A stretch of DNA of 64,000 nucleotides from Prosthecobacter sp. SYSU 5D2 (GTDB lineage: Bacteria > Verrucomicrobiota > Verrucomicrobiia > Verrucomicrobiales > Verrucomicrobiaceae): assembly GCF_039655865.1 (NCBI RefSeq), contig NZ_JBBYXL010000003.1, positions 310,001 to 374,000 on the forward strand, given 5' to 3'. A model generated the notes under the pieces. That model was not told the origin of the DNA. It made no database searches and saw only the letters and a list, made by a program, of their open reading frames with translations. Both the position numbers and the translations under genes were made by a program. Positions 1 to 64,000 of the stretch are shown here, piece by piece (within the stretch, counting starts at the first letter, position 1; every line of letters begins with the position of its first letter).

Positions 1-2
1 TC

Positions 3-80
3 CTGACAGAGGAAGGAGCGGGAGGAGCTTTTAAATATGTGGTGCATCGTTTGTCCAAAGAAGGTCATTTGCACATATGA
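3..80 (+). CDS. Possible C-terminal end of an upstream gene (partial)
   Basis: One frame is open from the window edge to a TGA at 78-80 and gives about 25 residues ending in ...SKEGHLHI. It runs in the same direction as the efflux genes that follow. There is too little sequence to recognise a family, and a second short frame is also open here, so this may not be coding. The 140 bases between it and the adaptor gene show no clear hairpin or other gene. Confidence 0.3.
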   Translation: MTEEGAGGAFKYVVHRLSKEGHLHI

Positions 81-221
81 ATTGCCGCGCGGCTGCGTAA
101 ATACAATGACTGCGCCTTGAATGCCCTGGCTTGCAAGGCAGTCCCAATGAAAGCGGTGGTTGGTGCGTTTCTGATGAGACCCATCATGACTGCTTGTGAA
201 TTTTGCTGATCTATTTCCCAC

Positions 222-1391
222 ATGCGCTATCCCCCCACGCTATTGGCGATACTCAGTCTGGCGCTCGGCCTGACTGCGTGTTCGCCGTCGAAAGAAGCTG
301 ACTCCAAAGCAGGCAAACGACCGCCGCCGTCAGTGCCGGTCGTGGTGGCGACGGTGGAGCAAAAGGATGTGCCGGTGAAGCTGCTGGCCATCGGCAATGT
401 GAGACCAAGGGCTACGGTGGCGGTGAAAGCGCGGGTGACGGGACAAATCTCCGAGGTGCTATTTACGGAAGGGCAGGATGTGAAGGCCGGGGATGTGCTG
501 GTGAAGATTGACCCGGAACCTTTTGAGGTGACGCTGGCGCAGGCGAAGGCGCGGCTGGCGCAGGCCGCAACCCAGGCGGACATTGCAAGGAAACAGGCGG
601 ACCGTTATCGCAACCTGTCGCAAAGCGGCGGGGTGTCCCGTGAGGAGGTAGACAACTTCATCAGCACGGCGGATGCTGCGGATTCCAATACGGTGGCGGC
701 AGCGGCGATGGTCAAAGAGGCAGAACTGCAGCTCAGCTATTGCACGGTGATTTCCCCGATCACGGGACGTGCGGGAAGGCGGGCGGTGGATGCGGGGAAT
801 GTGGTGAAAGAGGATGAAACGGACCTGGTGGTGATCAACCAGCTCAGGCCGATTGAGGTCATTTTTTCGGTTCCTGAGCAGTATTTCGGCGACATCCAGC
901 GCTACACGAACCTGGGTGAGCTGAAGGTGACCATCACAACGAGCGGCAGTGAGAGCCAGGTGATTGACGGGGTGCTGTCCTTTGTGGACAATGCCATCAA
1001 ACCTGCCACCGGAACGCTGGAGATGAAGGCGACGATGGCGAATGAAAACCTGACTTTGTGGCCGGGGCAATATGGCGAAGTGGCTCTGACGCTGACGACG
1101 CAGCCGGATGCCCTGGTGATACCGGCGACGGCGGTGCAGACAGGACAGGACGGGCAGTATGTTTTCCTCGTCAAGGATGACAGCACCGTGGATGTGCAAC
1201 CCGTGACCATTGAGCGGACGCTGGGTGCGGAAGCCATCGTGAGCAAGGGACTGAAAAAGGGGGATGTAGTGGTCATTGACGGCCAGTTGCGCCTGGTCAG
1301 GGGCAGCCGGGTGGAGATCAAGCCGCCGGTGGGGATGACACCGCAGGCGGATGAAGCGGCAAGCAAACTGTCCCAGGCCCAAATCCAATGA
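222..1391 (+). CDS. RND efflux pump periplasmic adaptor (membrane fusion protein)
   Basis: This is the periplasmic adaptor that links an inner-membrane RND pump to an outer-membrane channel. The start at 222 gives a lipoprotein signal peptide with an LTAC lipobox, so Cys20 is the likely lipidated residue. Typical HlyD/AcrA segments follow: a biotinyl/lipoyl-like half (VKARVTGQISEVLF, about residues 68-81), an alpha-helical hairpin rich in Ala and Gln, the second lipoyl half (SPITGRAGR), and a beta-barrel and membrane-proximal domain. Its 389 residues are normal for the family. The stop overlaps the start of the pump gene by an ATGA, so the two are translationally coupled. No TolC-like outer-membrane gene is adjacent. 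The substrate cannot be read from sequence. Confidence 0.93.
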   Translation: MRYPPTLLAILSLALGLTACSPSKEADSKAGKRPPPSVPVVVATVEQKDVPVKLLAIGNVRPRATVAVKARVTGQISEVLFTEGQDVKAGDVLVKIDPEPFEVTLAQAKARLAQAATQADIARKQADRYRNLSQSGGVSREEVDNFISTADAADSNTVAAAAMVKEAELQLSYCTVISPITGRAGRRAVDAGNVVKEDETDLVVINQLRPIEVIFSVPEQYFGDIQRYTNLGELKVTITTSGSESQVIDGVLSFVDNAIKPATGTLEMKATMANENLTLWPGQYGEVALTLTTQPDALVIPATAVQTGQDGQYVFLVKDDSTVDVQPVTIERTLGAEAIVSKGLKKGDVVVIDGQLRLVRGSRVEIKPPVGMTPQADEAASKLSQAQIQ

Positions 1392-4300
1392 CCCCGGAAC
1401 GCTGCATCCACCGGCCGGTGATGACCACACTGGTCATGGCCGGCATTCTCGCCTTTGGCATGCTGGCTTTTCAAAAGCTGCCGGTCAATGACCTGCCCAA
1501 CGTGGACTTCCCGACGATTTCCGTCACGGCCAGCATGCCAGGGGCGAATCCGGAGACGATGGCGGCCTCCGTGGCGACGCCGCTGGAACGGCAGTTTTCG
1601 ACCATTGCGGGCATTGACTCCATGAGCAGCACAAGTGCGCTGGGGACGACGAACATCACGATCCAGTTCAATCTGGACCGGAGCATTGACGGAGCCTCGC
1701 TGGATGTGCAGTCGGCCATTTCATCGGCGCTGCGCTACCTGCCGGATGACATGCCGAGCATCCCGTACTTCCGCAAAGTGAACCCGGCGGATTTCCCCAT
1801 CCTGATCATGCAGCTGGGATCTGACACGCTGCCCATCTCCACCGTGGATGAGTACGCGCAGACGGCACTGGCGCAGCGCATCAGCATGGTGGAGGGGGTG
1901 GCGCAGGTGCGTGTCTTTGGCTCGCAAAAATATGCCGTGCGGGTGCAGGCGGATCCGCTGAAACTGGCCTCCAAGGGCATCAGCCTGGATGAGGTGAGGG
2001 CGGCCATTGAGGCAGGCAACAGCAACCTGCCAGCCGGGACCCTGCAAGGGGATGAGCAAAACTTCACGGTGCAGACGAGCGGCAAGCTGACCACCGCGGA
2101 AGAGTTCCGGCCATTGATTGTTGCTTACCGGGAAGGCGCACCCGTGCGCCTGGAGCAGGTGGCCAATGTGCTGGACAGCGTGGAGGACAACCAGATCGCC
2201 AACTGGTCCAGCAAGGGCAAGCGTGCCATCTTGCTGGCGGTGCAAAGGCAGCCAGGGGCCAATACGGTGGCGGTAGTGGACGCAGTGAAGGAGCTGCTGC
2301 CATCTGTGAGTGCGCAGATGCCGGCGGGCATGGACCTGGAGATCCTCATTGACCGCTCCCATGCCATCCGTGAATCCGTGCATGATGTGCAGCTCACGCT
2401 GGTTCTCACCATCGGCCTGGTGGTGGTGGTGATTTTCATGTTCCTGCGCAACCTGCGCGCGACCATCATCCCCAGCATCGCCATCCCACTGTCCATTGTG
2501 GGGACGTTTGCGGTGATGCACCTGCTGGGCTTCAGCATGAACAACATCTCCCTGATGGCGCTGACGCTGAGCGTTGGCTTCATCGTGGATGACGCCATCG
2601 TGGTATTAGAAAACATCGTCCGCCATATTGAAAAGGGGGAGTCCGTCTGGGAGGCCGCGCTGAAAGGATCCAAGGAGATCACCTTTACGGTCATTTCGAT
2701 GACGTTGTCTTTGGCAGCGGTGTTCCTGCCGGTACTGTTTATGGGCGGCATTTTGGGACGGTTGCTGAATGAATTCGCCATCACCATCGGGGTGGCCATT
2801 TTGATCTCCGGCTTTGTCTCGCTGACTCTGACGCCGATGCTGTGCAGCCGCTTTTTAAAACCTCACCAGAAGCAGGAAAAGCATGGCTGGTTTTACCGGG
2901 TAACAGAACGGTTTTTCGACGGGCTGCTGAAGGTGTATGATGTCACGCTGAAGTTCAGCCTGCGGCACCGTGTGAGCATGATGGTGGTGACGCTGGGCAC
3001 AGTGGTGGGGACGGCGTGGCTGTTTATGCATCTGCCCAAAGGATTCATCCCGACCGAGGATACCGGCCAGGTGATGGTGATGACAGAAGGGGCGCAGGAC
3101 GCCTCTTTTGAAACGATGGTGCGGCATCAGCAGGCGGTGGCAGAAGTGCTGGCCAAAAATCCGCATGTGAAGACCTTCAGCTCCAGCGTGGGGGCCAGCG
3201 GCTCCAGTTCCACAGCCAACAGCGGGCGCATGTTTGTGAGCCTGAAGCCCCGCAGCGAGAGGCCCTCCGCTTATGAAATTGTGGACACGCTGCGACCGCA
3301 ACTGGCGGCGATCCCCGGCATCCGCGCCTTTCCCCAGGTGCCCACCAGCATCCGCATCGGCGGGCGCAGCACCAAGAGCCCCTTCCAGTTTACCCTGGCC
3401 GGGGTGGACCTGAAGGAGCTGTTTGAAGTGGCTCCGAAGATCGAGGCGCAGATGGCCGCGCTGCCGGAGCTGACGGATGTCACAAGCGACCTGCTCATCA
3501 CCAGCCCGCAGGTGTTTGTGCAGGTGAACCGCAACAAGGCGGCCTCCCTGGGGGTGACGGCCACGCAGATCGAAAACGCCTTATACAATGCCTATGGCTC
3601 GCGCCAGGTGTCTTCCATCTACACGCCGACTAACCAATATTATGTACTTCTGGAGGTGGACCCGGCCTACCGCGCGGACATGGAATCCCTGGGCCTGCTT
3701 TACATCCGGGGGGCCAACAGCGAACTGGTACCGCTGTCCAGCGTGGCCACCATCAGCCGCACAGTGGGACCGCTGACGGTGACGCACTCCGGCCAGCTTC
3801 CAAGTGTGACGATCAGCTTTGCCACCAAGCCCGGAGTCTCCCTGGGACAGGCCGTCACGGCCATCAATGAGGTGGTGGGCAAGGATCTGCCAGCGGGCAT
3901 CACCACCGCCTTCCAGGGGGAGGCGGAGGCGTTTCAATCCTCGCTAAAGGGCCTGGGCCTGCTGCTCATCATGGCGGTGGTGGTCATCTATCTGGTGCTG
4001 GGCATTCTGTATGAGAGCTTCATCCATCCGCTGACCATTCTCTCCGGCCTGCCCTCCGCAGGGATGGGGGCGCTGGTGACGCTGTGGGCCTTTGGTTATG
4101 AACTGAATCTGTATGGCTTTGTGGGCGTGCTGATGCTCATCGGCATTGTGAAGAAGAACGCCATCATGATGATTGACTTCGCCCTGGAGGCGGAAAGGAC
4201 GGAGGGCAAGAAACCTGCGGAGGCCATTTATGAAGCCTGCCTGGTGCGCTTTCGCCCCATCATGATGACCACCTTTGCCGCCATCATGGGCGCGCTGCCC

Positions 4301-4504
4301 ATCGCCCTGGGCCTGGGTGCCGGAGCGGAGGCCCGGCGGCCGCTGGGTCTGGCCGTGGTGGGCGGGCTGCTGCTTTCGCAGTTGCTCACGCTGTACATCA
4401 CCCCGGTATTTTACATCTATATGGACAAGCTGAGCCATCTTTTCCGCAAGGAGAACAAGGTGGGCCATGTCGAGGAGGGCACGCCTGCCCCCGTGGCGGC
4501 GTGA
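1388..4504 (+). CDS. RND family multidrug/solute efflux permease (AcrB/MexB-like)
   Basis: This is the inner-membrane, proton-driven pump. At 1038 residues it has the full RND length: two copies of six membrane helices, each with a large periplasmic loop. The proton-relay aspartates are present as Asp401-Asp402 in a GFIVDDAIVVLENI stretch in the fourth helix. The matching lysine is in GIVKKNAIMMIDF, near residue 922. The N-terminus (RPVMTTLVMAGILAFG) is the usual first helix, and FQKLPVNDLPNVDFPTI is typical of the HAE1 class. It overlaps the upstream adaptor gene by 4 bases and ends 4 bases before the convergent waaA gene. The drug or metabolite exported is unknown. Confidence 0.95.
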   Translation: MTPERCIHRPVMTTLVMAGILAFGMLAFQKLPVNDLPNVDFPTISVTASMPGANPETMAASVATPLERQFSTIAGIDSMSSTSALGTTNITIQFNLDRSIDGASLDVQSAISSALRYLPDDMPSIPYFRKVNPADFPILIMQLGSDTLPISTVDEYAQTALAQRISMVEGVAQVRVFGSQKYAVRVQADPLKLASKGISLDEVRAAIEAGNSNLPAGTLQGDEQNFTVQTSGKLTTAEEFRPLIVAYREGAPVRLEQVANVLDSVEDNQIANWSSKGKRAILLAVQRQPGANTVAVVDAVKELLPSVSAQMPAGMDLEILIDRSHAIRESVHDVQLTLVLTIGLVVVVIFMFLRNLRATIIPSIAIPLSIVGTFAVMHLLGFSMNNISLMALTLSVGFIVDDAIVVLENIVRHIEKGESVWEAALKGSKEITFTVISMTLSLAAVFLPVLFMGGILGRLLNEFAITIGVAILISGFVSLTLTPMLCSRFLKPHQKQEKHGWFYRVTERFFDGLLKVYDVTLKFSLRHRVSMMVVTLGTVVGTAWLFMHLPKGFIPTEDTGQVMVMTEGAQDASFETMVRHQQAVAEVLAKNPHVKTFSSSVGASGSSSTANSGRMFVSLKPRSERPSAYEIVDTLRPQLAAIPGIRAFPQVPTSIRIGGRSTKSPFQFTLAGVDLKELFEVAPKIEAQMAALPELTDVTSDLLITSPQVFVQVNRNKAASLGVTATQIENALYNAYGSRQVSSIYTPTNQYYVLLEVDPAYRADMESLGLLYIRGANSELVPLSSVATISRTVGPLTVTHSGQLPSVTISFATKPGVSLGQAVTAINEVVGKDLPAGITTAFQGEAEAFQSSLKGLGLLLIMAVVVIYLVLGILYESFIHPLTILSGLPSAGMGALVTLWAFGYELNLYGFVGVLMLIGIVKKNAIMMIDFALEAERTEGKKPAEAIYEACLVRFRPIMMTTFAAIMGALPIALGLGAGAEARRPLGLAVVGGLLLSQLLTLYITPVFYIYMDKLSHLFRKENKVGHVEEGTPAPVAA

Positions 4505-4508
4505 AGTT

Positions 4509-5813
4509 TTAAAGGAGATCCACCGTCTTCGCAGTCGCACCTTCATGGAGGGAAAGGGCAGCGTGGCCGTTGTCGCCGAGGGTTTGGCGTTGGGCGGGGT
4601 CGTCTAACAAATGATTGAGTGAGGTTTCCAAGGCGACCACATCGGGGACTTGAACGGCGCCTTGGCGGACCAGGAGGAGGTCAATGAGGGCCTGGAAGTT
4701 TTCCATATGGGGGCCAAAGAGGACGGGCTTGCGGGCCATGACAGCTTCAGCGGGATTTTGACCGCCGGTGGCGAGGAAGCTTTTGCCGACGACGACGAGG
4801 GTGGCCAGTTCCTGCCAGGCACGGAGCTCGCCGGTGGTGTCAATGAGGAGGTCCAAGGTGGGGGCCTGGATATGGCTGCGGCACTGGGGCTGAAGACCGG
4901 CGGCGGTGAGCTCCTGCATCAAGGCGGCGGCGCGCTCGACATGACGGGGCACGATGAGCAGCGCGAGTGAAGGATGCTTTTGGCGGAGACGCAGAGTCAT
5001 CTGCGCCAGCAGGATTTCCTCCCCCGGATGGGTGCTGGCGAGCAGGAGCGTGGGCTGATTGGACGTGATGCCTGCGGTTTCCAAAACAGCACGCAAGGCC
5101 TGCACCTGGGCGACATCCGGGGCGGCTCCCTGGGGATCAAACTTGATGCTGCCCGTATGATGCACACGCTCCGGTGGCAGGCCGAGACCGGTCCAGCGGC
5201 GGACGTCTTCCGGCTCCTGCACGAGCACCTGGTGCAGCAGCCCAAAGATGGGCTTGATGAAGAAACCGAACTTCAGGAAGCGGCGCTCCGAGCGGGGCGA
5301 AAGGCGCGCATTGACCAATGAAACCGGAATGCCGCGATGCACGGCGGAGGAGACGAGATTTGGCCACACCTCAGCCTCCACCAGGATGAGTTGTGCGGGA
5401 GTAAGCTGGCTGAGAAAGCGTGCGCCCACGCCGGGAAGGTCCAAAGGGGAGTACAAAACGACGACTTTGCCTGCCTGACTGGCTGCAAACCCAGCGGCCT
5501 GTGCATAGCCGGTGGGCGTGGTGGTTGTGAGGATGATGCCGGTCTGCGGACGAGTTTTTAAAAGCAGGGCGATGAGCTTGGTGGCGATGCCCACCTCCCC
5601 GACACTGACCGCATGGATCCACAGGCGGTCTTTGCCCCCAGGCAGGGCGGCGACGGCCTGAAGCTGCGTCTCGGAAAAAGAGCCGAGCCTTTGTGCCAGG
5701 TCCCGCCAGTGGCCGCCGCGCTGGCGCATCTTGCGGATGGCTCCCGGCAGCATGCAGAGCACGCCGATGGGGAGGACAAGATTATAGAGGCAAAGGCTGA
5801 GAATTTTAGACAT
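4509..5813 (-). CDS. waaA: 3-deoxy-D-manno-octulosonic acid (KDO) transferase
   Basis: WaaA transfers KDO from CMP-KDO to the lipid A precursor at the cytoplasmic face of the inner membrane (glycosyltransferase family 30). The 434-residue protein starts with a hydrophobic anchor (residues 5-23). It carries HAVSVGE at 67-73, whose Glu matches the catalytic glutamate of characterised WaaA proteins. EAEVWPNLV (about 146-154), GSIKFD, ASTHPGEE and the CMP-KDO-site stretch GGQNPAEAV also fit the family. Its presence shows an LPS-type outer membrane. The neighbour rsmD lies 70 bases upstream on the same strand. Confidence 0.93.
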   Translation of the reverse strand: MSKILSLCLYNLVLPIGVLCMLPGAIRKMRQRGGHWRDLAQRLGSFSETQLQAVAALPGGKDRLWIHAVSVGEVGIATKLIALLLKTRPQTGIILTTTTPTGYAQAAGFAASQAGKVVVLYSPLDLPGVGARFLSQLTPAQLILVEAEVWPNLVSSAVHRGIPVSLVNARLSPRSERRFLKFGFFIKPIFGLLHQVLVQEPEDVRRWTGLGLPPERVHHTGSIKFDPQGAAPDVAQVQALRAVLETAGITSNQPTLLLASTHPGEEILLAQMTLRLRQKHPSLALLIVPRHVERAAALMQELTAAGLQPQCRSHIQAPTLDLLIDTTGELRAWQELATLVVVGKSFLATGGQNPAEAVMARKPVLFGPHMENFQALIDLLLVRQGAVQVPDVVALETSLNHLLDDPAQRQTLGDNGHAALSLHEGATAKTVDLL

Positions 5814-5883
5814 GCGGCAGAGGGCGGCCTGATAACGGCGGAAAATACGATGGTGGATTCCATGCCATCGCCCGGCGCGGACG

Positions 5884-6447
5884 CTACCGCTTTCTCAACC
5901 AGAGAATGCGGGTGCTGCCGTATTCACGGTCCCGCACCATCTCCCAGGGGCTCCAGTCCTCAAGCCCATGGCGTGTGGCCCGGCACTCCAGGATGAGGCT
6001 ACCGCCGGGCGCAACGAGGCTTTGCAGATCCGGCATCTGGGCGAGCTTTAAACTGAGGTCTTCCTCCCCCGGTTTGTTCGCATAGGGCGGATCGGCAAAA
6101 ACGAGGTCAAACACGGCACTTCCCTGCCCTGCCATTTGGGGCAGCATTTTGAAGACATCGCCCTGCCTCACTGCAGCGCTTTCAAGCCGGGTCTTGGTGA
6201 TGTTTTTGCGGATGACGTCACAGGCCGCGCGGTCCTGCTCGATGAGCAAGGCGCTGGCGGCCCCTCGGCTGAGGCATTCCAGGCCCAGGGCACCGGAACC
6301 GGAGAAGACATCCAGCACACGGGCATCCGCGACGAGGTCCCCCAGCATGTTAAAAATGGCCTGTTTCACCCGGTCCTGGGTGGGACGGGTGACGTTTTTG
6401 GGGACTTCCAGGGGGATGCCCCCGGCACTGCCTGAGGTGAGCCGCAT
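5884..6447 (-). CDS. rsmD: 16S rRNA (guanine(966)-N(2))-methyltransferase
   Basis: RsmD methylates G966 of 16S rRNA using S-adenosylmethionine. The protein has 187 residues, the usual size. The SAM-binding glycine loop is DVFSGSGALGLE (46-57) and the catalytic motif is DPPY (119-122). The N-terminal RPTQDRVKQAIFNML stretch (21-35) is highly characteristic. It lies between waaA and bioA on the same strand with about 70-base gaps, so it may be co-transcribed with either. Confidence 0.93.
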   Translation of the reverse strand: MRLTSGSAGGIPLEVPKNVTRPTQDRVKQAIFNMLGDLVADARVLDVFSGSGALGLECLSRGAASALLIEQDRAACDVIRKNITKTRLESAAVRQGDVFKMLPQMAGQGSAVFDLVFADPPYANKPGEEDLSLKLAQMPDLQSLVAPGGSLILECRATRHGLEDWSPWEMVRDREYGSTRILWLRKR

Positions 6448-6523
6448 GGGGGAGAATAGAAGATGGATGCCGATTGGACAATCCGTGACTTTTGAAATAG
6501 GCGATTTGTGGAAAGTCAGCCGC

Positions 6524-7798
6524 TTATGAGGAAGTCGGGGCAGCGACCTCGGAGATGGCCATGCGCAGGGCCTGGACCATAGTGGTCAGCTCCACATGGG
6601 TGGCTGCGAGCGGGGGCATGAGGACAAGAGTATCCACCACAGGCCGCGTGAGCAGGCCGTGCTGGCGGGCGGCCAGGCAGGTCTTCACCCCCATGAGCCG
6701 CTCCGGGGCATAAGGACCGATCTCGATGCCGGCGATCATGCCGCACTGGCGGATGTCCATGACAGAAGGCAGATCGCGAAGGGTGGTGAGGAGGTGAGTG
6801 AAGTGGGCGACTTTTTCCGGCAAATGCTCCAGCACACGTTCCTCACGAAAGACCTGGAGGCTGCCCAAGGCGGCGGCGCAGCCGAGCTGGTTGGCGGTGT
6901 AGCTGTGCCCGTAATAGAAAGCGCGACCAGGGCCAAGGAAGCCTTCGAAGACACGCTCGGTGGTCAGCGTGGCGGCCAGCGGCAGATAACCACCGGTTAG
7001 GCCTTTGGCCAGGCAGAGGAAGTCCGGAATCACGTCCTCATGCTGGCAGGCGAACATTTTGCCAGTGCGGCCGAAGCCGGTCATCACTTCATCCAGGATA
7101 AGAAAGATGTCGTGCTGGCGGCACCAGTCGCTGAGAGCTTTTAACATGCCTTTGGGCCAGAGGCGCATCCCGGCGCTGCCTTGGATCAGCGGCTCGATGA
7201 TCACAGCAGAAAGACGTTTTATTTCATCTCTTGTTAGGTCATCCAGAGCCTCCAACGTGGGCACGCGCTGGACCCGATAACCAAAGTCATTGCCACTGCC
7301 TTTGAAGATGGGAATGCCTCCCACACTCGCCGCACCTAGGGTATCCCCGTGATAAGCGCGATCAAAAGCCAGGATGGTATCGCGGGACGGATGGCCGTTT
7401 TGCTTCCAGTATTGCAAGGCCATGCGGATGGCGCATTCGATGGCCGTGGAGCCATTGTCCGAATAGAAGACGCGGCTGAGGTCGCTGCCAGGCAGCAGGT
7501 CCACGAGTTGTTTGCCCAACTGGATGGCGGGTTCATGGGTGAAGCCGAGAAAAGACGTGTGGGCCACCTGGTCCAATTGCGCACGGATGGCGGCATTGAT
7601 CGTCGGATGTCCGTGCCCGTGGATGTTGGTCCAGATAGAACTGTTACCATCCAGATATTCCCGGCCGTGCTGGTCCTTCAAATAACAGCCGTGACCGGAG
7701 ACGAGCATCAGCGGTTCATGCCCTTCCTCACACCACGCCTGCATCGGCGTGAAGGGGTGCCAGAGGTGGCGTTTTTCGGTCTGAAGGAGGGAGGTCAT
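6524..7798 (-). CDS. bioA: Adenosylmethionine-8-amino-7-oxononanoate aminotransferase
   Basis: BioA converts 8-amino-7-oxononanoate (KAPA) to 7,8-diaminononanoate in biotin synthesis, with SAM as amino donor and PLP as cofactor. The 424 residues match the family. The N-terminus RHLWHPFTPM is a BioA hallmark. LDEVMTGFGRTGKMFA (235-250) includes the cofactor-contacting aspartate, and Lys265 in AKGLTGG is the expected Schiff-base lysine. No other biotin gene is in the window, so bioA is unlinked here. Two tandem hairpins lie directly upstream, between it and the aspartate kinase gene. Confidence 0.93.
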   Translation of the reverse strand: MTSLLQTEKRHLWHPFTPMQAWCEEGHEPLMLVSGHGCYLKDQHGREYLDGNSSIWTNIHGHGHPTINAAIRAQLDQVAHTSFLGFTHEPAIQLGKQLVDLLPGSDLSRVFYSDNGSTAIECAIRMALQYWKQNGHPSRDTILAFDRAYHGDTLGAASVGGIPIFKGSGNDFGYRVQRVPTLEALDDLTRDEIKRLSAVIIEPLIQGSAGMRLWPKGMLKALSDWCRQHDIFLILDEVMTGFGRTGKMFACQHEDVIPDFLCLAKGLTGGYLPLAATLTTERVFEGFLGPGRAFYYGHSYTANQLGCAAALGSLQVFREERVLEHLPEKVAHFTHLLTTLRDLPSVMDIRQCGMIAGIEIGPYAPERLMGVKTCLAARQHGLLTRPVVDTLVLMPPLAATHVELTTMVQALRMAISEVAAPTSS

Positions 7799-7822
7799 GG
7801 AAGCAACGAAGATCCAGGGACG

Positions 7823-7868
7823 AAGTCCTGCGGGACGCAGGACTTAGCACGCGGGACGCGTGCGCTCC
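7823..7868 (-). repeat. Tandem REP-like hairpins with GGA/TCC loops
   Basis: Two perfect hairpins sit side by side. AAGTCCTGCG / CGCAGGACTT (7823-7832, 7836-7845) closes on GGA. GCACGCG / CGCGTGC (7847-7853, 7857-7863) also closes on GGA. On the minus strand the loop reads TCC, and GGAG (CTCC at 7865-7868 on +) stands at the 5' foot. The position downstream of the kinase stop would also suit a transcription-attenuating structure. A close relative of the second hairpin occurs at 41384-41405. Confidence 0.7.
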
Positions 7869-7879
7869 AGTTACATCCC

Positions 7880-9106
7880 TCAAGCCGCGTCCAGCCCAAA
7901 CGCCGTATGCACGGCGCGGGATGCATTTTCAATGTCTGCTTCCTGGACGATCACGGCGGTCTTGATCTCGCTGGTGGAGATCATGAGAATGTTCACGCTG
8001 ACATCGGCCAGGGCTTTGAACATCTTGGCCGCGACGCCGCTGTGGCTGCGCATGCCGATGCCGACCACGCTTAGCTTGGCCACGCCGGATTCCGTCCGCA
8101 GCGCCACGTTTTCCCCCAGGCTTCCCAGAATCTCACGCAGGGCTTTTTCTGCTTTTGGCAAATCGGCTGCACTGAGGGTAAAGGAAATGTCGGTCTCGCC
8201 GTCGAAGGACACGTTCTGGACGATCATATCAATCATCACATTGGCACCGGCGATGGCGCCGAAGATGATGGATGAAATGCCCGGGCGGTCCGGCACATCG
8301 TCAATGGTGATCTTGGCCTGGTTGCGCTCAAGACTGACGCCGCGCACGACGACGGATTCCATACCGGGGGTTTCTTCTTTCACAAGGGTTCCTGGGTTGT
8401 TGTTGAGGCTGCTGCGCACTTCAAAGCGCACACCAAATTTCTTGGCAAATTCCACACTGCGGCTCTGCATCACCTTGCTGCCGCTGCTGGCCATCTCCAG
8501 CATTTCATCATAACTGATCTCTTCGATCTTCGTGGCACACTTCACCACGCGCGGATCACAGGTATAGACGCCGTCCACATCCGTATAGATCTGGCACAGG
8601 TCAGCCTTGATTGCTGCGGCCATCGCGATGGCTGTTAAATCGCTACCGCCACGGCCCAGCGTGGTGATCTCGCCACTCGCCGTTTCCCCCTGGAAACCGG
8701 CCAGCATGACGATGTTGCCTTCATCCAGCATCTTGTGCACGGCATCCGGCGTGATATTCACGATGCGGGCCTTGGTGTGCATCCCGTCCGTGGAGATGCC
8801 GGCCTGCGCGCCCGTCAGGGACACTGCCTTGCCGCCCAGCGCATTGATGGCCATGGCGGTCAGCGCGATGGTTGTCTGCTCACCTGTGGAAAGCAGCACG
8901 TCCATTTCACGCTCGCTCGGCTCCTGCTCAGGGGAGACTTCCTTGGAAAGCTTGATCAGCCCGTCCGTGACCCCGGACATGGCGGAGACCACGGCCACCA
9001 CCTGGTTTCCAGCGCGCTGCGTCTCCAGGATGCGGCGGGCGCAGTTACGGATGCGTTCTGGGTTACCAACGGATGTACCGCCGTATTTCTGGACAATGAG
9101 AGCCAT
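7880..9106 (-). CDS. lysC: Aspartate kinase
   Basis: This enzyme phosphorylates aspartate, the first step towards lysine, threonine and methionine. The protein has 408 residues, the size of monofunctional aspartokinases. The amino-acid kinase domain opens with VQKYGGTSVG (5-14) and contains GRGGSDLTA. Two C-terminal ACT domains follow (about 270-400), including DVPDRPGISSIIFGAIA and GVAAKMFKALADVSVNILM, which normally bind Lys and/or Thr for feedback control. It is transcribed divergently from dnaN. I saw no lysine riboswitch-like structure upstream. Confidence 0.95.
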   Translation of the reverse strand: MALIVQKYGGTSVGNPERIRNCARRILETQRAGNQVVAVVSAMSGVTDGLIKLSKEVSPEQEPSEREMDVLLSTGEQTTIALTAMAINALGGKAVSLTGAQAGISTDGMHTKARIVNITPDAVHKMLDEGNIVMLAGFQGETASGEITTLGRGGSDLTAIAMAAAIKADLCQIYTDVDGVYTCDPRVVKCATKIEEISYDEMLEMASSGSKVMQSRSVEFAKKFGVRFEVRSSLNNNPGTLVKEETPGMESVVVRGVSLERNQAKITIDDVPDRPGISSIIFGAIAGANVMIDMIVQNVSFDGETDISFTLSAADLPKAEKALREILGSLGENVALRTESGVAKLSVVGIGMRSHSGVAAKMFKALADVSVNILMISTSEIKTAVIVQEADIENASRAVHTAFGLDAA

Positions 9107-9425
9107 GGCTGGGAAAGGGCGGCGAAAGTGGCACGCCCTGCCCCGCGTGCAAATGGGAAATCACGCAGAGTATCCGTAATCCATCCCATCCCTGCCGGGG
9201 GACAACCGAAGGATACATGCGGGAATTGAATTCTAAAAATTCCCTCTCCGATCATTTCTGCCCCTTGAAAAAGAGGGTTAGAAAGACATTGTGACGTGAT
9301 TGGAGAGGTTTTTGGACCGTTGATGGACCACCCTCACCTCACTTTTCCCAGCCAAACTCCTTGCCGTTCGTCCTGCCTCTGATAAAAAAGGCCGTTCGTC
9401 TCAAGCAGCAGGCACGTCTTTTTAT
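9107..9425. promoter_or_regulatory. Divergent promoter region between lysC and dnaN
   Basis: This 319-base gap separates divergent start codons, so it must hold both promoters. On the + strand TTGCCG (9361-9366), a 16-base spacer and TAAAAA (9383-9388) form a weak sigma-70-like pair about 38 bases before the dnaN ATG. TTGAAA (9266-9271) is another possible -35. No DnaA-box cluster was seen, so I do not call an origin. I see no small gene here. Confidence 0.35.
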
Positions 9426-10523
9426 ATGAAGTTCACGATCAGCAAGGAATCTCTCCAGCAGGCCATCCAGCAGGTACAGCACGTCGTCAGTGCCCGCACC
9501 ACCCTGGCCATTCTCTCCAACGTCCTGCTCCGCGCCAAGGATGGCGTCCTGGAACTGACCACCACCGACCTGGATGTTGGTGTAACCTGCAGCGTCGCCG
9601 CTGAGGTGGAAGAGGAAGGCGCCACCACTCTGCCAGCCCGCCGTCTGGCGACGATCATTCGTGAACTCCCCTCCGAAAACATCGAGATCAGTGTGGACGA
9701 AAAAAACGTCGCCTCCATCCGCAGCGGCCCGTCTTTCTTCAAAGTGCTGGGCCTTACCAGCGAGGAGTTCCCTGCCCTGCCACGCTTTGACGACGCCCGC
9801 GAGTTCCGCATTGACCAGCAGATCCTGCGCGACTGCCTGAAAAAGACATCCTATGCCATCTCCACGGACGAAACCCGTTATGTGCTCAACGGCATTCTGT
9901 TCTCCTTCAAAAACAACACCCTGACCATGGTGGCCACGGATGGCCGCCGTCTGGCCATGGTGGAGCAGGAGCTGGAATTTCCCCAGAGCCAGGAAGTGGA
10001 CATCATCGTCCCAACGAAAGCTGTGAACGAACTGGCCCGCCTTCTGGGCGACCTGGGCGAAGTCATCATCCGTGTCACCAATACCCAGGTCGGCTTTGAT
10101 CTGGGCGATGGCCTGCTGATCAGCAAGCTGATAGATGGCAACTATCCGAACTACCGTCAGGTCATCCCTGGCGAGGCTAAGGAACGCATCGCCCTGGAGC
10201 GTGAAGTCTTCCTGAAGGCCATCAGCCGCGTTTCCTTGCTGGCCAGTGAGAAGTCCAACTCGGTGAAGTTCCAGTTCACTCCCGGCCAGGTGGAGATCAT
10301 TGCCAGCAGCCCGGACATTGGTGAGGCGCGTGAAACCATCGCCATCAATTACAAAGGCGCCTCCATCACGATCGCCTTCAACCCCGAATTCACCATGGCT
10401 CCCCTGCGCAACCTGAGCGCAGACGAAGTCCATCTGCATCTCATTGACGAAATCAGCCCCGGCGTCCTGCGTACCGGGACCAACTTCCTCTATGTGCTCA
10501 TGCCCATGCGTGTGAACAGTTAA
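9426..10523 (+). CDS. dnaN: DNA polymerase III beta subunit (sliding clamp)
   Basis: DnaN forms the ring-shaped dimer that tethers DNA polymerase III and many repair enzymes to DNA. The protein has 365 residues with three clamp-fold repeats. Recognisable segments are MKFTISKESLQQAIQQVQHVV at the start, EFPALPRFD near residue 115, the central VLNGILFSF, VATDGRRLAMV (about 160) and the C-terminal YVLMPMRVN, which resembles the usual MPMRL ending. dnaA is not next to it within this window. Confidence 0.97.
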   Translation: MKFTISKESLQQAIQQVQHVVSARTTLAILSNVLLRAKDGVLELTTTDLDVGVTCSVAAEVEEEGATTLPARRLATIIRELPSENIEISVDEKNVASIRSGPSFFKVLGLTSEEFPALPRFDDAREFRIDQQILRDCLKKTSYAISTDETRYVLNGILFSFKNNTLTMVATDGRRLAMVEQELEFPQSQEVDIIVPTKAVNELARLLGDLGEVIIRVTNTQVGFDLGDGLLISKLIDGNYPNYRQVIPGEAKERIALEREVFLKAISRVSLLASEKSNSVKFQFTPGQVEIIASSPDIGEARETIAINYKGASITIAFNPEFTMAPLRNLSADEVHLHLIDEISPGVLRTGTNFLYVLMPMRVNS

Positions 10524-10546
10524 TAACCAAACCTCCCCCTTCCCCG

Positions 10547-11059
10547 ATGCAGCGCTTCACGCATCTTCTCCTCCTCACGGCGGTCACCGCCGGTCTTGCC
10601 AGTTGCTATGGTCCCGAGCCACGCCCCTTCGCCGGACGTGGACGTTCCCTGGACGCGCCGCCACGGTATGGCGATCCCAACCGCTATGTTGAGCCTGTTC
10701 CCCAGGGGCCGATTGACCAGCCCATGGGACCGCAGGTACCCCAGCCGAGCCTGGATCCTTCCGGTGCTCCTGTCGTGGACCCAGGGCTGAGCCTGAGCCC
10801 CACTACTCCTTCCGTACCAGGGGGTCAGGAAACACCTCCCCCTGTGGTGGTAGTACCCCCGCCTGACACCAGTACACCCACTGCTCCGGTGACTCCTCCG
10901 CCTCCAAGCGATGTCCCTTATGCACGTGCTGTCCCAGGCAAACCCGGTTTCGTTTACAGCCCCAAGGACCCCAAGAAGATCATCAGCGTCGAAGGTCTGC
11001 GCGCCGGCCAGAAAGCCCGCGACCCGGAAACGGGTGACATCTTCCGCGTGCCATATTAA
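10547..11059 (+). CDS. Proline-rich lipoprotein of unknown function
   Basis: I do not recognise this family. The 170-residue product begins with a lipoprotein signal ending LASC, so Cys20 is probably lipidated. A long Pro/Thr/Ser/Val-rich linker (about residues 45-125) looks unstructured. A compact C-terminus (about 126-170) reads PGKPGFVYSPKDPKKI...GQKARDPETGDIFRVPY, which suggests a small beta-structured domain. It starts 24 bases after dnaN and ends 9 bases before tyrA, so it probably shares a transcript with them. A cell-envelope role is inferred only from the signal. Confidence 0.75.
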   Translation: MQRFTHLLLLTAVTAGLASCYGPEPRPFAGRGRSLDAPPRYGDPNRYVEPVPQGPIDQPMGPQVPQPSLDPSGAPVVDPGLSLSPTTPSVPGGQETPPPVVVVPPPDTSTPTAPVTPPPPSDVPYARAVPGKPGFVYSPKDPKKIISVEGLRAGQKARDPETGDIFRVPY

Positions 11060-11068
11060 GCCAGGCAC

Positions 11069-11938
11069 GTGAGTTCTGAGACAACCATCGCCATTTACGG
11101 ACCCGGCCTCCTCGGCGGGTCGCTGGCTCTTGCCATCCAGGAGCGGATGCCAGGAATAGCGTTGCGGCTCTGGGCGCGCAGGGATACAGCAGAAGCCGGC
11201 ATTCGTGACCGGGGGATCCAGGCGGAATTTTTTACCGATGCGACTGCTGCCGCCCAAGGAGCCAGCCTCATCATTCTCTGCACCCCGGTGGAGACGATGC
11301 CTGCCCAGGCAGCCCAGATCGCCAAGGCGGACCTGTCAGCGGATTGTCTCATCACCGATGTTGGCAGTGTCAAAGGCAGCGTCGTACGCGCCCTGGAGCC
11401 CATCCTCGGCTCACGCTTCATCGGCAGCCACCCGATGGCCGGTTCTGAAAAAGCAGGCATCGAAACCGCCCGCTCCTGCCTTTTCCAAAATGCCACCTGC
11501 CTGATTACACCAGGAGCACGGACGCCCCCGTCCACATCCAAACTTCTCCTCCGCCTCCGCACCTTCTGGCAAGCCCTCGGCTGCAACGTCCTCGAAATGT
11601 CCCCTGAGGAGCATGATGAAAAAGTGGCCCGCATCTCCCATCTGCCCCACATGATGGCCGCTATCACCACCCTGGCCGCCCTGCGCACAGATCCCGCTGC
11701 CGTCGCCTGCGTAGCCAATGGCTTCCGCGATACCACCCGCGTCGCCGGGGGCGACCCGGGTCTGTGGACCGGCATCGCCCTCGAAAACCGGCAGGCCCTC
11801 CTGGTCCAGCTTCAGACAGCCTCAACCACACTGACAGAGCTTCTTGAAATCCTCGGCAAGCCGGACGAAGAAGAACTCCGCCGATTTCTTGCCGAAGCTC
11901 AAAGCCTCCGCAGAACAGTCCCGGCGGCCGTCTCCTGA
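11069..11938 (+). CDS. tyrA: Prephenate dehydrogenase (GTG start)
   Basis: TyrA oxidatively decarboxylates prephenate to 4-hydroxyphenylpyruvate in tyrosine synthesis. The start is GTG at 11069, leading straight into the NAD-binding loop IYGPGLLGGSLA (9-20). ITDVGSVKG (95-103) and GSHPMAGSEKAG (119-130) are the signature substrate-site motifs. The 289 residues cover the catalytic domains with no ACT or chorismate mutase fusion. Its stop is separated from the aroA ATG by one base. The run tyrA-aroA-cmk is a common bacterial arrangement. Confidence 0.92.
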   Translation: MSSETTIAIYGPGLLGGSLALAIQERMPGIALRLWARRDTAEAGIRDRGIQAEFFTDATAAAQGASLIILCTPVETMPAQAAQIAKADLSADCLITDVGSVKGSVVRALEPILGSRFIGSHPMAGSEKAGIETARSCLFQNATCLITPGARTPPSTSKLLLRLRTFWQALGCNVLEMSPEEHDEKVARISHLPHMMAAITTLAALRTDPAAVACVANGFRDTTRVAGGDPGLWTGIALENRQALLVQLQTASTTLTELLEILGKPDEEELRRFLAEAQSLRRTVPAAVS

Positions 11939-11939
11939 T

Positions 11940-13298
11940 ATGGCCACACTGAAAGTCCGAAAACTCAAATCCTTCCCCGCAGAAATCTCCGTTCCAGGAG
12001 ACAAAAGCATCAGCCACCGCGCCGCCATGTTTGCCGGCATGGCCACCGGCACCACCATCATTGACGGCTTCCTGCCCAGTGAAGACTGCCTCTGCTCCGT
12101 CAAGGCCATGGAGGCCATGGGAGCCACGGTGGAGCCGCTGGAAGAGACCGGCGGCATCGGACTGACCAAGCTGGCCATCACCGGCCACGGCCCCCAGCTC
12201 AAAGCCCCCTCAGGTCCTGTGGACTGCGGCAACTCCGGCACCACCATCCGCCTGCTTTCCGGCATCCTCGCCGGCCAGAACTTCACGACCGAGATGTTCG
12301 GGGATGCCTCCCTTTCCAAACGCCCCATGAAACGAGTGGCGGATCCTCTGCGCCTCATGGGTGCCCAGGTGGAAGGCCAGGGTGAGAAAATTTGCGCCCC
12401 CCTGAAGGTCACCGGAGGTTCCCTCCAGGCCATCACTTACACCCTGCCGATGGCCAGCGCGCAGGTGAAGTCCGCCATCCTGCTGGCGGGTCTCTTTGCC
12501 CCTGGCAAGACCACCGTCATCGAGCCGGTGGCCACGCGTAACCACACGGAGCGCATCATGTCCCACTTCGGCATCAAATGGCTGCGTGAAGGCAATGCCA
12601 TCTCCGTCTATGGCGGCCAGTCCGCGCGCGCCACCGACATTGTCGTGCCCGGCGACATCTCCAGCGCCGCCTTCTGGATGGTGGCCGCCGCCGCCAGCCC
12701 CGGCCAGCAGATCACCCTGAAAAACGTCGGCCTTAACCCAACTCGCACAGGCGTCATCAATGTCCTCCTGCGCATGGGTGCCCACATCCACAATTCTGAG
12801 GAAACCACCGCTGGCGAGCCTCGCGGCAATGTCACGGTCAAAGGAGGAGAGCTGAACGCCACCGTCATTGGCGGAGCGGAGATCCCCAACGTCATTGACG
12901 AGCTGCCCATCCTGGCCGTCGCCGCCGCCCTGGCCCGTGGCACAACCCGCATCCAGGATGCCCATGAGCTGCGCGTCAAAGAGACGGACCGCATCGCGGC
13001 AGTCGCTGAAAACCTCCGCCGCATGGGCGTCACTGTCACCGAGTTTGACGACGGCATGGAAATCCAGGGCGGAGCCAAACTCCACGGTGCCACCATCAGC
13101 ACCTACCACGACCACCGCATCGCCATGGCTTTCGCCATCGCAGGCCTCTTTGCCGAAGGTGAAACCGTCATCGAAGGCTCCGAATGCATCGGCACCAGCT
13201 ACCCCGGCTTCGAGCACGACCTCGCCCTCTTCCAGAAAAACGAAACCGGTGAATCGCCCATTCCGGTGATTTCCCGAGCGCCACGAAAATTGAAATGA
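11940..13298 (+). CDS. aroA: 3-phosphoshikimate 1-carboxyvinyltransferase (EPSP synthase)
   Basis: AroA joins phosphoenolpyruvate and shikimate-3-phosphate, the sixth shikimate-pathway step. The frame is open further upstream, but the ATG at 11940, one base after the tyrA stop, gives 452 residues and places VPGDKSISHR at 18-27 as expected. GNSGTTIRLLSG, LSKRPMKRV, the catalytic-site ELRVKETDRI and YHDHRIAMAFAIAGLFAEG are all present. The 3' end overlaps the cmk start by an ATGA, so the pair is translationally coupled. The whole gene is on the strand of dnaN and plsC. Confidence 0.96.
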   Translation: MATLKVRKLKSFPAEISVPGDKSISHRAAMFAGMATGTTIIDGFLPSEDCLCSVKAMEAMGATVEPLEETGGIGLTKLAITGHGPQLKAPSGPVDCGNSGTTIRLLSGILAGQNFTTEMFGDASLSKRPMKRVADPLRLMGAQVEGQGEKICAPLKVTGGSLQAITYTLPMASAQVKSAILLAGLFAPGKTTVIEPVATRNHTERIMSHFGIKWLREGNAISVYGGQSARATDIVVPGDISSAAFWMVAAAASPGQQITLKNVGLNPTRTGVINVLLRMGAHIHNSEETTAGEPRGNVTVKGGELNATVIGGAEIPNVIDELPILAVAAALARGTTRIQDAHELRVKETDRIAAVAENLRRMGVTVTEFDDGMEIQGGAKLHGATISTYHDHRIAMAFAIAGLFAEGETVIEGSECIGTSYPGFEHDLALFQKNETGESPIPVISRAPRKLK

Positions 13299-13930
13299 TG
13301 AATATTGTCATCACCATCGACGGCCCCGCCGCCTCGGGCAAAAGCAGCGTCGCACGCATCCTCGCCCAACGTTTGGGATACATTTATGTCAATACGGGCA
13401 ACATGTACCGGGCCATGACCTGGGCCGTTTTACAGACGGACATTGACCCTAATGACATGGATGCCGTGCGAGAAACAGCAAAGAAGATTCTGATTGAATC
13501 CCCGGTCTTAGAAGGCCAGACGCAAGTATCCGTGAATGGCAAACTGCTCACAGCGGATGACCTGAATAGCGATCCCGTCAACCGGGGTGTCTCACTCGTC
13601 GCGCGGGTGCCGGAGGTCAGGTCGCGGCTGGTGGCGGATCAGCGAGCGCTGTCCAGCCTTGGCCCTCTGGTCATGGAAGGGCGGGACATCGGCAGTGTGG
13701 TGTTCCCCGAAAGCCCGCTGAAGTTTTATATTGATGCCAGCGAGGAAGTCAGGGCCGCCCGCCGTCAGGCCCAGGGCCATACGGACCAGGTGGCCGAGCG
13801 TGACCGCCTGGACTCCACCCGCAAGACCTCTCCTCTGGTCATCCCGGAGGGCGCTATCGTGATTGATAACAGCCACCTTACCCTCGAAGGTGCCGTGCAG
13901 GCCGTTCTTGACCGTCTGCCGGCAAAGTGA
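13295..13930 (+). CDS. cmk: Cytidylate kinase
   Basis: Cmk phosphorylates CMP and dCMP to the diphosphates. The P-loop GPAASGKSS lies at 10-18, and RLGYIYVNTGNMYRAM follows. VMEGRDIGSVVFP is the conserved substrate/Asp motif, and the lid region is REVRAARRQAQGH-like. The protein has 211 residues. Two ATGs are possible, 13295 (overlapping the aroA stop) and 13298. The coupled first one is used here. Confidence 0.95.
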   Translation: MMNIVITIDGPAASGKSSVARILAQRLGYIYVNTGNMYRAMTWAVLQTDIDPNDMDAVRETAKKILIESPVLEGQTQVSVNGKLLTADDLNSDPVNRGVSLVARVPEVRSRLVADQRALSSLGPLVMEGRDIGSVVFPESPLKFYIDASEEVRAARRQAQGHTDQVAERDRLDSTRKTSPLVIPEGAIVIDNSHLTLEGAVQAVLDRLPAK

Positions 13931-13933
13931 AGC

Positions 13934-14066
13934 GGGCACTCCTGCCTGCTTGCTAGAAAACCTCGCTGATTGATCTCCATGATGTCCATCACTTCCGCCA
14001 CCTGGCATCCGGGGCCTCTGTCACCTCATCGGCCTTTCAGCCTCACTTTGGCAGGCAGGAGTGCCC
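13934..14066. repeat. Long inverted repeat of the REP-like family
   Basis: GGGCACTCCTGCCTGC (13934-13949) and its exact reverse complement (14051-14066) flank 101 bases between cmk and plsC. Each arm can also fold on itself around a CTCC loop. The arms match the hairpins at 24430-24447 and 41358-41375. The interior shows no reading frame of note. The copy lies between two co-directional genes and may form a large stem-loop in the transcript. Confidence 0.7.
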
Positions 14067-14091
14067 ACCTCACTTCCCACCCTGAGTTCGC

Positions 14092-14706
14092 ATGAATCTT
14101 TCTTACCGCATCGGTCACATCATGTTCCGCGCTTTCGCCCGGAGCTTTTATGACTTTCGTGTCATTGGCGAGGAGAACCTCAAGCTCCCGGGTGCCGCAC
14201 TGGTGGTGGCCAACCACGTCAGCTTCATGGACCCGCCCTTCATCGGCCAGGCCTTTGACGAAGCCATCTACTTCTTCGCCCGCAAGTCCCTCTTCGATCA
14301 TCCCATGGCAGGCAAGCTTCTGCGCAGCTGGCACTCCATCCCCATTGACCGTGATAAGCCCGATGCCTCCAGCCTTAAGACCACCATCCGCCTGCTGAAG
14401 AGCGGCAAAAAGGTGCTCATGTTTCCTGAAGGTACCCGCAGTTATGACGGCCAGCCCATGAAGGCCGAGGCGGGCGTGGGCCTCTTCATTGCCAAGAGTA
14501 ACGCCCCTGTGCTGCCCGTGCGCATCCATGGCACCTTTGAGGCCTACCCGCGCGGTGCCAAATTCATCCGCCCCGCCCGCATCCGCCTCGTCGTCGGCAA
14601 ATCTTATCAGCCCGATCTCAAAGCCCGCGCCGCCGCTGAAGGCCGCGACCTCTACCAGTCTCTCGCCGATGAGGTCATGGACCGCATCAGCGAGCTGACG
14701 TTGTAA
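14092..14706 (+). CDS. plsC: 1-acyl-sn-glycerol-3-phosphate acyltransferase
   Basis: PlsC adds the second acyl chain to lysophosphatidic acid, giving phosphatidic acid at the inner membrane. The catalytic HX4D motif is NHVSFMD (41-47) and the substrate-binding motif is FPEGTRS (111-117). The 204 residues fit a minimal bacterial PlsC. It is separated from cmk by the inverted repeat. PlsY, the enzyme for the preceding acylation, is encoded at 27890-28528, so both steps are in this window but unlinked. Confidence 0.9.
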   Translation: MNLSYRIGHIMFRAFARSFYDFRVIGEENLKLPGAALVVANHVSFMDPPFIGQAFDEAIYFFARKSLFDHPMAGKLLRSWHSIPIDRDKPDASSLKTTIRLLKSGKKVLMFPEGTRSYDGQPMKAEAGVGLFIAKSNAPVLPVRIHGTFEAYPRGAKFIRPARIRLVVGKSYQPDLKARAAAEGRDLYQSLADEVMDRISELTL

Positions 14707-14720
14707 AGGCTGATACCTTA

Positions 14721-14742
14721 GCCTGATCAGGCCTTCTTTTTC
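14721..14742 (+). terminator. Candidate terminator after plsC, overlapping the convergent gene
   Basis: The palindrome GCCTGATCAGGC (14721-14732) is followed by a T-rich run (about 14734-14741) on the + strand, 15 bases after the plsC stop. It covers the stop codon of the convergent oxidoreductase gene (14727-14729). The stem is short, so the call is tentative. Confidence 0.4.
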
Positions 14743-16067
14743 TCCTTGCCTGCCTCCACATTTTCCGGCTTCTCCGGTTCAGGAAGCTGGAACTTGGTCA
14801 CGCCCGGCATCGGCATCGGAGTCGGTGTGAAGCTGTCGCCCCATTTCAGGTCATCCGGTGCCAGATCCTGCGTGCAGGCCAGCATATGGTCCCAGGTGAT
14901 GAGCTGCCCCGTGTAGGCGGCCTCACGACCCATGATGCCCACCAGGGTGGAGAGCATCATGCGCTCGCCGTCATTGATCACTTCGCCTTTGCGGATGGCA
15001 TTGAAGAGGGCTTCATGCTCCAGATCATACATGTTTTTCTCGCTGCCACGGAAGCGCCAGCGCTTGGGTCCGTCAATAAAGGGAGCCGATCCTTTGCCAA
15101 TGATGAGTACGCCTTTTTCACCACGCACCACATCCTGGTTATGCCCGGCGCAGCCTTTGATCTGGCGGTTGGCCAGATGGCACATCAGGCCGTTGCCCCA
15201 TTCAAAAGCGGCATGAAAGTGGTCGTAAATATTGCCGCCTTCCGCCGGGATCTGGCGGCCGCCTGTGGCGATGCAACTGACGGGCGGTTTGTCCCCCATG
15301 GCCCAGCAGATCTTGTCAATGCTGTGCACGGCCTGCTCGGCGATGCTGTCGCCGCTGAGCCAGGAAAAGTTATACCAGTTGCGTATCTGCCACTCCACAT
15401 CGCTCATCGCCGGCGTGCGGGCGCTGGCGGGCGGCATGGGCTTCACCGGACCGGTGTGATAGGTGGCCAGCACGCTCGTGACTGCGCCAATGTCGCCATC
15501 CTGTACACGCTTGAAGGCCTCCGAGCGGGAGGTGCTGTAGCGCCAGCAGAAGCCGGCTACCAGGTTCAGTTTTTTCTCCGCCGCCTTCTTCACCGCCGCC
15601 ATGGCCAGGTGATAACCTATGGTGTCCACGGCCATGGGTTTTTCGGCAAAAATGTGCTTCCCGGCATCCACTGCGGCCATCAAATGAACCGGACGGAATC
15701 CCGGAGGGCTAGCCAGGAGCACCACGTCCACGCCGCTGTCAATGAGCTTCTGGTAGGCATCCAGGCCGATGAAACGCTTGTCCGGCTGCACGTCCACCCG
15801 GTCCGGATATTTTTGGGACAGACTCTTGATGCTGTTCTCAATCTGGGCGTCATCAATGTCCGCCATTGCCACGATTTTGGCATTGTAATCCGCCCCCAGC
15901 GCCTGTGAAGCCGCCCCCGTGCCACGCCCGCCACAGCCCACTAGGCCGATGCGTAGCGTTTCCATAGAGTCCACTTTCTGCTGCGCACGGAGGGTGCCAG
16001 CAGCGGTGAGAATGGCGGCAGAGCCGGTGGTCTGGGCAAATTGACGGCGGGTAAACACGGAGGTCAT
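14727..16067 (-). CDS. Tat-exported Gfo/Idh/MocA family oxidoreductase
   Basis: This is a probable NAD(P)-dependent sugar or polyol oxidoreductase outside the cytoplasm. A twin-arginine signal is visible (TRRQFAQTTGSAAILTAAG, about 6-24). The Rossmann loop GLVGCGGRGTGAAS (41-54) follows, then EKPMAVD, which carries the family's catalytic-region lysine. The C-terminal half is the usual alpha/beta substrate domain. A Lys/Glu-rich tail ends the 446-residue protein. A second Tat-exported relative and a PQQ-type propeller protein follow on the same strand. Such clusters usually act in carbohydrate catabolism, but the substrate is unknown. Confidence 0.88.
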   Translation of the reverse strand: MTSVFTRRQFAQTTGSAAILTAAGTLRAQQKVDSMETLRIGLVGCGGRGTGAASQALGADYNAKIVAMADIDDAQIENSIKSLSQKYPDRVDVQPDKRFIGLDAYQKLIDSGVDVVLLASPPGFRPVHLMAAVDAGKHIFAEKPMAVDTIGYHLAMAAVKKAAEKKLNLVAGFCWRYSTSRSEAFKRVQDGDIGAVTSVLATYHTGPVKPMPPASARTPAMSDVEWQIRNWYNFSWLSGDSIAEQAVHSIDKICWAMGDKPPVSCIATGGRQIPAEGGNIYDHFHAAFEWGNGLMCHLANRQIKGCAGHNQDVVRGEKGVLIIGKGSAPFIDGPKRWRFRGSEKNMYDLEHEALFNAIRKGEVINDGERMMLSTLVGIMGREAAYTGQLITWDHMLACTQDLAPDDLKWGDSFTPTPMPMPGVTKFQLPEPEKPENVEAGKEKKKA

Positions 16068-16150
16068 AGAAAAGGAGTAATCGTGCAGGGCACTGCCATC
16101 CTTTCGCGGATTGGTAATGCGAAATGGATGAAATGTGCCCCAAATGCCTT

Positions 16151-17380
16151 TTACTTCCCGCTAACATCAAAGCAAAATAGCAGTTCCTGGTCACGGAGGA
16201 AGAGGTGGCCGCCGCTGACGACGGGGTGGGTCCAGATCATGCCCTTGGCATTGCGCTGGGTGGTCTGGGGCTGGAGGGTGAAGCGGCCTTTCTCTTCCCA
16301 TTCTTTGGGGTTGGCCTCGATAAGGACGGCGGTGCCGGTTTTTTCCTCCAGCAGGTAAAGCATGCCGTCGGCGCTGTGGATGGCTCCCTTGCCCAGAGCT
16401 TTCTTTTCAGCCCACTGCACCACGCCCGTTTTGAAATCCAGACAGCTCCAGCCGGCTTTGTCGGAATAGCCATAAAGATGATCTCCCACCAGAACCATGC
16501 CGCCGTGATGGTTCACCATGTCGGTGCTGTCATACAGAGGCTCCAGTACGTTGTCCGGACCGATTTTGAAGGACTTGCAGCCGACTCCGTATCCGGCGGC
16601 GACGAAGACCTGGCCATCTTTAAAAATGGGCGTGGGGATCACCGCTGTTTTGCCAGGGAATTCAGTCTTCCAGAGCAGCTTGCCATCGGCAGCGTTCACG
16701 CCCCCGACACTCTGCATGGTGAGCTGGATGAGCTGACGGGTGCCGTTGTGGTCCACGGCGATGACGGAGGCGTACTGGGCCGGATCGGTCCATTCAGCGG
16801 ACTGCCAGACCTTGGCCCCCGTTGTTTTGTCAAAGGCAGCCAAAGTGCCCTGCGCACCGCCAGGGGTGACGATGACCAAGTTTCCTTCCACCAGCGGGCT
16901 TTCACAATAACCCCAGCCGGGAACTTTGCCGCCCAGGCTTTCCATGGTCACACGCCACAGTTCTTTGCCATCCACAGCACTCAGGCAGACCAGAGTTCCT
17001 TTGCCGCTAAGCGCATAAATTTTGTCGCCATCCACCGTGGGGGTGCTGCGGGGGCCATCGCCCCAGTTGTTCGTCAGCAGGGCACCGGCCTCAGCGGACC
17101 ACTTTTCTTTCCCCGTGGCCGCATCTATGGCGATGACATACTCCACGGCATCCCGTGCACCCAGGGTATAAAGCGTGCCGCCAACGATCGAATATCCGGC
17201 ATAGCCCAGCCCGGCGTCTTCGTTCATCCAGACTTTCTTGGGGCCATTGCCCGGCCACTTTTTCAGCAAGCCGGTTTCACTGGAGATATCCGTGCGGTCT
17301 GCCCCGCGAAAGGTGGGCCAGTCGGCCGCCTGGGTGGAAAGGCTGAAGAGAACAATGGCTGGGATATAGAATGGTTTCAT
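16151..17380 (-). CDS. Exported PQQ-type beta-propeller protein (BamB-like repeats)
   Basis: The start is taken at 17380 (MKPFYIPAIVLFSLSTQA), which gives a clear signal peptide; an in-frame codon 21 bases further upstream is less likely. The 409-residue mature region is built of repeats such as AIDAATGKEKWSAEAG, CLSAVDGKELWRV and AADGKLLWKTEFPG, the tryptophan-docking blades of PQQ-like propellers. No catalytic residues of a true quinoprotein dehydrogenase can be assigned, so it may be a binding or scaffold protein. It sits between two Tat-exported oxidoreductases and is probably co-expressed with them. Confidence 0.85.
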   Translation of the reverse strand: MKPFYIPAIVLFSLSTQAADWPTFRGADRTDISSETGLLKKWPGNGPKKVWMNEDAGLGYAGYSIVGGTLYTLGARDAVEYVIAIDAATGKEKWSAEAGALLTNNWGDGPRSTPTVDGDKIYALSGKGTLVCLSAVDGKELWRVTMESLGGKVPGWGYCESPLVEGNLVIVTPGGAQGTLAAFDKTTGAKVWQSAEWTDPAQYASVIAVDHNGTRQLIQLTMQSVGGVNAADGKLLWKTEFPGKTAVIPTPIFKDGQVFVAAGYGVGCKSFKIGPDNVLEPLYDSTDMVNHHGGMVLVGDHLYGYSDKAGWSCLDFKTGVVQWAEKKALGKGAIHSADGMLYLLEEKTGTAVLIEANPKEWEEKGRFTLQPQTTQRNAKGMIWTHPVVSGGHLFLRDQELLFCFDVSGK

Positions 17381-17485
17381 GAAATGGAAAATCGAATACA
17401 AACTAAACGAAACGAAATTGAAGACGTTGCGATTGAGCGGGATAAGACGAGAAAATGCGAGGAAAATCTGAGCCTGCCTTTTGCC

Positions 17486-18544
17486 TTATGCATCCGACCA
17501 GACACCCGAGGCCCGCAGGACGGTCTCATGCAGCGCGATGTCATGGGCAGCATCCCAGGCCAGCTTTTTCTCTCCTCGGACGACTTGAGCCAGATCCATA
17601 AATTCCAGATCGTAGCGACCTTTGGGCACCTCCAACTGGAAGGACTGGCTGCCTTTTTTATAGCTTCCACGGGCCTGGGTGAGGGAAAGATTTACCTTTC
17701 CTGATTCCAGCGGCAGGATCTCAAAGGTGCCTTCGGTGCCGGTGACGTTGAAGCGGCGGCGCGGCCCGCCAAAAGGATCGGTGTGGTTGCAGCGGATGAC
17801 GGCGGTGGCCTTGGGATACTGGAGCACGGCCATTTGATTGTCCTTCACTCCATCGCTGCCATGAGGCGTTGAAAACGGATGCACGGACTCAGGCTTGCCC
17901 ATGAGGGTCAGGACGATGTCCATGACATGACATGCCAGCTCAAACATGCCTCCGCCAGGGAGCGCGCCGATCTCCTTCCGCGTGGCCTCATTGGCCAGTT
18001 TGCCCATGGCAGCATCAATCTCTGTGATCTCCCCCAGCCAGCCTTCATTGACGGCCTGGATGAGCAAGGTGAAAGCGGGATTGTAGCGAAGCATGTAGCC
18101 CATCTGAACGGTCAGAATTCGCTTTTCCGCCTCCAGGCGCATGGCTTTGAATTCGGCATGGTCCAGGGAGCCGGGCTTGTCCAGATGCACGTGCTTGCCT
18201 GCCTGCAGGCAGCGCAGCGCGGTGGCGCAGGAGGATTCCACCCGAGTCTCCACCGCCACCGCTTTGAGGTCGGGCGTGGCGAGCAGTTGCTCCTCCGTCA
18301 TCAGGGTGAGGCCGTCGTAGGGGGCCTTTTTCGTGACCGTGGACTGAAGCGAGGATTCAGGCTCCACAAGGCCCACCACCTGCCAAAGGTCAGGCAGGCT
18401 GCGGATGGCGGCCATCTTTCCGGCGGCATGGGCATGGCCGCTGCCGATCTGACCGATGAAAAGCCGCTTGTTGTCCTCTGCGGCCACGCTGGCATTGACG
18501 GCAATTGCGGAGGCGGAAGCAGCAAGAAAATGGCGGCGGGTCAT
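17486..18544 (-). CDS. Second Tat-exported Gfo/Idh/MocA family oxidoreductase
   Basis: This is a 352-residue predicted dehydrogenase. The N-terminus MTRRHFLAASASAIAVNASVA is a compact twin-arginine signal. The nucleotide-binding loop is atypical (GQIGSGHAHAAG, about 31-42). HLDKPGSLDHAEF holds the conserved lysine. MQMGYMLRYNP-like sequence and the following substrate domain fit the family. It lies 84 bases upstream of the propeller gene on the same strand. The substrate is unknown. Confidence 0.85.
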   Translation of the reverse strand: MTRRHFLAASASAIAVNASVAAEDNKRLFIGQIGSGHAHAAGKMAAIRSLPDLWQVVGLVEPESSLQSTVTKKAPYDGLTLMTEEQLLATPDLKAVAVETRVESSCATALRCLQAGKHVHLDKPGSLDHAEFKAMRLEAEKRILTVQMGYMLRYNPAFTLLIQAVNEGWLGEITEIDAAMGKLANEATRKEIGALPGGGMFELACHVMDIVLTLMGKPESVHPFSTPHGSDGVKDNQMAVLQYPKATAVIRCNHTDPFGGPRRRFNVTGTEGTFEILPLESGKVNLSLTQARGSYKKGSQSFQLEVPKGRYDLEFMDLAQVVRGEKKLAWDAAHDIALHETVLRASGVWSDA

Positions 18545-18572
18545 GGCATGAATAAACGTGATTGGCGTCCCT

Positions 18573-19265
18573 TCATTTCACCGGCCGGATCTTGCCGCTG
18601 CCAGGGAGGGCGCTGAAGAGGAAAAAACGCGGGGATCGCAGGATATCGCCGACCTCCTTTAAGGCCACACGGGAAAGGTATCCGGAGAGCCGCTCATGAG
18701 CATCAGGATAACGTTCCAGATGATTTTCAAGAAAGCGGCGCAGGCGGGCATTGGCATTGTGCTCCACGGCCAGGGTGCCGAGATTCAGCAGCAACAGGAT
18801 GACGCAAATGGCAATGAATGCAGCAATGGCAAAGCGGGGTGGGAAGCGCATGAACAACATTCCTCCAACGCCCAGCAGGCCAAAGATAGGGCCATAACGG
18901 TTCAGCCGGATGACGTTTTGCCGCCACTTGAGATCTCCCAATGCACCCTCAGTCTGGGTGGCGTGGGCGGCCTCGTGCAGGGCGATCGCCCAGGCTCCCA
19001 TGGAACTGCCCTGCGACACCTTCGGGTCCAAAAAAAGACGGCGGCGGCGCGGGTCGAAGTAATTGGAGGCCATGCCGTCATGCTCAACGATCTCCACATC
19101 CGTTACCCCTTCAAAGGCCAGGAAGAGCTTCACAACCTCCTCGGCCGTATGAGCCGTTGGCGCACGCTCCTTCATCCCCGGTCCCGTCACCTGCGCAAAG
19201 CGGCCCGCCGCCCACTGGCAGACGCCAAAGCCCAGAAGGATGATGATGATAAAAATGGCCAGCAT
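18573..19265 (-). CDS. Membrane-anchored zinc metallopeptidase (YugP-like)
   Basis: The ATG at 19265 is preferred over an upstream GTG because it starts directly at the first membrane helix (LAIFIIIILLGFGV) and gives 230 residues, the usual size of YugP-type peptidases. HEAAH at 97-101 is the zinc-binding HExxH motif, embedded in AWAIALHEAAHATQ. The upstream ASNYFDPRRRRLFLDP stretch is typical of this family. Two more hydrophobic segments follow (about residues 125-165). The physiological target is unknown. It ends 28 bases before the oxidoreductase start, so it could be part of the same operon. Confidence 0.85.
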   Translation of the reverse strand: MLAIFIIIILLGFGVCQWAAGRFAQVTGPGMKERAPTAHTAEEVVKLFLAFEGVTDVEIVEHDGMASNYFDPRRRRLFLDPKVSQGSSMGAWAIALHEAAHATQTEGALGDLKWRQNVIRLNRYGPIFGLLGVGGMLFMRFPPRFAIAAFIAICVILLLLNLGTLAVEHNANARLRRFLENHLERYPDAHERLSGYLSRVALKEVGDILRSPRFFLFSALPGSGKIRPVK

Positions 19266-19410
19266 GCCGAAACGTGGGGCTGATGCGGAGAGAGGCAAGG
19301 AGCAGATGCGGGTATTCACTGCTTCACTTGATGCCCGGCAGCGGGCGCGGGCATCGCCTTATGCCACATGGCCCAACAACAAGTGCAGCAAAATATTTAT
19401 CTCCCGCTCC

Positions 19411-21417
19411 TTATTTGCCTTTCTTCCACTGCCACGATTCGTCAAAGAATCCGGCATCGGTTATGCCGCCGGGGGCACGGCTGGTCTTCGGCTGGGCCAG
19501 GTCCACAATGGCCCAGTCGGGCAGCTTGGCCACCTGGCGGGCGTTGTTGAGATAGTCGTATTCGCGATAAGTGAAGCTGCTGTTGATGACGACGTAGCGT
19601 TGTGGATTCAGCGGATTCGGATACACCAGCACCGGGGCATGGGTTTTGACATCATAGGTCTTGCCATTGGCCACCAGCTTGTCAGCGGTCCATTCGATGG
19701 GCAGCTTGTCAATAATCCTGGCCAGCATGGCATTGCTCTTTGGATCGCCCCAAAGGATGAGGTTGCTGGAGGCAATGTCGGCATCGCTGATCTCCTTGTC
19801 GGCCTTGCTGGGAGCAATGCCCCGGAACTGCCGCTGCCATTCGAAGGCGGCTCGTTCCATCTCAGCCTGGGTCCAGACGGCGACCTTTTCATTCATCGCC
19901 ATGCCCGTGGGGCTGACGTGAAGGAAGCTGTCCATAAAAGCATCGTCAATCGGGCCGGAGAGACCATGATGTTTGGCCAGCTTGCCCTCTTCCTGCGCCG
20001 TGGCCACCTGCGCCCACTGGCCGTTTTGCTTGCGAAAATGGACCCGCCAGGAGCGGTCGGACTTCGGCTTGGGCGCGGTGATTTCCTTGCCGTCAATCTT
20101 CACCACCGGCGCTTCCTTCACGCTGAAGGGAGAATGACCCGCTGGCATGTCAATGCTCAGCGCGGTGACGTTGCTGGTCGTCAGGGTGACTTCCTTTTCA
20201 CCAGTGATCCTGGCATGCACTCGCGCACGCTCCCAGCTTTCCTCCAAGCCGTTCACCGTGATCCAGTGCATCTTGTGATAACGCAGGAAATACGTGGTGA
20301 AGTGAATCTCCTCCGGCGTGCGGTTGCGGCCCAGCGCAGCGATGTCCGCCAGGCGCTTCTCAATCTCGATCAAGGAATCCGGATGGATCTTGTGAGCCGT
20401 CTGCGGGCCGATGAGATGGATCATGTCAATACCCTCCTCCTTCAAATATCGCTCCATGATGTCAGCGGCCTGCTTCTGTTTATCAATCTCGCCGCTGTAG
20501 GCGATGGTCGGTGTATTGAAAAGGTTCACCGCACTGTCCGTGGCGTTATACCAGCGCCAGAGCGTCTTTTCATAGGAGGGCACCTTGGACACATCTTCCG
20601 TCTGGAAAACATTCAGGAACTCCGGCGTCTCAGAAAACCCCGCGCCAGGGCTGATAGCGCACCATTGATCCGAATAGTTCACCCCGAACTGCCAGGCCGC
20701 CGCGCCCCCCATGCTGAAGCCGCGCATGATGGTGCGGTCCTCGTCCACATTGTAAAATTTCTTCGCATGCGCCAGGGCCTCGAACAGGTCAATCTCACCC
20801 GCAAACTTGTTGGCGCAGCAATAGCGTCCATAGGGATGCAGGACGATGGCATTGGCAGGTGACACATTGCCCGTCTGCTTGCGCCGCTGGTCCACAAAGG
20901 CCAGCTCGCTCAGCGTTTCCCCACGGCCATGACACCACACATCCAGACGGGTGGCGGCCCCGCTGTAGCTTTCAGGAATGACCAGGCCATAGGGCTGGAT
21001 GGAACCGTCAATCTTGGAGCGGTAAGCGCGGACGACGAGGCCCTTTTGCGTGGTCCAGGGGTGCTCGCCCTTTTTGAGCTGTTCGGCGCGCAGCTTGCCT
21101 TCGGCCAGCGTTTCGGCAGCAGCCTTCAGCTCCGTCAGTTTGTTGATCTGGTTGTATTTCAGCGCCCAGTCCACCGCCTTGTAAAAGACCTCCACATCCG
21201 GCAGCAGGTCTGCCAGCTTCGGGTTTTTCGCCTGCGCTTTGGCAGCGGCATCAATGGCGCTGCGCAGCTCGGCGAGCCCCTGGATCAAAGGCTTGGCATC
21301 AGCCTCTGGCACTTCCACGCCGAGAGGCGGAATGGGCCGCACATTGTCGGCCAGGTTATCCTTGGGCCCATCGGCAAAGGCCAGAGCGGGGATCAATAAA
21401 AAAGGGAGGTATTTCAT
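19411..21417 (-). CDS. Exported alpha/beta-hydrolase (prolyl-oligopeptidase/esterase-like), 668 aa
   Basis: A short signal peptide (MKYLPFLLIPALAFA) starts the protein. A helical N-terminal region (to about 125) precedes an alpha/beta-hydrolase core. The nucleophile elbow is GFSMG with Ser235, preceded by a DVWCHGRGE stretch that fits an oxyanion region. A C-terminal domain of about 250 residues resembles those of verrucomicrobial and planctomycete exported hydrolases. The true substrate, peptide or carbohydrate ester, cannot be told. It is followed on the same strand by the zinc peptidase. Confidence 0.8.
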   Translation of the reverse strand: MKYLPFLLIPALAFADGPKDNLADNVRPIPPLGVEVPEADAKPLIQGLAELRSAIDAAAKAQAKNPKLADLLPDVEVFYKAVDWALKYNQINKLTELKAAAETLAEGKLRAEQLKKGEHPWTTQKGLVVRAYRSKIDGSIQPYGLVIPESYSGAATRLDVWCHGRGETLSELAFVDQRRKQTGNVSPANAIVLHPYGRYCCANKFAGEIDLFEALAHAKKFYNVDEDRTIMRGFSMGGAAAWQFGVNYSDQWCAISPGAGFSETPEFLNVFQTEDVSKVPSYEKTLWRWYNATDSAVNLFNTPTIAYSGEIDKQKQAADIMERYLKEEGIDMIHLIGPQTAHKIHPDSLIEIEKRLADIAALGRNRTPEEIHFTTYFLRYHKMHWITVNGLEESWERARVHARITGEKEVTLTTSNVTALSIDMPAGHSPFSVKEAPVVKIDGKEITAPKPKSDRSWRVHFRKQNGQWAQVATAQEEGKLAKHHGLSGPIDDAFMDSFLHVSPTGMAMNEKVAVWTQAEMERAAFEWQRQFRGIAPSKADKEISDADIASSNLILWGDPKSNAMLARIIDKLPIEWTADKLVANGKTYDVKTHAPVLVYPNPLNPQRYVVINSSFTYREYDYLNNARQVAKLPDWAIVDLAQPKTSRAPGGITDAGFFDESWQWKKGK

Positions 21418-21437
21418 GGTTGGAAAACAGAAGAGGG

Positions 21438-22073
21438 CTACGCTTGGCGACGGGTCTTTTTGGCAGCCTTGGTGGCTTTTGCGGACTTAGCTGTCTTGGC
21501 AGGCACGATGAGATCGCAGGAATGGATTTCAAAAGGCGCACCTGTCGCGCTGTCGAATTCCGCCGAGGCCTGAAGCCCGGCTTTGACGATGTCCACCACG
21601 TCATCGCACTGGTCATAGGCAGTGTGCATGGCCCCCAGCGCAAAATCACGCCCGGAGCCTGCCGCCCAGAATTTATGAAACTGCTGCGCACTGCGATAGG
21701 AATACAGCGCAAAGATGCCATGCGGATTGGCGATGAGACCGTAAAACTGCGTCGTCTCATACTCCTCCCCCTTGTCCGGCATCGTGGACATAAAATACTC
21801 CGTCTTCATCCAGTGGTGCGCATGCCGGAAGGTCTCGAAAATCATGTCCGTGGAAGAGAAATCACGCGGACGTTCCGGATTGGCAAAGTAGCTGTTCATC
21901 ACCACCAGGCTGGTGGAGGTACCCGTGAGCCCGATGTAAGTATCCCCCAGCTTGGTGATCTTGCTCTTGTTGGCGATGTGGTGGGCCTTCTGCCGCAGTG
22001 AGCCCAGACAGCTCATGGTATCTGCGCCGATGCAGGCGACTCCGTTCTTTTGGGCGACGACGATGGTGGACAT
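21438..22073 (-). CDS. HslV/proteasome-like Ntn hydrolase with basic tail
   Basis: The ATG at 22073 gives 211 residues beginning MSTIVVAQKNGVACIGAD, which aligns without gaps to the start of HslV (MTTIVSVRRNG...AGD). Asp17 of mature HslV is matched exactly. The first residue after Met is Ser, where HslV has its catalytic Thr1. A lysine-rich segment (KSKITKLGD) lies where Lys33 is expected. The rest shows the Ntn fold (YIGLTGTSTS, YGLIANPHGIFALYS, AAGSGRDFALGAM). The last 20 or so residues are Lys/Ala/Thr-rich like a histone H1 tail. No HslU or other AAA+ partner is nearby. It could act alone as a peptidase or amidohydrolase. Confidence 0.82.
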   Translation of the reverse strand: MSTIVVAQKNGVACIGADTMSCLGSLRQKAHHIANKSKITKLGDTYIGLTGTSTSLVVMNSYFANPERPRDFSSTDMIFETFRHAHHWMKTEYFMSTMPDKGEEYETTQFYGLIANPHGIFALYSYRSAQQFHKFWAAGSGRDFALGAMHTAYDQCDDVVDIVKAGLQASAEFDSATGAPFEIHSCDLIVPAKTAKSAKATKAAKKTRRQA

Positions 22074-22223
22074 GTGGAACGCGGAGTGTGGCAGAGCCCG
22101 GCGCACGCGCAAGGCGGCGTGCTGGCATTTTTGGGTATCTGCCAGTCTTGCCAATCACTGCGCCTATCCTGCGCGCCGCCTGATCCACTGCGAGAGATCT
22201 GCCAATGTGGCCGTATTCATCCG
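22074..22223. promoter_or_regulatory. Divergent intergenic region
   Basis: These 150 bases separate the Ntn hydrolase (-) from the diheme cytochrome (+) and must carry both promoters. The + strand frame is open through part of it, but the cytochrome signal peptide starts only at 22224, so the upstream extension is not considered coding. Confidence 0.35.
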
Positions 22224-22868
22224 ATGTCCAAATTCATCACCCTTTTCAGCCTCTACCTGCTGGTCCTCAGCAGCCAGGCGGAAGATGCAGGGCAGGTGCT
22301 GTTTCAATCCGTCTGCGCGGCCTGCCACGGTGCCAAGGGAGAGGGCAAGGACGAATTGAAAACCCCGTCCATCGCCAGCCTCCCCAACTGGTATGTGGAA
22401 AGACAGCTCACCAATTTCCACGATGGCAAACGAGGTGCCGATGTCCAGGTGGACCCGCAGGGAGCCATGATGGCCGCCATCGCCAAGGCCCTGAAGCCGG
22501 ACCAGATCTCCGCCGTGGCCAATCATGTACATTCCCTGCCCCTGGTGGTGCCCAAAGACCTCACCCTGGCCGGTGCCGATGTGAAGGCGGGATCTGAGCT
22601 CTTTTACGAACGCTGCATGGAGTGCCACCGCTACAATGCCAGCGGTGAGCAGCTCTTCGGCAGCCCTCCCCTGGTCGGCAGGCAGGGCTGGTATCTGCTG
22701 GCCCAGTTAAAAAAATTCAAGAGCCTGCATCGTGGCAATGCCAAGGGGGATGAAAAAGGGGCCAAGATGGTCATGATGACCACCCTCTTCGTTGAGGATG
22801 AGCAGACCATGAAAAACCTCGTCGGCTACATCCTCACCCTCAATCCGGCCCCGGCCGGACAGGATTAA
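22224..22868 (+). CDS. Exported diheme cytochrome c
   Basis: The start at 22224 gives a signal peptide (MSKFITLFSLYLLVLSSQA) and a 214-residue protein. Two heme c attachment sites are present, CAACH at 31-35 and CMECH at 130-134. Distal methionines for axial ligation are available (MMAAI, MVMMT). The arrangement matches c553/c4-type diheme cytochromes that pass electrons in the periplasm. It is followed after 72 bases by a DUF1501 gene on the same strand, and the two may form a small operon. Confidence 0.88.
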   Translation: MSKFITLFSLYLLVLSSQAEDAGQVLFQSVCAACHGAKGEGKDELKTPSIASLPNWYVERQLTNFHDGKRGADVQVDPQGAMMAAIAKALKPDQISAVANHVHSLPLVVPKDLTLAGADVKAGSELFYERCMECHRYNASGEQLFGSPPLVGRQGWYLLAQLKKFKSLHRGNAKGDEKGAKMVMMTTLFVEDEQTMKNLVGYILTLNPAPAGQD

Positions 22869-22940
22869 ATGTCTATTATCCTGGCTTTATGGCCGTTGTA
22901 AGGGGTAGAATCCTTTGGGTTAGCCACCCACACCACCGCC

Positions 22941-24353
22941 ATGCACCCGCCCCTTTTCTCCAGACGCCAGGCCCTGCAGACCTGCTCCTCCGGCATCGGC
23001 TGGCTGGCCTTTTCCGCCCTGGCCCAGCAGGCCGCAGCGGCCGGTGGGGATGCCTTGAGCCGTCAGGCCCCGCATTTCCCCGCCCGGGCCAAGCGCGTCA
23101 TCTTCCTCACCATGCGCGGCGGCCCGTCCCATGTGGATCTGTTTGATTACAAACCGGAGCTCATCAAACGTAGCGGCCAGACCGCCAGTTTGGGGCGCGA
23201 TTCGGTCGGGGCCAAGCTCCTCGGTTCCATCCAGCCCTTTTCCCAGTACGGCCAGTCCGGCCAGTGGATCGGCGACAGCTATCCGCACTTGGCGAAGCAT
23301 GCCGATGACCTGTGCATCATCAATTCGATGAACACGGACCTGCCCAACCATGCGCAGGCCTTCTGCCAGATGCACACCGGCAGCTTCCAGTTCGTCCGCC
23401 CCTCCATCGGTGCCTGGACGCTTTACGGCCTGGGTAGTGAAAACGAAAACCTGCCAGGCTTCATCACCCTGAATCCGCCAGCGGACAATGGCGGCGCCCA
23501 AAACTACGGCAGCGCCTTCCTTCCCGCCATCTGCCAGGGCACCAAGATCGGCGGCAGCCAGCTTCCCGATCTTTATGCGGCACTTTTTAAAACCGATGCA
23601 GCGCCCGGCCCGCCGATGAAAAACATCGCCAACGCGCAGACCGGCCCCGCCCTGCAGCGCGCCCAGCTCGACCTCATCCGCGGCCTGAACCAGCACAAGC
23701 TGGAGCGTGAAATTTACCACCCGGAGATCGAAGGTGCCATCCAGTCCTTTGAGCTCGCCTTCCGCATGCAAAGCCAGGTCCCGGAGGTGCTCGATATGAA
23801 AAGCGAACCTGCCCACGTCCTCAAGCTCTACGGCATCGGCCAAGGCAAGGACCAGTTCGCCCGCCAGTGCCTTCTCGCCCGCCGCCTGGCCGAGGCCGGC
23901 GTGCGCTTCATCGAAATCGCCTCCCCCACCAACTGGGACCACCACAACCTGCTGAAGGACAACCTAACTAAAAGTTGCGCCGCCACCGACAGGCCCATCG
24001 CCGCCCTGCTCACGGACCTCAAAGCACGCGGCATGCTCAAGGACACCCTCGTCGTCTGGGCCGGTGAATTCGGCCGCACCCCCTATGCCCAGGGCACCGA
24101 CGGCCGCGACCACAACCACAAAGGCTACTCCATCTGGATGGCGGGCGGCGGTGTCAAAGGCGGCCTCACCTACGGCGCCACCGACGAGATCGGCCACAAA
24201 GCCGTCCAGGACCCCATGCACATCCACGACTGGCACGCCACCATCCTGCACCTCCTCGGCCTCGACCACACCCAGCTCACCTACCGCTACGGCGGCCGCG
24301 ACTTCCGCCTGACGAATGTGTCAGGGAATGTGGCGAAGGGGATTTTGGCGTAA
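22941..24353 (+). CDS. DUF1501 family Tat-exported protein
   Basis: The 470-residue protein begins with a twin-arginine type signal (SRRQALQTCSSGIGWLAFSALAQ). It shows the DUF1501 hallmarks: TMRGGPSHVDLFDYKPEL, WAGEFGRTPYAQGTDGRDHNHKGYS and a TDEIGHKA ending. The fold is related to sulfatases and alkaline phosphatases. The function of DUF1501 is not established. In Planctomycetes and Verrucomicrobia it usually sits beside a large DUF1549/DUF1553 cytochrome gene. Here its partner is a small diheme cytochrome instead. Confidence 0.9.
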   Translation: MHPPLFSRRQALQTCSSGIGWLAFSALAQQAAAAGGDALSRQAPHFPARAKRVIFLTMRGGPSHVDLFDYKPELIKRSGQTASLGRDSVGAKLLGSIQPFSQYGQSGQWIGDSYPHLAKHADDLCIINSMNTDLPNHAQAFCQMHTGSFQFVRPSIGAWTLYGLGSENENLPGFITLNPPADNGGAQNYGSAFLPAICQGTKIGGSQLPDLYAALFKTDAAPGPPMKNIANAQTGPALQRAQLDLIRGLNQHKLEREIYHPEIEGAIQSFELAFRMQSQVPEVLDMKSEPAHVLKLYGIGQGKDQFARQCLLARRLAEAGVRFIEIASPTNWDHHNLLKDNLTKSCAATDRPIAALLTDLKARGMLKDTLVVWAGEFGRTPYAQGTDGRDHNHKGYSIWMAGGGVKGGLTYGATDEIGHKAVQDPMHIHDWHATILHLLGLDHTQLTYRYGGRDFRLTNVSGNVAKGILA

Positions 24354-24420
24354 AGGCATCCGTACTTTTAGCCCTCAACCTCATCGAAGGCGCGTAGGCA
24401 CCCTTTCCCGCAGCCTAACC

Positions 24421-24512
24421 GAGAGGAGCGTGGGCACTCCTGCCCGCACCTTTCATAGTCGCGGCTTCGCCGCCAATTTAATTCAGCGGACAAGAGTGTC
24501 CGCGCTCCTCTC
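24421..24512. repeat. REP/BIME-like palindromic element (three hairpins)
   Basis: A 92-base element is bounded by GAGAGGAGCG (24421-24430) and its reverse complement (24503-24512). Inside are three hairpins: GTGGGCA-CTCC-TGCCCGC (24430-24447), GCGGC-TTC-GCCGC (24461-24473) and GCGGACA-AGAG-TGTCCGC (24486-24503). The two outer hairpins face each other, each with GGAG at its outer foot, which is the classic BIME arrangement. It lies between convergent genes. Confidence 0.75.
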
Positions 24513-24528
24513 ACCAGACTTCCCGTAG

Positions 24529-24548
24529 CTCGATTTTCCAAAATCGAG
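24529..24548. terminator. Candidate bidirectional hairpin
   Basis: CTCGATTTT (24529-24537) and AAAATCGAG (24540-24548) form a perfect 9-bp stem with a CC loop. The stem carries its own T/A run. It sits between the convergent DUF1501 and UPF0175 genes and may end transcription from both sides. Confidence 0.45.
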
Positions 24549-24593
24549 AAGGCTCGCCAGGTATTCAGTAACCGAGCTGTCTTGCGTCTCCAA

Positions 24594-24638
24594 GGAGTGA
24601 GGCCATCCTGGCCTCAACCTGACGGCAGGATGCCGTCA
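24594..24638. repeat. Two further REP-like hairpins with TCC/GGA loops
   Basis: After GGAG (24594-24597) comes TGAGGCCA-TCC-TGGCCTCA (24598-24616). A second perfect hairpin, TGACGGCA-GGA-TGCCGTCA (24620-24638), follows. The loop trinucleotide is again TCC on one strand, although the stems differ from every other copy. The end lies 20 bases from the UPF0175 stop codon. Confidence 0.7.
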
Positions 24639-24657
24639 CACCTTGCGTCAAGCATCC

Positions 24658-24921
24658 TCATTTCGCCAGGAACTGACGCAGATTTTGAGCATCCTGGCAG
24701 AAGTCTTCGATGCTGTATTCCTGATCGGGACCAAGCTGCAAAAGGAACTGCTCGGTTTCATTGAACCCGAGATCCAGCATTTCGCTAACCTGCCCGCGAG
24801 ACAGCTTGCCTTCCTGATACCCTTCCAGGGCAAGCATTTCCAAAGCACGTCGGCTTGAGCTTGGGCCGTCGAGCCGCAAGCTGTGGGCGATCACATCTGG
24901 AAGTTCCAGGGAGAGATGCAT
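24658..24921 (-). CDS. UPF0175 family antitoxin-like protein (orphan)
   Basis: The ATG at 24921 gives 87 residues starting MHLSLELPDVIAHSL. The family signature is RRALEMLALEGYQEGKLSRGQVSEMLDLG, a helix-turn-helix-like core, with a C-terminal acidic helix. UPF0175 proteins usually pair with a PIN-domain toxin gene placed directly downstream. Here no such gene follows. The sequence reads ATGA at the stop, then about 15 codons, and runs into the REP-like hairpins. It may therefore be the surviving half of a toxin-antitoxin pair. Confidence 0.78.
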   Translation of the reverse strand: MHLSLELPDVIAHSLRLDGPSSSRRALEMLALEGYQEGKLSRGQVSEMLDLGFNETEQFLLQLGPDQEYSIEDFCQDAQNLRQFLAK

Positions 24922-25040
24922 GGTGCCATGCTTAACTGGAAAACCCCGCAAGTGACAAGCGGGATGGATCGAGAGGGCTTCGCAGTGGAAAGCAATCGGT
25001 CTGGCAGTTCTCCGCACTATACAAAGCGTGGCCTTCCCGC

Positions 25041-26738
<1,698 letters not shown>

Positions 26739-26875
26739 GGGAGGCGGAGTTTCAGCCGAATCCCCCCGTAGTCAAGCCGGCCCCGCAAGTACAATACTCA
26801 TCACTTCCTGTCCCGCGACTGCAGTGATCCGAGTGATGCGAGCATCTCCCGACACCGCCCGGCCCCAATATCTCC

Positions 26876-27847
26876 TCACTTCTTAAAATATCCCCGCTGC
26901 TTCTCACTGACCGGCAGACCCACCTTCTCCATCACCTGCAGCATGTCCTCCCACACCTGGCGCTTGGCCACCTTGCCGCCATCGGCCAGCTTTTCCTCCC
27001 GCAGAATGTAGCTGGGGTGGAAGGTCACCATCGTCGGCAGCCCCTGCACGGTGTAAAACTGGCCACGCAGCTTGCTCACCGGACCGCTCAGGCCCAGGCC
27101 TTCCGCCGCCGTCTTGCCCAGCGCCACGAGGATCTTCGGCTGAATGATGGCGATCTCGGTAAAAATATACGGCAGGCAGGTCTGCATCTCCACCGGCGTA
27201 GGCGGGCGGTTGCTCCAGCCCTGGTTCTCCATAGCGGGGCGAAATTTGCAGATGTTGCTGATATAAACCTCACTGCGATCCAGGCCCATGGCCTTGATGA
27301 TGCCCGTGAGCTTTTGTCCCGCCGGACCCACAAACGGCTCCTGCTGCCGCTCCTCCTCGGATCCAGGGGCCTCACCGATGAACATGATCTCCGCATCCGG
27401 GCTGCCGACGGCGAAGACCATCGTCTCCCGCAATGTCCCCAGCGCCCTGGCCTCAGGCGAATGCTCCGCCATCTGCGCCAGCGCGGCCAGTTTTTCCGCC
27501 TTCGTGCTCCCCGGTACCTCCAGAATCGTCGGCTCCAGGCGGCTCCTGGCCGCAGGTGCGGCCGCAGGCCGGGTCGGAGCGGGAGCGCTCGCCGGTGCCG
27601 TCGCCGCTTTGAGCGAGGACAGCATGGCCGCAGCCGCCGGTGCCGCCGCTTCTTCAAATCCTGCCGCTGGCGCAGCCGAGCGAACCGGCCGAATTTCAGC
27701 CACCCGCTGCGTCTGAGGCGCGAGCCCCCGCCGGTGCAAAAGCCGGTTCACCATGCCAGGCCGCAGCCCCACATGCGTCTGCCCCGCCACCTGGCGTTGT
27801 TCCAGGTAATGTTTAAGGAGTCCGGCAGCTTCGGTTTGGGAGGACAT
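26876..27847 (-). CDS. Uracil-DNA glycosylase superfamily protein with long N-terminal extension
   Basis: The C-terminal two thirds match family 4/5-type uracil-DNA glycosylases. GEAPGSEE (158-165) is the water-activating motif, [10 protein letters not shown] follows, and [10 protein letters not shown] (275-284) is the His-containing motif. The first 145 residues hold a helical segment and an Ala/Pro-rich linker not seen in classical enzymes. Of the four iron-sulfur cysteines of family 4, the N-terminal CxxC pair is absent and the KCRP-type position is Phe202 (KFRP). Only Cys224 (QTCLPYI) aligns, with Cys200 nearby. It may thus lack the cluster. Confidence 0.8.
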
Positions 27848-27889
27848 GACGATAAGGAAAATGAATGACGTGATCTGGAAACGAGACCG

Positions 27890-28528
27890 CTATTTTTTAC
27901 GCCCGCCCTTGGGCTCCGTGCCCGCCAGGATGCGGCCAATATTGGCACGATGCCGCACGATGACCAGCACCATGATCAGCACGCCAAAAGCCAGCATCAC
28001 CCAGTCCCAGCGTCCCTCGCGGGCCATCACCACCACCATCGTGGCCACCACCCCCACCCCGGCCATCATGGAAGCCAGGGAAACATAACGCAGGGTGAAA
28101 AAGAACAGCAGCCACACGACCAGCCCACCCAGCATCGCCACTGGCGCAATGCCCAGCAGCACGCCTGCCGTCGTGGCCACCCCTTTGCCCCCTTTAAAAC
28201 CCAGCCAAAAGGTAAACATGTGCCCCAGCACCGCGGCCAGCCCCGCCACCACCGCGCCGGCGGAGACGATCTCCTGCGCGACATTCTGCTCTCCCAGAAA
28301 GGACGCCACCAGCCACACTGGCAGCCAGCCCTTCAGCGCATCCAGGATGAACACCGGAATGCCGATCCCCTTCCCCAGCACCCGGATCGCATTTGTCGCG
28401 CCGATGTTGCCGCTGCCATGCTGGCGGATGTCCAGGCCCTTCAATTTGCCAGCCCAATACCCAAAAGGCATCGCGCCGCTGAGGTAGCCGCCAACTGCTG
28501 AGATCAAAATTGCCACTGCGGGAGTCAT
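27890..28528 (-). CDS. plsY: Glycerol-3-phosphate acyltransferase PlsY
   Basis: PlsY transfers the acyl group of acyl-phosphate to glycerol-3-phosphate, the first step of phospholipid synthesis. The 212-residue membrane protein shows five to seven hydrophobic segments and the three conserved loops: GSGNIGATNAIRVLGK (37-52), GFKGGKGVATTAGVLLG (about 112-128) and a C-terminal RHRANIGRILAGTEPK. It ends 43 bases after the uracil-DNA glycosylase start on the same strand. PlsC is encoded elsewhere in the window. Confidence 0.94.
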   Translation of the reverse strand: MTPAVAILISAVGGYLSGAMPFGYWAGKLKGLDIRQHGSGNIGATNAIRVLGKGIGIPVFILDALKGWLPVWLVASFLGEQNVAQEIVSAGAVVAGLAAVLGHMFTFWLGFKGGKGVATTAGVLLGIAPVAMLGGLVVWLLFFFTLRYVSLASMMAGVGVVATMVVVMAREGRWDWVMLAFGVLIMVLVIVRHRANIGRILAGTEPKGGRKK

Positions 28529-28574
28529 TGCCCGCTATGTATCCAGAGCTTGCCCCTTTGCGCCAAGAAAAAAG

Positions 28575-28943
28575 TCATCCCTTCCACGCGCAGCCCAGTT
28601 CCTGAGCCGCTTCCTTCAAGCGCCGGTCATGCGTCCACAGGGGTACCTGATGGATCAGGCAGCTCGCCAGGAGCTGGATGTCATTCCAGCCGATGCCCCT
28701 GCCATATAAACGGCGGTTTTCGATAAGCACCAGCGCCTCGCGCTCCGTGGCCGGCTCCACCCGCTCCAAAGCGCGCAGATCCGTCAAAAACGACTGGCGG
28801 TCGGCCACGCTGCGCACCGCCAGCTCGCCAATGACGATCCAGTGCGTAACGATTTCCCCCGCCCACAGCATCTGCCCCAGCTTCTGGTCATTGTTTTTCC
28901 CGTTCAGGAAATAAACCCAGACGTTGGTATCAGCGAGCACCAT
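28575..28943 (-). CDS. vapC: PIN-domain toxin, VapC type
   Basis: VapC toxins are Mg-dependent ribonucleases that cut tRNA or rRNA. The 122-residue protein begins MVLADTNVWVYFL with the first acidic residue of the active site (Asp5). ELAVRSVADRQ holds the conserved Glu, and LASCLIHQVPLWTHDRRLKEAAQELG includes the C-terminal Asp. The start overlaps the antitoxin 3' end by 14 bases, the normal toxin-antitoxin layout. All expected acidic residues seem present, so it is probably functional. Confidence 0.88.
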   Translation of the reverse strand: MVLADTNVWVYFLNGKNNDQKLGQMLWAGEIVTHWIVIGELAVRSVADRQSFLTDLRALERVEPATEREALVLIENRRLYGRGIGWNDIQLLASCLIHQVPLWTHDRRLKEAAQELGCAWKG

Positions 28944-29190
28944 AAGGCGTTGGATCTTCGGCAGCTCTGAAGCTCAGGTGAGATGCATCCAGCGTCTCTT
29001 CCACCGGCCGTGTCCGGGGCGGAACAGTCAATTCTGGCATGGATCCGCCCAGGGCAGCGAGCCGACGTGAGGATTCACGGGTGATGAGTGCTTCGAGTCC
29101 CATATGCACGAGTTTGGTTTTTTCGGTGATGCCGGTCAGCCGTCCGGCCTTGGCGATGAGGTCTTCATCCAGGATTAATGTCGTTCTCAT
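28930..29190 (-). CDS. vapB: VapB-type antitoxin
   Basis: The ATG at 29190 gives an 86-residue protein starting MRTTLILDEDLIAKAGRLTG, the ribbon-helix-helix DNA-binding N-terminus of VapB antitoxins (DUF2191-like). The helix TKLVHMGLEALITRES continues the fold. The C-terminal tail, rich in Pro, Thr and Glu, is the likely toxin-binding part. It overlaps vapC by 14 bases. A repeated ATATGCAT lies directly upstream and may be its operator. The frame is open for 15 further codons upstream, but these would read through the operator. Confidence 0.85.
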   Translation of the reverse strand: MRTTLILDEDLIAKAGRLTGITEKTKLVHMGLEALITRESSRRLAALGGSMPELTVPPRTRPVEETLDASHLSFRAAEDPTPYGAR

Positions 29191-29198
29191 GCACGAAT

Positions 29199-29218
29199 AT
29201 ATGCATCTTGATATGCAT
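29199..29218. promoter_or_regulatory. Candidate VapB operator (repeated ATATGCAT)
   Basis: Two ATATGCAT copies (29199-29206 and 29211-29218) are spaced by CTTG, and each holds the palindrome ATGCAT. They lie 9 bases upstream of the vapB start in a locally AT-rich stretch. Ribbon-helix-helix antitoxins normally repress their own promoter at such paired palindromes. Binding here is inferred. Confidence 0.5.
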
Positions 29219-29435
29219 TTCAAGTGTTTTCGCATTTACAGGCCAACTTTTCATTTTGGCTAATGATGTCATCCAGGCTTGTCAGGCCTTCTTTTGATCA
29301 TCATTTTCGTTCACTGCCAACCTTCCTGCTTTCCAAGCTTCGTGTGAAAGGATCGACCTGCCTTCTTCAACTCATTATTCACTTTCCTGCTCGAAATTGG
29401 TATTTTAGCACGATTCTCTCCGCCGTCCTTTTCCC

Positions 29436-32400
29436 ATGCTCCGCCACGTCCTTCTTTCCCTCCTGCTGCCCTTGTCTCTCGTCGCCCAGGCAGCGGAAAT
29501 CCGCCCGCTAAAGGCGCTTCTCGTCGCTGGTGGTTGCTGCCATGATTACGCCCAACAGCACGTTATCCTCAGCCAGGGCATCCAGTCCCGGGCCAATGTG
29601 CAGGTGGATGTCGTCTGGACCGATGACAAATCCACCAACCCTCCCCTGTCCCTATATAACAACCCGGACTGGGCCAAAGGCTACGACATCGTCATTCACG
29701 ACGAATGCGCCGCCGGAATGAAGGACTTCGGCGCCATCAAGCGCATCCTGGACGTCCACAAGACCGTCCCCGCCGTGCATCTGCACTGCGCCATGCACAG
29801 CTTTCGGCCCGGTAACGACTCCTGGTACAAGCACCTCGGACTCCAGTCCAATTCCCACGGCCCGCAGCTCCCCATCGCCATCACCTTTGTGGACCGGGAC
29901 CACCCCATCACCCAGCCCCTCGCCGACTGGACAACCATCAAAGAGGAGCTGTATAACAATGTGAACCTCTTCGATGCCCACCCCCTGGCCATGGGCAAAC
30001 AGACGGTGAAACAAAAGGACGGGACGATGCAGGACGTGGAATACATCGTCGCCTGGACGAACGAGAAGCAGGGCGCGCGCAGCTTTAGCACCACCCTCGG
30101 TCACAACAGCGAAACCGTCGCCGATGCCCGCTACCTGGACCTCATCACCCGTGGCCTCCTTTGGGCCTGTGACAAACTCACGCCAGAATACCAAACTGCC
30201 TTCAAGGGCCAAAACAAAATCACCTTTGTCAAAGGCGATCCCTCCCCACCCAAGCCCCAGCCAAAACCCGCCACAGCAGCAGCCACCCCACCCCCCGCCG
30301 CCAAAGACGCCACCCTAGTCACAGTCACCGCCAGCAGCGAGGAAAGCGGCAAAAACAACTTCGCCTGGCGCGCCGTGGATGGCGACGAATCCACCCGCTG
30401 GTGCGCCAGCAATGCCACCTACCCGCAGTGGCTCCAGCTTGAATTTGAAAAACCCCAGTCCCTCACCGGCATCACCACCACTTGGGAAAACACAGGTGTC
30501 TATCGCTACAAGATCGAAGCCTCCCCAGATGGCCAGGCCTGGACCACCCTTGTAGATGCCTCCGCCAACACCCAAGGCGCACCTTACAATAACGACTTCA
30601 CCAAAACGGATAACATCAAGTTCCTCAAAATTCATGCTCTCAGCAAAAACAGCGGCGGCTGGGCCAGCATCCGCGAAGTGAAGCTGAAAGGCGCAGGCAT
30701 CAAATCCCTCGCCCCCAAAATGAGCGCCCAGCAGCAGGTCACTGCGGCAAAGGTCGTGAAGGAAGAATCCGACCCCTATAAAAACGCAGGCAACACCCCG
30801 CCCAAGATCGTCAAGCTCACCGCCGAAGAAGAAGCCGCCATTCTCAAGGACGTCAAAGTGCCCGAAGGTTTCGAAGCCACTCTCTTCGCCAATTCCGCCG
30901 CCGCCAACTACCCCGTCTTCGTCGCCGCTGCACCCGATGGCACCCTTTATGTCAGCAGCGATGGCAACGGCTCCCTCGGCCGCAATCCCAAGCGCGGCCG
31001 CATCATCCGCCTGCGCGATCTGGATGGCGATGGCCGGGCCGATGAAGCCAAGGTCTTCTGCGAGGTGGACAGCCCGCGCGGACTCGTCTGGGATCACGAC
31101 CGCCTCTATCTCGTCCACCCGCCGCACCTCAGCGAGTTCATTGATGCCGATGGCGACGGCGTCGCTGAGAAGCAAAACATCCTCGTCAAGGACATTGCCT
31201 TCGGATTCAAAGACCGGCCCGCCGACCACACCACCAACGGCCTCAGCCTCGGCATAGACGGCTGGCTCTACATCGCCGGCGGTGACTTCGGTTTCATGAA
31301 GGCCATCGGCACCGATGGCCGCACGCTTCAGCATCGCGGCGGCGGCGTCATCCGCGTCCGCCCTGACGGCACCGGATTGGAAATTTATTCCACCGGCACC
31401 CGCAACATCCTGGAGGTCGCCATCAGCCCCCTCATGGACATCTTCGCACGCGACAACACCAACGACGGCGGCGGCTGGAACGTCCGCTTCCATCACTTCA
31501 CCGGCCTGGACGACCACGGCTACCCGCGCCTTTACAAGAACTTCAATGACGAGTGCATCCAGCCCCTGGCCGACTACGGCGGCGGCTCCGGTTGCGGAGC
31601 CGTTTACATTGACGAGCCCGGCTTCGGCGAAGCCTGGAACAACGCCCCCTTCACCGCCGACTGGGGCACCGGAGCCATTTACAAACATTCTGTTAGGCCC
31701 AAAGGCGCCACCTTTGAAGAGGTCAAAGCCCCCGAGCCCTTCCTCAAAATGACCCGCCCCACCGATGCCGACGTGGACGCCATGAGCCGCGTCTATGCCG
31801 CCAGCTGGAAAGGCGCCACCTTCAATTGGGCCGGGCCTGATGTGGGTTTCATCGTTCAGGTGAAACCCAAAGGCTTTAAACCCGAGCCGCTCCTGGATTT
31901 CGCTAAGGCGGCTGATGCCGAACTGGTGAAGGAACTTGAATCTCCGAGCAACCGCCGGAGGATGGAAGCGCAGCGGACGATCATAAATAGGCAAAGCTAT
32001 TTTGGTGGCATTGAAAGCCTAGCTAGTCTTGCAAAAGACAACTCGAACAACTGGTGTACAAGGATTGCGGCGCTTGATATCATCGCCCGTCTAGACCTGT
32101 CAATTGCCGGCTCGCTCGCGCAGGATCTATATATTGAGTCTTTTGATGGTGCCAGACACACTCTTTGGCTTCTAACCGAACACCCAGCAATCATTCCCGA
32201 AGGTTTAGAAACCATTGATATTCCCGAAACTGTTGGCGCTCCTGGACCTGCTTTAGCACTGGCCAAGTTTGCGAATAAACACCCCAAGCTAAATCGACAA
32301 ATCTTGTCTTCTGTCGCACGCATCTCAATACTTTTTGGAGATTCCGTTGCACAACATGCAGCGGCTCAAGCAATTGGGCGATCCAACAATTTTGCCACGG

Positions 32401-33959
32401 TGTTCGATATGCTAGATAAGGACAAAACGAAGGAGTCATTAGATGTGATCGCGCTCCGCGCCCTCGCCATGATGCACCAACCCAAGGTCGTCACCGGCCT
32501 CATCGAGCGCCTCACCAAAGCCACCGATCCCGCCCTCCGCCAAGGCATCCTCGCCGCCCTCTGCCGCCTGCACTTCACCGAAGGCGAATGGAAAGGCGAT
32601 TCCTGGGGCACGCGACCCGACACACGCGGCCCGTATTACCAGCCCGAACCCTGGAGCGAAACCCCCAAGATCGCCGCCGCCCTCAAAGAAGCCCTGGCCA
32701 AAGCTGGTCCCGAAGAAGCCGCCTTCCTCGTGAAGGAGATGAACCGCAACCGCATCCAGTCGGATGACGCACTCCAGCGCATCCTCACCCTCGCCAAGCA
32801 GGACCCCAAAGTCATCCCCGATGCCGTCTCCCAGCTCGCCGCCGCCGAGACCATCCCCTCCGAAGCCATCCCCATGCTGGTGCAGGTCGTCAGTACTGCG
32901 GGCACTCCAGCCCGCAAAGCCGAGGGGAGCGCGGACACTCCTGTCCGCCCGAAAAACAATGGCGGCGAAGCCGCGAAGCCAGACGATGCGGGCAAGAGTG
33001 CCCACAGTACGACCCTCTCCCAAGCCATCATCGCCCTCACCAAAACCGACAGCGCCGAAGGAGCCGCCGCCACCCTCGCCGCCCTTGGCCCTCTCAAGAA
33101 AATGGAAGGCGCTTTCAAAGACTACGAAGCCGCCTCCACCGCCTTCTTCACTTCCCCCAAGCTCGAAAACCATCACCAGCTCATCGAAGACATCGCTGGG
33201 AAACTGGATGGACAAACTTCCGGTTATGCCGATGCCGCCCTCCTCCACCTTGCCGCCCGCACCACCGGCAGTCCGGAATCCCGCGAGCTCTCCCAAAAGG
33301 CCCTCGACCGCGGCTGGCAGGAACCCAAACGCCGCATCCAGATCATTGACGCCATCGCCTCCCTCAAGCACCAGGCCTCCGCTCCCAAAATCCTCTCCGC
33401 CTTGGACGACCCCGATTCCAAAGTCAAAGCCGCCGCCGAACGCGCCGCCAAGACCATGAAGCTGACCCGCGTCGTGGACACCACTCCCAAGCTGGCCACC
33501 TTGACCCCGGAGGCCGCCATCGCTGCCGTTCTCAAAACCAAGGGCGACATCTCCCTCGGCGAGCAGGTCTTCACCCGCGCCACCTGCATGGCCTGCCACA
33601 CCGTCAAAGAATCCGAAGCCCAAAAAGGCCCTTACCTCGGCAACATCGCCCAGACCTACAAACGCGCTGAGCTGGCCCAAAATATCCTCGATCCCAACAA
33701 GACCATCGCCCAGGGCTTCGCCAGCGAGATGATCACGCTGAAGGACGGCACCCAGCAGATGGGTTTCATCACCCTGGAAGGCTCCGCCGAAGTGAAGCTG
33801 CGCAACATCGCCGCCCAGGAGTTCACCTTCAAAACCGCCGATATCAAAGAGCGCCAGAAGCTCCCCATGTCCATGATGCCCCCCGGCCTCATGCTCAACT
33901 TCACCGTCCGCGAGTTCGCCTCCCTCCTCGATTACCTCGAAGCCCTGGCCAAGAAATAA
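29436..33959 (+). CDS. Giant exported ThuA/discoidin/PVC-dehydrogenase/HEAT/cytochrome c protein
   Basis: The 1507-residue product begins with a signal peptide (MLRHVLLSLLLPLSLVAQA). In order I see: a ThuA-like domain (about 22-265; LLVAGGCCHDYAQQ); a Pro/Ala linker; an F5/8-type discoidin domain (about 285-430; NNFAWRAVDGDESTRW); a six-bladed propeller of the PVC dehydrogenase type (about 465-830; PEGFEATLFA, LRDLDGDGRADE, IDADGDGVAEK); HEAT-like repeats (about 835-1345); and a C-terminal heme c domain with CMACH at 1384-1388. Such proteins are thought to oxidise sugars and pass electrons onward. Residues about 849-1003 lie in a low-GC block, and residues about 1153-1192 come from a REP-like insert. 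Confidence 0.88.
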   Translation: MLRHVLLSLLLPLSLVAQAAEIRPLKALLVAGGCCHDYAQQHVILSQGIQSRANVQVDVVWTDDKSTNPPLSLYNNPDWAKGYDIVIHDECAAGMKDFGAIKRILDVHKTVPAVHLHCAMHSFRPGNDSWYKHLGLQSNSHGPQLPIAITFVDRDHPITQPLADWTTIKEELYNNVNLFDAHPLAMGKQTVKQKDGTMQDVEYIVAWTNEKQGARSFSTTLGHNSETVADARYLDLITRGLLWACDKLTPEYQTAFKGQNKITFVKGDPSPPKPQPKPATAAATPPPAAKDATLVTVTASSEESGKNNFAWRAVDGDESTRWCASNATYPQWLQLEFEKPQSLTGITTTWENTGVYRYKIEASPDGQAWTTLVDASANTQGAPYNNDFTKTDNIKFLKIHALSKNSGGWASIREVKLKGAGIKSLAPKMSAQQQVTAAKVVKEESDPYKNAGNTPPKIVKLTAEEEAAILKDVKVPEGFEATLFANSAAANYPVFVAAAPDGTLYVSSDGNGSLGRNPKRGRIIRLRDLDGDGRADEAKVFCEVDSPRGLVWDHDRLYLVHPPHLSEFIDADGDGVAEKQNILVKDIAFGFKDRPADHTTNGLSLGIDGWLYIAGGDFGFMKAIGTDGRTLQHRGGGVIRVRPDGTGLEIYSTGTRNILEVAISPLMDIFARDNTNDGGGWNVRFHHFTGLDDHGYPRLYKNFNDECIQPLADYGGGSGCGAVYIDEPGFGEAWNNAPFTADWGTGAIYKHSVRPKGATFEEVKAPEPFLKMTRPTDADVDAMSRVYAASWKGATFNWAGPDVGFIVQVKPKGFKPEPLLDFAKAADAELVKELESPSNRRRMEAQRTIINRQSYFGGIESLASLAKDNSNNWCTRIAALDIIARLDLSIAGSLAQDLYIESFDGARHTLWLLTEHPAIIPEGLETIDIPETVGAPGPALALAKFANKHPKLNRQILSSVARISILFGDSVAQHAAAQAIGRSNNFATVFDMLDKDKTKESLDVIALRALAMMHQPKVVTGLIERLTKATDPALRQGILAALCRLHFTEGEWKGDSWGTRPDTRGPYYQPEPWSETPKIAAALKEALAKAGPEEAAFLVKEMNRNRIQSDDALQRILTLAKQDPKVIPDAVSQLAAAETIPSEAIPMLVQVVSTAGTPARKAEGSADTPVRPKNNGGEAAKPDDAGKSAHSTTLSQAIIALTKTDSAEGAAATLAALGPLKKMEGAFKDYEAASTAFFTSPKLENHHQLIEDIAGKLDGQTSGYADAALLHLAARTTGSPESRELSQKALDRGWQEPKRRIQIIDAIASLKHQASAPKILSALDDPDSKVKAAAERAAKTMKLTRVVDTTPKLATLTPEAAIAAVLKTKGDISLGEQVFTRATCMACHTVKESEAQKGPYLGNIAQTYKRAELAQNILDPNKTIAQGFASEMITLKDGTQQMGFITLEGSAEVKLRNIAAQEFTFKTADIKERQKLPMSMMPPGLMLNFTVREFASLLDYLEALAKK
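31980..32444 (+). other. Low-GC block inside the giant dehydrogenase gene
   Basis: Composition drops abruptly inside the reading frame. Bases 31981-32040 have 23 G/C of 60, whereas 31081-31140 in the same gene have 38 of 60. Codons rare elsewhere here (ATA, CTA, TTA, AGA) appear. GC-rich codons resume at about 32445 (ATCGCGCTCCGCGCC). The frame and helical-repeat character are kept, so it looks like an exchanged or imported segment. Confidence 0.65.
32893..33010 (+). repeat. REP-like palindromic element inserted in frame in a coding sequence
   Basis: The element is bounded by GTACTGCGGGCA (32893-32904) and TGCCCACAGTAC (32999-33010), inverted with one difference. It holds four hairpins: GCGGGC/GCCCGC (32898-32915), GCGGACA-CTCC-TGTCCGC (32931-32948, with GGAG at 32926-32929), GCGGC-GAA-GCCGC (32962-32974) and GCGGGCA-AGAG-TGCCCAC (32988-33005). 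The last three repeat the order seen at 24421-24512 in reverse. Translation stays open and gives a low-complexity Gly/Ala/Lys/Thr stretch. Confidence 0.75.
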
Positions 33960-34025
33960 GCAAAGCCCGCCCCTCCGCATCTTCTGACTGGAAAAGCCCG
34001 CATAACTCGCTGAAGTGAAGCCCTT

Positions 34026-36152
34026 ATGACCGCAGGCAAACGTTTGATCAGCAGCGCCCTATGGGCAACAGGATGGCTCGCCTTCATGGGCAGCCTCCTG
34101 GGCCAGGCTGCACCGTCTCTGAGCGAGCAGAAAGCCCAGGCCGAGGCCCTGGAAAAGCGCCTCCCCGTCCCCACCCTGGACACCAAAAAGAGCTTCGATC
34201 TCAGCCCCGCCCGTCAGGAACACCTGCAAAAATACCTGCCCGAGACCTACCGCAAACTCTCCCAGCGCGAGCCCCTCCACCTCCTGGTCCTGGGAGATGC
34301 CAGCGCCCTCCAGATCCAGGAAGGCCCCGTCACCGACACCTTCCCAGGCGTCTTCGCCAGCCACTTGGCGGACCAGTTTTTCTACACCGGCGGCGTGCAG
34401 GAGACCGGACACGCAGAGTCCACCGACGTCATGCCCGCCATCGTCCTGCGCAGCCTCGCCCGGCCGGATGGCAGCGTCCTGGATGCCGCCGCCATCCTGG
34501 AATCCACCGCCCGTCAGACCCCCGTGGATGTCGTGCTCATCTGCTACGGTCAAAACGATGCAGCCATGCAGCCCCCCGCCTTTTCCCGCGCTATCGGGGC
34601 CGCTATCGCCGGGGCTCGCGCACTCGGCGCAGAGGTCATCCTTTGCAGCCCCTGGCTACCCGTGGCTGAGCGGTCGGAGGCCGTCCTGGGACTCGCGCGT
34701 CCCCTGGCAGATGCCCAGCAAGAGCTCGCCTCAGAGCTTGGCGTACTGCATTCGGACCTGGGCGATCTATCCCGCCTCCTCTCCATCCCCTCCCATCAGA
34801 GCTTGGATGAAGGCCAGGTGTTTGAGCGCATCGAGCGCACCTACCGCGAGTACTTTTACCTGGATGCTACTGGGGCCTTCACCCCCCGTCCCAGCCTTCA
34901 TCATCAGCTTGGCTCCCTGCTTTATAAAGACCTCCTGGAGCCCCGCACCGCCCTGCCCTGGCAGCTCATTTCCTCCACCGCCCAGGAGTTAAAGCCCGGT
35001 GAACTCACCCTCACTTATCGCCTCAAAAACCTCACCCAAAATCCCCTCACCCTCACCGCCCTGCCCCTCATCGCCAACGGCTGGAAGCCCGTCAAAGCCC
35101 GATCCTCCGTCACCCTGGACGCCGCCGCGACCCAGTCACTCAGCGTTTCCTACGCCGCCGAATCCGAAGCCCCCCCGATCCAGGAAGCCCTGCTCCGCCA
35201 GCCCATCCTCATCAGTTCGGATACCATCGCCCGGGTCGAAACCCTCCGCGCTCCTCTCGCTCCCGTTTCCATTGTCTGGGGCTTGGAAACTCTCTTCAAC
35301 CAGGAGTCCGCCTTCCTCGCCGGATGCCAGCTAGTCAACCCTTCCAAAAAAGCCCTCAAAGGCTCCTGGCAGGCCGACTTCGGCGGTCAGATCATCAAGG
35401 AGAACTTCGACCTCCCCAGCGAGGCCACCATCCCTCTCAACCTCCGTTTTGACCTGCCTAAAGACGCACCCGCCATCCGCAATGTGCCCCTCAAGCTCAC
35501 CGTCACGCTTGATGGCCAGACGCTCACTTCCACCCGCCAGGTCCTCCTCACCCGCAATCTAGGCCTCGGGCAGAGCATCCCCCTCACCACAGACAACGGC
35601 CAGCCCCCTGCCCCTATCACCCTCACGCCCAAGGCGGACAACAACACCCTCACTCTCGTCTTTGACCTGCCCAGCGCCAGCCTCCTGCAGGAATCCCCTG
35701 ATGGCAGGGGCCCCTCCTGGCAGGTGGAGCTGAACCTGGATGCCCGCAGCTACGGCAAGCGCCTGGAACCCGGCAGCACCGCCACCCTCCGCGCCACTGG
35801 CCAGGCCACCGACGGCCCCGGCAAAGTCCACCCCATCCCCGCATGGGCCTTTGGCAACGGTTACGCCGCCACCTTCGATCCCAAGGAATTTAGCGCCGTT
35901 CTCTCCAGCAGCGATGACAAACGCCAGATCACCTTCACCCTACCGCGCACTTATCTTTACCTGCACGAATGGGCCTTGGAAAACGGCAACAGTCAGCTCG
36001 GCCTTGCCGTCCGCCTTAGCCTTCAGGGCTCCGATGGTTATACCACCCATCATCTCCCCCTCACCGGTAAGCCCCGCAACGACATCGAATCCCTCGTCGT
36101 TCTCGAGCTCGCCAAACAGCCGACTCCCCGGGTGACTGTTGACATCGAATAA
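34026..36152 (+). CDS. Exported SGNH/GDSL-type hydrolase with C-terminal beta domains
   Basis: The 708-residue protein begins with a signal peptide (to about GQA, 27). The SGNH core shows block I as LVLGDAS (87-93) in place of GDS(L), and block III as CYGQND (173-178) with Asn177. The usual C-terminal DxxH is not evident, though PSLHHQLG near 295 could hold the histidine. The remaining 400 residues are beta-rich, with DUF-like segments (GELTLTYRLKNLTQNPLTL). Acyl or carbohydrate esters are the likely substrates. It follows the giant dehydrogenase by 66 bases and is probably co-transcribed with it. Confidence 0.75.
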   Translation: MTAGKRLISSALWATGWLAFMGSLLGQAAPSLSEQKAQAEALEKRLPVPTLDTKKSFDLSPARQEHLQKYLPETYRKLSQREPLHLLVLGDASALQIQEGPVTDTFPGVFASHLADQFFYTGGVQETGHAESTDVMPAIVLRSLARPDGSVLDAAAILESTARQTPVDVVLICYGQNDAAMQPPAFSRAIGAAIAGARALGAEVILCSPWLPVAERSEAVLGLARPLADAQQELASELGVLHSDLGDLSRLLSIPSHQSLDEGQVFERIERTYREYFYLDATGAFTPRPSLHHQLGSLLYKDLLEPRTALPWQLISSTAQELKPGELTLTYRLKNLTQNPLTLTALPLIANGWKPVKARSSVTLDAAATQSLSVSYAAESEAPPIQEALLRQPILISSDTIARVETLRAPLAPVSIVWGLETLFNQESAFLAGCQLVNPSKKALKGSWQADFGGQIIKENFDLPSEATIPLNLRFDLPKDAPAIRNVPLKLTVTLDGQTLTSTRQVLLTRNLGLGQSIPLTTDNGQPPAPITLTPKADNNTLTLVFDLPSASLLQESPDGRGPSWQVELNLDARSYGKRLEPGSTATLRATGQATDGPGKVHPIPAWAFGNGYAATFDPKEFSAVLSSSDDKRQITFTLPRTYLYLHEWALENGNSQLGLAVRLSLQGSDGYTTHHLPLTGKPRNDIESLVVLELAKQPTPRVTVDIE

Positions 36153-36272
36153 GGCGACCCGTCGCAGCCACCGTGAAGGCCGGCCCGGCTCAGTCCAGTT
36201 CTGATACTTCCGTGACACACCTTGCATTTCCCGCACAACCTGGCCCCGCCTCAGCGTCATTAACTCCTGATC

Positions 36273-37538
36273 ATGCAAACCACACTCAAGGCCAAACTGT
36301 CCGTCTTCATGTTCCTCCAGTACTTCATCTGGGGGTCCTGGTATGCCAGCATGGCGGGGTATCTCATCAAAGGGCTTAACTTCACCGGCCCGCAGATCGG
36401 CGCCGCCTATGGCGCCCTCGCCATTGCCTCCATCATCTCCCCCTTCATCGTCGGCCTCATTGCCGACCGCTTCTTCGCCTCGGAAAAGCTGCTCTCAATT
36501 CTCGGCCTCATCGGCGGCATCGTCCTCTGCATCATCCCGCAGTGCGGCAGCTTCAGCAGTTTTTATCCCACCCTGTTGCTCTACTGCATCCTCTTTGCCC
36601 CCACCCTGGCGCTGGGCAATTCCCTCTCCCTCACCCACCTGGCCAATTCCAAGACGGACTTCCCTCGCGTCAAGCTCTGGTCCGCTGTGGGCTGGATCGC
36701 CGGGGGCGTTACCATCAGCCTCCTGAAGGCGGAGGAAAGCTCATTGCAGTTCTACCTCGCCGGCGGCATCTCCATCGTCTTCGGCCTCTTTGCCCTCGCC
36801 CTCCCGCACACCCCGCCGACCAAAACCGGGGCCAATGTCAGCGTCAAGGAGCTTCTCGGCCTGGACGCCCTTGCCCTGCTGAAGAAGCCCTCCTTTGCCA
36901 TCTTCATGGGCTGCATGTTCCTCATCTGCATCCCGCTGTATTTTTACTTCGTGCTGATGCTCACTTACCTCCTGGAGATCGGCTGGACCAACCCCGCTGC
37001 AAAGATGACCCTCGCCCAGGTGTCCGACATCATTTTCCTCTTCCTGCTGCCCATCATGCTGCTGAAGCTCGGGTATAAAAAGACCATCTCCATCGGCATC
37101 CTCGCCTGGATGGCCCGTTACTTCCTCCTCGCCGGCAGCGTCGAAGGTGGCGGCCTCTCCGCCCCCATGATCTTCGCCGCCATCTTCCTCCATGGCGTCT
37201 GTTATGACTTCCTCTTCATTGCCGGCCAGCTTTATGTGGATGACGAAGCCACCCCCCGCATGCGCGGAGCCTGCCAGGGATTCATCGCCCTCGTCCTTTG
37301 GGGCGTCGGGGCCTACGTCGGCACCCTCGTCGCTGGCAACGTCCTGGAGATGCACGTCATCACCGATGCCCTCGGCAACAAAACCCACGACTGGTCCCAG
37401 ATCTGGCTCACTCCCGCCTGGCTCGCCACCGGCGTCCTCGCCATCTTCCTCCTCTTCTTCCGCGATCCCCTCAAAAAACCCGCCCATGCCGATGACCTCA
37501 TCACCGGCCGCAAAGAAGAAAACCTGGAGATTCCCTGA
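36273..37538 (+). CDS. MFS transporter, nucleoside:proton symporter type (NupG/XapB-like)
   Basis: The 421-residue protein has twelve predicted membrane helices. The N-terminus LKAKLSVFMFLQYFIWGSWYASMAGYL is characteristic of the NupG/XapB nucleoside permease family. GLIADRFFASEKLL is the MFS loop 2-3 motif. Helices continue to FLLFFRDPL at the C-terminus. Verrucomicrobial and planctomycete relatives are often found near sugar catabolic genes, so the substrate may be a sugar or a nucleoside. It begins 121 bases after the SGNH gene. Confidence 0.88.
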   Translation: MQTTLKAKLSVFMFLQYFIWGSWYASMAGYLIKGLNFTGPQIGAAYGALAIASIISPFIVGLIADRFFASEKLLSILGLIGGIVLCIIPQCGSFSSFYPTLLLYCILFAPTLALGNSLSLTHLANSKTDFPRVKLWSAVGWIAGGVTISLLKAEESSLQFYLAGGISIVFGLFALALPHTPPTKTGANVSVKELLGLDALALLKKPSFAIFMGCMFLICIPLYFYFVLMLTYLLEIGWTNPAAKMTLAQVSDIIFLFLLPIMLLKLGYKKTISIGILAWMARYFLLAGSVEGGGLSAPMIFAAIFLHGVCYDFLFIAGQLYVDDEATPRMRGACQGFIALVLWGVGAYVGTLVAGNVLEMHVITDALGNKTHDWSQIWLTPAWLATGVLAIFLLFFRDPLKKPAHADDLITGRKEENLEIP

Positions 37539-37640
37539 CTTCACCAAGGCCTGACAGGAAGTGTGATCAAGACGGTCATGCGGCCAAGGCCGGCCCGGCG
37601 TAGATATGGAGGGAGGTGCCTCCTGGGCTCCGGCGCCAGC

Positions 37641-37710
37641 GGCGCTGCCGAGGCAAGCGACTTGCGTCTTGCCTCTCGGAGTGCGGCAAAAGCGCTCAAG
37701 CGCAGTGCCT
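37641..37710. repeat. Compound hairpin region (REP-like), bidirectional terminator candidate
   Basis: GAGGCAAG (37650-37657) pairs with CTTGCCTC (37668-37675). GGAG at 37678-37681 then begins another imperfect hairpin (AGCGCTCAAGCGC region, about 37691-37703). The region lies between the convergent MFS (+) and pectate lyase-like (-) genes. The stems differ from the other repeats, but GGAG at a foot is shared. Confidence 0.5.
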
Positions 37711-37769
37711 CTTTTCTTTAAGGGCCCCTCACAACCTAACACCATGTGTGACCAAACGACACCTGCGTA

Positions 37770-39089
37770 TCACAAGCTGTTAAGCCACACTTCCAAATGG
37801 GTCCAGCCCTCTGGGCCCGCCACCTTGGCCCCGTCTCTCGCGTCCCGTTCATCCAGCCCGTGCGCTCTTTCCCAGGCATCGGGCAGGCCGTCACCATCCT
37901 GGTCTGGCAGGGGATCGCCTCCATTCAAAAGCGGCCACACATCCTCCTCCACAGTCACCCGCTGGCGGCCCGTCCCATCACGCACCCCGGCGATGATGCG
38001 TTCGTCCACCGCGTCACGCTGGGGTTTCACCGCCCCCGCATTTTCAAGCACCCGCTCATAAGTGACCCCCGCATCAGGACTCTCCGGCAGCGACTCAAAA
38101 TCCAGCGGCGTATCGCGCAGGATCAGCGTGCTGCCAGGATTCACCCGCAGCAGATCCGCCTGCGTCGTCAGGACTTGCTGCGGCTTATCCAGCCGGTTGC
38201 CTTCCATATAAAGTTCCGCCGTCGCCCCCTGGCTGATCGTAAACGCCTTGCCCCGTGAGGACGCCAGGGTATCCGCGCCCGGTTTGAGATAGTTGCCCAC
38301 ATAGTTCATGGCGATCCGTTCCCGCTCCGTGACCTTGCCTGTTCCCGTATAACCCGCCCCCGAATACCAGTTGAAGATCACATTGTGCCGGAAGTCCACT
38401 TGCGGTCCCCGCGACTCCTCGCGCCCCGCTTCTGCCTGGTATCCGCTCACTCTTGGATTACGGGCACGGTTGCTGGCGTATAGGTTGTTCAGAAAGGAAA
38501 TCCGGCCTTCATACGCCCCGATGATCGACCCCAAAGCATGGCTCGTCAGCGCCTCCGCGATGAGGCAATGCTGCACGGTCACACGGTCAGAATTGCGGGT
38601 GATTGAAAAGCATTCGTCCGTACTCCAGGTGGCCGAGCAGTGATCCATGATCACGTCCCTCACTGAGTACAGGCTGATGGCATCCATCTCTCCTGCCCCG
38701 GAAGTTTTGTCACCCGGGCGGCAGCGCAAATGACGGACAATGACATCATACGTCGGCCCGATTTGGAATTCCTGCCCCTTTAGGCAGATCCCGTCCCCCG
38801 GTGCCGTCTGCCCGGCGATCGTGATGAACGGATGACGGATGCGCAAAGGTGTCTTCAGTTCAATCGTGCCGGACACCCGAAAGATCACCGTGCGCGGTTC
38901 CTTCCGTTCCACCGCCGCCCTCAGGCTGCCAGGTCCGTCATCCTCCAGGTTCGTCACCGGGATGACGATCCCCCCGCGCCCACCCTTTGCCCATTTCCCT
39001 GCTCCTTCCGCCCCAGGGAAAGCAGGCGTGCCAGGCACCTCTGCCTCCAGCAGACCCGCCATCATAAAACAATAAAACCACAGTCTCAT
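37770..39089 (-). CDS. Exported pectate lyase-like protein (polysaccharide lyase family 1 fold)
   Basis: The 439-residue product has a short signal peptide (MRLWFYCFMMAGLLEA). The right-handed beta-helix core contains FPGAEGAGKWAKGGRGG and VTNLEDDGPGSLRAAV, the usual family 1 start. VRHLRCRPGDK, DVIMDHCSATWSTDECFSI and VQHCLIAEAL follow, with a DH and later arginine typical of the calcium and catalytic sites. The C-terminus DQDGDGLPDAWERAHGLD is a thrombospondin type 3-like calcium motif widespread in verrucomicrobial exports. It should act on pectin or a related uronic polymer, but activity is inferred. Confidence 0.85.
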   Translation of the reverse strand: MRLWFYCFMMAGLLEAEVPGTPAFPGAEGAGKWAKGGRGGIVIPVTNLEDDGPGSLRAAVERKEPRTVIFRVSGTIELKTPLRIRHPFITIAGQTAPGDGICLKGQEFQIGPTYDVIVRHLRCRPGDKTSGAGEMDAISLYSVRDVIMDHCSATWSTDECFSITRNSDRVTVQHCLIAEALTSHALGSIIGAYEGRISFLNNLYASNRARNPRVSGYQAEAGREESRGPQVDFRHNVIFNWYSGAGYTGTGKVTERERIAMNYVGNYLKPGADTLASSRGKAFTISQGATAELYMEGNRLDKPQQVLTTQADLLRVNPGSTLILRDTPLDFESLPESPDAGVTYERVLENAGAVKPQRDAVDERIIAGVRDGTGRQRVTVEEDVWPLLNGGDPLPDQDGDGLPDAWERAHGLDERDARDGAKVAGPEGWTHLEVWLNSL

Positions 39090-39120
39090 GAATGGCGGGA
39101 AAAGACTGAACTGGAGGGCT

Positions 39121-39525
39121 TCATTTCACGCCTGCACCCTTCTTAGTGCCCTTCTTGGCGATCTTCGTTGCAGCTTTCTTCACGGCCTTTTTAACCACCG
39201 CTTTCTTAGCTGGTGCCTGGGTCACTGCCGCCTTGGCCGTCGCCTTCTTCACTGGAACTTTCTTCTCCGCCTTCTTCGCAACTGGAGATTTCTTTGCGAC
39301 CTTCTTCGCTGCTTTCTTGGCCGCCGCTGCTTTGGCCCTCTTCTCCTCCTCCGTGCCCGTCACCAGGATGCCGATCCCTTCCACAACACCCGCCATCGTT
39401 CCAAGAACCGTCTGCACCATTTCCTCCGCCTTAGCCACCAACCCCGGCTCCTCAGAAACCGGTTTCACCAATGCAGGTGTTTTCTTTGCCTTCACACTCG
39501 ACTTCGACGGAGATTTTTTGGCCAT
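39121..39525 (-). CDS. Lysine/alanine-rich histone H1-like protein
   Basis: The ATG at 39525 gives 134 residues. The middle (EEPGLVAKAEEMVQTVLGTMAGVVEG, about 23-48) looks like one or two amphipathic helices. The rest is repeats of KKAAKK, AKKVAKK, VKKATAK and AKKAVVKKAVKK. Such tails bind DNA non-specifically in chlamydial Hc1, Bordetella BpH1 and Pseudomonas AlgP-type proteins. It probably helps compact the nucleoid. It lies between the pectate lyase-like gene and uvrC on the same strand. Low-complexity composition means homology cannot be claimed from sequence alone. Confidence 0.8.
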   Translation of the reverse strand: MAKKSPSKSSVKAKKTPALVKPVSEEPGLVAKAEEMVQTVLGTMAGVVEGIGILVTGTEEEKRAKAAAAKKAAKKVAKKSPVAKKAEKKVPVKKATAKAAVTQAPAKKAVVKKAVKKAATKIAKKGTKKGAGVK

Positions 39526-39623
39526 GCCCCATTCCACATCAAACCCGCCCCTGCATTCAAGCCAATTTTCAAACCGTCCCGACTCTCATTCTCATCCTGA
39601 TAAACGGCGAATCCCATTGAACC

Positions 39624-41294
39624 CTACCCCTCCCGTGACTTCAAAAAGTCCATGATGGTCTCCGCCAGTGTCGTGCTGATGCCCGGCACTGTGGCCACCT
39701 CCGCCGCCGTCGCCTTGCGCAGCCGCGCCACGGAGCCGAATTTTTTCAGCAGTGTCGCCTTTCGTGCCTGGCTCACGCCCGGGCAGTCATCCAGAAGGCT
39801 TTCCTCCACCCGCTTGCCTAACAAAAGTTGATGATAGCCGTTGGCCCAGCGGTGCGCTTCGTCGCGGATGCGCTGCAGCAGCTTCAGTGCGCCCGTTTCA
39901 TGCGGCAGCACCAGCGGGTCAGGCTCATGCGGGCGGTAGATTTCCTCCCGCTCTTTTGCCAGGCCAATGATGGGCAGATCCGCCAGGCCCAGGCGGTGCA
40001 GTTCTTTCATCGCCATGCCGAGCTGCCCCTTGCCGCCGTCCACGATGACCAGGTCTGGGAGGCGGATGAACTTCGTCTTTTTATCCTTCGTCACTGACGC
40101 CTTGGCAGCTGGTGGCATCTCATTCACCGCATCCGTTTCCGCCACCGCATCTCCCTCCAGTTCCACCACCTGCTCCAGCCGCCGCATCATCTCCAGCGGT
40201 GTCTCCTGGGAGAAGTCCGCCTCCTCCGCACCCATCACCTCCCGCCCTTCCAACAGAATGCGGGAGAACCGCCGCCGGATCACCTCCGCCATGCTGATGA
40301 AGTCATTCTGGCCGGTCACCGCGCGGATGCGGTAGCGCCGGTAGTTCGAGTTGTCCGGCACCCCATCCTTAAACCGCACCATGCTCGCCACACAGTGCGC
40401 CGTGCCGATGTTGGCGATGTCAAAGCACTCCATGACCAGCGGCGGCTTGCCCAGCCCCAGCGCATCTTGCAGCTCTTTCACGTCCGCCATCGGGTCCAGC
40501 GTGGACATCACGCGGATGCGGCTGCCACGCTGAAAGCTGCGCGTGGGGCTCAGCGTCTTGCGTAGATCCTCCACCATGTCGCGCAGTTCCGCCGCCTTCT
40601 CAAAGTCCAGCTTCATGGCCGCCTTCTGCATCTCCTCCTCCAGCAGCGCCACCAGGTCCTTCGTCCCCTTTCCATCCAGGAACGAGCAGGCCTGCTCCAT
40701 GCGCTGCCGGTATTCCTCAATCGTCACCCGCCCGATGCAGGGTGCTGAGCAGTTTTTGATGATGTCATTGGAGCAGTGCTTGTACGTCAGCTCATCCGGC
40801 CGGATCGGCTTGCACACCCGCAGGCCAAATTTCTTGTTCAGCCAGTTCAGCGTCGTCCGCAATGCGCCGGAATGGGCAAAGGGGCCGAAATAACGTGCCC
40901 CGTCGTCCCGCTTCATCCGCGTCAGGGTGAATTTAGGGAAGTCATCCTGCAGGTTCACTCGTACCATCAGGAAGCGTTTGTCATCGCGAAAGCTGATGTT
41001 GTACTTCGGCCGGAATTCCTTGATCAGCTTACCCTCGAGCAGCAGCGATTCCGGCTCATTGCGCACCTCATGGATGTCAAAATCCCAAATGCTCGCGATG
41101 AGTGCACGCGTCTTCCTGTCCACCAGCTTTGAGCGTGCCGGGGTGAAGTAATTCGACAGCCGCTTCCGCAGATCCCGCGCCTTTCCCACATAGATAACGC
41201 TGTTCAGCCGGTCCCGCATCACATACACCCCCGGCGTGTGGGGCACGTCGCGCAGCTTCGCCATCAAGTCAGGTTTGGATCGGGGGTCAGGCAC
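39624..41294 (-). CDS. uvrC: Excinuclease ABC subunit C
   Basis: UvrC makes both incisions in nucleotide excision repair. The 556-residue protein has the GIY-YIG endonuclease domain at the N-terminus (PGVYVMRDRLNSVIYVGKARDLRKRL). The UVR motif that binds UvrB is KAAMKLDFEKAAELRDMVEDL (about 220-240). It also has the RNase H-like endonuclease region (FDIANIGTAHCVASMVRFKDG, DLVIVDGGKGQLGMA) and two helix-hairpin-helix motifs at the C-terminus. The GTG at 41294 is preferred over the ATG at 41264 because it restores the helix that precedes PGVY in other UvrC proteins. The choice is uncertain. Confidence 0.94.
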   Translation of the reverse strand: MPDPRSKPDLMAKLRDVPHTPGVYVMRDRLNSVIYVGKARDLRKRLSNYFTPARSKLVDRKTRALIASIWDFDIHEVRNEPESLLLEGKLIKEFRPKYNISFRDDKRFLMVRVNLQDDFPKFTLTRMKRDDGARYFGPFAHSGALRTTLNWLNKKFGLRVCKPIRPDELTYKHCSNDIIKNCSAPCIGRVTIEEYRQRMEQACSFLDGKGTKDLVALLEEEMQKAAMKLDFEKAAELRDMVEDLRKTLSPTRSFQRGSRIRVMSTLDPMADVKELQDALGLGKPPLVMECFDIANIGTAHCVASMVRFKDGVPDNSNYRRYRIRAVTGQNDFISMAEVIRRRFSRILLEGREVMGAEEADFSQETPLEMMRRLEQVVELEGDAVAETDAVNEMPPAAKASVTKDKKTKFIRLPDLVIVDGGKGQLGMAMKELHRLGLADLPIIGLAKEREEIYRPHEPDPLVLPHETGALKLLQRIRDEAHRWANGYHQLLLGKRVEESLLDDCPGVSQARKATLLKKFGSVARLRKATAAEVATVPGISTTLAETIMDFLKSREG

Positions 41295-41602
41295 AGGGTT
41301 GGATGATGTACAAAATGGAACGTTTCCCTCCCTCCCGCAAGATGCGCTGAAAGTACGGTGGGCACTCCTGCCCGCCTCTTCCTGGAGCGCGCGCGTCCCG
41401 CGTGCCGTTTTCCGCGCCTCGCGGGAAACCGTTCCATGATCTGCTTCTTTGCTCCAAGCAAGCCCCTAGAACACCTTCATTCCACCGCATCCCTCAAAAC
41501 TGCCCCTCATACCCCCAGTTCGCCAGCCTGTACCGATTTCCTCCCGGATAAATCCCTCCCCCGTTCCTTGACCTGCCATCCCCTCCCCGCTATCACCTTC
41601 CC
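41295..41602. other. 308-base intergenic region with REP-like hairpins
   Basis: This gap lies between divergent uvrC (-) and the SMP-30 gene (+), so it must include both promoters. The only clear content is the repeat at 41353-41429. No small gene or further structure was seen in 41430-41602. Confidence 0.4.
41353..41429. repeat. REP-like element with three hairpins
   Basis: GTAC (41353-41356) precedes GTGGGCA-CTCC-TGCCCGC (41358-41375). GGAG (41384-41387) precedes GCGCGCG-TCC-CGCGTGC (41389-41405). A third stem, GTTTTCCGCG (41407-41416) with CGCGGGAAAC (41420-41429), has one mismatch. The first hairpin matches the element at 24421, and the second matches the one at 7847-7863. Confidence 0.7.
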
Positions 41603-42460
41603 ATGATCCAACCTGAAACTGTCGGCCAATACACTTCTGTCTGGGGCGAAGGCCCCCTTTGGGACGCCAACCGCAGCCGTCTGCTGTATGTGGACATCGA
41701 AACCCACAAGATCTTGGCTTTTGATCCCGCCACTGGCACAGAAAAGATCTGGGATGTCGGCCAGCGTGTCGGCACCGTCGTCGTCCGCGAGCAGGGCGGC
41801 CTGGTGTGGGCCGGGGACCAGGGTTTCTTTTTCCTGGACGAGGAAACCGGCGTCAGCACCCCCATCGCCGATCCTGAGCCCGATCTGCTGGACAACCGTT
41901 TCAACGACGGCAAGTGCGACCCCTTGGGACGCCTCTGGGCCGGGACCATCAACCTGAAGAAAGTCCAAAACGCCTCTCTCTATTGCCTCGATACCGACCT
42001 CACGGTCACCAAAAAATTCGGCCCCGTCACCAACTCCAACGGCATCATCTGGAGCGGTGATGGCCAGACGATGTTTTATATCGACACTCCGAGCAAAAAG
42101 GTTCGTGCCTTTGACTTTGACCTCACCACCGCCGGCATTAGCCACGCACGTGTCATCTGGGACACCAGCGACGACTCCAGCAGCCCGGACGGCATGACCA
42201 TTGACAGCGAAGACCGCCTCTGGATCGCCTTCTGCCACGGGGCCAAAGTTGTCTGCTTTGACCCCGCCTCCTCCAAGGTGGTAGAACAAATAGACTTCCC
42301 CTGCGTGGAAACAACCGCCTGCGCCTTCGGCGGCCCGGACCTGCGCGACCTTTACGTCACGACCGGTGTCAAAGGTGACCTCAAAGAAGACACCGCCGGC
42401 CGCCTCTTCGTCTGCCGTCCCGGTGCCCAGGGCGTGCCCAGCGTGGCCTTTGCCGGATAA
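41603..42460 (+). CDS. SMP-30/gluconolactonase family sugar lactonase
   Basis: This is a six-bladed propeller hydrolase that opens sugar lactones with one divalent metal. The 285 residues fit the family. The N-terminal GEGPLWDANRSRLLYVDIETHK provides the metal-binding Glu. DNRFNDGKCDPLGRLWAGTI (94-113), NSNGIIWSGDGQTMFYIDT and SSSPDGMTIDSEDRLWIA provide the Asn and Asp ligands. No signal peptide is visible, so it acts in the cytoplasm. It is followed after 8 bases by the prenyltransferase-fold gene. Confidence 0.92.
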   Translation: MIQPETVGQYTSVWGEGPLWDANRSRLLYVDIETHKILAFDPATGTEKIWDVGQRVGTVVVREQGGLVWAGDQGFFFLDEETGVSTPIADPEPDLLDNRFNDGKCDPLGRLWAGTINLKKVQNASLYCLDTDLTVTKKFGPVTNSNGIIWSGDGQTMFYIDTPSKKVRAFDFDLTTAGISHARVIWDTSDDSSSPDGMTIDSEDRLWIAFCHGAKVVCFDPASSKVVEQIDFPCVETTACAFGGPDLRDLYVTTGVKGDLKEDTAGRLFVCRPGAQGVPSVAFAG

Positions 42461-42468
42461 ACACGCGC

Positions 42469-43353
42469 ATGTCCTTCCGGCTCGAAATGCTCCAGGTCGC
42501 CCGGGTGGCTCCCAAGCTCCTGGGGGAATCCGCCGAACTGGTCACCGCCTTCCTTAACTCGCGCCAGCATCCCGGCGGCGGCTTCATGGACCGCGACGGC
42601 AAGCCGGACCTCTATTACACCGTTTTCGGCATGGAAGGCCTGATGGCTCTGCAAGCCACGGTTCCAGTGGATTTGATACGCCAATGGTTAGGCCACTATG
42701 GCGATGGCGAAGGCCTGGACTTCGTCCACCTCTGCTGCCTGGCCCGCTGCTGGGCCGGCATCGGCATAGACGGCTTCCCTGAAACCTCCCGCTGCCGCCT
42801 GGCCGCACGCATCGAAGCCTACCGCACCCCGGACGGCGGCTACCACCAGGCCCCCGGCCGCAAGAACGGCAGCGCCTACGGCTGCCTCATCGCCTGGGGC
42901 GGCTACCAGGACCTCGGCCTGCTGCCGCCGGATGCCATGAACATCGCCCTCTGCATGGACAGCCTGGAGACGCCCGATGGCGCGTGGTCCAACGAGCCCG
43001 GCATCCGCCTCGGCTCCACCACGGCCACCTCCGCCATGCTCTCCCTCTACCGCCACCTGCAGATGCCCGCTCCCCCGGCCAGTGTCGAGTGGCTGGTGCG
43101 CCAATGCCTGCCCGGCGGCGGGTTCCTGGCCATCCCCGGCGCCCCCATCCCGGACCTCCTCTCCACCGCCGTCGCCCTCCACGCTTTGTCGGGTAACGAC
43201 GCCGCCATCGAGCGCGTCCGCGAACCCTGCCTCGACTTTGTGGACAGCCTCTGGAGCGCCGAAGGCGGCTTCCACGGCAACTGGACCGACGACACGCTTG
43301 ACCCTGAATATACCTATTACGGCCTCCTGGCCTTGGGTCACCTGGCTTTATAA
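42469..43353 (+). CDS. Prenyltransferase/squalene-oxidase repeat protein (GGTase beta-like fold)
   Basis: The 294-residue protein consists of alpha/alpha-barrel repeats: HPGGGFMDRDGKPDLYYTVFGMEGLMAL, DGGYHQAPGRKNGSAYGCLIA, DGAWSNEPGIRLGSTTATSAMLSLY and EGGFHGNWTDDTLDPEYTYYGLLALG. This is the fold of protein prenyltransferase beta subunits and of squalene cyclases. Zinc-site and substrate residues cannot be assigned with confidence, and a bacterial protein prenyltransferase function should not be assumed. It is tightly linked to the lactonase gene. Confidence 0.8.
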   Translation: MSFRLEMLQVARVAPKLLGESAELVTAFLNSRQHPGGGFMDRDGKPDLYYTVFGMEGLMALQATVPVDLIRQWLGHYGDGEGLDFVHLCCLARCWAGIGIDGFPETSRCRLAARIEAYRTPDGGYHQAPGRKNGSAYGCLIAWGGYQDLGLLPPDAMNIALCMDSLETPDGAWSNEPGIRLGSTTATSAMLSLYRHLQMPAPPASVEWLVRQCLPGGGFLAIPGAPIPDLLSTAVALHALSGNDAAIERVREPCLDFVDSLWSAEGGFHGNWTDDTLDPEYTYYGLLALGHLAL

Positions 43354-43573
43354 AACAGGTGAATTAGCAGGCATCAGCCTCTTTCTGTGTCATTTATCGA
43401 ACCCTCGGTAAATAGATCGTTAACTGCCACAGGTAGATGCTTTAGCCATTCATAAACCTGTTTGGAGCATAGATAAGACAGTTGGGGGAGTTAGGAAATA
43501 GGGCCCAACCCCCGCCCATTTCCAACCCATCTCAGGAGTCCCGTTTCGCGGAATCCTGTCCCGCTGTCTGCCC
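43354..43573. promoter_or_regulatory. Leader region of the giant PEP-CTERM gene
   Basis: This 220-base, comparatively AT-rich gap precedes the 1952-codon gene. AAACAGGT (from 43353) and ACCTGTTT (about 43447-43454) are inverted copies. An imperfect hairpin (CAGGAGTCCCG with CGGAATCCTG, 43533-43558) lies just before the ATG. I did not find a convincing sigma-54 type promoter. Confidence 0.35.
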
Positions 43574-46500
43574 ATGACCAACCATTCCAATACCTGCGCT
43601 CATAGGCTGCGTTTCTCCGCGCATCTGCCCATCCTCTTCAGCTCCCTGCTTTCCATCTATCTGCTCCTCCCTCATGGCTCCTGTGCGCTGGAGATCAATC
43701 TTACCGCCACTGGCGACTGGCTAAACACTGCCAACTGGAGCAGCGGAACCCTCCCAGGAACGGCCGACCGGGCCAATGTCATCAATGGCCATACCGCCAC
43801 CCTTTCCGGTGATGGCGGCACTATCAATGCCTTGCGCATCGGCTTCGGCAGCAATGGCACCCTCATCATTGACGGAAGCGGCGGCGGAGCCCTCACCATC
43901 AATGACAGCAATGGCAACGGGGCGGATACCCTCATTGCCACAGCAGGAACCACCGGTCTTCTGCAAATCATCAATGGCGGCACGCTTGCTTCCAACAACG
44001 CCGGAGCGGATGGGGAGATCATCATTGGCCAAGGGACCGGCTCCTCCGGCACCCTCCTGCTGGATGAGGGCAGCATCACCGCAGCCAGAGGCTTTTACCT
44101 TGGCGAAGGCAGTCAAGACGCGACGGGCGAAGCCACCATAGGAGATGGCATCGGAACCGGCGATGCCATTCTAAATACCTCGGGCGGGAATTTGGAAGTG
44201 GGGAGCGCTGGCAGCGGCAAGCTCACGGTGAATGCCGATGCCCTCATCAACATCAATTCCAACAACATCGTCATTGCTCAAAGCCTCGGCTCATCGGGAG
44301 AAATGATTCTCAATGGCGGCACGGTCACCTTAAATGCCACCGGAGACATCAACATGAACTCCGGTGATTCCATCTTCACCATGAACGGTGGCAGCATCAA
44401 CGCCCGCGCGGTCAACATGACCAATCATGAACAGGCCAGTGCAGTCCTGAACCTGAATGGCGGCATGCTGACCACCAGCCAGGACATCACCGAAGGCCCC
44501 GGTACCACCAGCATTAACTATAACGGCAGCCAGCTCATCATTGAGGGAGGGGACATCAGCACCCGCTCCCTCCATGTCGGCACCGCACAAGCCCTGACCT
44601 CCTCGTTGGTCATGAACCTCACCTCCGCCGCCTCGGCGCAGGGAGATGTGCAAACCCAGACTTTCACCGTTGCTGCAGGCATGACGCTCGGCAGCGCCGG
44701 GGTGGACACCACGGTCAACATCAACAACGGCTTCCTGGATGTGCGCGCAGGTATCCGCGATGGTGGCAGCGTCACCGCTTTGAACGTCGGCACCGCAGGC
44801 ACTGCCGGACAACTCATCATCCAGGGCATCTCACCGGCAGTCTCAGTCAGTTCACAGCTCGACAGCTTCAGCCTTGGTGCCAACGGCACACTGACCGCCC
44901 GGCCCAATGCCTATGGCATCAATGCCATCCAGACGGCAGCCGCCAACCTCACCGGCGGCACCTTCGTGCTGGATGTCACGGCTTTTGGCGCAGCCACCAG
45001 CCTGCCTGCTTATGAATCCGTCTGGATCGGTGGGGATGGGGAATGGGGCGCTTCCCTCACCACCTGGGATGCCGGTCAGCCAGAAGGCTACACACTCACA
45101 GCAAACACCCAAATGACAGTGGTATCTTCCGCCACCCCCATCACGGGTGTCGTCACTCTGAGCACCCCCGGCTGGACTTTGGTGGACAATGGCAGCAGCA
45201 CCGGGACCGTCATCATCAGCAACGATGCCAGCCTCAGCGCAGGCCCCGTCCGGGCAGTGCTGGCCGGCAGCGACGGGACGGTCGCCCAAATCGTCCGCAA
45301 TACAGACCTCATCATCTCAAATTCCGTCAACTCCGGTTTCATCGGCTCCGCTTCAGCCGCCCATTTGGAAATCCTGGGAAGTGCCGGGCTGACCGTCAAT
45401 GCCGATGTTTATGTCGGCGGTGCCAGCCAGGGAACGGTTGACCAGTCTGGAAACATGACGGTGAATGGAAACCTCTACTTCGGCCAGAACCCGGCAGGCG
45501 GTGACCAGGGCGGCACTTGGAACTTATACAACGGAGTCACCTTGACCGTCACGGGCGATCTCCTGGAACGGGCGGTCAGCACCAGTAATGCCCAGCTTTA
45601 CATACGCGGCGGCACCCTGGATGTGGCGGGTGACATTACCGTCCAGCGGCTGGACCTGGGGGCTTTATCCGGCCAGAACAGCGTACTGGACATCAAAGAA
45701 GGGCAGACAGTCACCAGCACCGGCACCACCCAGATCGGTGCAGCCAGCCCGGGCATCGTCAATGTCACCCACGAGACCTCTGTTCTCCAGGCAGCAAATC
45801 TGACTTTGGGGGCTGGAAACGCCAACGGCAGCAGCCTCAATGTCAGCGCTGGACTGGCGGGCACCTTTAGCGGGAACCTGGTCGTTGGCAGCAATGGGGG
45901 AGGACAAAACCGGCCTAACCTAATCATCAGCGGCACCGGCACTGTCCATGTCTCCAACAGTGGAGACATCAACACAGTCAGCGGCAATGCCGATTTGGTC
46001 ATTAATGCGGCAATCCTCTCCACCATATCTCTCAGCCAGCAGGGTTCCCTCAGCATCGCCCGTGACTTTCTTCTTCATAATAACACCACGGCAAATCATC
46101 GCGCCCAGGTGATCATGGCGGACGAGGCCAGCCTTTCCATCAACCGGGACCTGAACTACCGCGACGGTACAAGCCAGGTGCTCGTACGCGGCGGCAGCCT
46201 GTCCGTGGGGCGGGACCTGTTGCTCGACAGCCCGGCAGCCGCTGGCAGTTCCCTGCGCATCGAAGGGGCGCTGGGCAGCCTCAGCATCACCCGCCATTTC
46301 ACCCATGCGGCAGGCAACCTCCTGAGCTTTGCCCCCCTTGGCGGCGGCCTCAGCACCATTCAGCTCACAGGAGCCAGCAGCATCGCGACGCTGGCCGGTG
46401 ACATTGAGGTGGACATCGCCTCCTTCACTGATGCCGCCACCGCCCTGGCTACCACCAGCATCTGGAACACGGGCAGCGGCACCTGGACCGGCAGTGATGC

Positions 46501-49432
46501 CGAATGGTCCGGGTCCACCGGCACCGCTTTCAATCCTGATGGCGCGGGCGTCCTCGATACAGGGGACCGCTTCACCATTCTCGAAGTTTTGGGAGCCAGC
46601 GGCAGCATCGTCAACTCCGCTACCCTCCTGACTCCTGACTGGACGCTGGACACCACCACCGACCCCGCCAAGGCGGATCTGGTTTACAGCGGTGCCAGCC
46701 TGGACAGCCTGCCCGTCCATGCCATCCTCAGTGCAGAGTCCGCAGGTGTCCCGGTTGTCATCGAACGCAACACAGACCTCGTGGTCGCGCCTGTCGCCGG
46801 CAGCTCTGCCGCCCAGCTCACCATTGAGGACGATGTCACGCTGAATATCACTGACGGCACTTTGGACGGCACCGGCCCCCATCTCATCATCGGCAGCAGT
46901 TCAGCGACTGCACTGGCCACCCAGAATGGCGGCCAGGTGAATGGGGATGGCAACCTGATCTTTGGCGTCGGAGGCTCCAGCAAAGGCGGGCAGTATGATC
47001 TTTTCGGCGGCACTTTGCATGTCCATGGGGACGTGGTGGAAGGCGGTACCGGAGGCGTGGATTCCAGTGTGGACACGGCCCAGCTCTATGTGGACGGCGG
47101 CACCTTGATCGTGGAGGGCGACATCACCGTACAGTCCTTCCGGGTGGGCAATCTTGCGGGCAAGACCGGAAGCTACACCCAGAATAATGTGAACCAGACC
47201 CTGACCAATACCGGCACCTTTTACATCGCCGAATCAGGCACCGGCACTTATGCCCTGCAAAACGGATTCATGGTTCTGACCACCACTGAAGTGGCCAACA
47301 GCACAGGCAGCACCGGCACCTGGAACATCCAGGGCGGCAAGGTTTCCGCCGGCACCACTAACATCGGCCGCAATGGCACCGGCCTGGTGGAGATCACCGG
47401 TGTGGCCGCAGGTGAAGTGCATACCTTTGGCGCCGTCAACATCGGCCTCAGCAACAGTGACACCTCTGTTGGCCACATGGTCATTGATATGCCCAATGCG
47501 GAAGATGCCGTGAACACCGCACGCATCATCGTCGGCAATGGCGGCAAAGGCAGCCTGGAACTCATCTCCGGCACCCTGAATTCCGGCAACGGCATCTACC
47601 TGGCCAATGATGCAAACTCCAATGCCTCCAATGGCCGCATCTCCACCTTCATCATTGGTGACGGCCTGTCAGAACCGGTCCTGAACATCAGCGGTGCCAA
47701 CCTGGAAACCGCCGTCAGCGGAACCGGTGTCATCACCATGAACAGCGGCACTTACAACCAGCTCACCAACAATCTGATCATCGGCCAGGGGGTGGGATCG
47801 GATGCCACCTTCAACATGAACGGCGGCGAGGTCAATATCCTCAGCCTCCTCCGCATCTCCAACAACGGCAAGGGCCTGCTTAATTTTACCGGCGGCATCA
47901 TGAACGTAACCGGTCTCATTGACATCGGAAACACGGCCAACACGGATGCCGACGGCCGCATCCAGATGAGTGGCGGTGTACTGAATGCCAACAATGGACT
48001 GACCATCGCCACCCAGGCTGGCACATTGGGCTCCGTCAGCCTCAGCGGCGGACAGCTCATTGTCACCGGCACCACCATCGTCGGCAGCAGCGGCGAAGGC
48101 AGCCTGACTATCACCGGCGTGGCTGAGGGGCAGCAACATCAGTTTGGCATCATCAACATCGGCGCGTCTAACAATGACAGCTCCAGCGGGACCGTGCTTA
48201 TTGACATGGCCGACCCCACCGACGCGATCACCATTGCAGGTGCCCTAAATATTGGCAATTCAGGCAAGGCTTCATTCACGTTCATAGAAGGCACGATCAA
48301 TGCCACCACCGGGTTCACCAATGCGGCGAATGTGAATTCAAATGAGGCCAATGGCCGCACGGCCATTGTCATTATCGGAGACGGAACCAGCACCCCCACT
48401 CTGAATATCAGCGGCGATAATTTTGAAGCGGCGGACAATGGCACCGGCATCGTGACCATGAACAGCGGCACGCTGAACCAGACGAACAACAATCTCATCA
48501 TCGGCCAGACCAGCACTTCCGACGGCACCTTTAATCTCAATGGTGGCACCCTGAATATCACCAACATGGTGCGCGTGGGCAACTCCGCCGGAGGCACCGG
48601 CACCTTCAATGTGGCAGGTGGCGACGTCTTTGCCAGCACTCTGGACTTCGGTGCCAACAACGGCACCGGCAGCTTCCACACCTACCACCAGACCGGCGGC
48701 AATGTGGAGGTGTCCAGCTTCCTCATTGCACGCGGGACACATTCCACCACCATCACTGCAGGCAGCCTCTCGACGGGCAGCATGGATCTGCACGCCTTTC
48801 CCAGCGATCCCGGAGCCACCCTTGAGTTTCTGGGGGGTGACATAGGGATTACCAACAACCTGAACTTCCGCACAGGCCGCACCGTGCTGACTGTTGGCGG
48901 CACGGCGGACCTCAGCATCGGAGGCAACCTCCTGCTGAATGCAGGTGGAACCACGGCAGAGCCCAGCAAGTTCATTGTCTCAGGACAGGAAGCCTCCATC
49001 ACCGTGACAGGAAACCTGGTCATGACCGGAACCGATGAACGCTATCTGTCCTTCATCCCAGACGCAGCCTCACCTACCCTGGTCAGTGCCCTTGAGGTCA
49101 GCGGTGACGTGACCGCCGCAGGCACCCTGGAACTGCTCGACTGGGGCACCCTGCTCAGCTCCTCCTCAACCTACGGCACCATCACCCTCATCAACAACCT
49201 GGGCAGCAACCCCGTGAACGGCACCTTTTACCAGACCAGCGGCACCTTATGGAATGAAGGCGACTTCTGGCATCATGTGTACGCCGATAATTCTTCCTGG
49301 CAGCTCAGCTACCAAGGCGGCGACGGCAACGACATCACCCTCACCGCCGTCATCGTGCCCGAGCCCTCCAGGCTGCTGCTCCTTGTCCTCGCCGTCATAA
49401 TGATGGGCAATCGTCGTCGCAGGCTCGGGTGA
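43574..49432 (+). CDS. Giant PEP-CTERM surface protein with autotransporter-like beta repeats (1952 aa)
   Basis: The protein starts with a basic N-terminus and hydrophobic signal (LPILFSSLLSIYLLLPHGSCA). The body is made of Gly/Asn/Thr-rich repeats such as LNISGANLET, TMNSGTYNQ, LIIGQGVGS and FNMNGGEVNI, the beta-helix 'autotransporter-associated strand' pattern. The C-terminus is VPEPSRLLLLVLAVIMM followed by GNRRRRL: a VPEP motif, hydrophobic helix and basic tail that mark proteins for exosortase sorting. It should be exported, trimmed and attached to or released with surface polysaccharide. No exosortase gene lies in the window. Two internal segments are recent duplications (see findings). 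Confidence 0.9.
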   Translation: MTNHSNTCAHRLRFSAHLPILFSSLLSIYLLLPHGSCALEINLTATGDWLNTANWSSGTLPGTADRANVINGHTATLSGDGGTINALRIGFGSNGTLIIDGSGGGALTINDSNGNGADTLIATAGTTGLLQIINGGTLASNNAGADGEIIIGQGTGSSGTLLLDEGSITAARGFYLGEGSQDATGEATIGDGIGTGDAILNTSGGNLEVGSAGSGKLTVNADALININSNNIVIAQSLGSSGEMILNGGTVTLNATGDINMNSGDSIFTMNGGSINARAVNMTNHEQASAVLNLNGGMLTTSQDITEGPGTTSINYNGSQLIIEGGDISTRSLHVGTAQALTSSLVMNLTSAASAQGDVQTQTFTVAAGMTLGSAGVDTTVNINNGFLDVRAGIRDGGSVTALNVGTAGTAGQLIIQGISPAVSVSSQLDSFSLGANGTLTARPNAYGINAIQTAAANLTGGTFVLDVTAFGAATSLPAYESVWIGGDGEWGASLTTWDAGQPEGYTLTANTQMTVVSSATPITGVVTLSTPGWTLVDNGSSTGTVIISNDASLSAGPVRAVLAGSDGTVAQIVRNTDLIISNSVNSGFIGSASAAHLEILGSAGLTVNADVYVGGASQGTVDQSGNMTVNGNLYFGQNPAGGDQGGTWNLYNGVTLTVTGDLLERAVSTSNAQLYIRGGTLDVAGDITVQRLDLGALSGQNSVLDIKEGQTVTSTGTTQIGAASPGIVNVTHETSVLQAANLTLGAGNANGSSLNVSAGLAGTFSGNLVVGSNGGGQNRPNLIISGTGTVHVSNSGDINTVSGNADLVINAAILSTISLSQQGSLSIARDFLLHNNTTANHRAQVIMADEASLSINRDLNYRDGTSQVLVRGGSLSVGRDLLLDSPAAAGSSLRIEGALGSLSITRHFTHAAGNLLSFAPLGGGLSTIQLTGASSIATLAGDIEVDIASFTDAATALATTSIWNTGSGTWTGSDAEWSGSTGTAFNPDGAGVLDTGDRFTILEVLGASGSIVNSATLLTPDWTLDTTTDPAKADLVYSGASLDSLPVHAILSAESAGVPVVIERNTDLVVAPVAGSSAAQLTIEDDVTLNITDGTLDGTGPHLIIGSSSATALATQNGGQVNGDGNLIFGVGGSSKGGQYDLFGGTLHVHGDVVEGGTGGVDSSVDTAQLYVDGGTLIVEGDITVQSFRVGNLAGKTGSYTQNNVNQTLTNTGTFYIAESGTGTYALQNGFMVLTTTEVANSTGSTGTWNIQGGKVSAGTTNIGRNGTGLVEITGVAAGEVHTFGAVNIGLSNSDTSVGHMVIDMPNAEDAVNTARIIVGNGGKGSLELISGTLNSGNGIYLANDANSNASNGRISTFIIGDGLSEPVLNISGANLETAVSGTGVITMNSGTYNQLTNNLIIGQGVGSDATFNMNGGEVNILSLLRISNNGKGLLNFTGGIMNVTGLIDIGNTANTDADGRIQMSGGVLNANNGLTIATQAGTLGSVSLSGGQLIVTGTTIVGSSGEGSLTITGVAEGQQHQFGIINIGASNNDSSSGTVLIDMADPTDAITIAGALNIGNSGKASFTFIEGTINATTGFTNAANVNSNEANGRTAIVIIGDGTSTPTLNISGDNFEAADNGTGIVTMNSGTLNQTNNNLIIGQTSTSDGTFNLNGGTLNITNMVRVGNSAGGTGTFNVAGGDVFASTLDFGANNGTGSFHTYHQTGGNVEVSSFLIARGTHSTTITAGSLSTGSMDLHAFPSDPGATLEFLGGDIGITNNLNFRTGRTVLTVGGTADLSIGGNLLLNAGGTTAEPSKFIVSGQEASITVTGNLVMTGTDERYLSFIPDAASPTLVSALEVSGDVTAAGTLELLDWGTLLSSSSTYGTITLINNLGSNPVNGTFYQTSGTLWNEGDFWHHVYADNSSWQLSYQGGDGNDITLTAVIVPEPSRLLLLVLAVIMMGNRRRRLG
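47386..47845 (+). repeat. Duplicated segment inside the giant PEP-CTERM gene, copy 1
   Basis: About 150 codons (EITGVAAGEVHTFGAVNIG to TFNMNGGEVNIL) are repeated in recognisable form at 48103-48558. The order of motifs ...IIVGNGGKGS, DANSNASNGR, LNISGANLE, NNLIIGQG is the same in both. Confidence 0.75.
48103..48558 (+). repeat. Duplicated segment inside the giant PEP-CTERM gene, copy 2
   Basis: This copy runs TITGVAEGQQHQFGIINIG to TFNLNGGTLNIT, about 717 bases after copy 1. It keeps the same motif order with scattered substitutions, which suggests a fairly old tandem-module duplication. Confidence 0.75.
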
Positions 49433-49455
49433 GGGTCCTGCATTTGCAGCAACTC

Positions 49456-49869
49456 TCAGCCGCCTGCCAGCTCCGCCATCAGTCCGCCCTGGTTCCAGCA
49501 ATCCCAGCCTTCCACAAACTTTCCGTCCTTCACCCGAAACCACGTCGTCCCGCGAAAGGAGACCGCCTTCCCCGTCGGGGCCAGCCCCATGCCGTTCCCG
49601 GTATGCGTGGCCTTGGCCAGCCAAAGGACGCAGGCATCATCGCCATCACAAATCGCATTCAGGATCTCCACATGAATGTCAGGCAGCACCTCAATAAGAG
49701 CCTTCTGAAACTCCATGAAGGGGATGTGGCCAACAATCTCCTGCCCACCCTCCAAGTGCCCGATGGCATCTTCCGCCAGCAGTTGGGGAATCAGGTCCAG
49801 ATTCCGCCGGTTCCAGACTTCTTCAAACCAGCGGACGCCGATTTCCTTGGGAGTGGGAGATGAGGACAT
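49456..49869 (-). CDS. SnoaL/ester cyclase-like small protein
   Basis: The 137-residue product has the NTF2-like fold pattern of ester cyclases: WFEEVWNRRNLDLIPQLLAEDAIGH at the start, a helix, then GKAVSFRGTTWFRVKDGKFVEGWDCWNQGGLM at the end. The RGTTWFRV...GKFVEGWD ending is the family signature. Catalysis is uncertain, since many relatives are binding proteins. It is convergent with the PEP-CTERM gene. Confidence 0.82.
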   Translation of the reverse strand: MSSSPTPKEIGVRWFEEVWNRRNLDLIPQLLAEDAIGHLEGGQEIVGHIPFMEFQKALIEVLPDIHVEILNAICDGDDACVLWLAKATHTGNGMGLAPTGKAVSFRGTTWFRVKDGKFVEGWDCWNQGGLMAELAGG

Positions 49870-49935
49870 ATTTAAAGGGGTTCTGGTATTAGAAATTACA
49901 CTCGGCTAATATTTTTTGTCGAGGTAATCTTCCAG

Positions 49936-50301
49936 CTAAATACCCTTCATCAGCACCGATGCCAAACCTCCGAAGCAGGCATCAAACCAACTTTTGGCGT
50001 CATCAATCCGCTGACTCCAATAGTAGGGACGCCGCTTCGCGTGGGCCACAGCGAGTATCACCACCTTTTCCCGCCAAATCATGTAAGCGATTTAGTACTC
50101 CCCAAAGCACGGCGTCAAATTAACGCGCCGGACATCCTTCCAGCGGACATTATACAGGAAGGGATTCTGACAGATTTGATATCTGCATCGGAGATACAGT
50201 TCCTCAAACTGGACCACCAATGATTCATCCACACCAGCGAAGAAGGTGATCAAATCATCATGTTCCAGTTTTGCAGCAGGATGAATCTCCCATTCCATCA
50301 C
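49936..50301 (-). pseudogene. RelE/ParE-type toxin interrupted by an in-frame stop
   Basis: Reading the minus strand from 50301, the frame gives MMEWEIHPAAKLEHDDLITF...WKDVRRVNLTPCFGEY and then TAA (50092-50094). Continuing in the same frame gives IAYMIWREKVVILAVAHAKRRPYYW and a further 24 or so codons to TAG (49936-49938). The RRVNL...Y-x-I...VVILAVAHAKRRPYYW pattern is the C-terminal half of RelE/ParE toxins, so one nonsense codon splits an otherwise intact gene. Truncation at residue 69 removes the conserved C-terminal strand and basic catalytic residues, so the toxin should be inactive. Its antitoxin gene lies 26 bases upstream. Confidence 0.82.
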
Positions 50302-50327
50302 GGACGATAAACAGGACGAGTTATTTC

Positions 50328-50573
50328 TTAACGGGCGAAGAGTGCATCGGTGTCACGATCACACTCCTCTCCTGAAATCAGTTCCACGCGGTCTTCGATG
50401 ACGTCCTGCATGCGGCGGTCAATTTCGGCGTCCCATTCGGCTTCGATGGAGGTGGCTTCATCATCGGCAGGAGGGAGAACATACTCGTTTTGGAGATCAC
50501 GCAGAAGAGCTTCGATCTCATCGGGACCGAGACTGCGGATCTCCTTTTTGATGTGCTCAACGGCGGCCGTCAT
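50328..50573 (-). CDS. Addiction-module antitoxin, RelB-like (putative addiction module component family)
   Basis: The 81-residue acidic protein starts MTAAVEHIKKEIRSLGPDEIEALLRDLQNEY and ends in an acidic segment (AEWDAEIDRRMQDVIEDRVELISGEEC). This is the pattern of small 'addiction module component' antitoxins that precede RelE/ParE toxins: helical N-terminus, then WxxEIxxR. It is intact, while its toxin partner carries a nonsense codon. Confidence 0.78.
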   Translation of the reverse strand: MTAAVEHIKKEIRSLGPDEIEALLRDLQNEYVLPPADDEATSIEAEWDAEIDRRMQDVIEDRVELISGEECDRDTDALFAR

Positions 50574-50620
50574 TAGTCCAGTTTAAGGTATCACGGGGAA
50601 TTTGTCCACGGGGGAGGCAG

Positions 50621-53600
50621 CTATTTGAAGACCTTGTCTTGGTCGTTGCCGCCGCTGATGAGGTAGGCGAGGAGGTCGAGTAGCTCGTCCTGGTTGAGGG
50701 CGTTGATGAGGCCCGGAGGCATCATGGAAACTTTGCGGATTTCCTTACTGGCGATCTCGTTTTCATCAATGGCAAGCTGGTCGTTGGGGGCAAAGGGGTT
50801 GGCCATGACGAAGACCTTGCCGTTCTCTTCCACAACGATGCGACCAAGGATGGTGCTGCCGTCTTTCTTGGTGATCTGGTGGCTTTCATATTGGTCGGAG
50901 ATAACCTTGCTGGGGTCCACGATGTTTTCCATCAGGTCGTGCATGGTGTAGCGGTTGCCGCTGCCGGTGAGGTCGGGGCCGATGCTGCCGCCATCGCCAT
51001 TGAAGCGGTGGCAGGTGGCGCACATGACGCTGCGGTACATGGCCTCGCCATTCTTGAAGTTGCGGCCTTTGAGCCCGCCAGCGGTGAGGGCCACCACTTC
51101 GTCCACGGACCAGGCTTTGCCAGGGCCTTGGGGGGCGACGTAGTTAGGAATGTCGGCCCCTTCCACCTTGCTGCTGATGGCTTCCATTTCGGCGAGTTCA
51201 GACTCAGGCACAAAGGTGGCCAGAGAGTCCTTGCGGATGTTTTCGATGAAGCCTTTGAAGCTGTTGCCGCCCTTCCAGGTGCGGGCGCGGGGGAACCAGG
51301 AGAAGAAGGTTTTGCGCAGCTCAGGCGTCCAGCCGGCCTTGGCATTCCGCAGCGCGAACATGTAGGAGATCTGCTGAGCATTCGGGCGGCTGCCTGCGGC
51401 GGCGCGGGCGGCATTGGCATAACCATCATTGCGACTGAGCACGGCATCCGTGGCGACGGCCTGGAAGTCATCTTTGGCGGTGGCCATGAGGGCGATGGTT
51501 TTGGCAGGGGCCTGGGTGGAGCCTAGCGCGATGAGGATCTGGCAAAGCTCGCGGTTGATGCTGTCGTCCTCACTGGGGTAGAGGGGCTCCAGCTTTTCAA
51601 GAATGGCCTCGCAAACTTCCGGGGCGGGTTTGCCCAGGCGGATGAAGATAAGCTGCAAAGCACGCAGCGCGCCGAGGTGCTGGTTAAGGCTAAGCTCGGC
51701 ACCTTCCAGGCGGCTGAAGGTCTCCAACATCCGCAACTGAAGCTCGATATTTTCTGGAGAGACATCGCTGATGGCCGGTGAGGAGGAACCTGGAGTGGGC
51801 TTGGTGGCAGGGGCTTCTGTCTTGGTGCCATTAACACGGGCCAGGGCAATGGTGGCCTCGATGATGGCCATGGGGTGGCGCTCGCTGAGGGCTTTTTCCT
51901 GCCAGAGATCCGGGGGAAGTTTTTCAATGGCAACACGTGCTGCATAGCGCACATGGCGGTCGCTGTGGCTGAGGTAGGGCCAGGCGGCGATGAGGATTTT
52001 TTGCGGATCGCCACCTTCCTGATGCATGGCCTCCAGCGTTTGGCGCATGCGGGTTTCTTCATCCAGCGGCAGGGCCTGGACAGGGGCGGTGGATTCCTCG
52101 CCCACATAGCTGACGCGATAGACGCCGGACTGGGTGCGGCGGCCGCCGATGGCGAAGTACATGGCCCCATCCTGAGGATGGATGATGACATCGGTCAGGG
52201 GCAGCGGTTTGCCAAAAACGAACTCCTCTTTTTCAGCCAGGAAGCTGCCGCCTTTGGGCTGAAGGTTGATGGCCCACATGGTGCCGTAGGTCCAGTCGTT
52301 GATGAAAACCGCACGCTGGTATTTGGCGGGGAATTTGGCTCCTTTGCCGCTGACGACGCCGGTCGGGCTGCCGGGACCGATATCCAGCGTGGTGGGCAGG
52401 CTGTCAGGATAATACTGGGGCCATTTGCCACTGCCGCTGCGCCAGCCGTAGTCGGCCCCGCTGACGCAATGGTTCACTCGTGTGGGGCGGTACCAGGGGG
52501 AGCCGATGTCCCATTCCATGTCGGCATCATAGGTGAAGAGCTCGCCGCTGAGATCGAAGGTGATGTCGAACTCGTTGCGGAAGCCGTAGCAGAAAAGCTC
52601 CACGTCTTTCCCATCCGGCGTCATGCTGCAAATGAAACCGCCGGGGGCCATGCGACCACGGGCGTGACCATTGGCATCCCACATGCGGGGGAGAATGTGG
52701 TCTTCATCCCAAAGTTTGGCCGGGCGGCTTTTGCTGAGCTCTTCAGGCAGCTCGGTGTGGTTGCCGCCATTGAAATAGATGCGCTTGCCATCGGGGCTGA
52801 CGACCATGCTGTGCAGGCCGTGCTCGCCGCCTCCGGCCATGGTGACAAGCTTTTCAATCTTGTCGTATTGGTCGTCCTTGTCGGTGTCCTGAAGGCGGTA
52901 GAGACCGTTGTCCTTGCCGTTCTCATTGACCATCACATACAGGCTGCCGAAGGCATGAAGAAGGCCGTGGGCCTTGCCGAAATCCACGGCCAGTTTTTCT
53001 GGCTTCAACAGCTCTGTCTTGCCGATGGCGGGGACGGCCATGCGATAAAGGCTACCGTATTGGTCGCAAGCGATGAGGCGGCCTTTGTCATCCGTGGTGA
53101 GGGCGACCCAGGAACCTTGTTCCTCTTTGGGCACGGAATACAGGAGCTCGACTTTAAAGCCTGCGGGGACCGTGATGTCGGCGGCGGCGATGACGGGCGC
53201 GTCTTTCTTCGAGGCACCTCTGCCTTTGCCATCGAAGATCTTGCCCCAGGGGCCGCTGCCATAATTGCCGAGCACGGCGACGGGCTTCCAATCGGTCTGG
53301 CCGGTCGGGGTGGACTGCCATTGGGCATTCGTCTCAATGACCTCGACACCACCCTGCTGTTTTTCCAGTTCCAGCTTGGCGATGAGGCCGGCGCTGCCGC
53401 CTTTGTTGGTGGCTTGCACTTCAATGAAATTGGTAGCCCCGAGTTCCAGGAACTTGATGACATCCACCTTGACGGGCCTCTGCCAGTCCTCATTCACGAC
53501 CACCTTTTTGCCATTGATGAAAACGGTGGCCCCGTTGTCACAGGTGAGGCTGAGGATGGCGGACTTGGGCGTGAGCTTGAGATCGAAGGAGTGCTTGAAG

Positions 53601-53716
53601 GTCGCCTTCTCCTTGGCTTCGGCCTTTTTGGAAGACCATATCCACTGCGGCTCGGCGTGGAGGGTGCCGAGGGTCATTAGAGACAACAAGGTGAAAAGGC
53701 GGGCAGAGAGGATCAT
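50621..53716 (-). CDS. Second PVC-type exported dehydrogenase with cytochrome c domain (1031 aa)
   Basis: The ATG at 53716 (MILSARLFTLLSLMTLGTLHA) gives a clean signal peptide; the frame is open for another 21 codons. An N-terminal jelly-roll-like domain (WIWSSKKAEAKEKATFKHSFDL, about 25-145) is followed by a propeller (VPAGFKVELLYSVPKEEQGSW, FNGGNHTELPEEL, DLSGELFTYDADMEWDIGSPWY), HEAT-like helices (about 550-860) and a heme domain with CATCHRFNGDGGSIGPDLTG. It is the PSCyt/heme dehydrogenase class found in this phylum, without the ThuA and discoidin domains of its larger relative at 29436. It probably oxidises sugars in the periplasm. Confidence 0.88.
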   Translation of the reverse strand: MILSARLFTLLSLMTLGTLHAEPQWIWSSKKAEAKEKATFKHSFDLKLTPKSAILSLTCDNGATVFINGKKVVVNEDWQRPVKVDVIKFLELGATNFIEVQATNKGGSAGLIAKLELEKQQGGVEVIETNAQWQSTPTGQTDWKPVAVLGNYGSGPWGKIFDGKGRGASKKDAPVIAAADITVPAGFKVELLYSVPKEEQGSWVALTTDDKGRLIACDQYGSLYRMAVPAIGKTELLKPEKLAVDFGKAHGLLHAFGSLYVMVNENGKDNGLYRLQDTDKDDQYDKIEKLVTMAGGGEHGLHSMVVSPDGKRIYFNGGNHTELPEELSKSRPAKLWDEDHILPRMWDANGHARGRMAPGGFICSMTPDGKDVELFCYGFRNEFDITFDLSGELFTYDADMEWDIGSPWYRPTRVNHCVSGADYGWRSGSGKWPQYYPDSLPTTLDIGPGSPTGVVSGKGAKFPAKYQRAVFINDWTYGTMWAINLQPKGGSFLAEKEEFVFGKPLPLTDVIIHPQDGAMYFAIGGRRTQSGVYRVSYVGEESTAPVQALPLDEETRMRQTLEAMHQEGGDPQKILIAAWPYLSHSDRHVRYAARVAIEKLPPDLWQEKALSERHPMAIIEATIALARVNGTKTEAPATKPTPGSSSPAISDVSPENIELQLRMLETFSRLEGAELSLNQHLGALRALQLIFIRLGKPAPEVCEAILEKLEPLYPSEDDSINRELCQILIALGSTQAPAKTIALMATAKDDFQAVATDAVLSRNDGYANAARAAAGSRPNAQQISYMFALRNAKAGWTPELRKTFFSWFPRARTWKGGNSFKGFIENIRKDSLATFVPESELAEMEAISSKVEGADIPNYVAPQGPGKAWSVDEVVALTAGGLKGRNFKNGEAMYRSVMCATCHRFNGDGGSIGPDLTGSGNRYTMHDLMENIVDPSKVISDQYESHQITKKDGSTILGRIVVEENGKVFVMANPFAPNDQLAIDENEIASKEIRKVSMMPPGLINALNQDELLDLLAYLISGGNDQDKVFK

Positions 53717-53783
53717 GGGGAAATTTGGGCTTAACAAACGTACCCGGAACAGGCTGCCTTGCAGGGAAGCAGGGCACATGGAA

Positions 53784-54716
53784 TCAATACCGAACGATCA
53801 CGCGATACATGGCGCGTGCCATTGGCACAGGACGAGGATCGGGCCAGATGATGTCGCCAGCTATGCCTTCAACAGTGGCCAGACTGGTCCAATCTTCTTC
53901 GAGGAGGTTGCTGGAGCTTTGCACCTCATAAAAACGTCCGGGCAGGCTTTTCCATTGCAGGACCGGTTGCGCTGAATTGGGAGGATAGAGCACCTTTAGC
54001 CGGAAGACCGAAGCCGGATCCTTTGGAATGGTGCCTGCCAAGTATTCGTGAGCATTGGAAAGGCTGTCTCCATCCGGGTCCAGGTGCGGTGCTCCCAGCG
54101 AGTTCTCTTCTCCGAAGAACTCCACCTGCCAGGCATCCTCCAAACCGTCGCCTGCATAGATGCCGAAGTCATCGGTATCCGTATTCGTCACGAGAAAGGA
54201 GAACTCGCCGCTCATGTGGGGAACATCTGCCCGGACCATTGCCGTGGTATCGGCGAAGACGGTTTGGGAGGTAAAGCCGCCTTCAGCGGTAATGGCTGAA
54301 ACTGGGCCGCTCATCACGTTCCACTGGAGAGTCTCCGGATCGACGGCCAGGAAGGTATCGTCATCCAGCCGTTTGAGCACGGAGAGCTGACCGTTAGTTC
54401 TTTCAGGAACGGATTCTGGCGATACGGAGATTTCCAGGGCCTGTTCTTCGTATAGCTGGCCGATATAGCCATGTTTGATCATGGATAGGCCAGCCTCACC
54501 TGCCGGGGCCGTGGATAAGCCTCCGACAATACCGAAGCTGGCGTCCTGCTGATAATCTGCACTGCCGCCTGAACCTCCGCCAGAGTTGATGGATTCGGTG
54601 ACGATCTGATAAGCCTGGCTCTCACGTTCCAATGCCATGGCTGAGGCCGGCAAGTTCATCCCAACTGACGCCATGATCAGCGGCAACATCCATTCATTTC
54701 GAAGAAGCGATTTCAT
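53784..54716 (-). CDS. Exported protein with TSP3-like calcium motif
   Basis: The ATG at 54716 gives 310 residues with a signal peptide (LPLIMASVGMNLPASAMA). A repeat-poor N-terminal region holds SINSGGGSGGSADYQQDASFG. Then comes GDGLEDAWQVEFFGEE...DPDGDSLSNAHEYLAGTIPKDPAS, a calcium-binding thrombospondin type 3-like motif common near the C-terminus of verrucomicrobial exports. The final RFYEVQSSSNLLEEDW segment is also a common ending in this group. No enzyme motif is present. It lies 23 bases downstream of the Kelch protein gene, and a TTG at 54743 would overlap that stop, so the two are probably co-expressed. Confidence 0.75.
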   Translation of the reverse strand: MKSLLRNEWMLPLIMASVGMNLPASAMALERESQAYQIVTESINSGGGSGGSADYQQDASFGIVGGLSTAPAGEAGLSMIKHGYIGQLYEEQALEISVSPESVPERTNGQLSVLKRLDDDTFLAVDPETLQWNVMSGPVSAITAEGGFTSQTVFADTTAMVRADVPHMSGEFSFLVTNTDTDDFGIYAGDGLEDAWQVEFFGEENSLGAPHLDPDGDSLSNAHEYLAGTIPKDPASVFRLKVLYPPNSAQPVLQWKSLPGRFYEVQSSSNLLEEDWTSLATVEGIAGDIIWPDPRPVPMARAMYRVIVRY

Positions 54717-54739
54717 ACGGAACAATAAGTTCGGCAGAT

Positions 54740-55795
54740 TCAAGGTTTCATGTATAGATACATGGGCTCTCCGGGAGTTAGCGTATAACTCCTGTCATTT
54801 AAACCGACTCCCCAGAAAATGAATTCCTCACCTGTCCAGACGCCAGTATAATGATATTGTGATGGGGGGGAACCGAGGAGACTCATTGCCGCCCATTTAT
54901 CTGTTTGAGGGTTATACCGGTATCCAGAGCCGACTTGTGCGTACCCATGATTCCACACTAAAATTTCTTTACCAGTCCATACTGCCAATGCCCTGCCAAA
55001 AACAGGTTCATTTTTCCTGGAAAACGATTTCCAAGTGTCAGTTACTGGATTGTAAGCCCCTGAACCATACGATGATACAATGATCATTTCATTACCTGTC
55101 CATACTACATTGTTGAGGTCATATGATAAACTTAACGGACCCGATTGATTCATAGGCCGCCACTGATCGGTCGTCGGATTATAACGGGCACCTTGTCCCA
55201 AAGGGAGGTTGCTTGAATCTTGCCCACCCCAGATGATCATTTCTGAACCTGTCCAGACAGCCATATGATCGAATCTGCCTATCGGGGCAAACTGAGTGGA
55301 AACTGGCAACCATGTATTCGTGGCAGGATTGTATCGGGCACCATCGTTGTGATATCCGCTCGTGACACTTCGACCGCCCCATATGATTACCTCGGAACCC
55401 GTCCAAACAGCAGTCGGTGAATATCTAGGAGCAGGAGCACCCTCCTCTGAAGTGGCAGTCCATGCATTCAATGCCGGATCATACAAGCCACCAGATCGGA
55501 CCCTTGGGGAAGTTGGTGCTTCAATTTCACCTCCCCATACCATCATCTTGTTTCCTGCCCAAATCTGCACATGCTGTTCTCTAGCCTGAGGGGCTCCAAC
55601 TGTAGATAGCAACTGCCATGTTCCAGCTTGGGGATCATGGCGCAAGCCTTGGTTGCTGTATTTGTTTCCCCAAACAAGCATCTCAGAACCAGTCCATACT
55701 GCTTCATTTGAAGGAGCAATCCAGCTAAGATTGGCAATAGCATTCTGGCTCTCCCATTTGTCCGTCGGAATTTCATAAGGCAGTTTGGTGTAACC
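54740..55795 (-). other. Low-GC Kelch half of a mosaic gene
   Basis: The strand-specific composition changes within about 20 bases near 55780-55800, from GC-rich stalk codons to AT-richer Kelch codons, without breaking the frame. The neighbouring genes on both sides are GC-rich. The segment looks acquired or exchanged as a domain-coding block. Confidence 0.6.
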
Positions 55796-56845
55796 GGCGG
55801 CGAGGAGGGCGGTGTTGTTTTCGACGGGAGAGAGGACCACGCCGCCGCTGGTGACGCCGGACTGGCCGCTGGCTTGCAGGTTGGCCAGGGCGGAACCGCT
55901 GGCGAGGTTGGCGGCGGTCACGGCGCCGTTTGAAAGCTGGGCGGAGCCGATGGAGCCAGCGACGAGTTTGTCTGCGGAGATGACGCCGTTGGCGATCTGG
56001 GCAGCTCCCACGGAACCGGCGGAGAGGTGGCTGGAATTGACCGCGCCTGCGGCCAGGTGGCTGGCACCCACGGCCCCGGTGGCGAGTTTATCCGAGGTGA
56101 TGGCTCCATCGGCCACGGAGCTGGCCATGATGGCATAACCCACCGCAGCGATGCGCTGGTCCGGGCTGAGCAACTGCATGCCGTGGACACCATCATCAAA
56201 CCAGACCCGCAGATACACTTCCGGATGATCAAAGACGGATGGAGGAATGCTGCTCATGCCGGAAACAGCCGGGGAGCCGAGCAGCACAGAATACAGGCCC
56301 TTGGTCACGGGTAATGTCAGCGTGCTATGAGGTGCGGTGCCTGCGACGCTGGTTCCGTCGTGACTCCAGTAAGTCGTATAGACCATATCAGCCGAGCCGC
56401 TGACGGGTGGGGACACTGAGACTTCAGGAAGAGAGGTGTATCCCGAACCTGGGGAAACGATGACGATTTGCGTCACCTGACCACCGGAGACGATCGCACT
56501 GGCACTGGCCCCTGCTCCTTCACCGCCTGCAAGGGAGACGGCGGGAGCGGACTGGTAACCTGAACCCCCATCATTGACCACGATGCTGGTAACAAATCCT
56601 GAGGTCACCACGGCGGTGGCGGTTGCCACCCGTGCGCCGGGAAGGCTGGACATGCCGCCGTCCACCAAAGCAAATTTAAACTTGCCCGCTCCATCAAAGT
56701 TGATTCCTGCGGAGATGACGCGCCCCTGGTAGCTGAGCACCTGGGGTACCTGAGCGGACAAACTATGGCTGACAGCAAGACAGAAGAGGAGAGAACTAAG
56801 TTTTTTCGCCAGCGGGGCCAATCGGTAAAATGCGGGAGACATCAT
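54740..56845 (-). CDS. Exported Kelch-repeat protein with fibre-like decapeptide stalk
   Basis: The ATG at 56845 gives 701 residues with a signal peptide (to about SLSA). An N-terminal beta region carries two GSGYxSxPxVS motifs. Residues about 249-318 are seven decapeptides of the form x-x-x-L-A-x-G-A-V-x. Seven Kelch motifs follow (WTGSEMLVWG, WAGNKMMVWGG, WTGSEVIIWGG and so on), predicting one seven-bladed propeller. The first half is very GC-rich and the Kelch half is not: 44 of 60 G/C at 56041-56100 against 24 of 60 at 55021-55080. It probably acts at the cell surface, and the binding partner is unknown. Confidence 0.82.
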   Translation of the reverse strand: MMSPAFYRLAPLAKKLSSLLFCLAVSHSLSAQVPQVLSYQGRVISAGINFDGAGKFKFALVDGGMSSLPGARVATATAVVTSGFVTSIVVNDGGSGYQSAPAVSLAGGEGAGASASAIVSGGQVTQIVIVSPGSGYTSLPEVSVSPPVSGSADMVYTTYWSHDGTSVAGTAPHSTLTLPVTKGLYSVLLGSPAVSGMSSIPPSVFDHPEVYLRVWFDDGVHGMQLLSPDQRIAAVGYAIMASSVADGAITSDKLATGAVGASHLAAGAVNSSHLSAGSVGAAQIANGVISADKLVAGSIGSAQLSNGAVTAANLASGSALANLQASGQSGVTSGGVVLSPVENNTALLAAGYTKLPYEIPTDKWESQNAIANLSWIAPSNEAVWTGSEMLVWGNKYSNQGLRHDPQAGTWQLLSTVGAPQAREQHVQIWAGNKMMVWGGEIEAPTSPRVRSGGLYDPALNAWTATSEEGAPAPRYSPTAVWTGSEVIIWGGRSVTSGYHNDGARYNPATNTWLPVSTQFAPIGRFDHMAVWTGSEMIIWGGQDSSNLPLGQGARYNPTTDQWRPMNQSGPLSLSYDLNNVVWTGNEMIIVSSYGSGAYNPVTDTWKSFSRKNEPVFGRALAVWTGKEILVWNHGYAQVGSGYRYNPQTDKWAAMSLLGSPPSQYHYTGVWTGEEFIFWGVGLNDRSYTLTPGEPMYLYMKP
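55892..56101 (-). repeat. Seven decapeptide repeats (coding)
   Basis: The 210 bases encode units such as ITSDKLATGA, VGASHLAAGA, VNSSHLSAGS, VGAAQIANGV, ISADKLVAGS, IGSAQLSNGA and VTAANLASGS. The Leu/Ile at position 6 and the Gly-small-Val ending recur in each. Similar regular repeats form beta-helical or trimeric stalks in phage fibres and surface proteins; that fold is inferred. Confidence 0.75.
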
Positions 56846-56876
56846 AAGGGCAATCTTGCCATCTTGAAGCACCTTT

Positions 56877-58736
56877 TTATGCCTGTCCACCTTGTGTTAT
56901 TTCTGATCTTCTTTTCAGGAGCCAAGTGAGATCTCCCGAGGCGACCTCAATGCTGAGTGCGGGTGCGGGGGTCGTGCTGCCATAGGCAGAAGAGACGGCC
57001 ATTTCGGCAAGGCTGATGTTCAGACCCTTTCCCTGAACGGCCAGATCCCAAGAATGCGAGCCACGGCTGATGACATAATCCCCAGCCGTGCCGGGGCTTG
57101 CTGGAATCAGGCGGCACTTGGGGCTGAAGACCAGACGGAGTTTGAAAGGCTGGCGGGCGGCTTCGAGGTCGGTGATCTGGATGCCGTGATTTAGAAAACG
57201 AACGGTTCTTTGGAAGGAGTGGGCTTCGTGATCGAACTGGGCGAGGAGGGTGCGGCCTTCCAAGGCGAGTTTGGGGACGGGATGGTGGCGGGACCAGAGA
57301 AAGGGGCCGAGGCGTTTGGGGGTTTTAAAACCGGACGACGGGAGGGGGCCGTTGTGGGAATCCCAGGCGGCGAGGGCGATGCGCCACTGCGGGTGGCCAT
57401 AATAACCGCCGGTGCCGGGATCAATGAGCAGGGCCTCATCACCGTCCCAGAGGGAGAGATGGAGGGCATCGCCATGACCGTGGGCGGCGAGGGCGCCGAA
57501 CCCGAGGGGGGAGGCATCCAGGCGGACTTTCCAGCCGTCTTCATGCATGACGGCCATGCCGCTGAAGGGGAAATGACGGCCAGGGTTGGTGGAAGGATGA
57601 CCAGGGCGGGAACCTAACCAATAATGCAATGCGTTCTCACCGCCCTGAAACCAGCGGAGCCATTCCTGGGCGGCCTGGCTGCGGTCCTGGGTGAGGGGGA
57701 GGACCTGGGCATCGTCGTTGTCACCAAAGTCCCAGGGTTCCGGCCCATGGGCGAGCGCCTGGAAATAACCGGCAGCGGTGGCCAGGCGGTCATGCACGTC
57801 CCCTGCCCTGCAACCGACGGTGCGGGCGGCCAGCCAGGCCAGGTCAAAGGCGAAGAGATGATAATGCAGGGCCTGCTCACGCGAGCCGCCGTCCGGAGCG
57901 AACTGATGGAGCACTTCGTGCCCGAGCAGGTCCCAGGCGGTTTCCGCCGGGCAGGCGATGGCGGCCAGGGCGGGCCATCGGGAAACGGCGACGACGAGGG
58001 CGGCGAGCTCGCCTAACAAATGATTGTTTGCCGAAGATCCGGCGGAGCGATAACGCCAGATCCAGGCGGCATGGACGGGAACGATGCTGCGGACCAGAGC
58101 GTCCTGCGCTTTGAGAAGGGCGGGATTTCCCTGCGCCCTGACGAGGGCATCGAACCAGGTAAAGTTGATGAGACGCAGCGCCGCCTCCAGCGGACTGGTC
58201 CAGTTGATGCCCATGCCCGGGGGATTGCGCACGGTCCAGTCCTCCAGCCAGAGCTGGGCGGTGCGGATGGCGGCCACGTCGTCATTGAGCCAGCCGTGCA
58301 TGGCCAGGCGGGTCATCTCGGCCCAGCGGTTGAGCTCCCAGATGGTGCGGGCATCGGCCCCATCAGGAAGCTGGCGATGGTTGAGCCGATGGGCCGGTTT
58401 GTCGGGATCTATGACGACACCGCAGGCGGCATCGCGATGCCAGCACGGAGGCGAGCCCACGTCCACGTTGCGCCAGCCGAAGAGCTGCCAGCGGCCGGCC
58501 TGGAGCTTGCGGGCGTTATCGGCCAGATGCGCGCGCAGGGACATGGAGGCGGCGGCTTTTTCTGGCAAACGCGGCTGCCTGTCAGCAGGCGGGCCGGGAT
58601 CGAACCCTTCGAGCTTTTTCAGGAAGGCAGGCTGGGTCTGCTGGTTCCAGTGCTCAGTGAGGCGATGGGTGATTTCTGCGGGCGTCATGGCCCGCAGACG
58701 GTGCGCATACCAGGCGATGGACTTCGGCGCTTTCAT
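56877..58736 (-). CDS. Heparinase II/III family protein (exopolysaccharide cluster)
   Basis: The ATG at 58736 gives 619 residues (an upstream GTG at 58757 would overlap the next gene). An alpha/alpha-toroid N-terminal domain (WELNRWAEMTRLAMHGWLN, GSSANNHLLGELAALVVA, DGGSREQALHYHLFAFDLAW) is followed by a beta-sandwich (AAHGHGDALHLSLWDGDEALLIDPGTGGYYGH). NNHLLGE and the QALHYH motif match the Asn, Tyr/His and Glu catalytic region of this lyase family. The role is probably polysaccharide cleavage or trimming during export. It starts 4 bases after the dehydrogenase stop, so it is in one operon with it. Confidence 0.86.
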   Translation of the reverse strand: MKAPKSIAWYAHRLRAMTPAEITHRLTEHWNQQTQPAFLKKLEGFDPGPPADRQPRLPEKAAASMSLRAHLADNARKLQAGRWQLFGWRNVDVGSPPCWHRDAACGVVIDPDKPAHRLNHRQLPDGADARTIWELNRWAEMTRLAMHGWLNDDVAAIRTAQLWLEDWTVRNPPGMGINWTSPLEAALRLINFTWFDALVRAQGNPALLKAQDALVRSIVPVHAAWIWRYRSAGSSANNHLLGELAALVVAVSRWPALAAIACPAETAWDLLGHEVLHQFAPDGGSREQALHYHLFAFDLAWLAARTVGCRAGDVHDRLATAAGYFQALAHGPEPWDFGDNDDAQVLPLTQDRSQAAQEWLRWFQGGENALHYWLGSRPGHPSTNPGRHFPFSGMAVMHEDGWKVRLDASPLGFGALAAHGHGDALHLSLWDGDEALLIDPGTGGYYGHPQWRIALAAWDSHNGPLPSSGFKTPKRLGPFLWSRHHPVPKLALEGRTLLAQFDHEAHSFQRTVRFLNHGIQITDLEAARQPFKLRLVFSPKCRLIPASPGTAGDYVISRGSHSWDLAVQGKGLNISLAEMAVSSAYGSTTPAPALSIEVASGDLTWLLKRRSEITQGGQA

Positions 58737-58740
58737 CCGC

Positions 58741-60894
58741 TCAGACCGCCACGGCACCTCCCTGGCGCAGGCTTTCCAGGACAGCGAAGGTCAGGACCAT
58801 GCTTTGACGGGCTTCCGGGTAGGCCAGCGGGTGGTCGCCGCCCTTCTTGAGGAAGGCGAGCCAGGCGGCCATTTCTTCGGCGTGGCCTTTGGAAGTGTAT
58901 GCCATCGCGTTGCGCTTGCGATTGCGATAGAGGGTGAGCTTTTGAAAGTTCTCACACTCGGCGACAAACCCGGAGGCAAAGAGGCGGAAGCTTTCTTTGG
59001 GATAGGCCTGATCCCCTTCGGCTGAGTAGAGGATCTGGGCGGAGGAACCGTCGGCAAAGGCAATCTGGGCAGTGACGGAATCCGGAAAAGCGGGACGGCC
59101 GATGCTCTGGGCCATGACCTGGACGGGGCGGCCTAACAAGTGACAGGCGTAATCAAAAAAGTGGCAAGCCTCCCCAAGGACTCGTCCGCCGCTTTCTTCC
59201 ACGTTGGCATACCAATGGTCCGGCGCGAGGGGACCGGCGAAGACGTGATAGGCGAGGGTTTTGGGACCGGGGATAGCGGCCAGGTGCTGCTTCAGTGCGA
59301 CCGTGGCGGGAGCAAAACGGCGGTTGAATCCGACCATGAGGCTGCCCTGGGTGGAGGCCATGGCGGTGTCAATCTGGGTGAGTTCCTCGCGGGTGAGGCA
59401 GAGGGGCTTTTCGACAAAGATGTGCTGGCGGGCGGCGAGCCCCTGGAGGACCAAGGGGGCGTGGAGATGATGGCGGGTGCCGATCATGAGAGCATCACCG
59501 GAATGCTTGAAGACTTCAGCGGCATCGGCTTCGGCCTGGGCGAAACCAAACTTTTCTTTGACGTGGCGGGCGCTGAGGCCAGTGGCATTGACGATGGTGC
59601 CGAGGGGCAGGTTACCCTTGAGGTGCGGGAGGAGCATGGTGCGGGCGAAGTTGCCGGCGCCGAGCACGTGAAGGGATGAGGGTGGGGAGAAGGAGGAATT
59701 ATCCGGCGAAGAGGCACCGAATGACGAACCTGAGAGATCGGTTTGAGGTGCGATGGTCGGGAGGAGGGGGGCGCTGTTACCGTAATCCAGGATGACGCCG
59801 ATGTCGGTGTTGCCGGGTTGCATGAGGGCGTCATAGACGGAGACGGCGTCGGTGAAGGGCGCGCGGCGGGTGGTGAGGGGGGCCAGGGGGAGCTGGCCGG
59901 TTTTCATTAGCTGGAGGCAGGCGTCGAAGTTGCGGTTTTCGGTCCAGCGGACGTAGCCGATGGGGTAGTCCCTGCCGCCCCATTCGTACTGCGGATCGTA
60001 GCGGCCGGGGCCGTAGCTGCGGGAATAGCGGACCTGAATGTCCTTCATGTAGGCGATTTTCCAGGAAAGCTCAGCATCGTAAATGCCGACAATGACCATG
60101 ACGCCCCGGTCGCGAAGGCAGGTGATGGCGGTATCGGCGGCTTCATTGCCCCGGCCACCGACACAGAGCAAGACAGCATCCACGCCATCACCGCCGGTCC
60201 AGTCGCGGACGGCATCAGGGAGGCTGGACTGGCCGGGATTGACGGTGCGCTCTGCCCCGAGGGTGAGGGCGGTATCCAGGCGGGTCTCGGCATAATCCGC
60301 CACGAGGACGCGGGCCCCGGAGGCGCGGAGGAGGCTGGTGGCAAGGAGGCCGACGAGACCCTGGCCAAGGACGAGGACCCGGTCCCCCAACTGCACACTG
60401 GCCTGGCGGACAGCCTGCATGGAGATGGAGGCGAGGGTGGTGTAGGCGGCCTGCCAGTCTTCGACACCCTCCGGCACGGGAGCGGCGAGGAGATCCGGCA
60501 CGGCGATCATTTCGGCATGAAAGGCGCATTCGGCTCCGCCGCAGGCCACGCGGTCACCAATGCGAAAGCGTGTGTTCAGCTCATCCACGGCGATGACGAT
60601 GCCGGCAGCGGAGTAACCAAGGGGAGAAGGCGATTCCAGACGGTTACGTACTTTTTCCAGGGCGGATTTCCAGCCGAGCGTGCGCGCGGTATCGAGCACT
60701 TTTTTGACCTGGTCCGGCCGGGCTTTGGCCTTTTGCAAAAGGGACATGCGGGCCTGCTCCACCTTCATTTTTTCCGTGCCGGGGGAAATGACGGAACAGG
60801 TGGTCTGCACCAGGATGCCGCCGGGCGGGGGCATGGGCGTGGGGACGTCCTGGAGTTCGAGACGGCCGTCCTGGTATTGGGCGAGCTGGCGCAT
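58741..60894 (-). CDS. Two-domain oxidoreductase: zinc-type dehydrogenase fused to Gfo/Idh/MocA
   Basis: The 717-residue protein is a fusion. Residues 1 to about 360 are a medium-chain alcohol dehydrogenase (CGGAECAFHAEMI, GDRVLVLGQGLVGLLATSLL, VLVADYAETR). From about 405 a second Rossmann domain of the Gfo/Idh/MocA type begins (VLGAGNFARTMLLPHL, FVEKPLCLTREEL). Such bi-domain proteins occur in exopolysaccharide loci beside heparinase II/III and PaaK/CapK genes, as here, and probably modify a nucleotide sugar or uronic acid. Order and 4-18 base spacing indicate co-transcription. Confidence 0.87.
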   Translation of the reverse strand: MRQLAQYQDGRLELQDVPTPMPPPGGILVQTTCSVISPGTEKMKVEQARMSLLQKAKARPDQVKKVLDTARTLGWKSALEKVRNRLESPSPLGYSAAGIVIAVDELNTRFRIGDRVACGGAECAFHAEMIAVPDLLAAPVPEGVEDWQAAYTTLASISMQAVRQASVQLGDRVLVLGQGLVGLLATSLLRASGARVLVADYAETRLDTALTLGAERTVNPGQSSLPDAVRDWTGGDGVDAVLLCVGGRGNEAADTAITCLRDRGVMVIVGIYDAELSWKIAYMKDIQVRYSRSYGPGRYDPQYEWGGRDYPIGYVRWTENRNFDACLQLMKTGQLPLAPLTTRRAPFTDAVSVYDALMQPGNTDIGVILDYGNSAPLLPTIAPQTDLSGSSFGASSPDNSSFSPPSSLHVLGAGNFARTMLLPHLKGNLPLGTIVNATGLSARHVKEKFGFAQAEADAAEVFKHSGDALMIGTRHHLHAPLVLQGLAARQHIFVEKPLCLTREELTQIDTAMASTQGSLMVGFNRRFAPATVALKQHLAAIPGPKTLAYHVFAGPLAPDHWYANVEESGGRVLGEACHFFDYACHLLGRPVQVMAQSIGRPAFPDSVTAQIAFADGSSAQILYSAEGDQAYPKESFRLFASGFVAECENFQKLTLYRNRKRNAMAYTSKGHAEEMAAWLAFLKKGGDHPLAYPEARQSMVLTFAVLESLRQGGAVAV

Positions 60895-60912
60895 GGATAG
60901 GCGGGACTTAAA

Positions 60913-62223
60913 TTAGAAGCGACGAAGCACAACCGGCGTCTTACCATCGGCATTGGTTTCGAAGTTTTGATTCAGGCGGTAGGCAACCTGCATGTCAGGG
61001 CCGAAGCGAGAACGGAGCTCTTCCTGGACCTGGAGGAAAGCGGGATGGCGGTCAAAACCCTCGGCCGTACTTTCGATGTTCACCACGATGTTTGCGGCAC
61101 CAGACTGCACGATCTGAAAACGGACGACTCCTGGCACAGCGCGGAATACGGTGTAAAAATTGACGGAGGGAAGCTGGCGGCCATCGGGGGTGAGGATGAC
61201 GTCATCTTTGCGGCCCTGCACACGGGCGATCTTGCGCGGATAAGGCTCGCCAAGCGGGACCAAGGGATGAGGCGTTATGATGTCCCCTGTGTCATACCGG
61301 ATGAAGGGCATGACGGGATTGTGGAGGCTGGTGGCGATGAGGCGGCAGTCTCCCGGAGCCAGAGTGGCATCGGGAATGAATTCAGGATGGCCATACTGCC
61401 AGACGATGTTCAGTCCGTCGTGATCGGTGCCTTCATAAGCGACGAGGGTGGGCTCCGTCATGCCATACCAGTCGAACAAGATGGGGCCGAAGACACACTG
61501 AATGACTTCACGCTCATGGGGCAAAAGGGTCTCTGAGGCGGTGAAGACGCCTTTGACGGAAGGGAGGCTCTGACCGGTGCGCTCCAGGTATCCCGCCAGG
61601 ACCAGCAGGGAGGAAGGGTAGCTGCGGATGAATTTGGGCTGAAAGGAGGTGATGGCCTGCATGTACTGCGCCGCTGTGCCGGGTGAGAAGTGGTAGGCCG
61701 ACATGAAGAGGGTGTTTTGCACCTGGTCATGCATCCAGAGGGAATCCTCCGCACGCGACGGCACGTAACTGCGCAGGGCCAGAAAACGGTCCCTGAAGCG
61801 GTAGCCTGCCTGGGACCACATCTGGTACATGCAGGCATAGTCCAGGGCGATGTAGCTTTCATTCAGCAGCATGCGCATGGGCATGCCGGTGGTGCCGCTG
61901 GTCTCCGCTTGCGCGCTGAAACGGCGGTAGCGGGGATTGATGAGATCGTGGAAACGCTCGCGAATGATTTCCTTGGTCAGCAACGGCAGTCTCGTCAGGG
62001 TCTCTGGGCCGGTGAAGTCCGTGCGTGGATCGAACCCGATGCCTTTAAACACCTCCGCGTAATAGCGTGTGCCGAGGTAGGCAGTGACGAGAGTGTGCTG
62101 GAGCTGGCGATGAATCCATGCCTGGCGGCGGTCTTCTGAATAAGCGGAGGTCCGCCGGAGGAAGGAATGGCAGGTCCACCAGCCATGAAGCTGAGCCAGG
62201 CGGCGGATGGACTTTTTATGCAT
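60913..62223 (-). CDS. Phenylacetate-CoA ligase family protein (PaaK/CapK-like), exopolysaccharide cluster
   Basis: The ATG at 62223 (MHKKSIRRL) gives 436 residues and overlaps the upstream PHP gene by 8 bases; an earlier ATG at 62259 would overlap it by 44. The AMP-binding motif is TSGTTGMPM (108-116), and DWYGMTEPTLVAYE follows. RYDTGDI is the acyl-adenylate motif A8-like segment. CapK-type members occur in capsule and exopolysaccharide loci, where they may activate an acid for transfer to the sugar chain. The substrate cannot be inferred. Confidence 0.86.
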   Translation of the reverse strand: MHKKSIRRLAQLHGWWTCHSFLRRTSAYSEDRRQAWIHRQLQHTLVTAYLGTRYYAEVFKGIGFDPRTDFTGPETLTRLPLLTKEIIRERFHDLINPRYRRFSAQAETSGTTGMPMRMLLNESYIALDYACMYQMWSQAGYRFRDRFLALRSYVPSRAEDSLWMHDQVQNTLFMSAYHFSPGTAAQYMQAITSFQPKFIRSYPSSLLVLAGYLERTGQSLPSVKGVFTASETLLPHEREVIQCVFGPILFDWYGMTEPTLVAYEGTDHDGLNIVWQYGHPEFIPDATLAPGDCRLIATSLHNPVMPFIRYDTGDIITPHPLVPLGEPYPRKIARVQGRKDDVILTPDGRQLPSVNFYTVFRAVPGVVRFQIVQSGAANIVVNIESTAEGFDRHPAFLQVQEELRSRFGPDMQVAYRLNQNFETNADGKTPVVLRRF

Positions 62224-63043
62224 GGACGGCGGGATGCGTGACGAGCTCAGCCAGGGCATGGGGACTGCTGCCGTGACGGGCGTTCCAATACAGCCGGTAG
62301 GCCTGTTTGGCCAGGGGAAGAAGCGGACGGGGAACGGCCAGGAAGCGTTTTACAGCATAGTATCCTGGAGCGTATCTGCGCTCCGCCGTGGTTGCAGACT
62401 GGGGCCGGGAGAGGATGCGAAAGGGAGTCTGGCGGCGGAGCATGGCGCGGACGGTCTCCTCCGCCGTGGCTGTGGCGACGATCTCGTTCACACACTGGCC
62501 GACATCCGCTTCATAATGGGCATCGCTGCCTCCAAAAAATGGCGGTGCCAGCTGTTCGTGAAGCTGGCGGGCCAGAAGATTGTCCGCGTGGCTGCCTTTG
62601 GCATTGTGGATCTCGTAAGCGTCAGCGGCGGTCATTTGCGCCAAATCCAGGCCGCGTGGGCCTAACAAACCGTCTTTCAAACGATACGGATGGGGCACCA
62701 GGACAAGACCGCCCTGGGCGTGGATCTCATCCATCACGTCCTGGGCATCCTGGGAGACGATGTCGCCATGAAGAAACAGGCCGATGAGATGGCAGCCGTT
62801 AGATAGGGTGCGTTCCTCGCCAATGAGAATCTGGGTGGCGGAGTTCTTTTTGCGGAACCATTTTTGAAACTCAACGGCTCCCCCGGTGGTGTCGTGATCC
62901 GTGATGGCAATGATATCCAGTTTTTGAAGAGCAGCCGCCTTTAGCAAGCCGTCGGGAGTGATCATACCATCACTGGAGGCGATGGTGTGACAGTGAAGCT
63001 CCGCACGGACCCGCTGGGAAGGTGATGGCTGAGAAAGCGACAT
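62216..63043 (-). CDS. PHP-domain metal-dependent phosphoesterase-like protein
   Basis: The ATG at 63043 gives 275 residues. The PHP metal-binding signature is ELHCHT (His17, His19) with TDHDTTGG (49-51 region), and later HPYRLKD and GGSDAHYE complete the metal site. It could hydrolyse a phosphoester in the exopolysaccharide pathway, or be a phosphotyrosine phosphatase-like regulator as in some capsule clusters. It is the first gene of the four-gene cluster downstream of the PEP-CTERM gene and overlaps the ligase gene by 8 bases. Confidence 0.87.
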   Translation of the reverse strand: MSLSQPSPSQRVRAELHCHTIASSDGMITPDGLLKAAALQKLDIIAITDHDTTGGAVEFQKWFRKKNSATQILIGEERTLSNGCHLIGLFLHGDIVSQDAQDVMDEIHAQGGLVLVPHPYRLKDGLLGPRGLDLAQMTAADAYEIHNAKGSHADNLLARQLHEQLAPPFFGGSDAHYEADVGQCVNEIVATATAEETVRAMLRRQTPFRILSRPQSATTAERRYAPGYYAVKRFLAVPRPLLPLAKQAYRLYWNARHGSSPHALAELVTHPAVHA

Positions 63044-63129
63044 GAACCCTGGAAACTTGGGAAGCGAAAGGGATGCCACCTTTGACTTGTCCGGGCTCGA
63101 ACTGCCAGCTGCCAGGTGAATGGCCGCAA

Positions 63130-63918
63130 TCAGCTCAGTTTGCGCCAGCGACGAAGCATGACGGCAAGGCCGAAGCAGCCAATCAGCAGGGCACCACCGG
63201 GCTCAGGCACCGGTGCGACGATGATGAGGGCGTCCTGATAATTGAAGGCATCACCTTCCGGGAAAAGGGTGTTGGCGATGTAGTAATCATTGACGACATC
63301 GTAGCTGGCGAAGAAACCGAGGCCGTCTTTGTCAGCCACATCCAGCAGGATGGACTGAAAGAGAGAGGAGCGGGCGAGGCCGGCTTCGCTGAGGTCCCCA
63401 GACCAGCGGTCTGCAAAGTCACCGAGGTCGGTGAAGTCCGTGTGGGTGGGCTTGCCATAAACCTCGGCGAGGAAATTCTGCACCGCGAACATGGAGTTGT
63501 AGAAGGTCTCATTATTGCCGTAGTGACCGGCATTTTCGCTGCCCTCCAGAAGTGCACCCGGGGTGGTGAGGGTGGCGATGGGCAGATACGTATCCAGCAC
63601 ATACTCCATGATGTTGATCTGCTTGCCCAGGGCAGCCTGTGCAGCCAGGGCATCTGGCGAGGTGGTGTAGTAGTCGTTGCGCTCGGTGTTCTGGCGGGTC
63701 CACGCATCCGTAAGGCTTAAGGCATCCCCGAGAAAACCATCTCCTGCAATGGGAGCAGGTGAGCCGTTTGGCTCCACGCAGAGCCACCAGTAATGCTGGT
63801 CATTGATGTCATAAACACCGATAAAGCCATCATTGTCCACGCCGTTGAAAGCCGTCTGGCTATGAGAGGCCGCCGTGAACGCCAAAAGAAAGCTGAAAAT
63901 CAGAATGCCAAACTTCAT
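63130..63918 (-). CDS. Small PEP-CTERM sorted exported protein
   Basis: The 262-residue protein has a signal peptide (KFGILIFSFLLAFTAASHS) and ends in VPEPGGALLIGCFGLAVML plus RRWRKLS, a complete PEP-CTERM sorting signal. The middle (GDALSLTDAWTRQNTERNDYYTTSP, NNETFYNSMFAVQNFLAEVYGK) is mainly acidic and aromatic, without a recognised enzyme motif. It lies 86 bases upstream of the PHP gene on the same strand. Together with the exopolysaccharide genes this fits the known association of PEP-CTERM proteins with polysaccharide export. Confidence 0.87.
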   Translation of the reverse strand: MKFGILIFSFLLAFTAASHSQTAFNGVDNDGFIGVYDINDQHYWWLCVEPNGSPAPIAGDGFLGDALSLTDAWTRQNTERNDYYTTSPDALAAQAALGKQINIMEYVLDTYLPIATLTTPGALLEGSENAGHYGNNETFYNSMFAVQNFLAEVYGKPTHTDFTDLGDFADRWSGDLSEAGLARSSLFQSILLDVADKDGLGFFASYDVVNDYYIANTLFPEGDAFNYQDALIIVAPVPEPGGALLIGCFGLAVMLRRWRKLS

Positions 63919-64000
63919 ACAGCCAAGTTTCTCATAAATTTCATAATAAATCTAGGGGATATTGATTAAATTTTAAGAAAGTTAATTTCGCTGTGCGGAT
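63919..64000. promoter_or_regulatory. AT-rich upstream region of the small PEP-CTERM gene (to window edge)
   Basis: The 82 bases before the ATG are clearly AT-rich (for example AAATTTTAAGAAAG and TAATTTC on +) and run to the window end. This is the likely promoter on the minus strand, but I cannot assign -35 and -10 boxes with confidence. Confidence 0.35.

Follow-up and report, generated by a model that had tools for sequence, protein, structure and literature searches.

Analysis of the hairpins dispersed through a 64,000-nucleotide stretch of the Prosthecobacter sp. SYSU 5D2 genome (the window; G000:C3:310001-374000) revealed that they fall into at least four families of REP elements. Many of these elements are arranged as head-to-head, REPIN-like doublets, and it is very probable that they are spread by RAYTs, HuH enzymes that would read both the loop and the head of the element. 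Within families, stems vary much more than the short pyrimidine loop, which is most often TCC. The 5.87 Mb genome was examined by way of selected stretches and pattern searches. The elements of the window, together with the open reading frame that hosts three of them, are as follows:

7823-7845, minus strand: REP-like hairpin AAGTCCTGCG-TCC-CGCAGGACTT, without counterpart in the region downstream of lysC in the closest relatives
7847-7868, minus strand: REP hairpin GGAGC-GCACGCG-TCC-CGCGTGC, GGAG foot at 7865-7868
13930-13951, plus strand: degraded family B-like hairpin AAGCGGGCA-CTCC-TGCCTGCTT
24423-24447, plus strand: family A REP GAGGAGC-GTGGGCA-CTCC-TGCCCGC, left half of a head-to-head doublet
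24486-24510, minus strand: family A REP GAGGAGC-GCGGACA-CTCT-TGTCCGC, right half of the doublet begun at 24423
24592-24615, plus strand: AAGGAG-family REP AAGGAGT-GAGGCCA-TCC-TGGCCTC, left half of a 53-bp doublet
24621-24644, minus strand: AAGGTG-family REP AAGGTGT-GACGGCA-TCC-TGCCGTC, right half of the 53-bp doublet
29436-33959, plus strand: host open reading frame with ThuA, F5/8 type C, DUF7133 and cytochrome c domains and with REPs in frame in a variable linker
32892-32916, plus strand: family B hairpin AGTACTGCGGGCACTCCAGCCCGC, within the host frame
32926-32948, plus strand: family A REP GGAGC-GCGGACA-CTCC-TGTCCGC, in register with the host reading frame and absent from aligned relatives
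32987-33010, minus strand: family B hairpin GTAC-TGTGGGCA-CTCT-TGCCCGCA, partner of 32892-32916
41351-41376, plus strand: family B hairpin AAGTAC-GGTGGGCA-CTCC-TGCCCGCC
41384-41405, plus strand: hairpin GGAGC-GCGCGCG-TCC-CGCGTGC, one mismatch

The first-pass annotation had listed eight hairpins with TCC or CTCC loops, and a direct sequence check located all eight. Perfect stems measure 10 bp at 7833, 8 bp at both 24606 and 24628, and 7 bp at both 7854 and 32938; the remaining three are weaker (5 bp at 24437 and at 41365, and 4 bp at 41396, where pairing resumes past one mismatch). Four of the GGAG feet had been placed correctly (7865-7868 on the minus strand, 24594-24597, 32926-32929 and 41384-41387), whereas the first lies at 24425-24428 and not at 24423-24426, which reads GAGG, an offset of 2 nt. 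Partner hairpins that had gone unlisted complete the doublets: 24486-24503 on the minus strand, with a GGAG foot and a CTCT loop, the GGTG foot of 24621-24644 on the minus strand, and the AGTAC-footed hairpins at 32892-32916 and, on the minus strand, 32987-33010.

The window has five perfect stems of at least 7 bp closed by TCC or CTCC, whereas 60 Markov shuffles yielded 0.22 on average and never more than 2. The first-pass annotation had also proposed counting copies against background, and such counts show an excess: the GAGGAG-headed family A has 11 strict copies genome-wide and none in the reversed-pattern control, and the AAGG[N]G family has 38 matches against 5. Across the five REP patterns searched, copies amount to 11, 32, 39, 38 and 16, against 0, 3, 0, 5 and 0 in the corresponding controls. 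The elements are, as is typical of REPs, multicopy, dispersed short palindromes. A chance origin was rejected on the window excess over shuffles and on the genome-wide excess of family copies over controls. The TCC-loop excess is modest when the window is combined with 0.5 Mb of randomly sampled sequence (6 versus 0.7 for stems of at least 7 bp, several of the six lying within the window), since copies are sparse. A scan for GGAG followed by a hairpin in an own-genome sample gave 93 matches versus 64 in shuffled sequence, but it is biased by the inclusion of stretches chosen for their family A matches and is not relied upon.

Family A has the form GAGAGGAGC-GCGG(A/G)CA-CTC(C/T)-TG(T/C)CCGC, and family B, AAGTAC(T/G)-GCGGGCA-CTCC-TGCCCGC, has the same hairpin on a different foot. 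Family C (GTACAGTANTC-ATCACTC-TCC-GAGTGAT; 39 copies versus 0 in controls) often occurs as head-to-head pairs approximately 80-110 bp apart. Members of the AAGG(A/T/C)G family, 24592-24644 among them, are often paired as doublets of 53 bp in which 5 nt separate the hairpins. A further family, CCATGGAGC-GCCGACG-ATC-CGTCGGC, has 16 copies. Inverted doublets as the repeating unit, the hallmark of REPINs, are thus seen in families A, C and AAGG[N]G. The feet read GGAG, GGTG or GGCG in the family A and AAGG[N]G families, and are of the AGTAC type in families B and C (AGTAC, GTACAGTA), differing from GGAG. The GT(A/G)G foot of REPs is absent from the window families and present in other RAYT families of relatives. 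Exact copies of a family A 23-mer occur mainly in Verrucomicrobiaceae and related MAGs; others are found in MAGs labelled Acidobacteria, Pyrinomonadaceae and Phycisphaeraceae; some of these non-verrucomicrobial copies could lie on mis-binned contigs.

The elements look mobile, because orthologous sites are either empty or differently filled. The closest relatives lack the doublet downstream of lysC (7823-7868), and other species carry a different GGAGC hairpin directly after the lysC stop codon. In the linker of the 29436-33959 frame, relatives have either no hairpins or pairs built on other stems, placed in the same codon register; the hairpins found there include GCGGGCA-CTCC, CGGGCT-TC, GCATAGGCT-TTC, CCACTTTC-TCC, GGGGGCA-TTCC and CGAGCT-TC, such that at least five different stems occupy one position of the orthologous ThuA/cytochrome c gene across species (L352-L368 versus window 32890-33012). 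Furthermore, a REPtron of approximately 730 bp on contig C18, consisting of a RAYT gene and both flanking REPs (C18:31982-32003 and 32690-32711), lies in frame inside a glycosyltransferase gene (locus L002, G000:C18:30590-33838), producing a single 757-aa open frame. The same linker is empty in G016, G012 and several more distant relatives, and in G017 it holds another RAYT, 47% identical, with other REPs.

These two sites raise the question as to whether stems turn over by replacement in situ, with another REP taking the place of the old one, as in the proposed orthoswitch, rather than by fresh insertion. The recurrence of at least five stems at one linker codon position in the genus, in the same register, and of two different RAYTs in one glycosyltransferase linker in two species, is consistent with such an exchange. 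However, some relatives lack any element, and both sites are variable linkers, so that recurrent insertion where it is tolerated explains them as well; we therefore regard replacement in situ as possible but rather unlikely.

The link between REPs and RAYTs proposed in the first-pass annotation, along with its suggestion to look for a RAYT gene in this genome, proved well founded. Matches to the RAYT model NF047646 occur in 59 of the 61 genomes of the bacterial family, many of which have more than 10. In the genome studied here, two RAYT genes lie between inverted GGAG-headed hairpins, the arrangement expected of REPs: the RAYT on contig C11 is flanked by CCAAGGAG hairpins with a GCC loop, and that on C18 by CCATGGAGC-GCCGACG-ATC, the REP with 16 copies in the same genome. 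Family A hairpins flank RAYT genes in the same inverted manner at two loci outside it, L127 (a Verrucomicrobiaceae MAG) and L185 (a Verrucomicrobia MAG). The RAYT at L185 has a match to E. coli TnpA_REP (4ER8; E 3.6e-8) and another to Y1_Tnp. The RAYTs of the present genome score 67-71 bits against NF047646, under its cut-off of 80, and match Y1_Tnp above the cut-off; the MPNHVH and YIRxNP motifs are present, giving the HuH motif and downstream Tyr of a RAYT/TnpA_REP. No cognate RAYT for families A, B or C was identified in this genome, so some of these families may be orphans here, and none for the 39-copy family C was found among the RAYT loci fetched.

To extend these observations, the flanks of 110 RAYT-like genes were fetched from relatives, and 117 loci were scanned for recurring hairpins. 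Recurring hairpins footed by GGAG, GTAG or GTGG turned up at 52 of the 117 loci and represent 43 distinct types (GGAG 28, GTAG 11, GTGG 4); these feet were pre-selected, and a foot-agnostic scan gives mostly the same ones. Loops are pyrimidine-only in 28 of the types and purine-only in two (binomial p 8.7e-7, a value that overstates the evidence because related RAYTs, and hence types related by descent, are not independent). Both purine-only types resemble the opposite strand of pyrimidine-loop hairpins, and foot-plus-hairpin matches in random sequence from the own genome show no bias (pyrimidine-only to purine-only, 19:18). GGAG clusters in a phylogeny of 55 RAYT domains, where it requires 7 changes, compared with 15.7 in shuffles. 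Both intact RAYTs of the own genome fall, together with the family A RAYTs, in one supported clade comprising 15 GGAG RAYTs, across which the stems are mostly unrelated. This pattern indicates that a RAYT lineage tends to keep its head type but not its stems, and that loops drift within a pyrimidine-rich range.

Three other observations were made among the RAYT-like genes. At L158 (Acidobacteria MAG ACE_ACI2), a RAYT lies between identical inverted hairpins, ACGGGAAC-GCGGGCA-TCTC-TGCCCGC, with a pyrimidine loop and a GGAA foot. A second type of Y1_Tnp gene is represented by a 381-aa open frame in L010 and by four partial copies near contig ends (L005, L006, L007 and L009); a multicopy element at which the assembly broke is the probable explanation. 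Finally, Y1_Tnp/RAYT domains recur across the bacterial family in open frames of approximately 890-960 aa, possibly fusion proteins, at G012:C1:174353, G017:C12:66952, G032:C115:141309, G046:C209:3379, G057:C166:6799 and G060:C1:2073185.

The own-genome searches left the loop and inner stem open, and their matches were therefore not selected on the loop. The search AAGGNGNGANG-N9-CNTC returned the 38 matches of the AAGG[N]G family, which holds 24592-24644, and 32 of these fold as hairpins. Among the 32 there are 11 stems, and the loop is TCC (28) or TCT (4): T at position 1 and C at position 2 in every case, and C (28) or T (4) at position 3. The stems show compensatory changes, with one pair divided between GC (17) and CG (15) and the closing pair between AT (19), GC (10) and TA (2). 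The search for family A, GAGCGNGG-N10-CCGC, gave 43 matches (11 in the control), of which 31 were counted as hairpins; their loops are CTCC (12), CTCT (5), CCCT (5) and rarer others, with C as the third base in 29 of the 31. The view that the loop is constant and the stem is not hence applies within families, but not between them, since other RAYT families here have ATC and GCC (both in the own genome) or TGT loops. The first-pass annotation had considered such a family unusual; it is less so than claimed, because short TY loops have already been described (PMC3733652), although the constancy of the loop itself stands. Its two suggested explanations, loop-specific recognition and stem turnover, are both plausible.

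The constancy could alternatively reflect common descent only, a few REP families having inherited TCC with nothing reading the loop. Indeed, TCC/TCT loops show some clustering on the RAYT tree. However, stems of the same lineages have changed beyond recognition with loops that are still pyrimidine, one family in one genome combines 11 stems with two loops, and the loop bases of group 3 are functional (PMC8266576); descent alone is therefore improbable. It is far less probable still that the hairpins are transcript structures (terminators or mRNA stabilisers) selected for an RNA function rather than transposed DNA. Many do lie between genes or just past stop codons, but the window has no Rfam match, and the hairpins occur in both orientations, as head-to-head doublets and inside an open reading frame, with RAYT genes flanked by inverted copies and a patchy presence at orthologous sites. 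Pairing of the head with the loop, as a pseudoknot or between elements, which would keep the loop constant through complementarity, is likewise very unlikely: the GGAG head and CTCC loop of family A are indeed exact complements, but foot and loop do not covary. The AAGG[N]G foot varies (GGAG, GGTG, GGCG) with the loop remaining TCC/TCT, REPs with a GTAG head likewise show TCC/TCCC loops, and a GGAG head can go with TTT, GCC or ATC.

Recognition of the loop by a RAYT thus appears to be the best reading of the constant loops, and the fixed TC in a loop on a changing stem fits it. The RAYT would bind the folded hairpin when the strand is single-stranded, with the 5' GGAG head read as a guide and the short pyrimidine loop, typically TC(C/T), serving as the specificity contact. 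The stem would need mainly to pair, and compensatory changes would be tolerated because it is read chiefly as a helix. The RAYT would then cut near the head and move the element elsewhere, and stems would drift or switch as head and loop persist. We infer that GGAG retains the A3G4 proposed to select CT cleavage. It is conceivable, if somewhat doubtful, that for the RAYTs of this lineage the loop and head form a fixed code and the stem sequence hardly matters, with the REPs or REPtrons in a given slot being swapped for ones with new stems and families turning over in place.

Few RAYTs have had their REP recognition worked out in biochemical detail. A bacterial family in which each genome encodes several RAYTs that differ in stem but resemble one another in the chemistry of head and loop offers a natural experiment on what the enzyme reads, and it predicts a head/loop code. 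The definition of the REP head is also widened, and published searches based on GT(A/G)G would miss the REPs found here.

Although the first-pass annotation took GGAG for a known mark of REPs, published heads are GT(A/G)G, or CnGA for class 3 (PMC2817692, PMC6006769), and a GGAG head was not found in the open-access papers searched. Pseudomonas REPs do contain GTAGGAGC, in which GGAG abuts the stem. The GTAG REPs and RAYTs (TnpA_REP) of groups 2 and 3 are alike in having a tetranucleotide 0-2 nt 5' of a short palindrome, stems of 6-9 bp, short loops, dispersed copies, and inverted copies around a Y1 transposase gene; the head here is GGAG (also GGTG and GGCG) rather than GT(A/G)G, and the loop mostly TC(C/T) or CTC(C/T). 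The tetranucleotide has been proposed as a cut guide, and loop bases are essential for the group 3 TnpA_REP of Stenotrophomonas and Marinomonas, but not for that of E. coli (PMC8266576). The palindromes here are short and near perfect with conserved loops, and they may share the loop requirement of group 3. The orthoswitch, a change of stem within a RAYT lineage, was proposed for Pseudomonas and Stenotrophomonas (PMC3686654). REPINs of Pseudomonas fluorescens (PMC3116915) share the inverted pairing of REPs and the compensatory changes, whereas the AAGG[N]G doublet is just 53 bp, with 5 nt between hairpins, and its left and right heads are often unlike (GGAG/GGTG). The GTAG-20 REPs of Opitutus terrae (Di Nocera 2013, PMC3733652) are likewise dense in a member of the Verrucomicrobia, with a head that is mostly GTGG there and GGAG here. 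The TnpA of IS200/IS605 (IS608, ISDra2) also employs a guide tetranucleotide 5' of a hairpin, with a loop base contacted; in contrast, REPs are multicopy and mostly separate from the RAYT gene, with no autonomous IS ends shown here. REPs, RAYTs, doublets and short TY loops are, then, already known, and it is the GGAG head that departs from the kinds described.

Follow-up and report, generated by a model that had tools for sequence, protein, structure and literature searches.

A large multidomain protein of Prosthecobacter sp. SYSU 5D2 carries, in a predicted loop between two HEAT helices, residues that are encoded by a DNA palindrome made of REP-like hairpins. We consider it highly probable that this palindrome is an in-frame REP/REPIN-like insertion into a disordered HEAT loop and that the loop is a recurrent site for different resident repeat families. 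The host gene spans positions 29436–33959 (+ strand) of the window, i.e. the 64,000-nucleotide stretch of DNA analyzed herein, and encodes 1507 amino acids comprising ThuA, F5/8 type C, DUF7133 (PVC-type heme-binding), HEAT, and CxxCH cytochrome c regions. The reading frame is open throughout the palindrome. The surrounding genome (5.87 Mb, 26 contigs, 99.98% complete) is that of a Prosthecobacter-like verrucomicrobium.

The composite palindrome extends over positions 32892–33011 (+) and encodes residues S1153–T1192. Its left outer REP (32892–32915, +) consists of an AGTACT tag and the hairpin GCGGGCACTCCAGCCCGC and is read as STAGTPAR. The inner REP (32922–32948, +) combines the tag GAGGGGAGCG with the hairpin GCGGACACTCCTGTCCGC and yields the peptide EGSADTPVR, and the middle hairpin GGCGGCGAAGCCGC (32961–32974, +) encodes NGGEAA. 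The right outer REP (32988–33011) lies in inverted orientation (− strand), is formed by GCGGGCAAGAGTGCCCAC and AGTACG, and gives DAGKSAHST. The architecture is that of a nested composite, in which an AGTAC-tagged outer REP pair encloses a GGAGCG-tagged REP and the middle hairpin. The outer AGTAC-tagged arms are common to the insert and to the relative L009. Palindromicity is far above chance: compared with shuffled sequences, the fold reaches z −5.4 as DNA and −6.3 as RNA, and none of 200 shuffles equals it. The original prediction had placed the element at 32893–33010, correct within a base or two, and had called it a single complete REP-like element. That it is a palindrome of dispersed REP-like hairpins holds; the sequence is, however, that of a nested composite and not of a single intact copy of the element at 24421. 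Among the predicted tryptic peptides of the insert are AEGSADTPVRPK, NNGGEAAKPDDAGK, and SAHSTTLSQAIIALTK. A target-site duplication, suggested earlier as a check, is not visible at the insert edges, where the flanks CAGGTCGTC and ACCCTCTCC show no repetition. Target-site duplications are not expected from RAYT-type single-strand transposition; hence, their absence at these edges is neutral evidence. A plasmid search with the insert as query gave no match.

The hairpins of the insert belong to a family that is dispersed in the window and in the genome. An intergenic three-hairpin composite at 24421–24512, tagged by GAGAGGAGCG at both ends, is inverted relative to the in-gene copy. The likeness between the two, part of the original prediction, is borne out by inverted matches of 55 nt at 76% (repeat pair I2) and 27 nt at 93% (I6), by an identical order of hairpins, and by the invariant middle hairpin TCGCGGCTTCGCCGCCA. 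A third copy of the composite lies within another gene, L098. Further members of the family in the window are an inverted pair of AAAGTGA-tagged REP arms at 13924–14075 (repeat pair I10) and a single arm tagged by AAAGTACGG at 41349–41375 (+; repeat pairs D4 and D6). The arm of this family, herein type A, occurs in about 55 copies in the source genome (G000) when up to two mismatches are allowed, compared with 11 for a reversed control; with one mismatch, genomes of the genus hold 0–46 copies each, compared with 0–1 for the control. Most of 106 arms carry the nonpalindromic 5′ tag AAGTGATGC or GAGGAGCG, or near variants of these, and the tag is present alike on intergenic and intragenic copies. 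Many pairs form inverted doublets with a spacer, within about 100 bp. Tag, hairpin, and inverted doublets together are the anatomy of REPs and REPINs. The tags mostly read GTGA, GTAC, or GGAGCG and thus lack the GTAG or CGTC of the two superfamilies defined in PMC3733652; the family is REP-like and lies outside these superfamilies. Two other repeats of the window may be mentioned here. A 61-nt inverted repeat pair (74%) joins positions 7810–7870 and 41382–41442, the second copy adjoining the REP arm at 41349–41375. Long direct repeats spaced by 720 nt at 47610–48508 probably lie inside a repeat-rich protein.

Ten Y1_Tnp matches were found in the source genome. Two RAYT-like genes, L088 and L086, are flanked on both sides by inverted tagged hairpins of families other than type A. 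L088 (contig C11, about 70674–70910, +) has inverted hairpin pairs of AAGGAGTGGGACTTGCCAAGTCCC / GGCACTTGGCAAGTGCCGCTCCTT on each side and forms a RAYT-plus-REP unit of another family. Eight Y1_Tnp loci were inspected to a distance of 1.5 kb, and no AAGTGA-tagged type A arm was found there beside a RAYT.

In the protein, alignments with homologues mostly break at residues about 1153–1191, and the residues at about 1153–1192 are absent from homologues, which was a check proposed with the original prediction. Palindrome-free homologues carry a short linker instead. Since the loop is never empty, the net gain is 28–32 amino acids and not the about 39 first proposed, whereas the in-frame position within the 1507-residue open reading frame stands. 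An AlphaFold model of one protein (33 sequences; model residue 1 corresponds to protein residue 1010) assigns pLDDT values below 50 to residues 1158–1184, between confident helices at 1142–1156 and 1182–1201. The insert is thus predicted to sit in a disordered loop that connects two HEAT helices, in line with the inter-helix loop suggested at the outset. Downstream of the insert the gene stays under purifying selection, with dN/dS values of 0.14–0.23 against three close relatives, compared with 0.07–0.12 upstream of it. Persisting selection on the downstream part implies that translation would run past the insert. Taken with the absence in homologues, the disordered loop, and the dispersed family, this makes a mobile palindrome, presumably transposed and translated, the best reading of these residues as a source of protein sequence, as had been proposed. 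Further in-frame palindromes are found in relatives' copies of the host gene at residues about 160, 393, and 815. Residues about 855–1000 of the host protein are hypervariable among relatives and contain many lineage-specific segments.

Across relatives, the same HEAT loop holds at least five palindromes of different sequence. Seven types, A to G, were distinguished, and about 16 other relatives have none. Type A, the family of the source genome, occupies the loop in L009, L039, L084, L037, L054, L066, and L069, and single-arm remnants are present in L034, L036, and L045. Type B is found in L052 and L016; type C in L044 and L048, with half-eroded copies in L035 and L059; type D in L006; type E in L049 and L042; type F in L071 and L014; and type G in L062. 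For some short inserts the fold z is weak (−1.4 for F in L071, −1.8 for E in L042, and −1.8 for G), so that types E, F, and G are assigned by their visible stems, and E and F also by resident copies. The loop at 1153 is filled differently in L032, L041, L050, L055, L043, L068, and others, by a repeated GTCGGAC heptamer (peptide RQVGPVG; type H). This tandem motif is nonpalindromic, was therefore dropped from the palindrome count, and is apparently a separate type of repeat.

On a gene tree built with the insert columns excluded, the insert state changes at least 18 times, and one clade with 100% support contains similar proteins bearing E, F, and B. Such a patchy distribution of types would also arise if homologous recombination or gene-segment transfer, and not new insertions, had carried the palindromes from one species to another, and the conserved flanks of the loop would make recombination easy. 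This explanation is nevertheless doubtful. Each family must still have inserted once in the first place, and the match between the type in the loop and the recipient's own repeats is left unexplained.

This match is seen in several genomes. In the Brevifollis genome G005, type C is at the loop, and the genome contains 17 C arms and no A arms. G027 has type E at the loop, and E arms are essentially confined to G005 and G027. Type F is commonest in G011, whose loop carries F. A arms are more numerous in the five genomes whose loop carries an intact type A than in the remaining genomes, with the loop copies removed (rank test, p 0.0015). For type B, a resident family was sought in the host genome and a single copy only was found; for type D, the search returned matches at chance level. 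Given these counts, types B and D may have diverged in place.

Extended to all types, divergence in place would mean that a single ancestral loop palindrome changed through compensatory (template-switch) stem mutation and that every type descends from it. The types do resemble one another in their short AGT..ACT ends and in a layout of two hairpins, type F resembles a stem-changed A, B and D come without a resident family, and an origin of this kind is preferred for RPE-4/6/7 in the R. japonica paper (PMC3767692). As a general account it is nonetheless improbable: A, C, E, and F match multicopy families of their host genomes, palindrome-free homologues branch among the types, and closely related proteins hold different families. 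In-place mutation cannot yield a match to a genome-specific repeat, barring gene conversion with resident copies. Judged by these sequence comparisons, the agreement between insert and resident repeats supports repeated independent insertion.

The junction in the L098 gene behaves in the same manner. G000 and G018 have palindrome A there, G005 and G015 have J, G011 has K, and about 15 relatives lack any; J arms number 39 in G005, 11 in G015, and 0 in G000 and G018. L098 is a second gene with such a multifamily hotspot. Within one genome, copies of family J (pattern AACGAGTTTTCCAACTCGTT; G005 and others) differ by many paired compensatory stem changes, which indicates that the hairpin is kept and not the sequence.

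The insert is no exception among the genes of these organisms, contrary to the way it was first presented. When regions sampled from G000, G016, G018, and G019 were scanned by coding frame, 30 in-frame cases emerged, of which 26 remained after discards: 5 in G000, 16 in G016 (27 sampled regions), 4 in G018, and 1 in G019. At least 26 in-frame copies thus exist in what was sampled of the four genomes, and inserts of this kind have been described before (PMC3733652, PMC3767692). The discarded cases, L126, L127, L133, and L139, have the appearance of normal coding sequence that matches by chance. L123, a low-complexity protein without a Pfam family, was left out of the count, and L118, between FtsX and MacB domains, is a likely additional case outside the 26. 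In G000, G018, and G019, the majority of the sampled copies do not lie in frame inside a gene. Acceptor proteins include DUF7133, PSCyt2, PSD1, FG-GAP, cytochrome c, protein kinase, RecD2, and UvrA, the last with the in-frame copy in uvrA of G018 (L250).

These copies show a strong preference for one reading frame. The arm is read as AGTPAR/ADTPVR in 24 of the 26 copies and as RALLPA in the other 2; the third frame is closed by the TGA of the AAGTGA tag. Relative to two open frames, the bias has a p of about 5e-6, or 3e-5 when three shared sites are merged. Its simplest cause is selection against the hydrophobic reading. The same bias bears on a role of the hairpin at the RNA or DNA level, e.g. 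as a translational pause between helices, in mRNA stability, or as a protein-binding site on DNA, with the peptide as a by-product. The mRNA hairpin is indeed very stable, and some palindrome is retained at this place in many relatives. The bias toward a hydrophilic frame, however, points to selection on the peptide, and many close relatives have an intact gene and no loop palindrome, which makes such a role very unlikely. An assembly artifact or pseudogene can be dismissed almost entirely, as nothing specific speaks for it beyond the fact that palindromes can misassemble, while the genome is 99.98% complete, like inserts occur in independent genomes, and the reading frame is conserved 3′ of the insert.

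Repeated insertion of resident families most likely proceeds as follows. A REP/REPIN-like element would be nonautonomous, with a RAYT/Y1 transposase presumably acting on it in trans, and single-strand transposition by this enzyme would insert tagged hairpins either at random or at preferred sites. Those that land in genes would survive only if in frame, free of stops, and located in tolerant loops. Tolerance in the HEAT loop would rest on room for extra hydrophilic residues and on the frame used, which provides a Ser/Ala/Gly/Thr/Pro/Arg linker (..AGTPAR..AGKSAR..); the insert is presumably near-neutral. The loop would act as a recurrent landing or retention site, into which resident families insert independently in each species and in which they are then replaced or eroded. 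Later palindromes may enter or replace earlier ones, and the GGAGCG-tagged REP with the middle hairpin would herein have entered an older AGTAC-tagged pair. A farther-reaching version, which we regard as speculative and hardly likely as a whole, sees palindromic repeats as a running supply of exchangeable linkers, loops of large cytochrome/DUF7133 proteins as true insertion or retention hotspots with resident families replacing one another, and the element sequence as selected for a harmless hydrophilic peptide in the preferred frame.

Related systems are known. Intragenic REPs are tagged hairpin repeats, often dimers encoding 20–30 amino acids, within unbroken open reading frames; Opitutus terrae, also of the Verrucomicrobia, has the most intragenic GTAG repeats among the genomes surveyed, with uvrA among the hosts, and two Xanthomonas recB genes carry different REPs at about one site (PMC3733652). 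G018 likewise has a copy in uvrA. Unlike those REPs, tagged by GTAG or CGTC, the repeats described here bear AAGTGA, AGTAC, or GGAGCG, and the present data go beyond that survey by one loop with at least five families across a genus, by matching to resident repeats, and by a measured frame bias. REPINs are nearly all extragenic, with 14 of 1,067 most-abundant 16-mers overlapping genes in P. fluorescens SBW25 (PMC3116915). The insert shares with the REPIN/RAYT system a pair of inverted REP hairpins separated by a spacer and, in the source genome, RAYT genes with flanking REPs; it differs in the number of in-frame intragenic copies, 16 in the 27 regions sampled from G016, and in that no RAYT was found beside the type A family.

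The RPEs of Rickettsia (Ogata et al. 2000/2002, as cited in PMC10969869 and PMC3767692), the classic example, are mobile palindromes of about 100–150 bp, in frame in many proteins at solvent-exposed places, with different RPE groups in orthologous genes. Like RPEs, the palindromes described here are in frame in unrelated genes, absent in homologues, and located in a disordered part of the protein (one protein modelled). Judged by the descriptions of RPEs, they are set apart by phylum, sequence, and an architecture of tagged hairpin doublets. A study of R. japonica asked whether different RPEs at one site reflect a hotspot or divergence, a question left undecided for Rickettsia (PMC3767692). 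Unlike in Rickettsia, resident families here vary from genome to genome, and the insert can be assigned to them.

No paper describing these inserts came up in a literature search that combined Prosthecobacter with palindromic repeats. The phenomenon of intragenic REPs and RPEs is already known from Rickettsia and Opitutus; the present case is an unusually clear one, with good evidence for a hotspot. With several families distributed across related genomes, the question of hotspot versus divergence raised for RPEs becomes answerable by matching inserts to resident repeats. The frame bias can be counted and serves as a straightforward mark of selection acting on the peptide. If more genes of the genus were aligned, the share of mobile repeats in protein length variation could be gauged.
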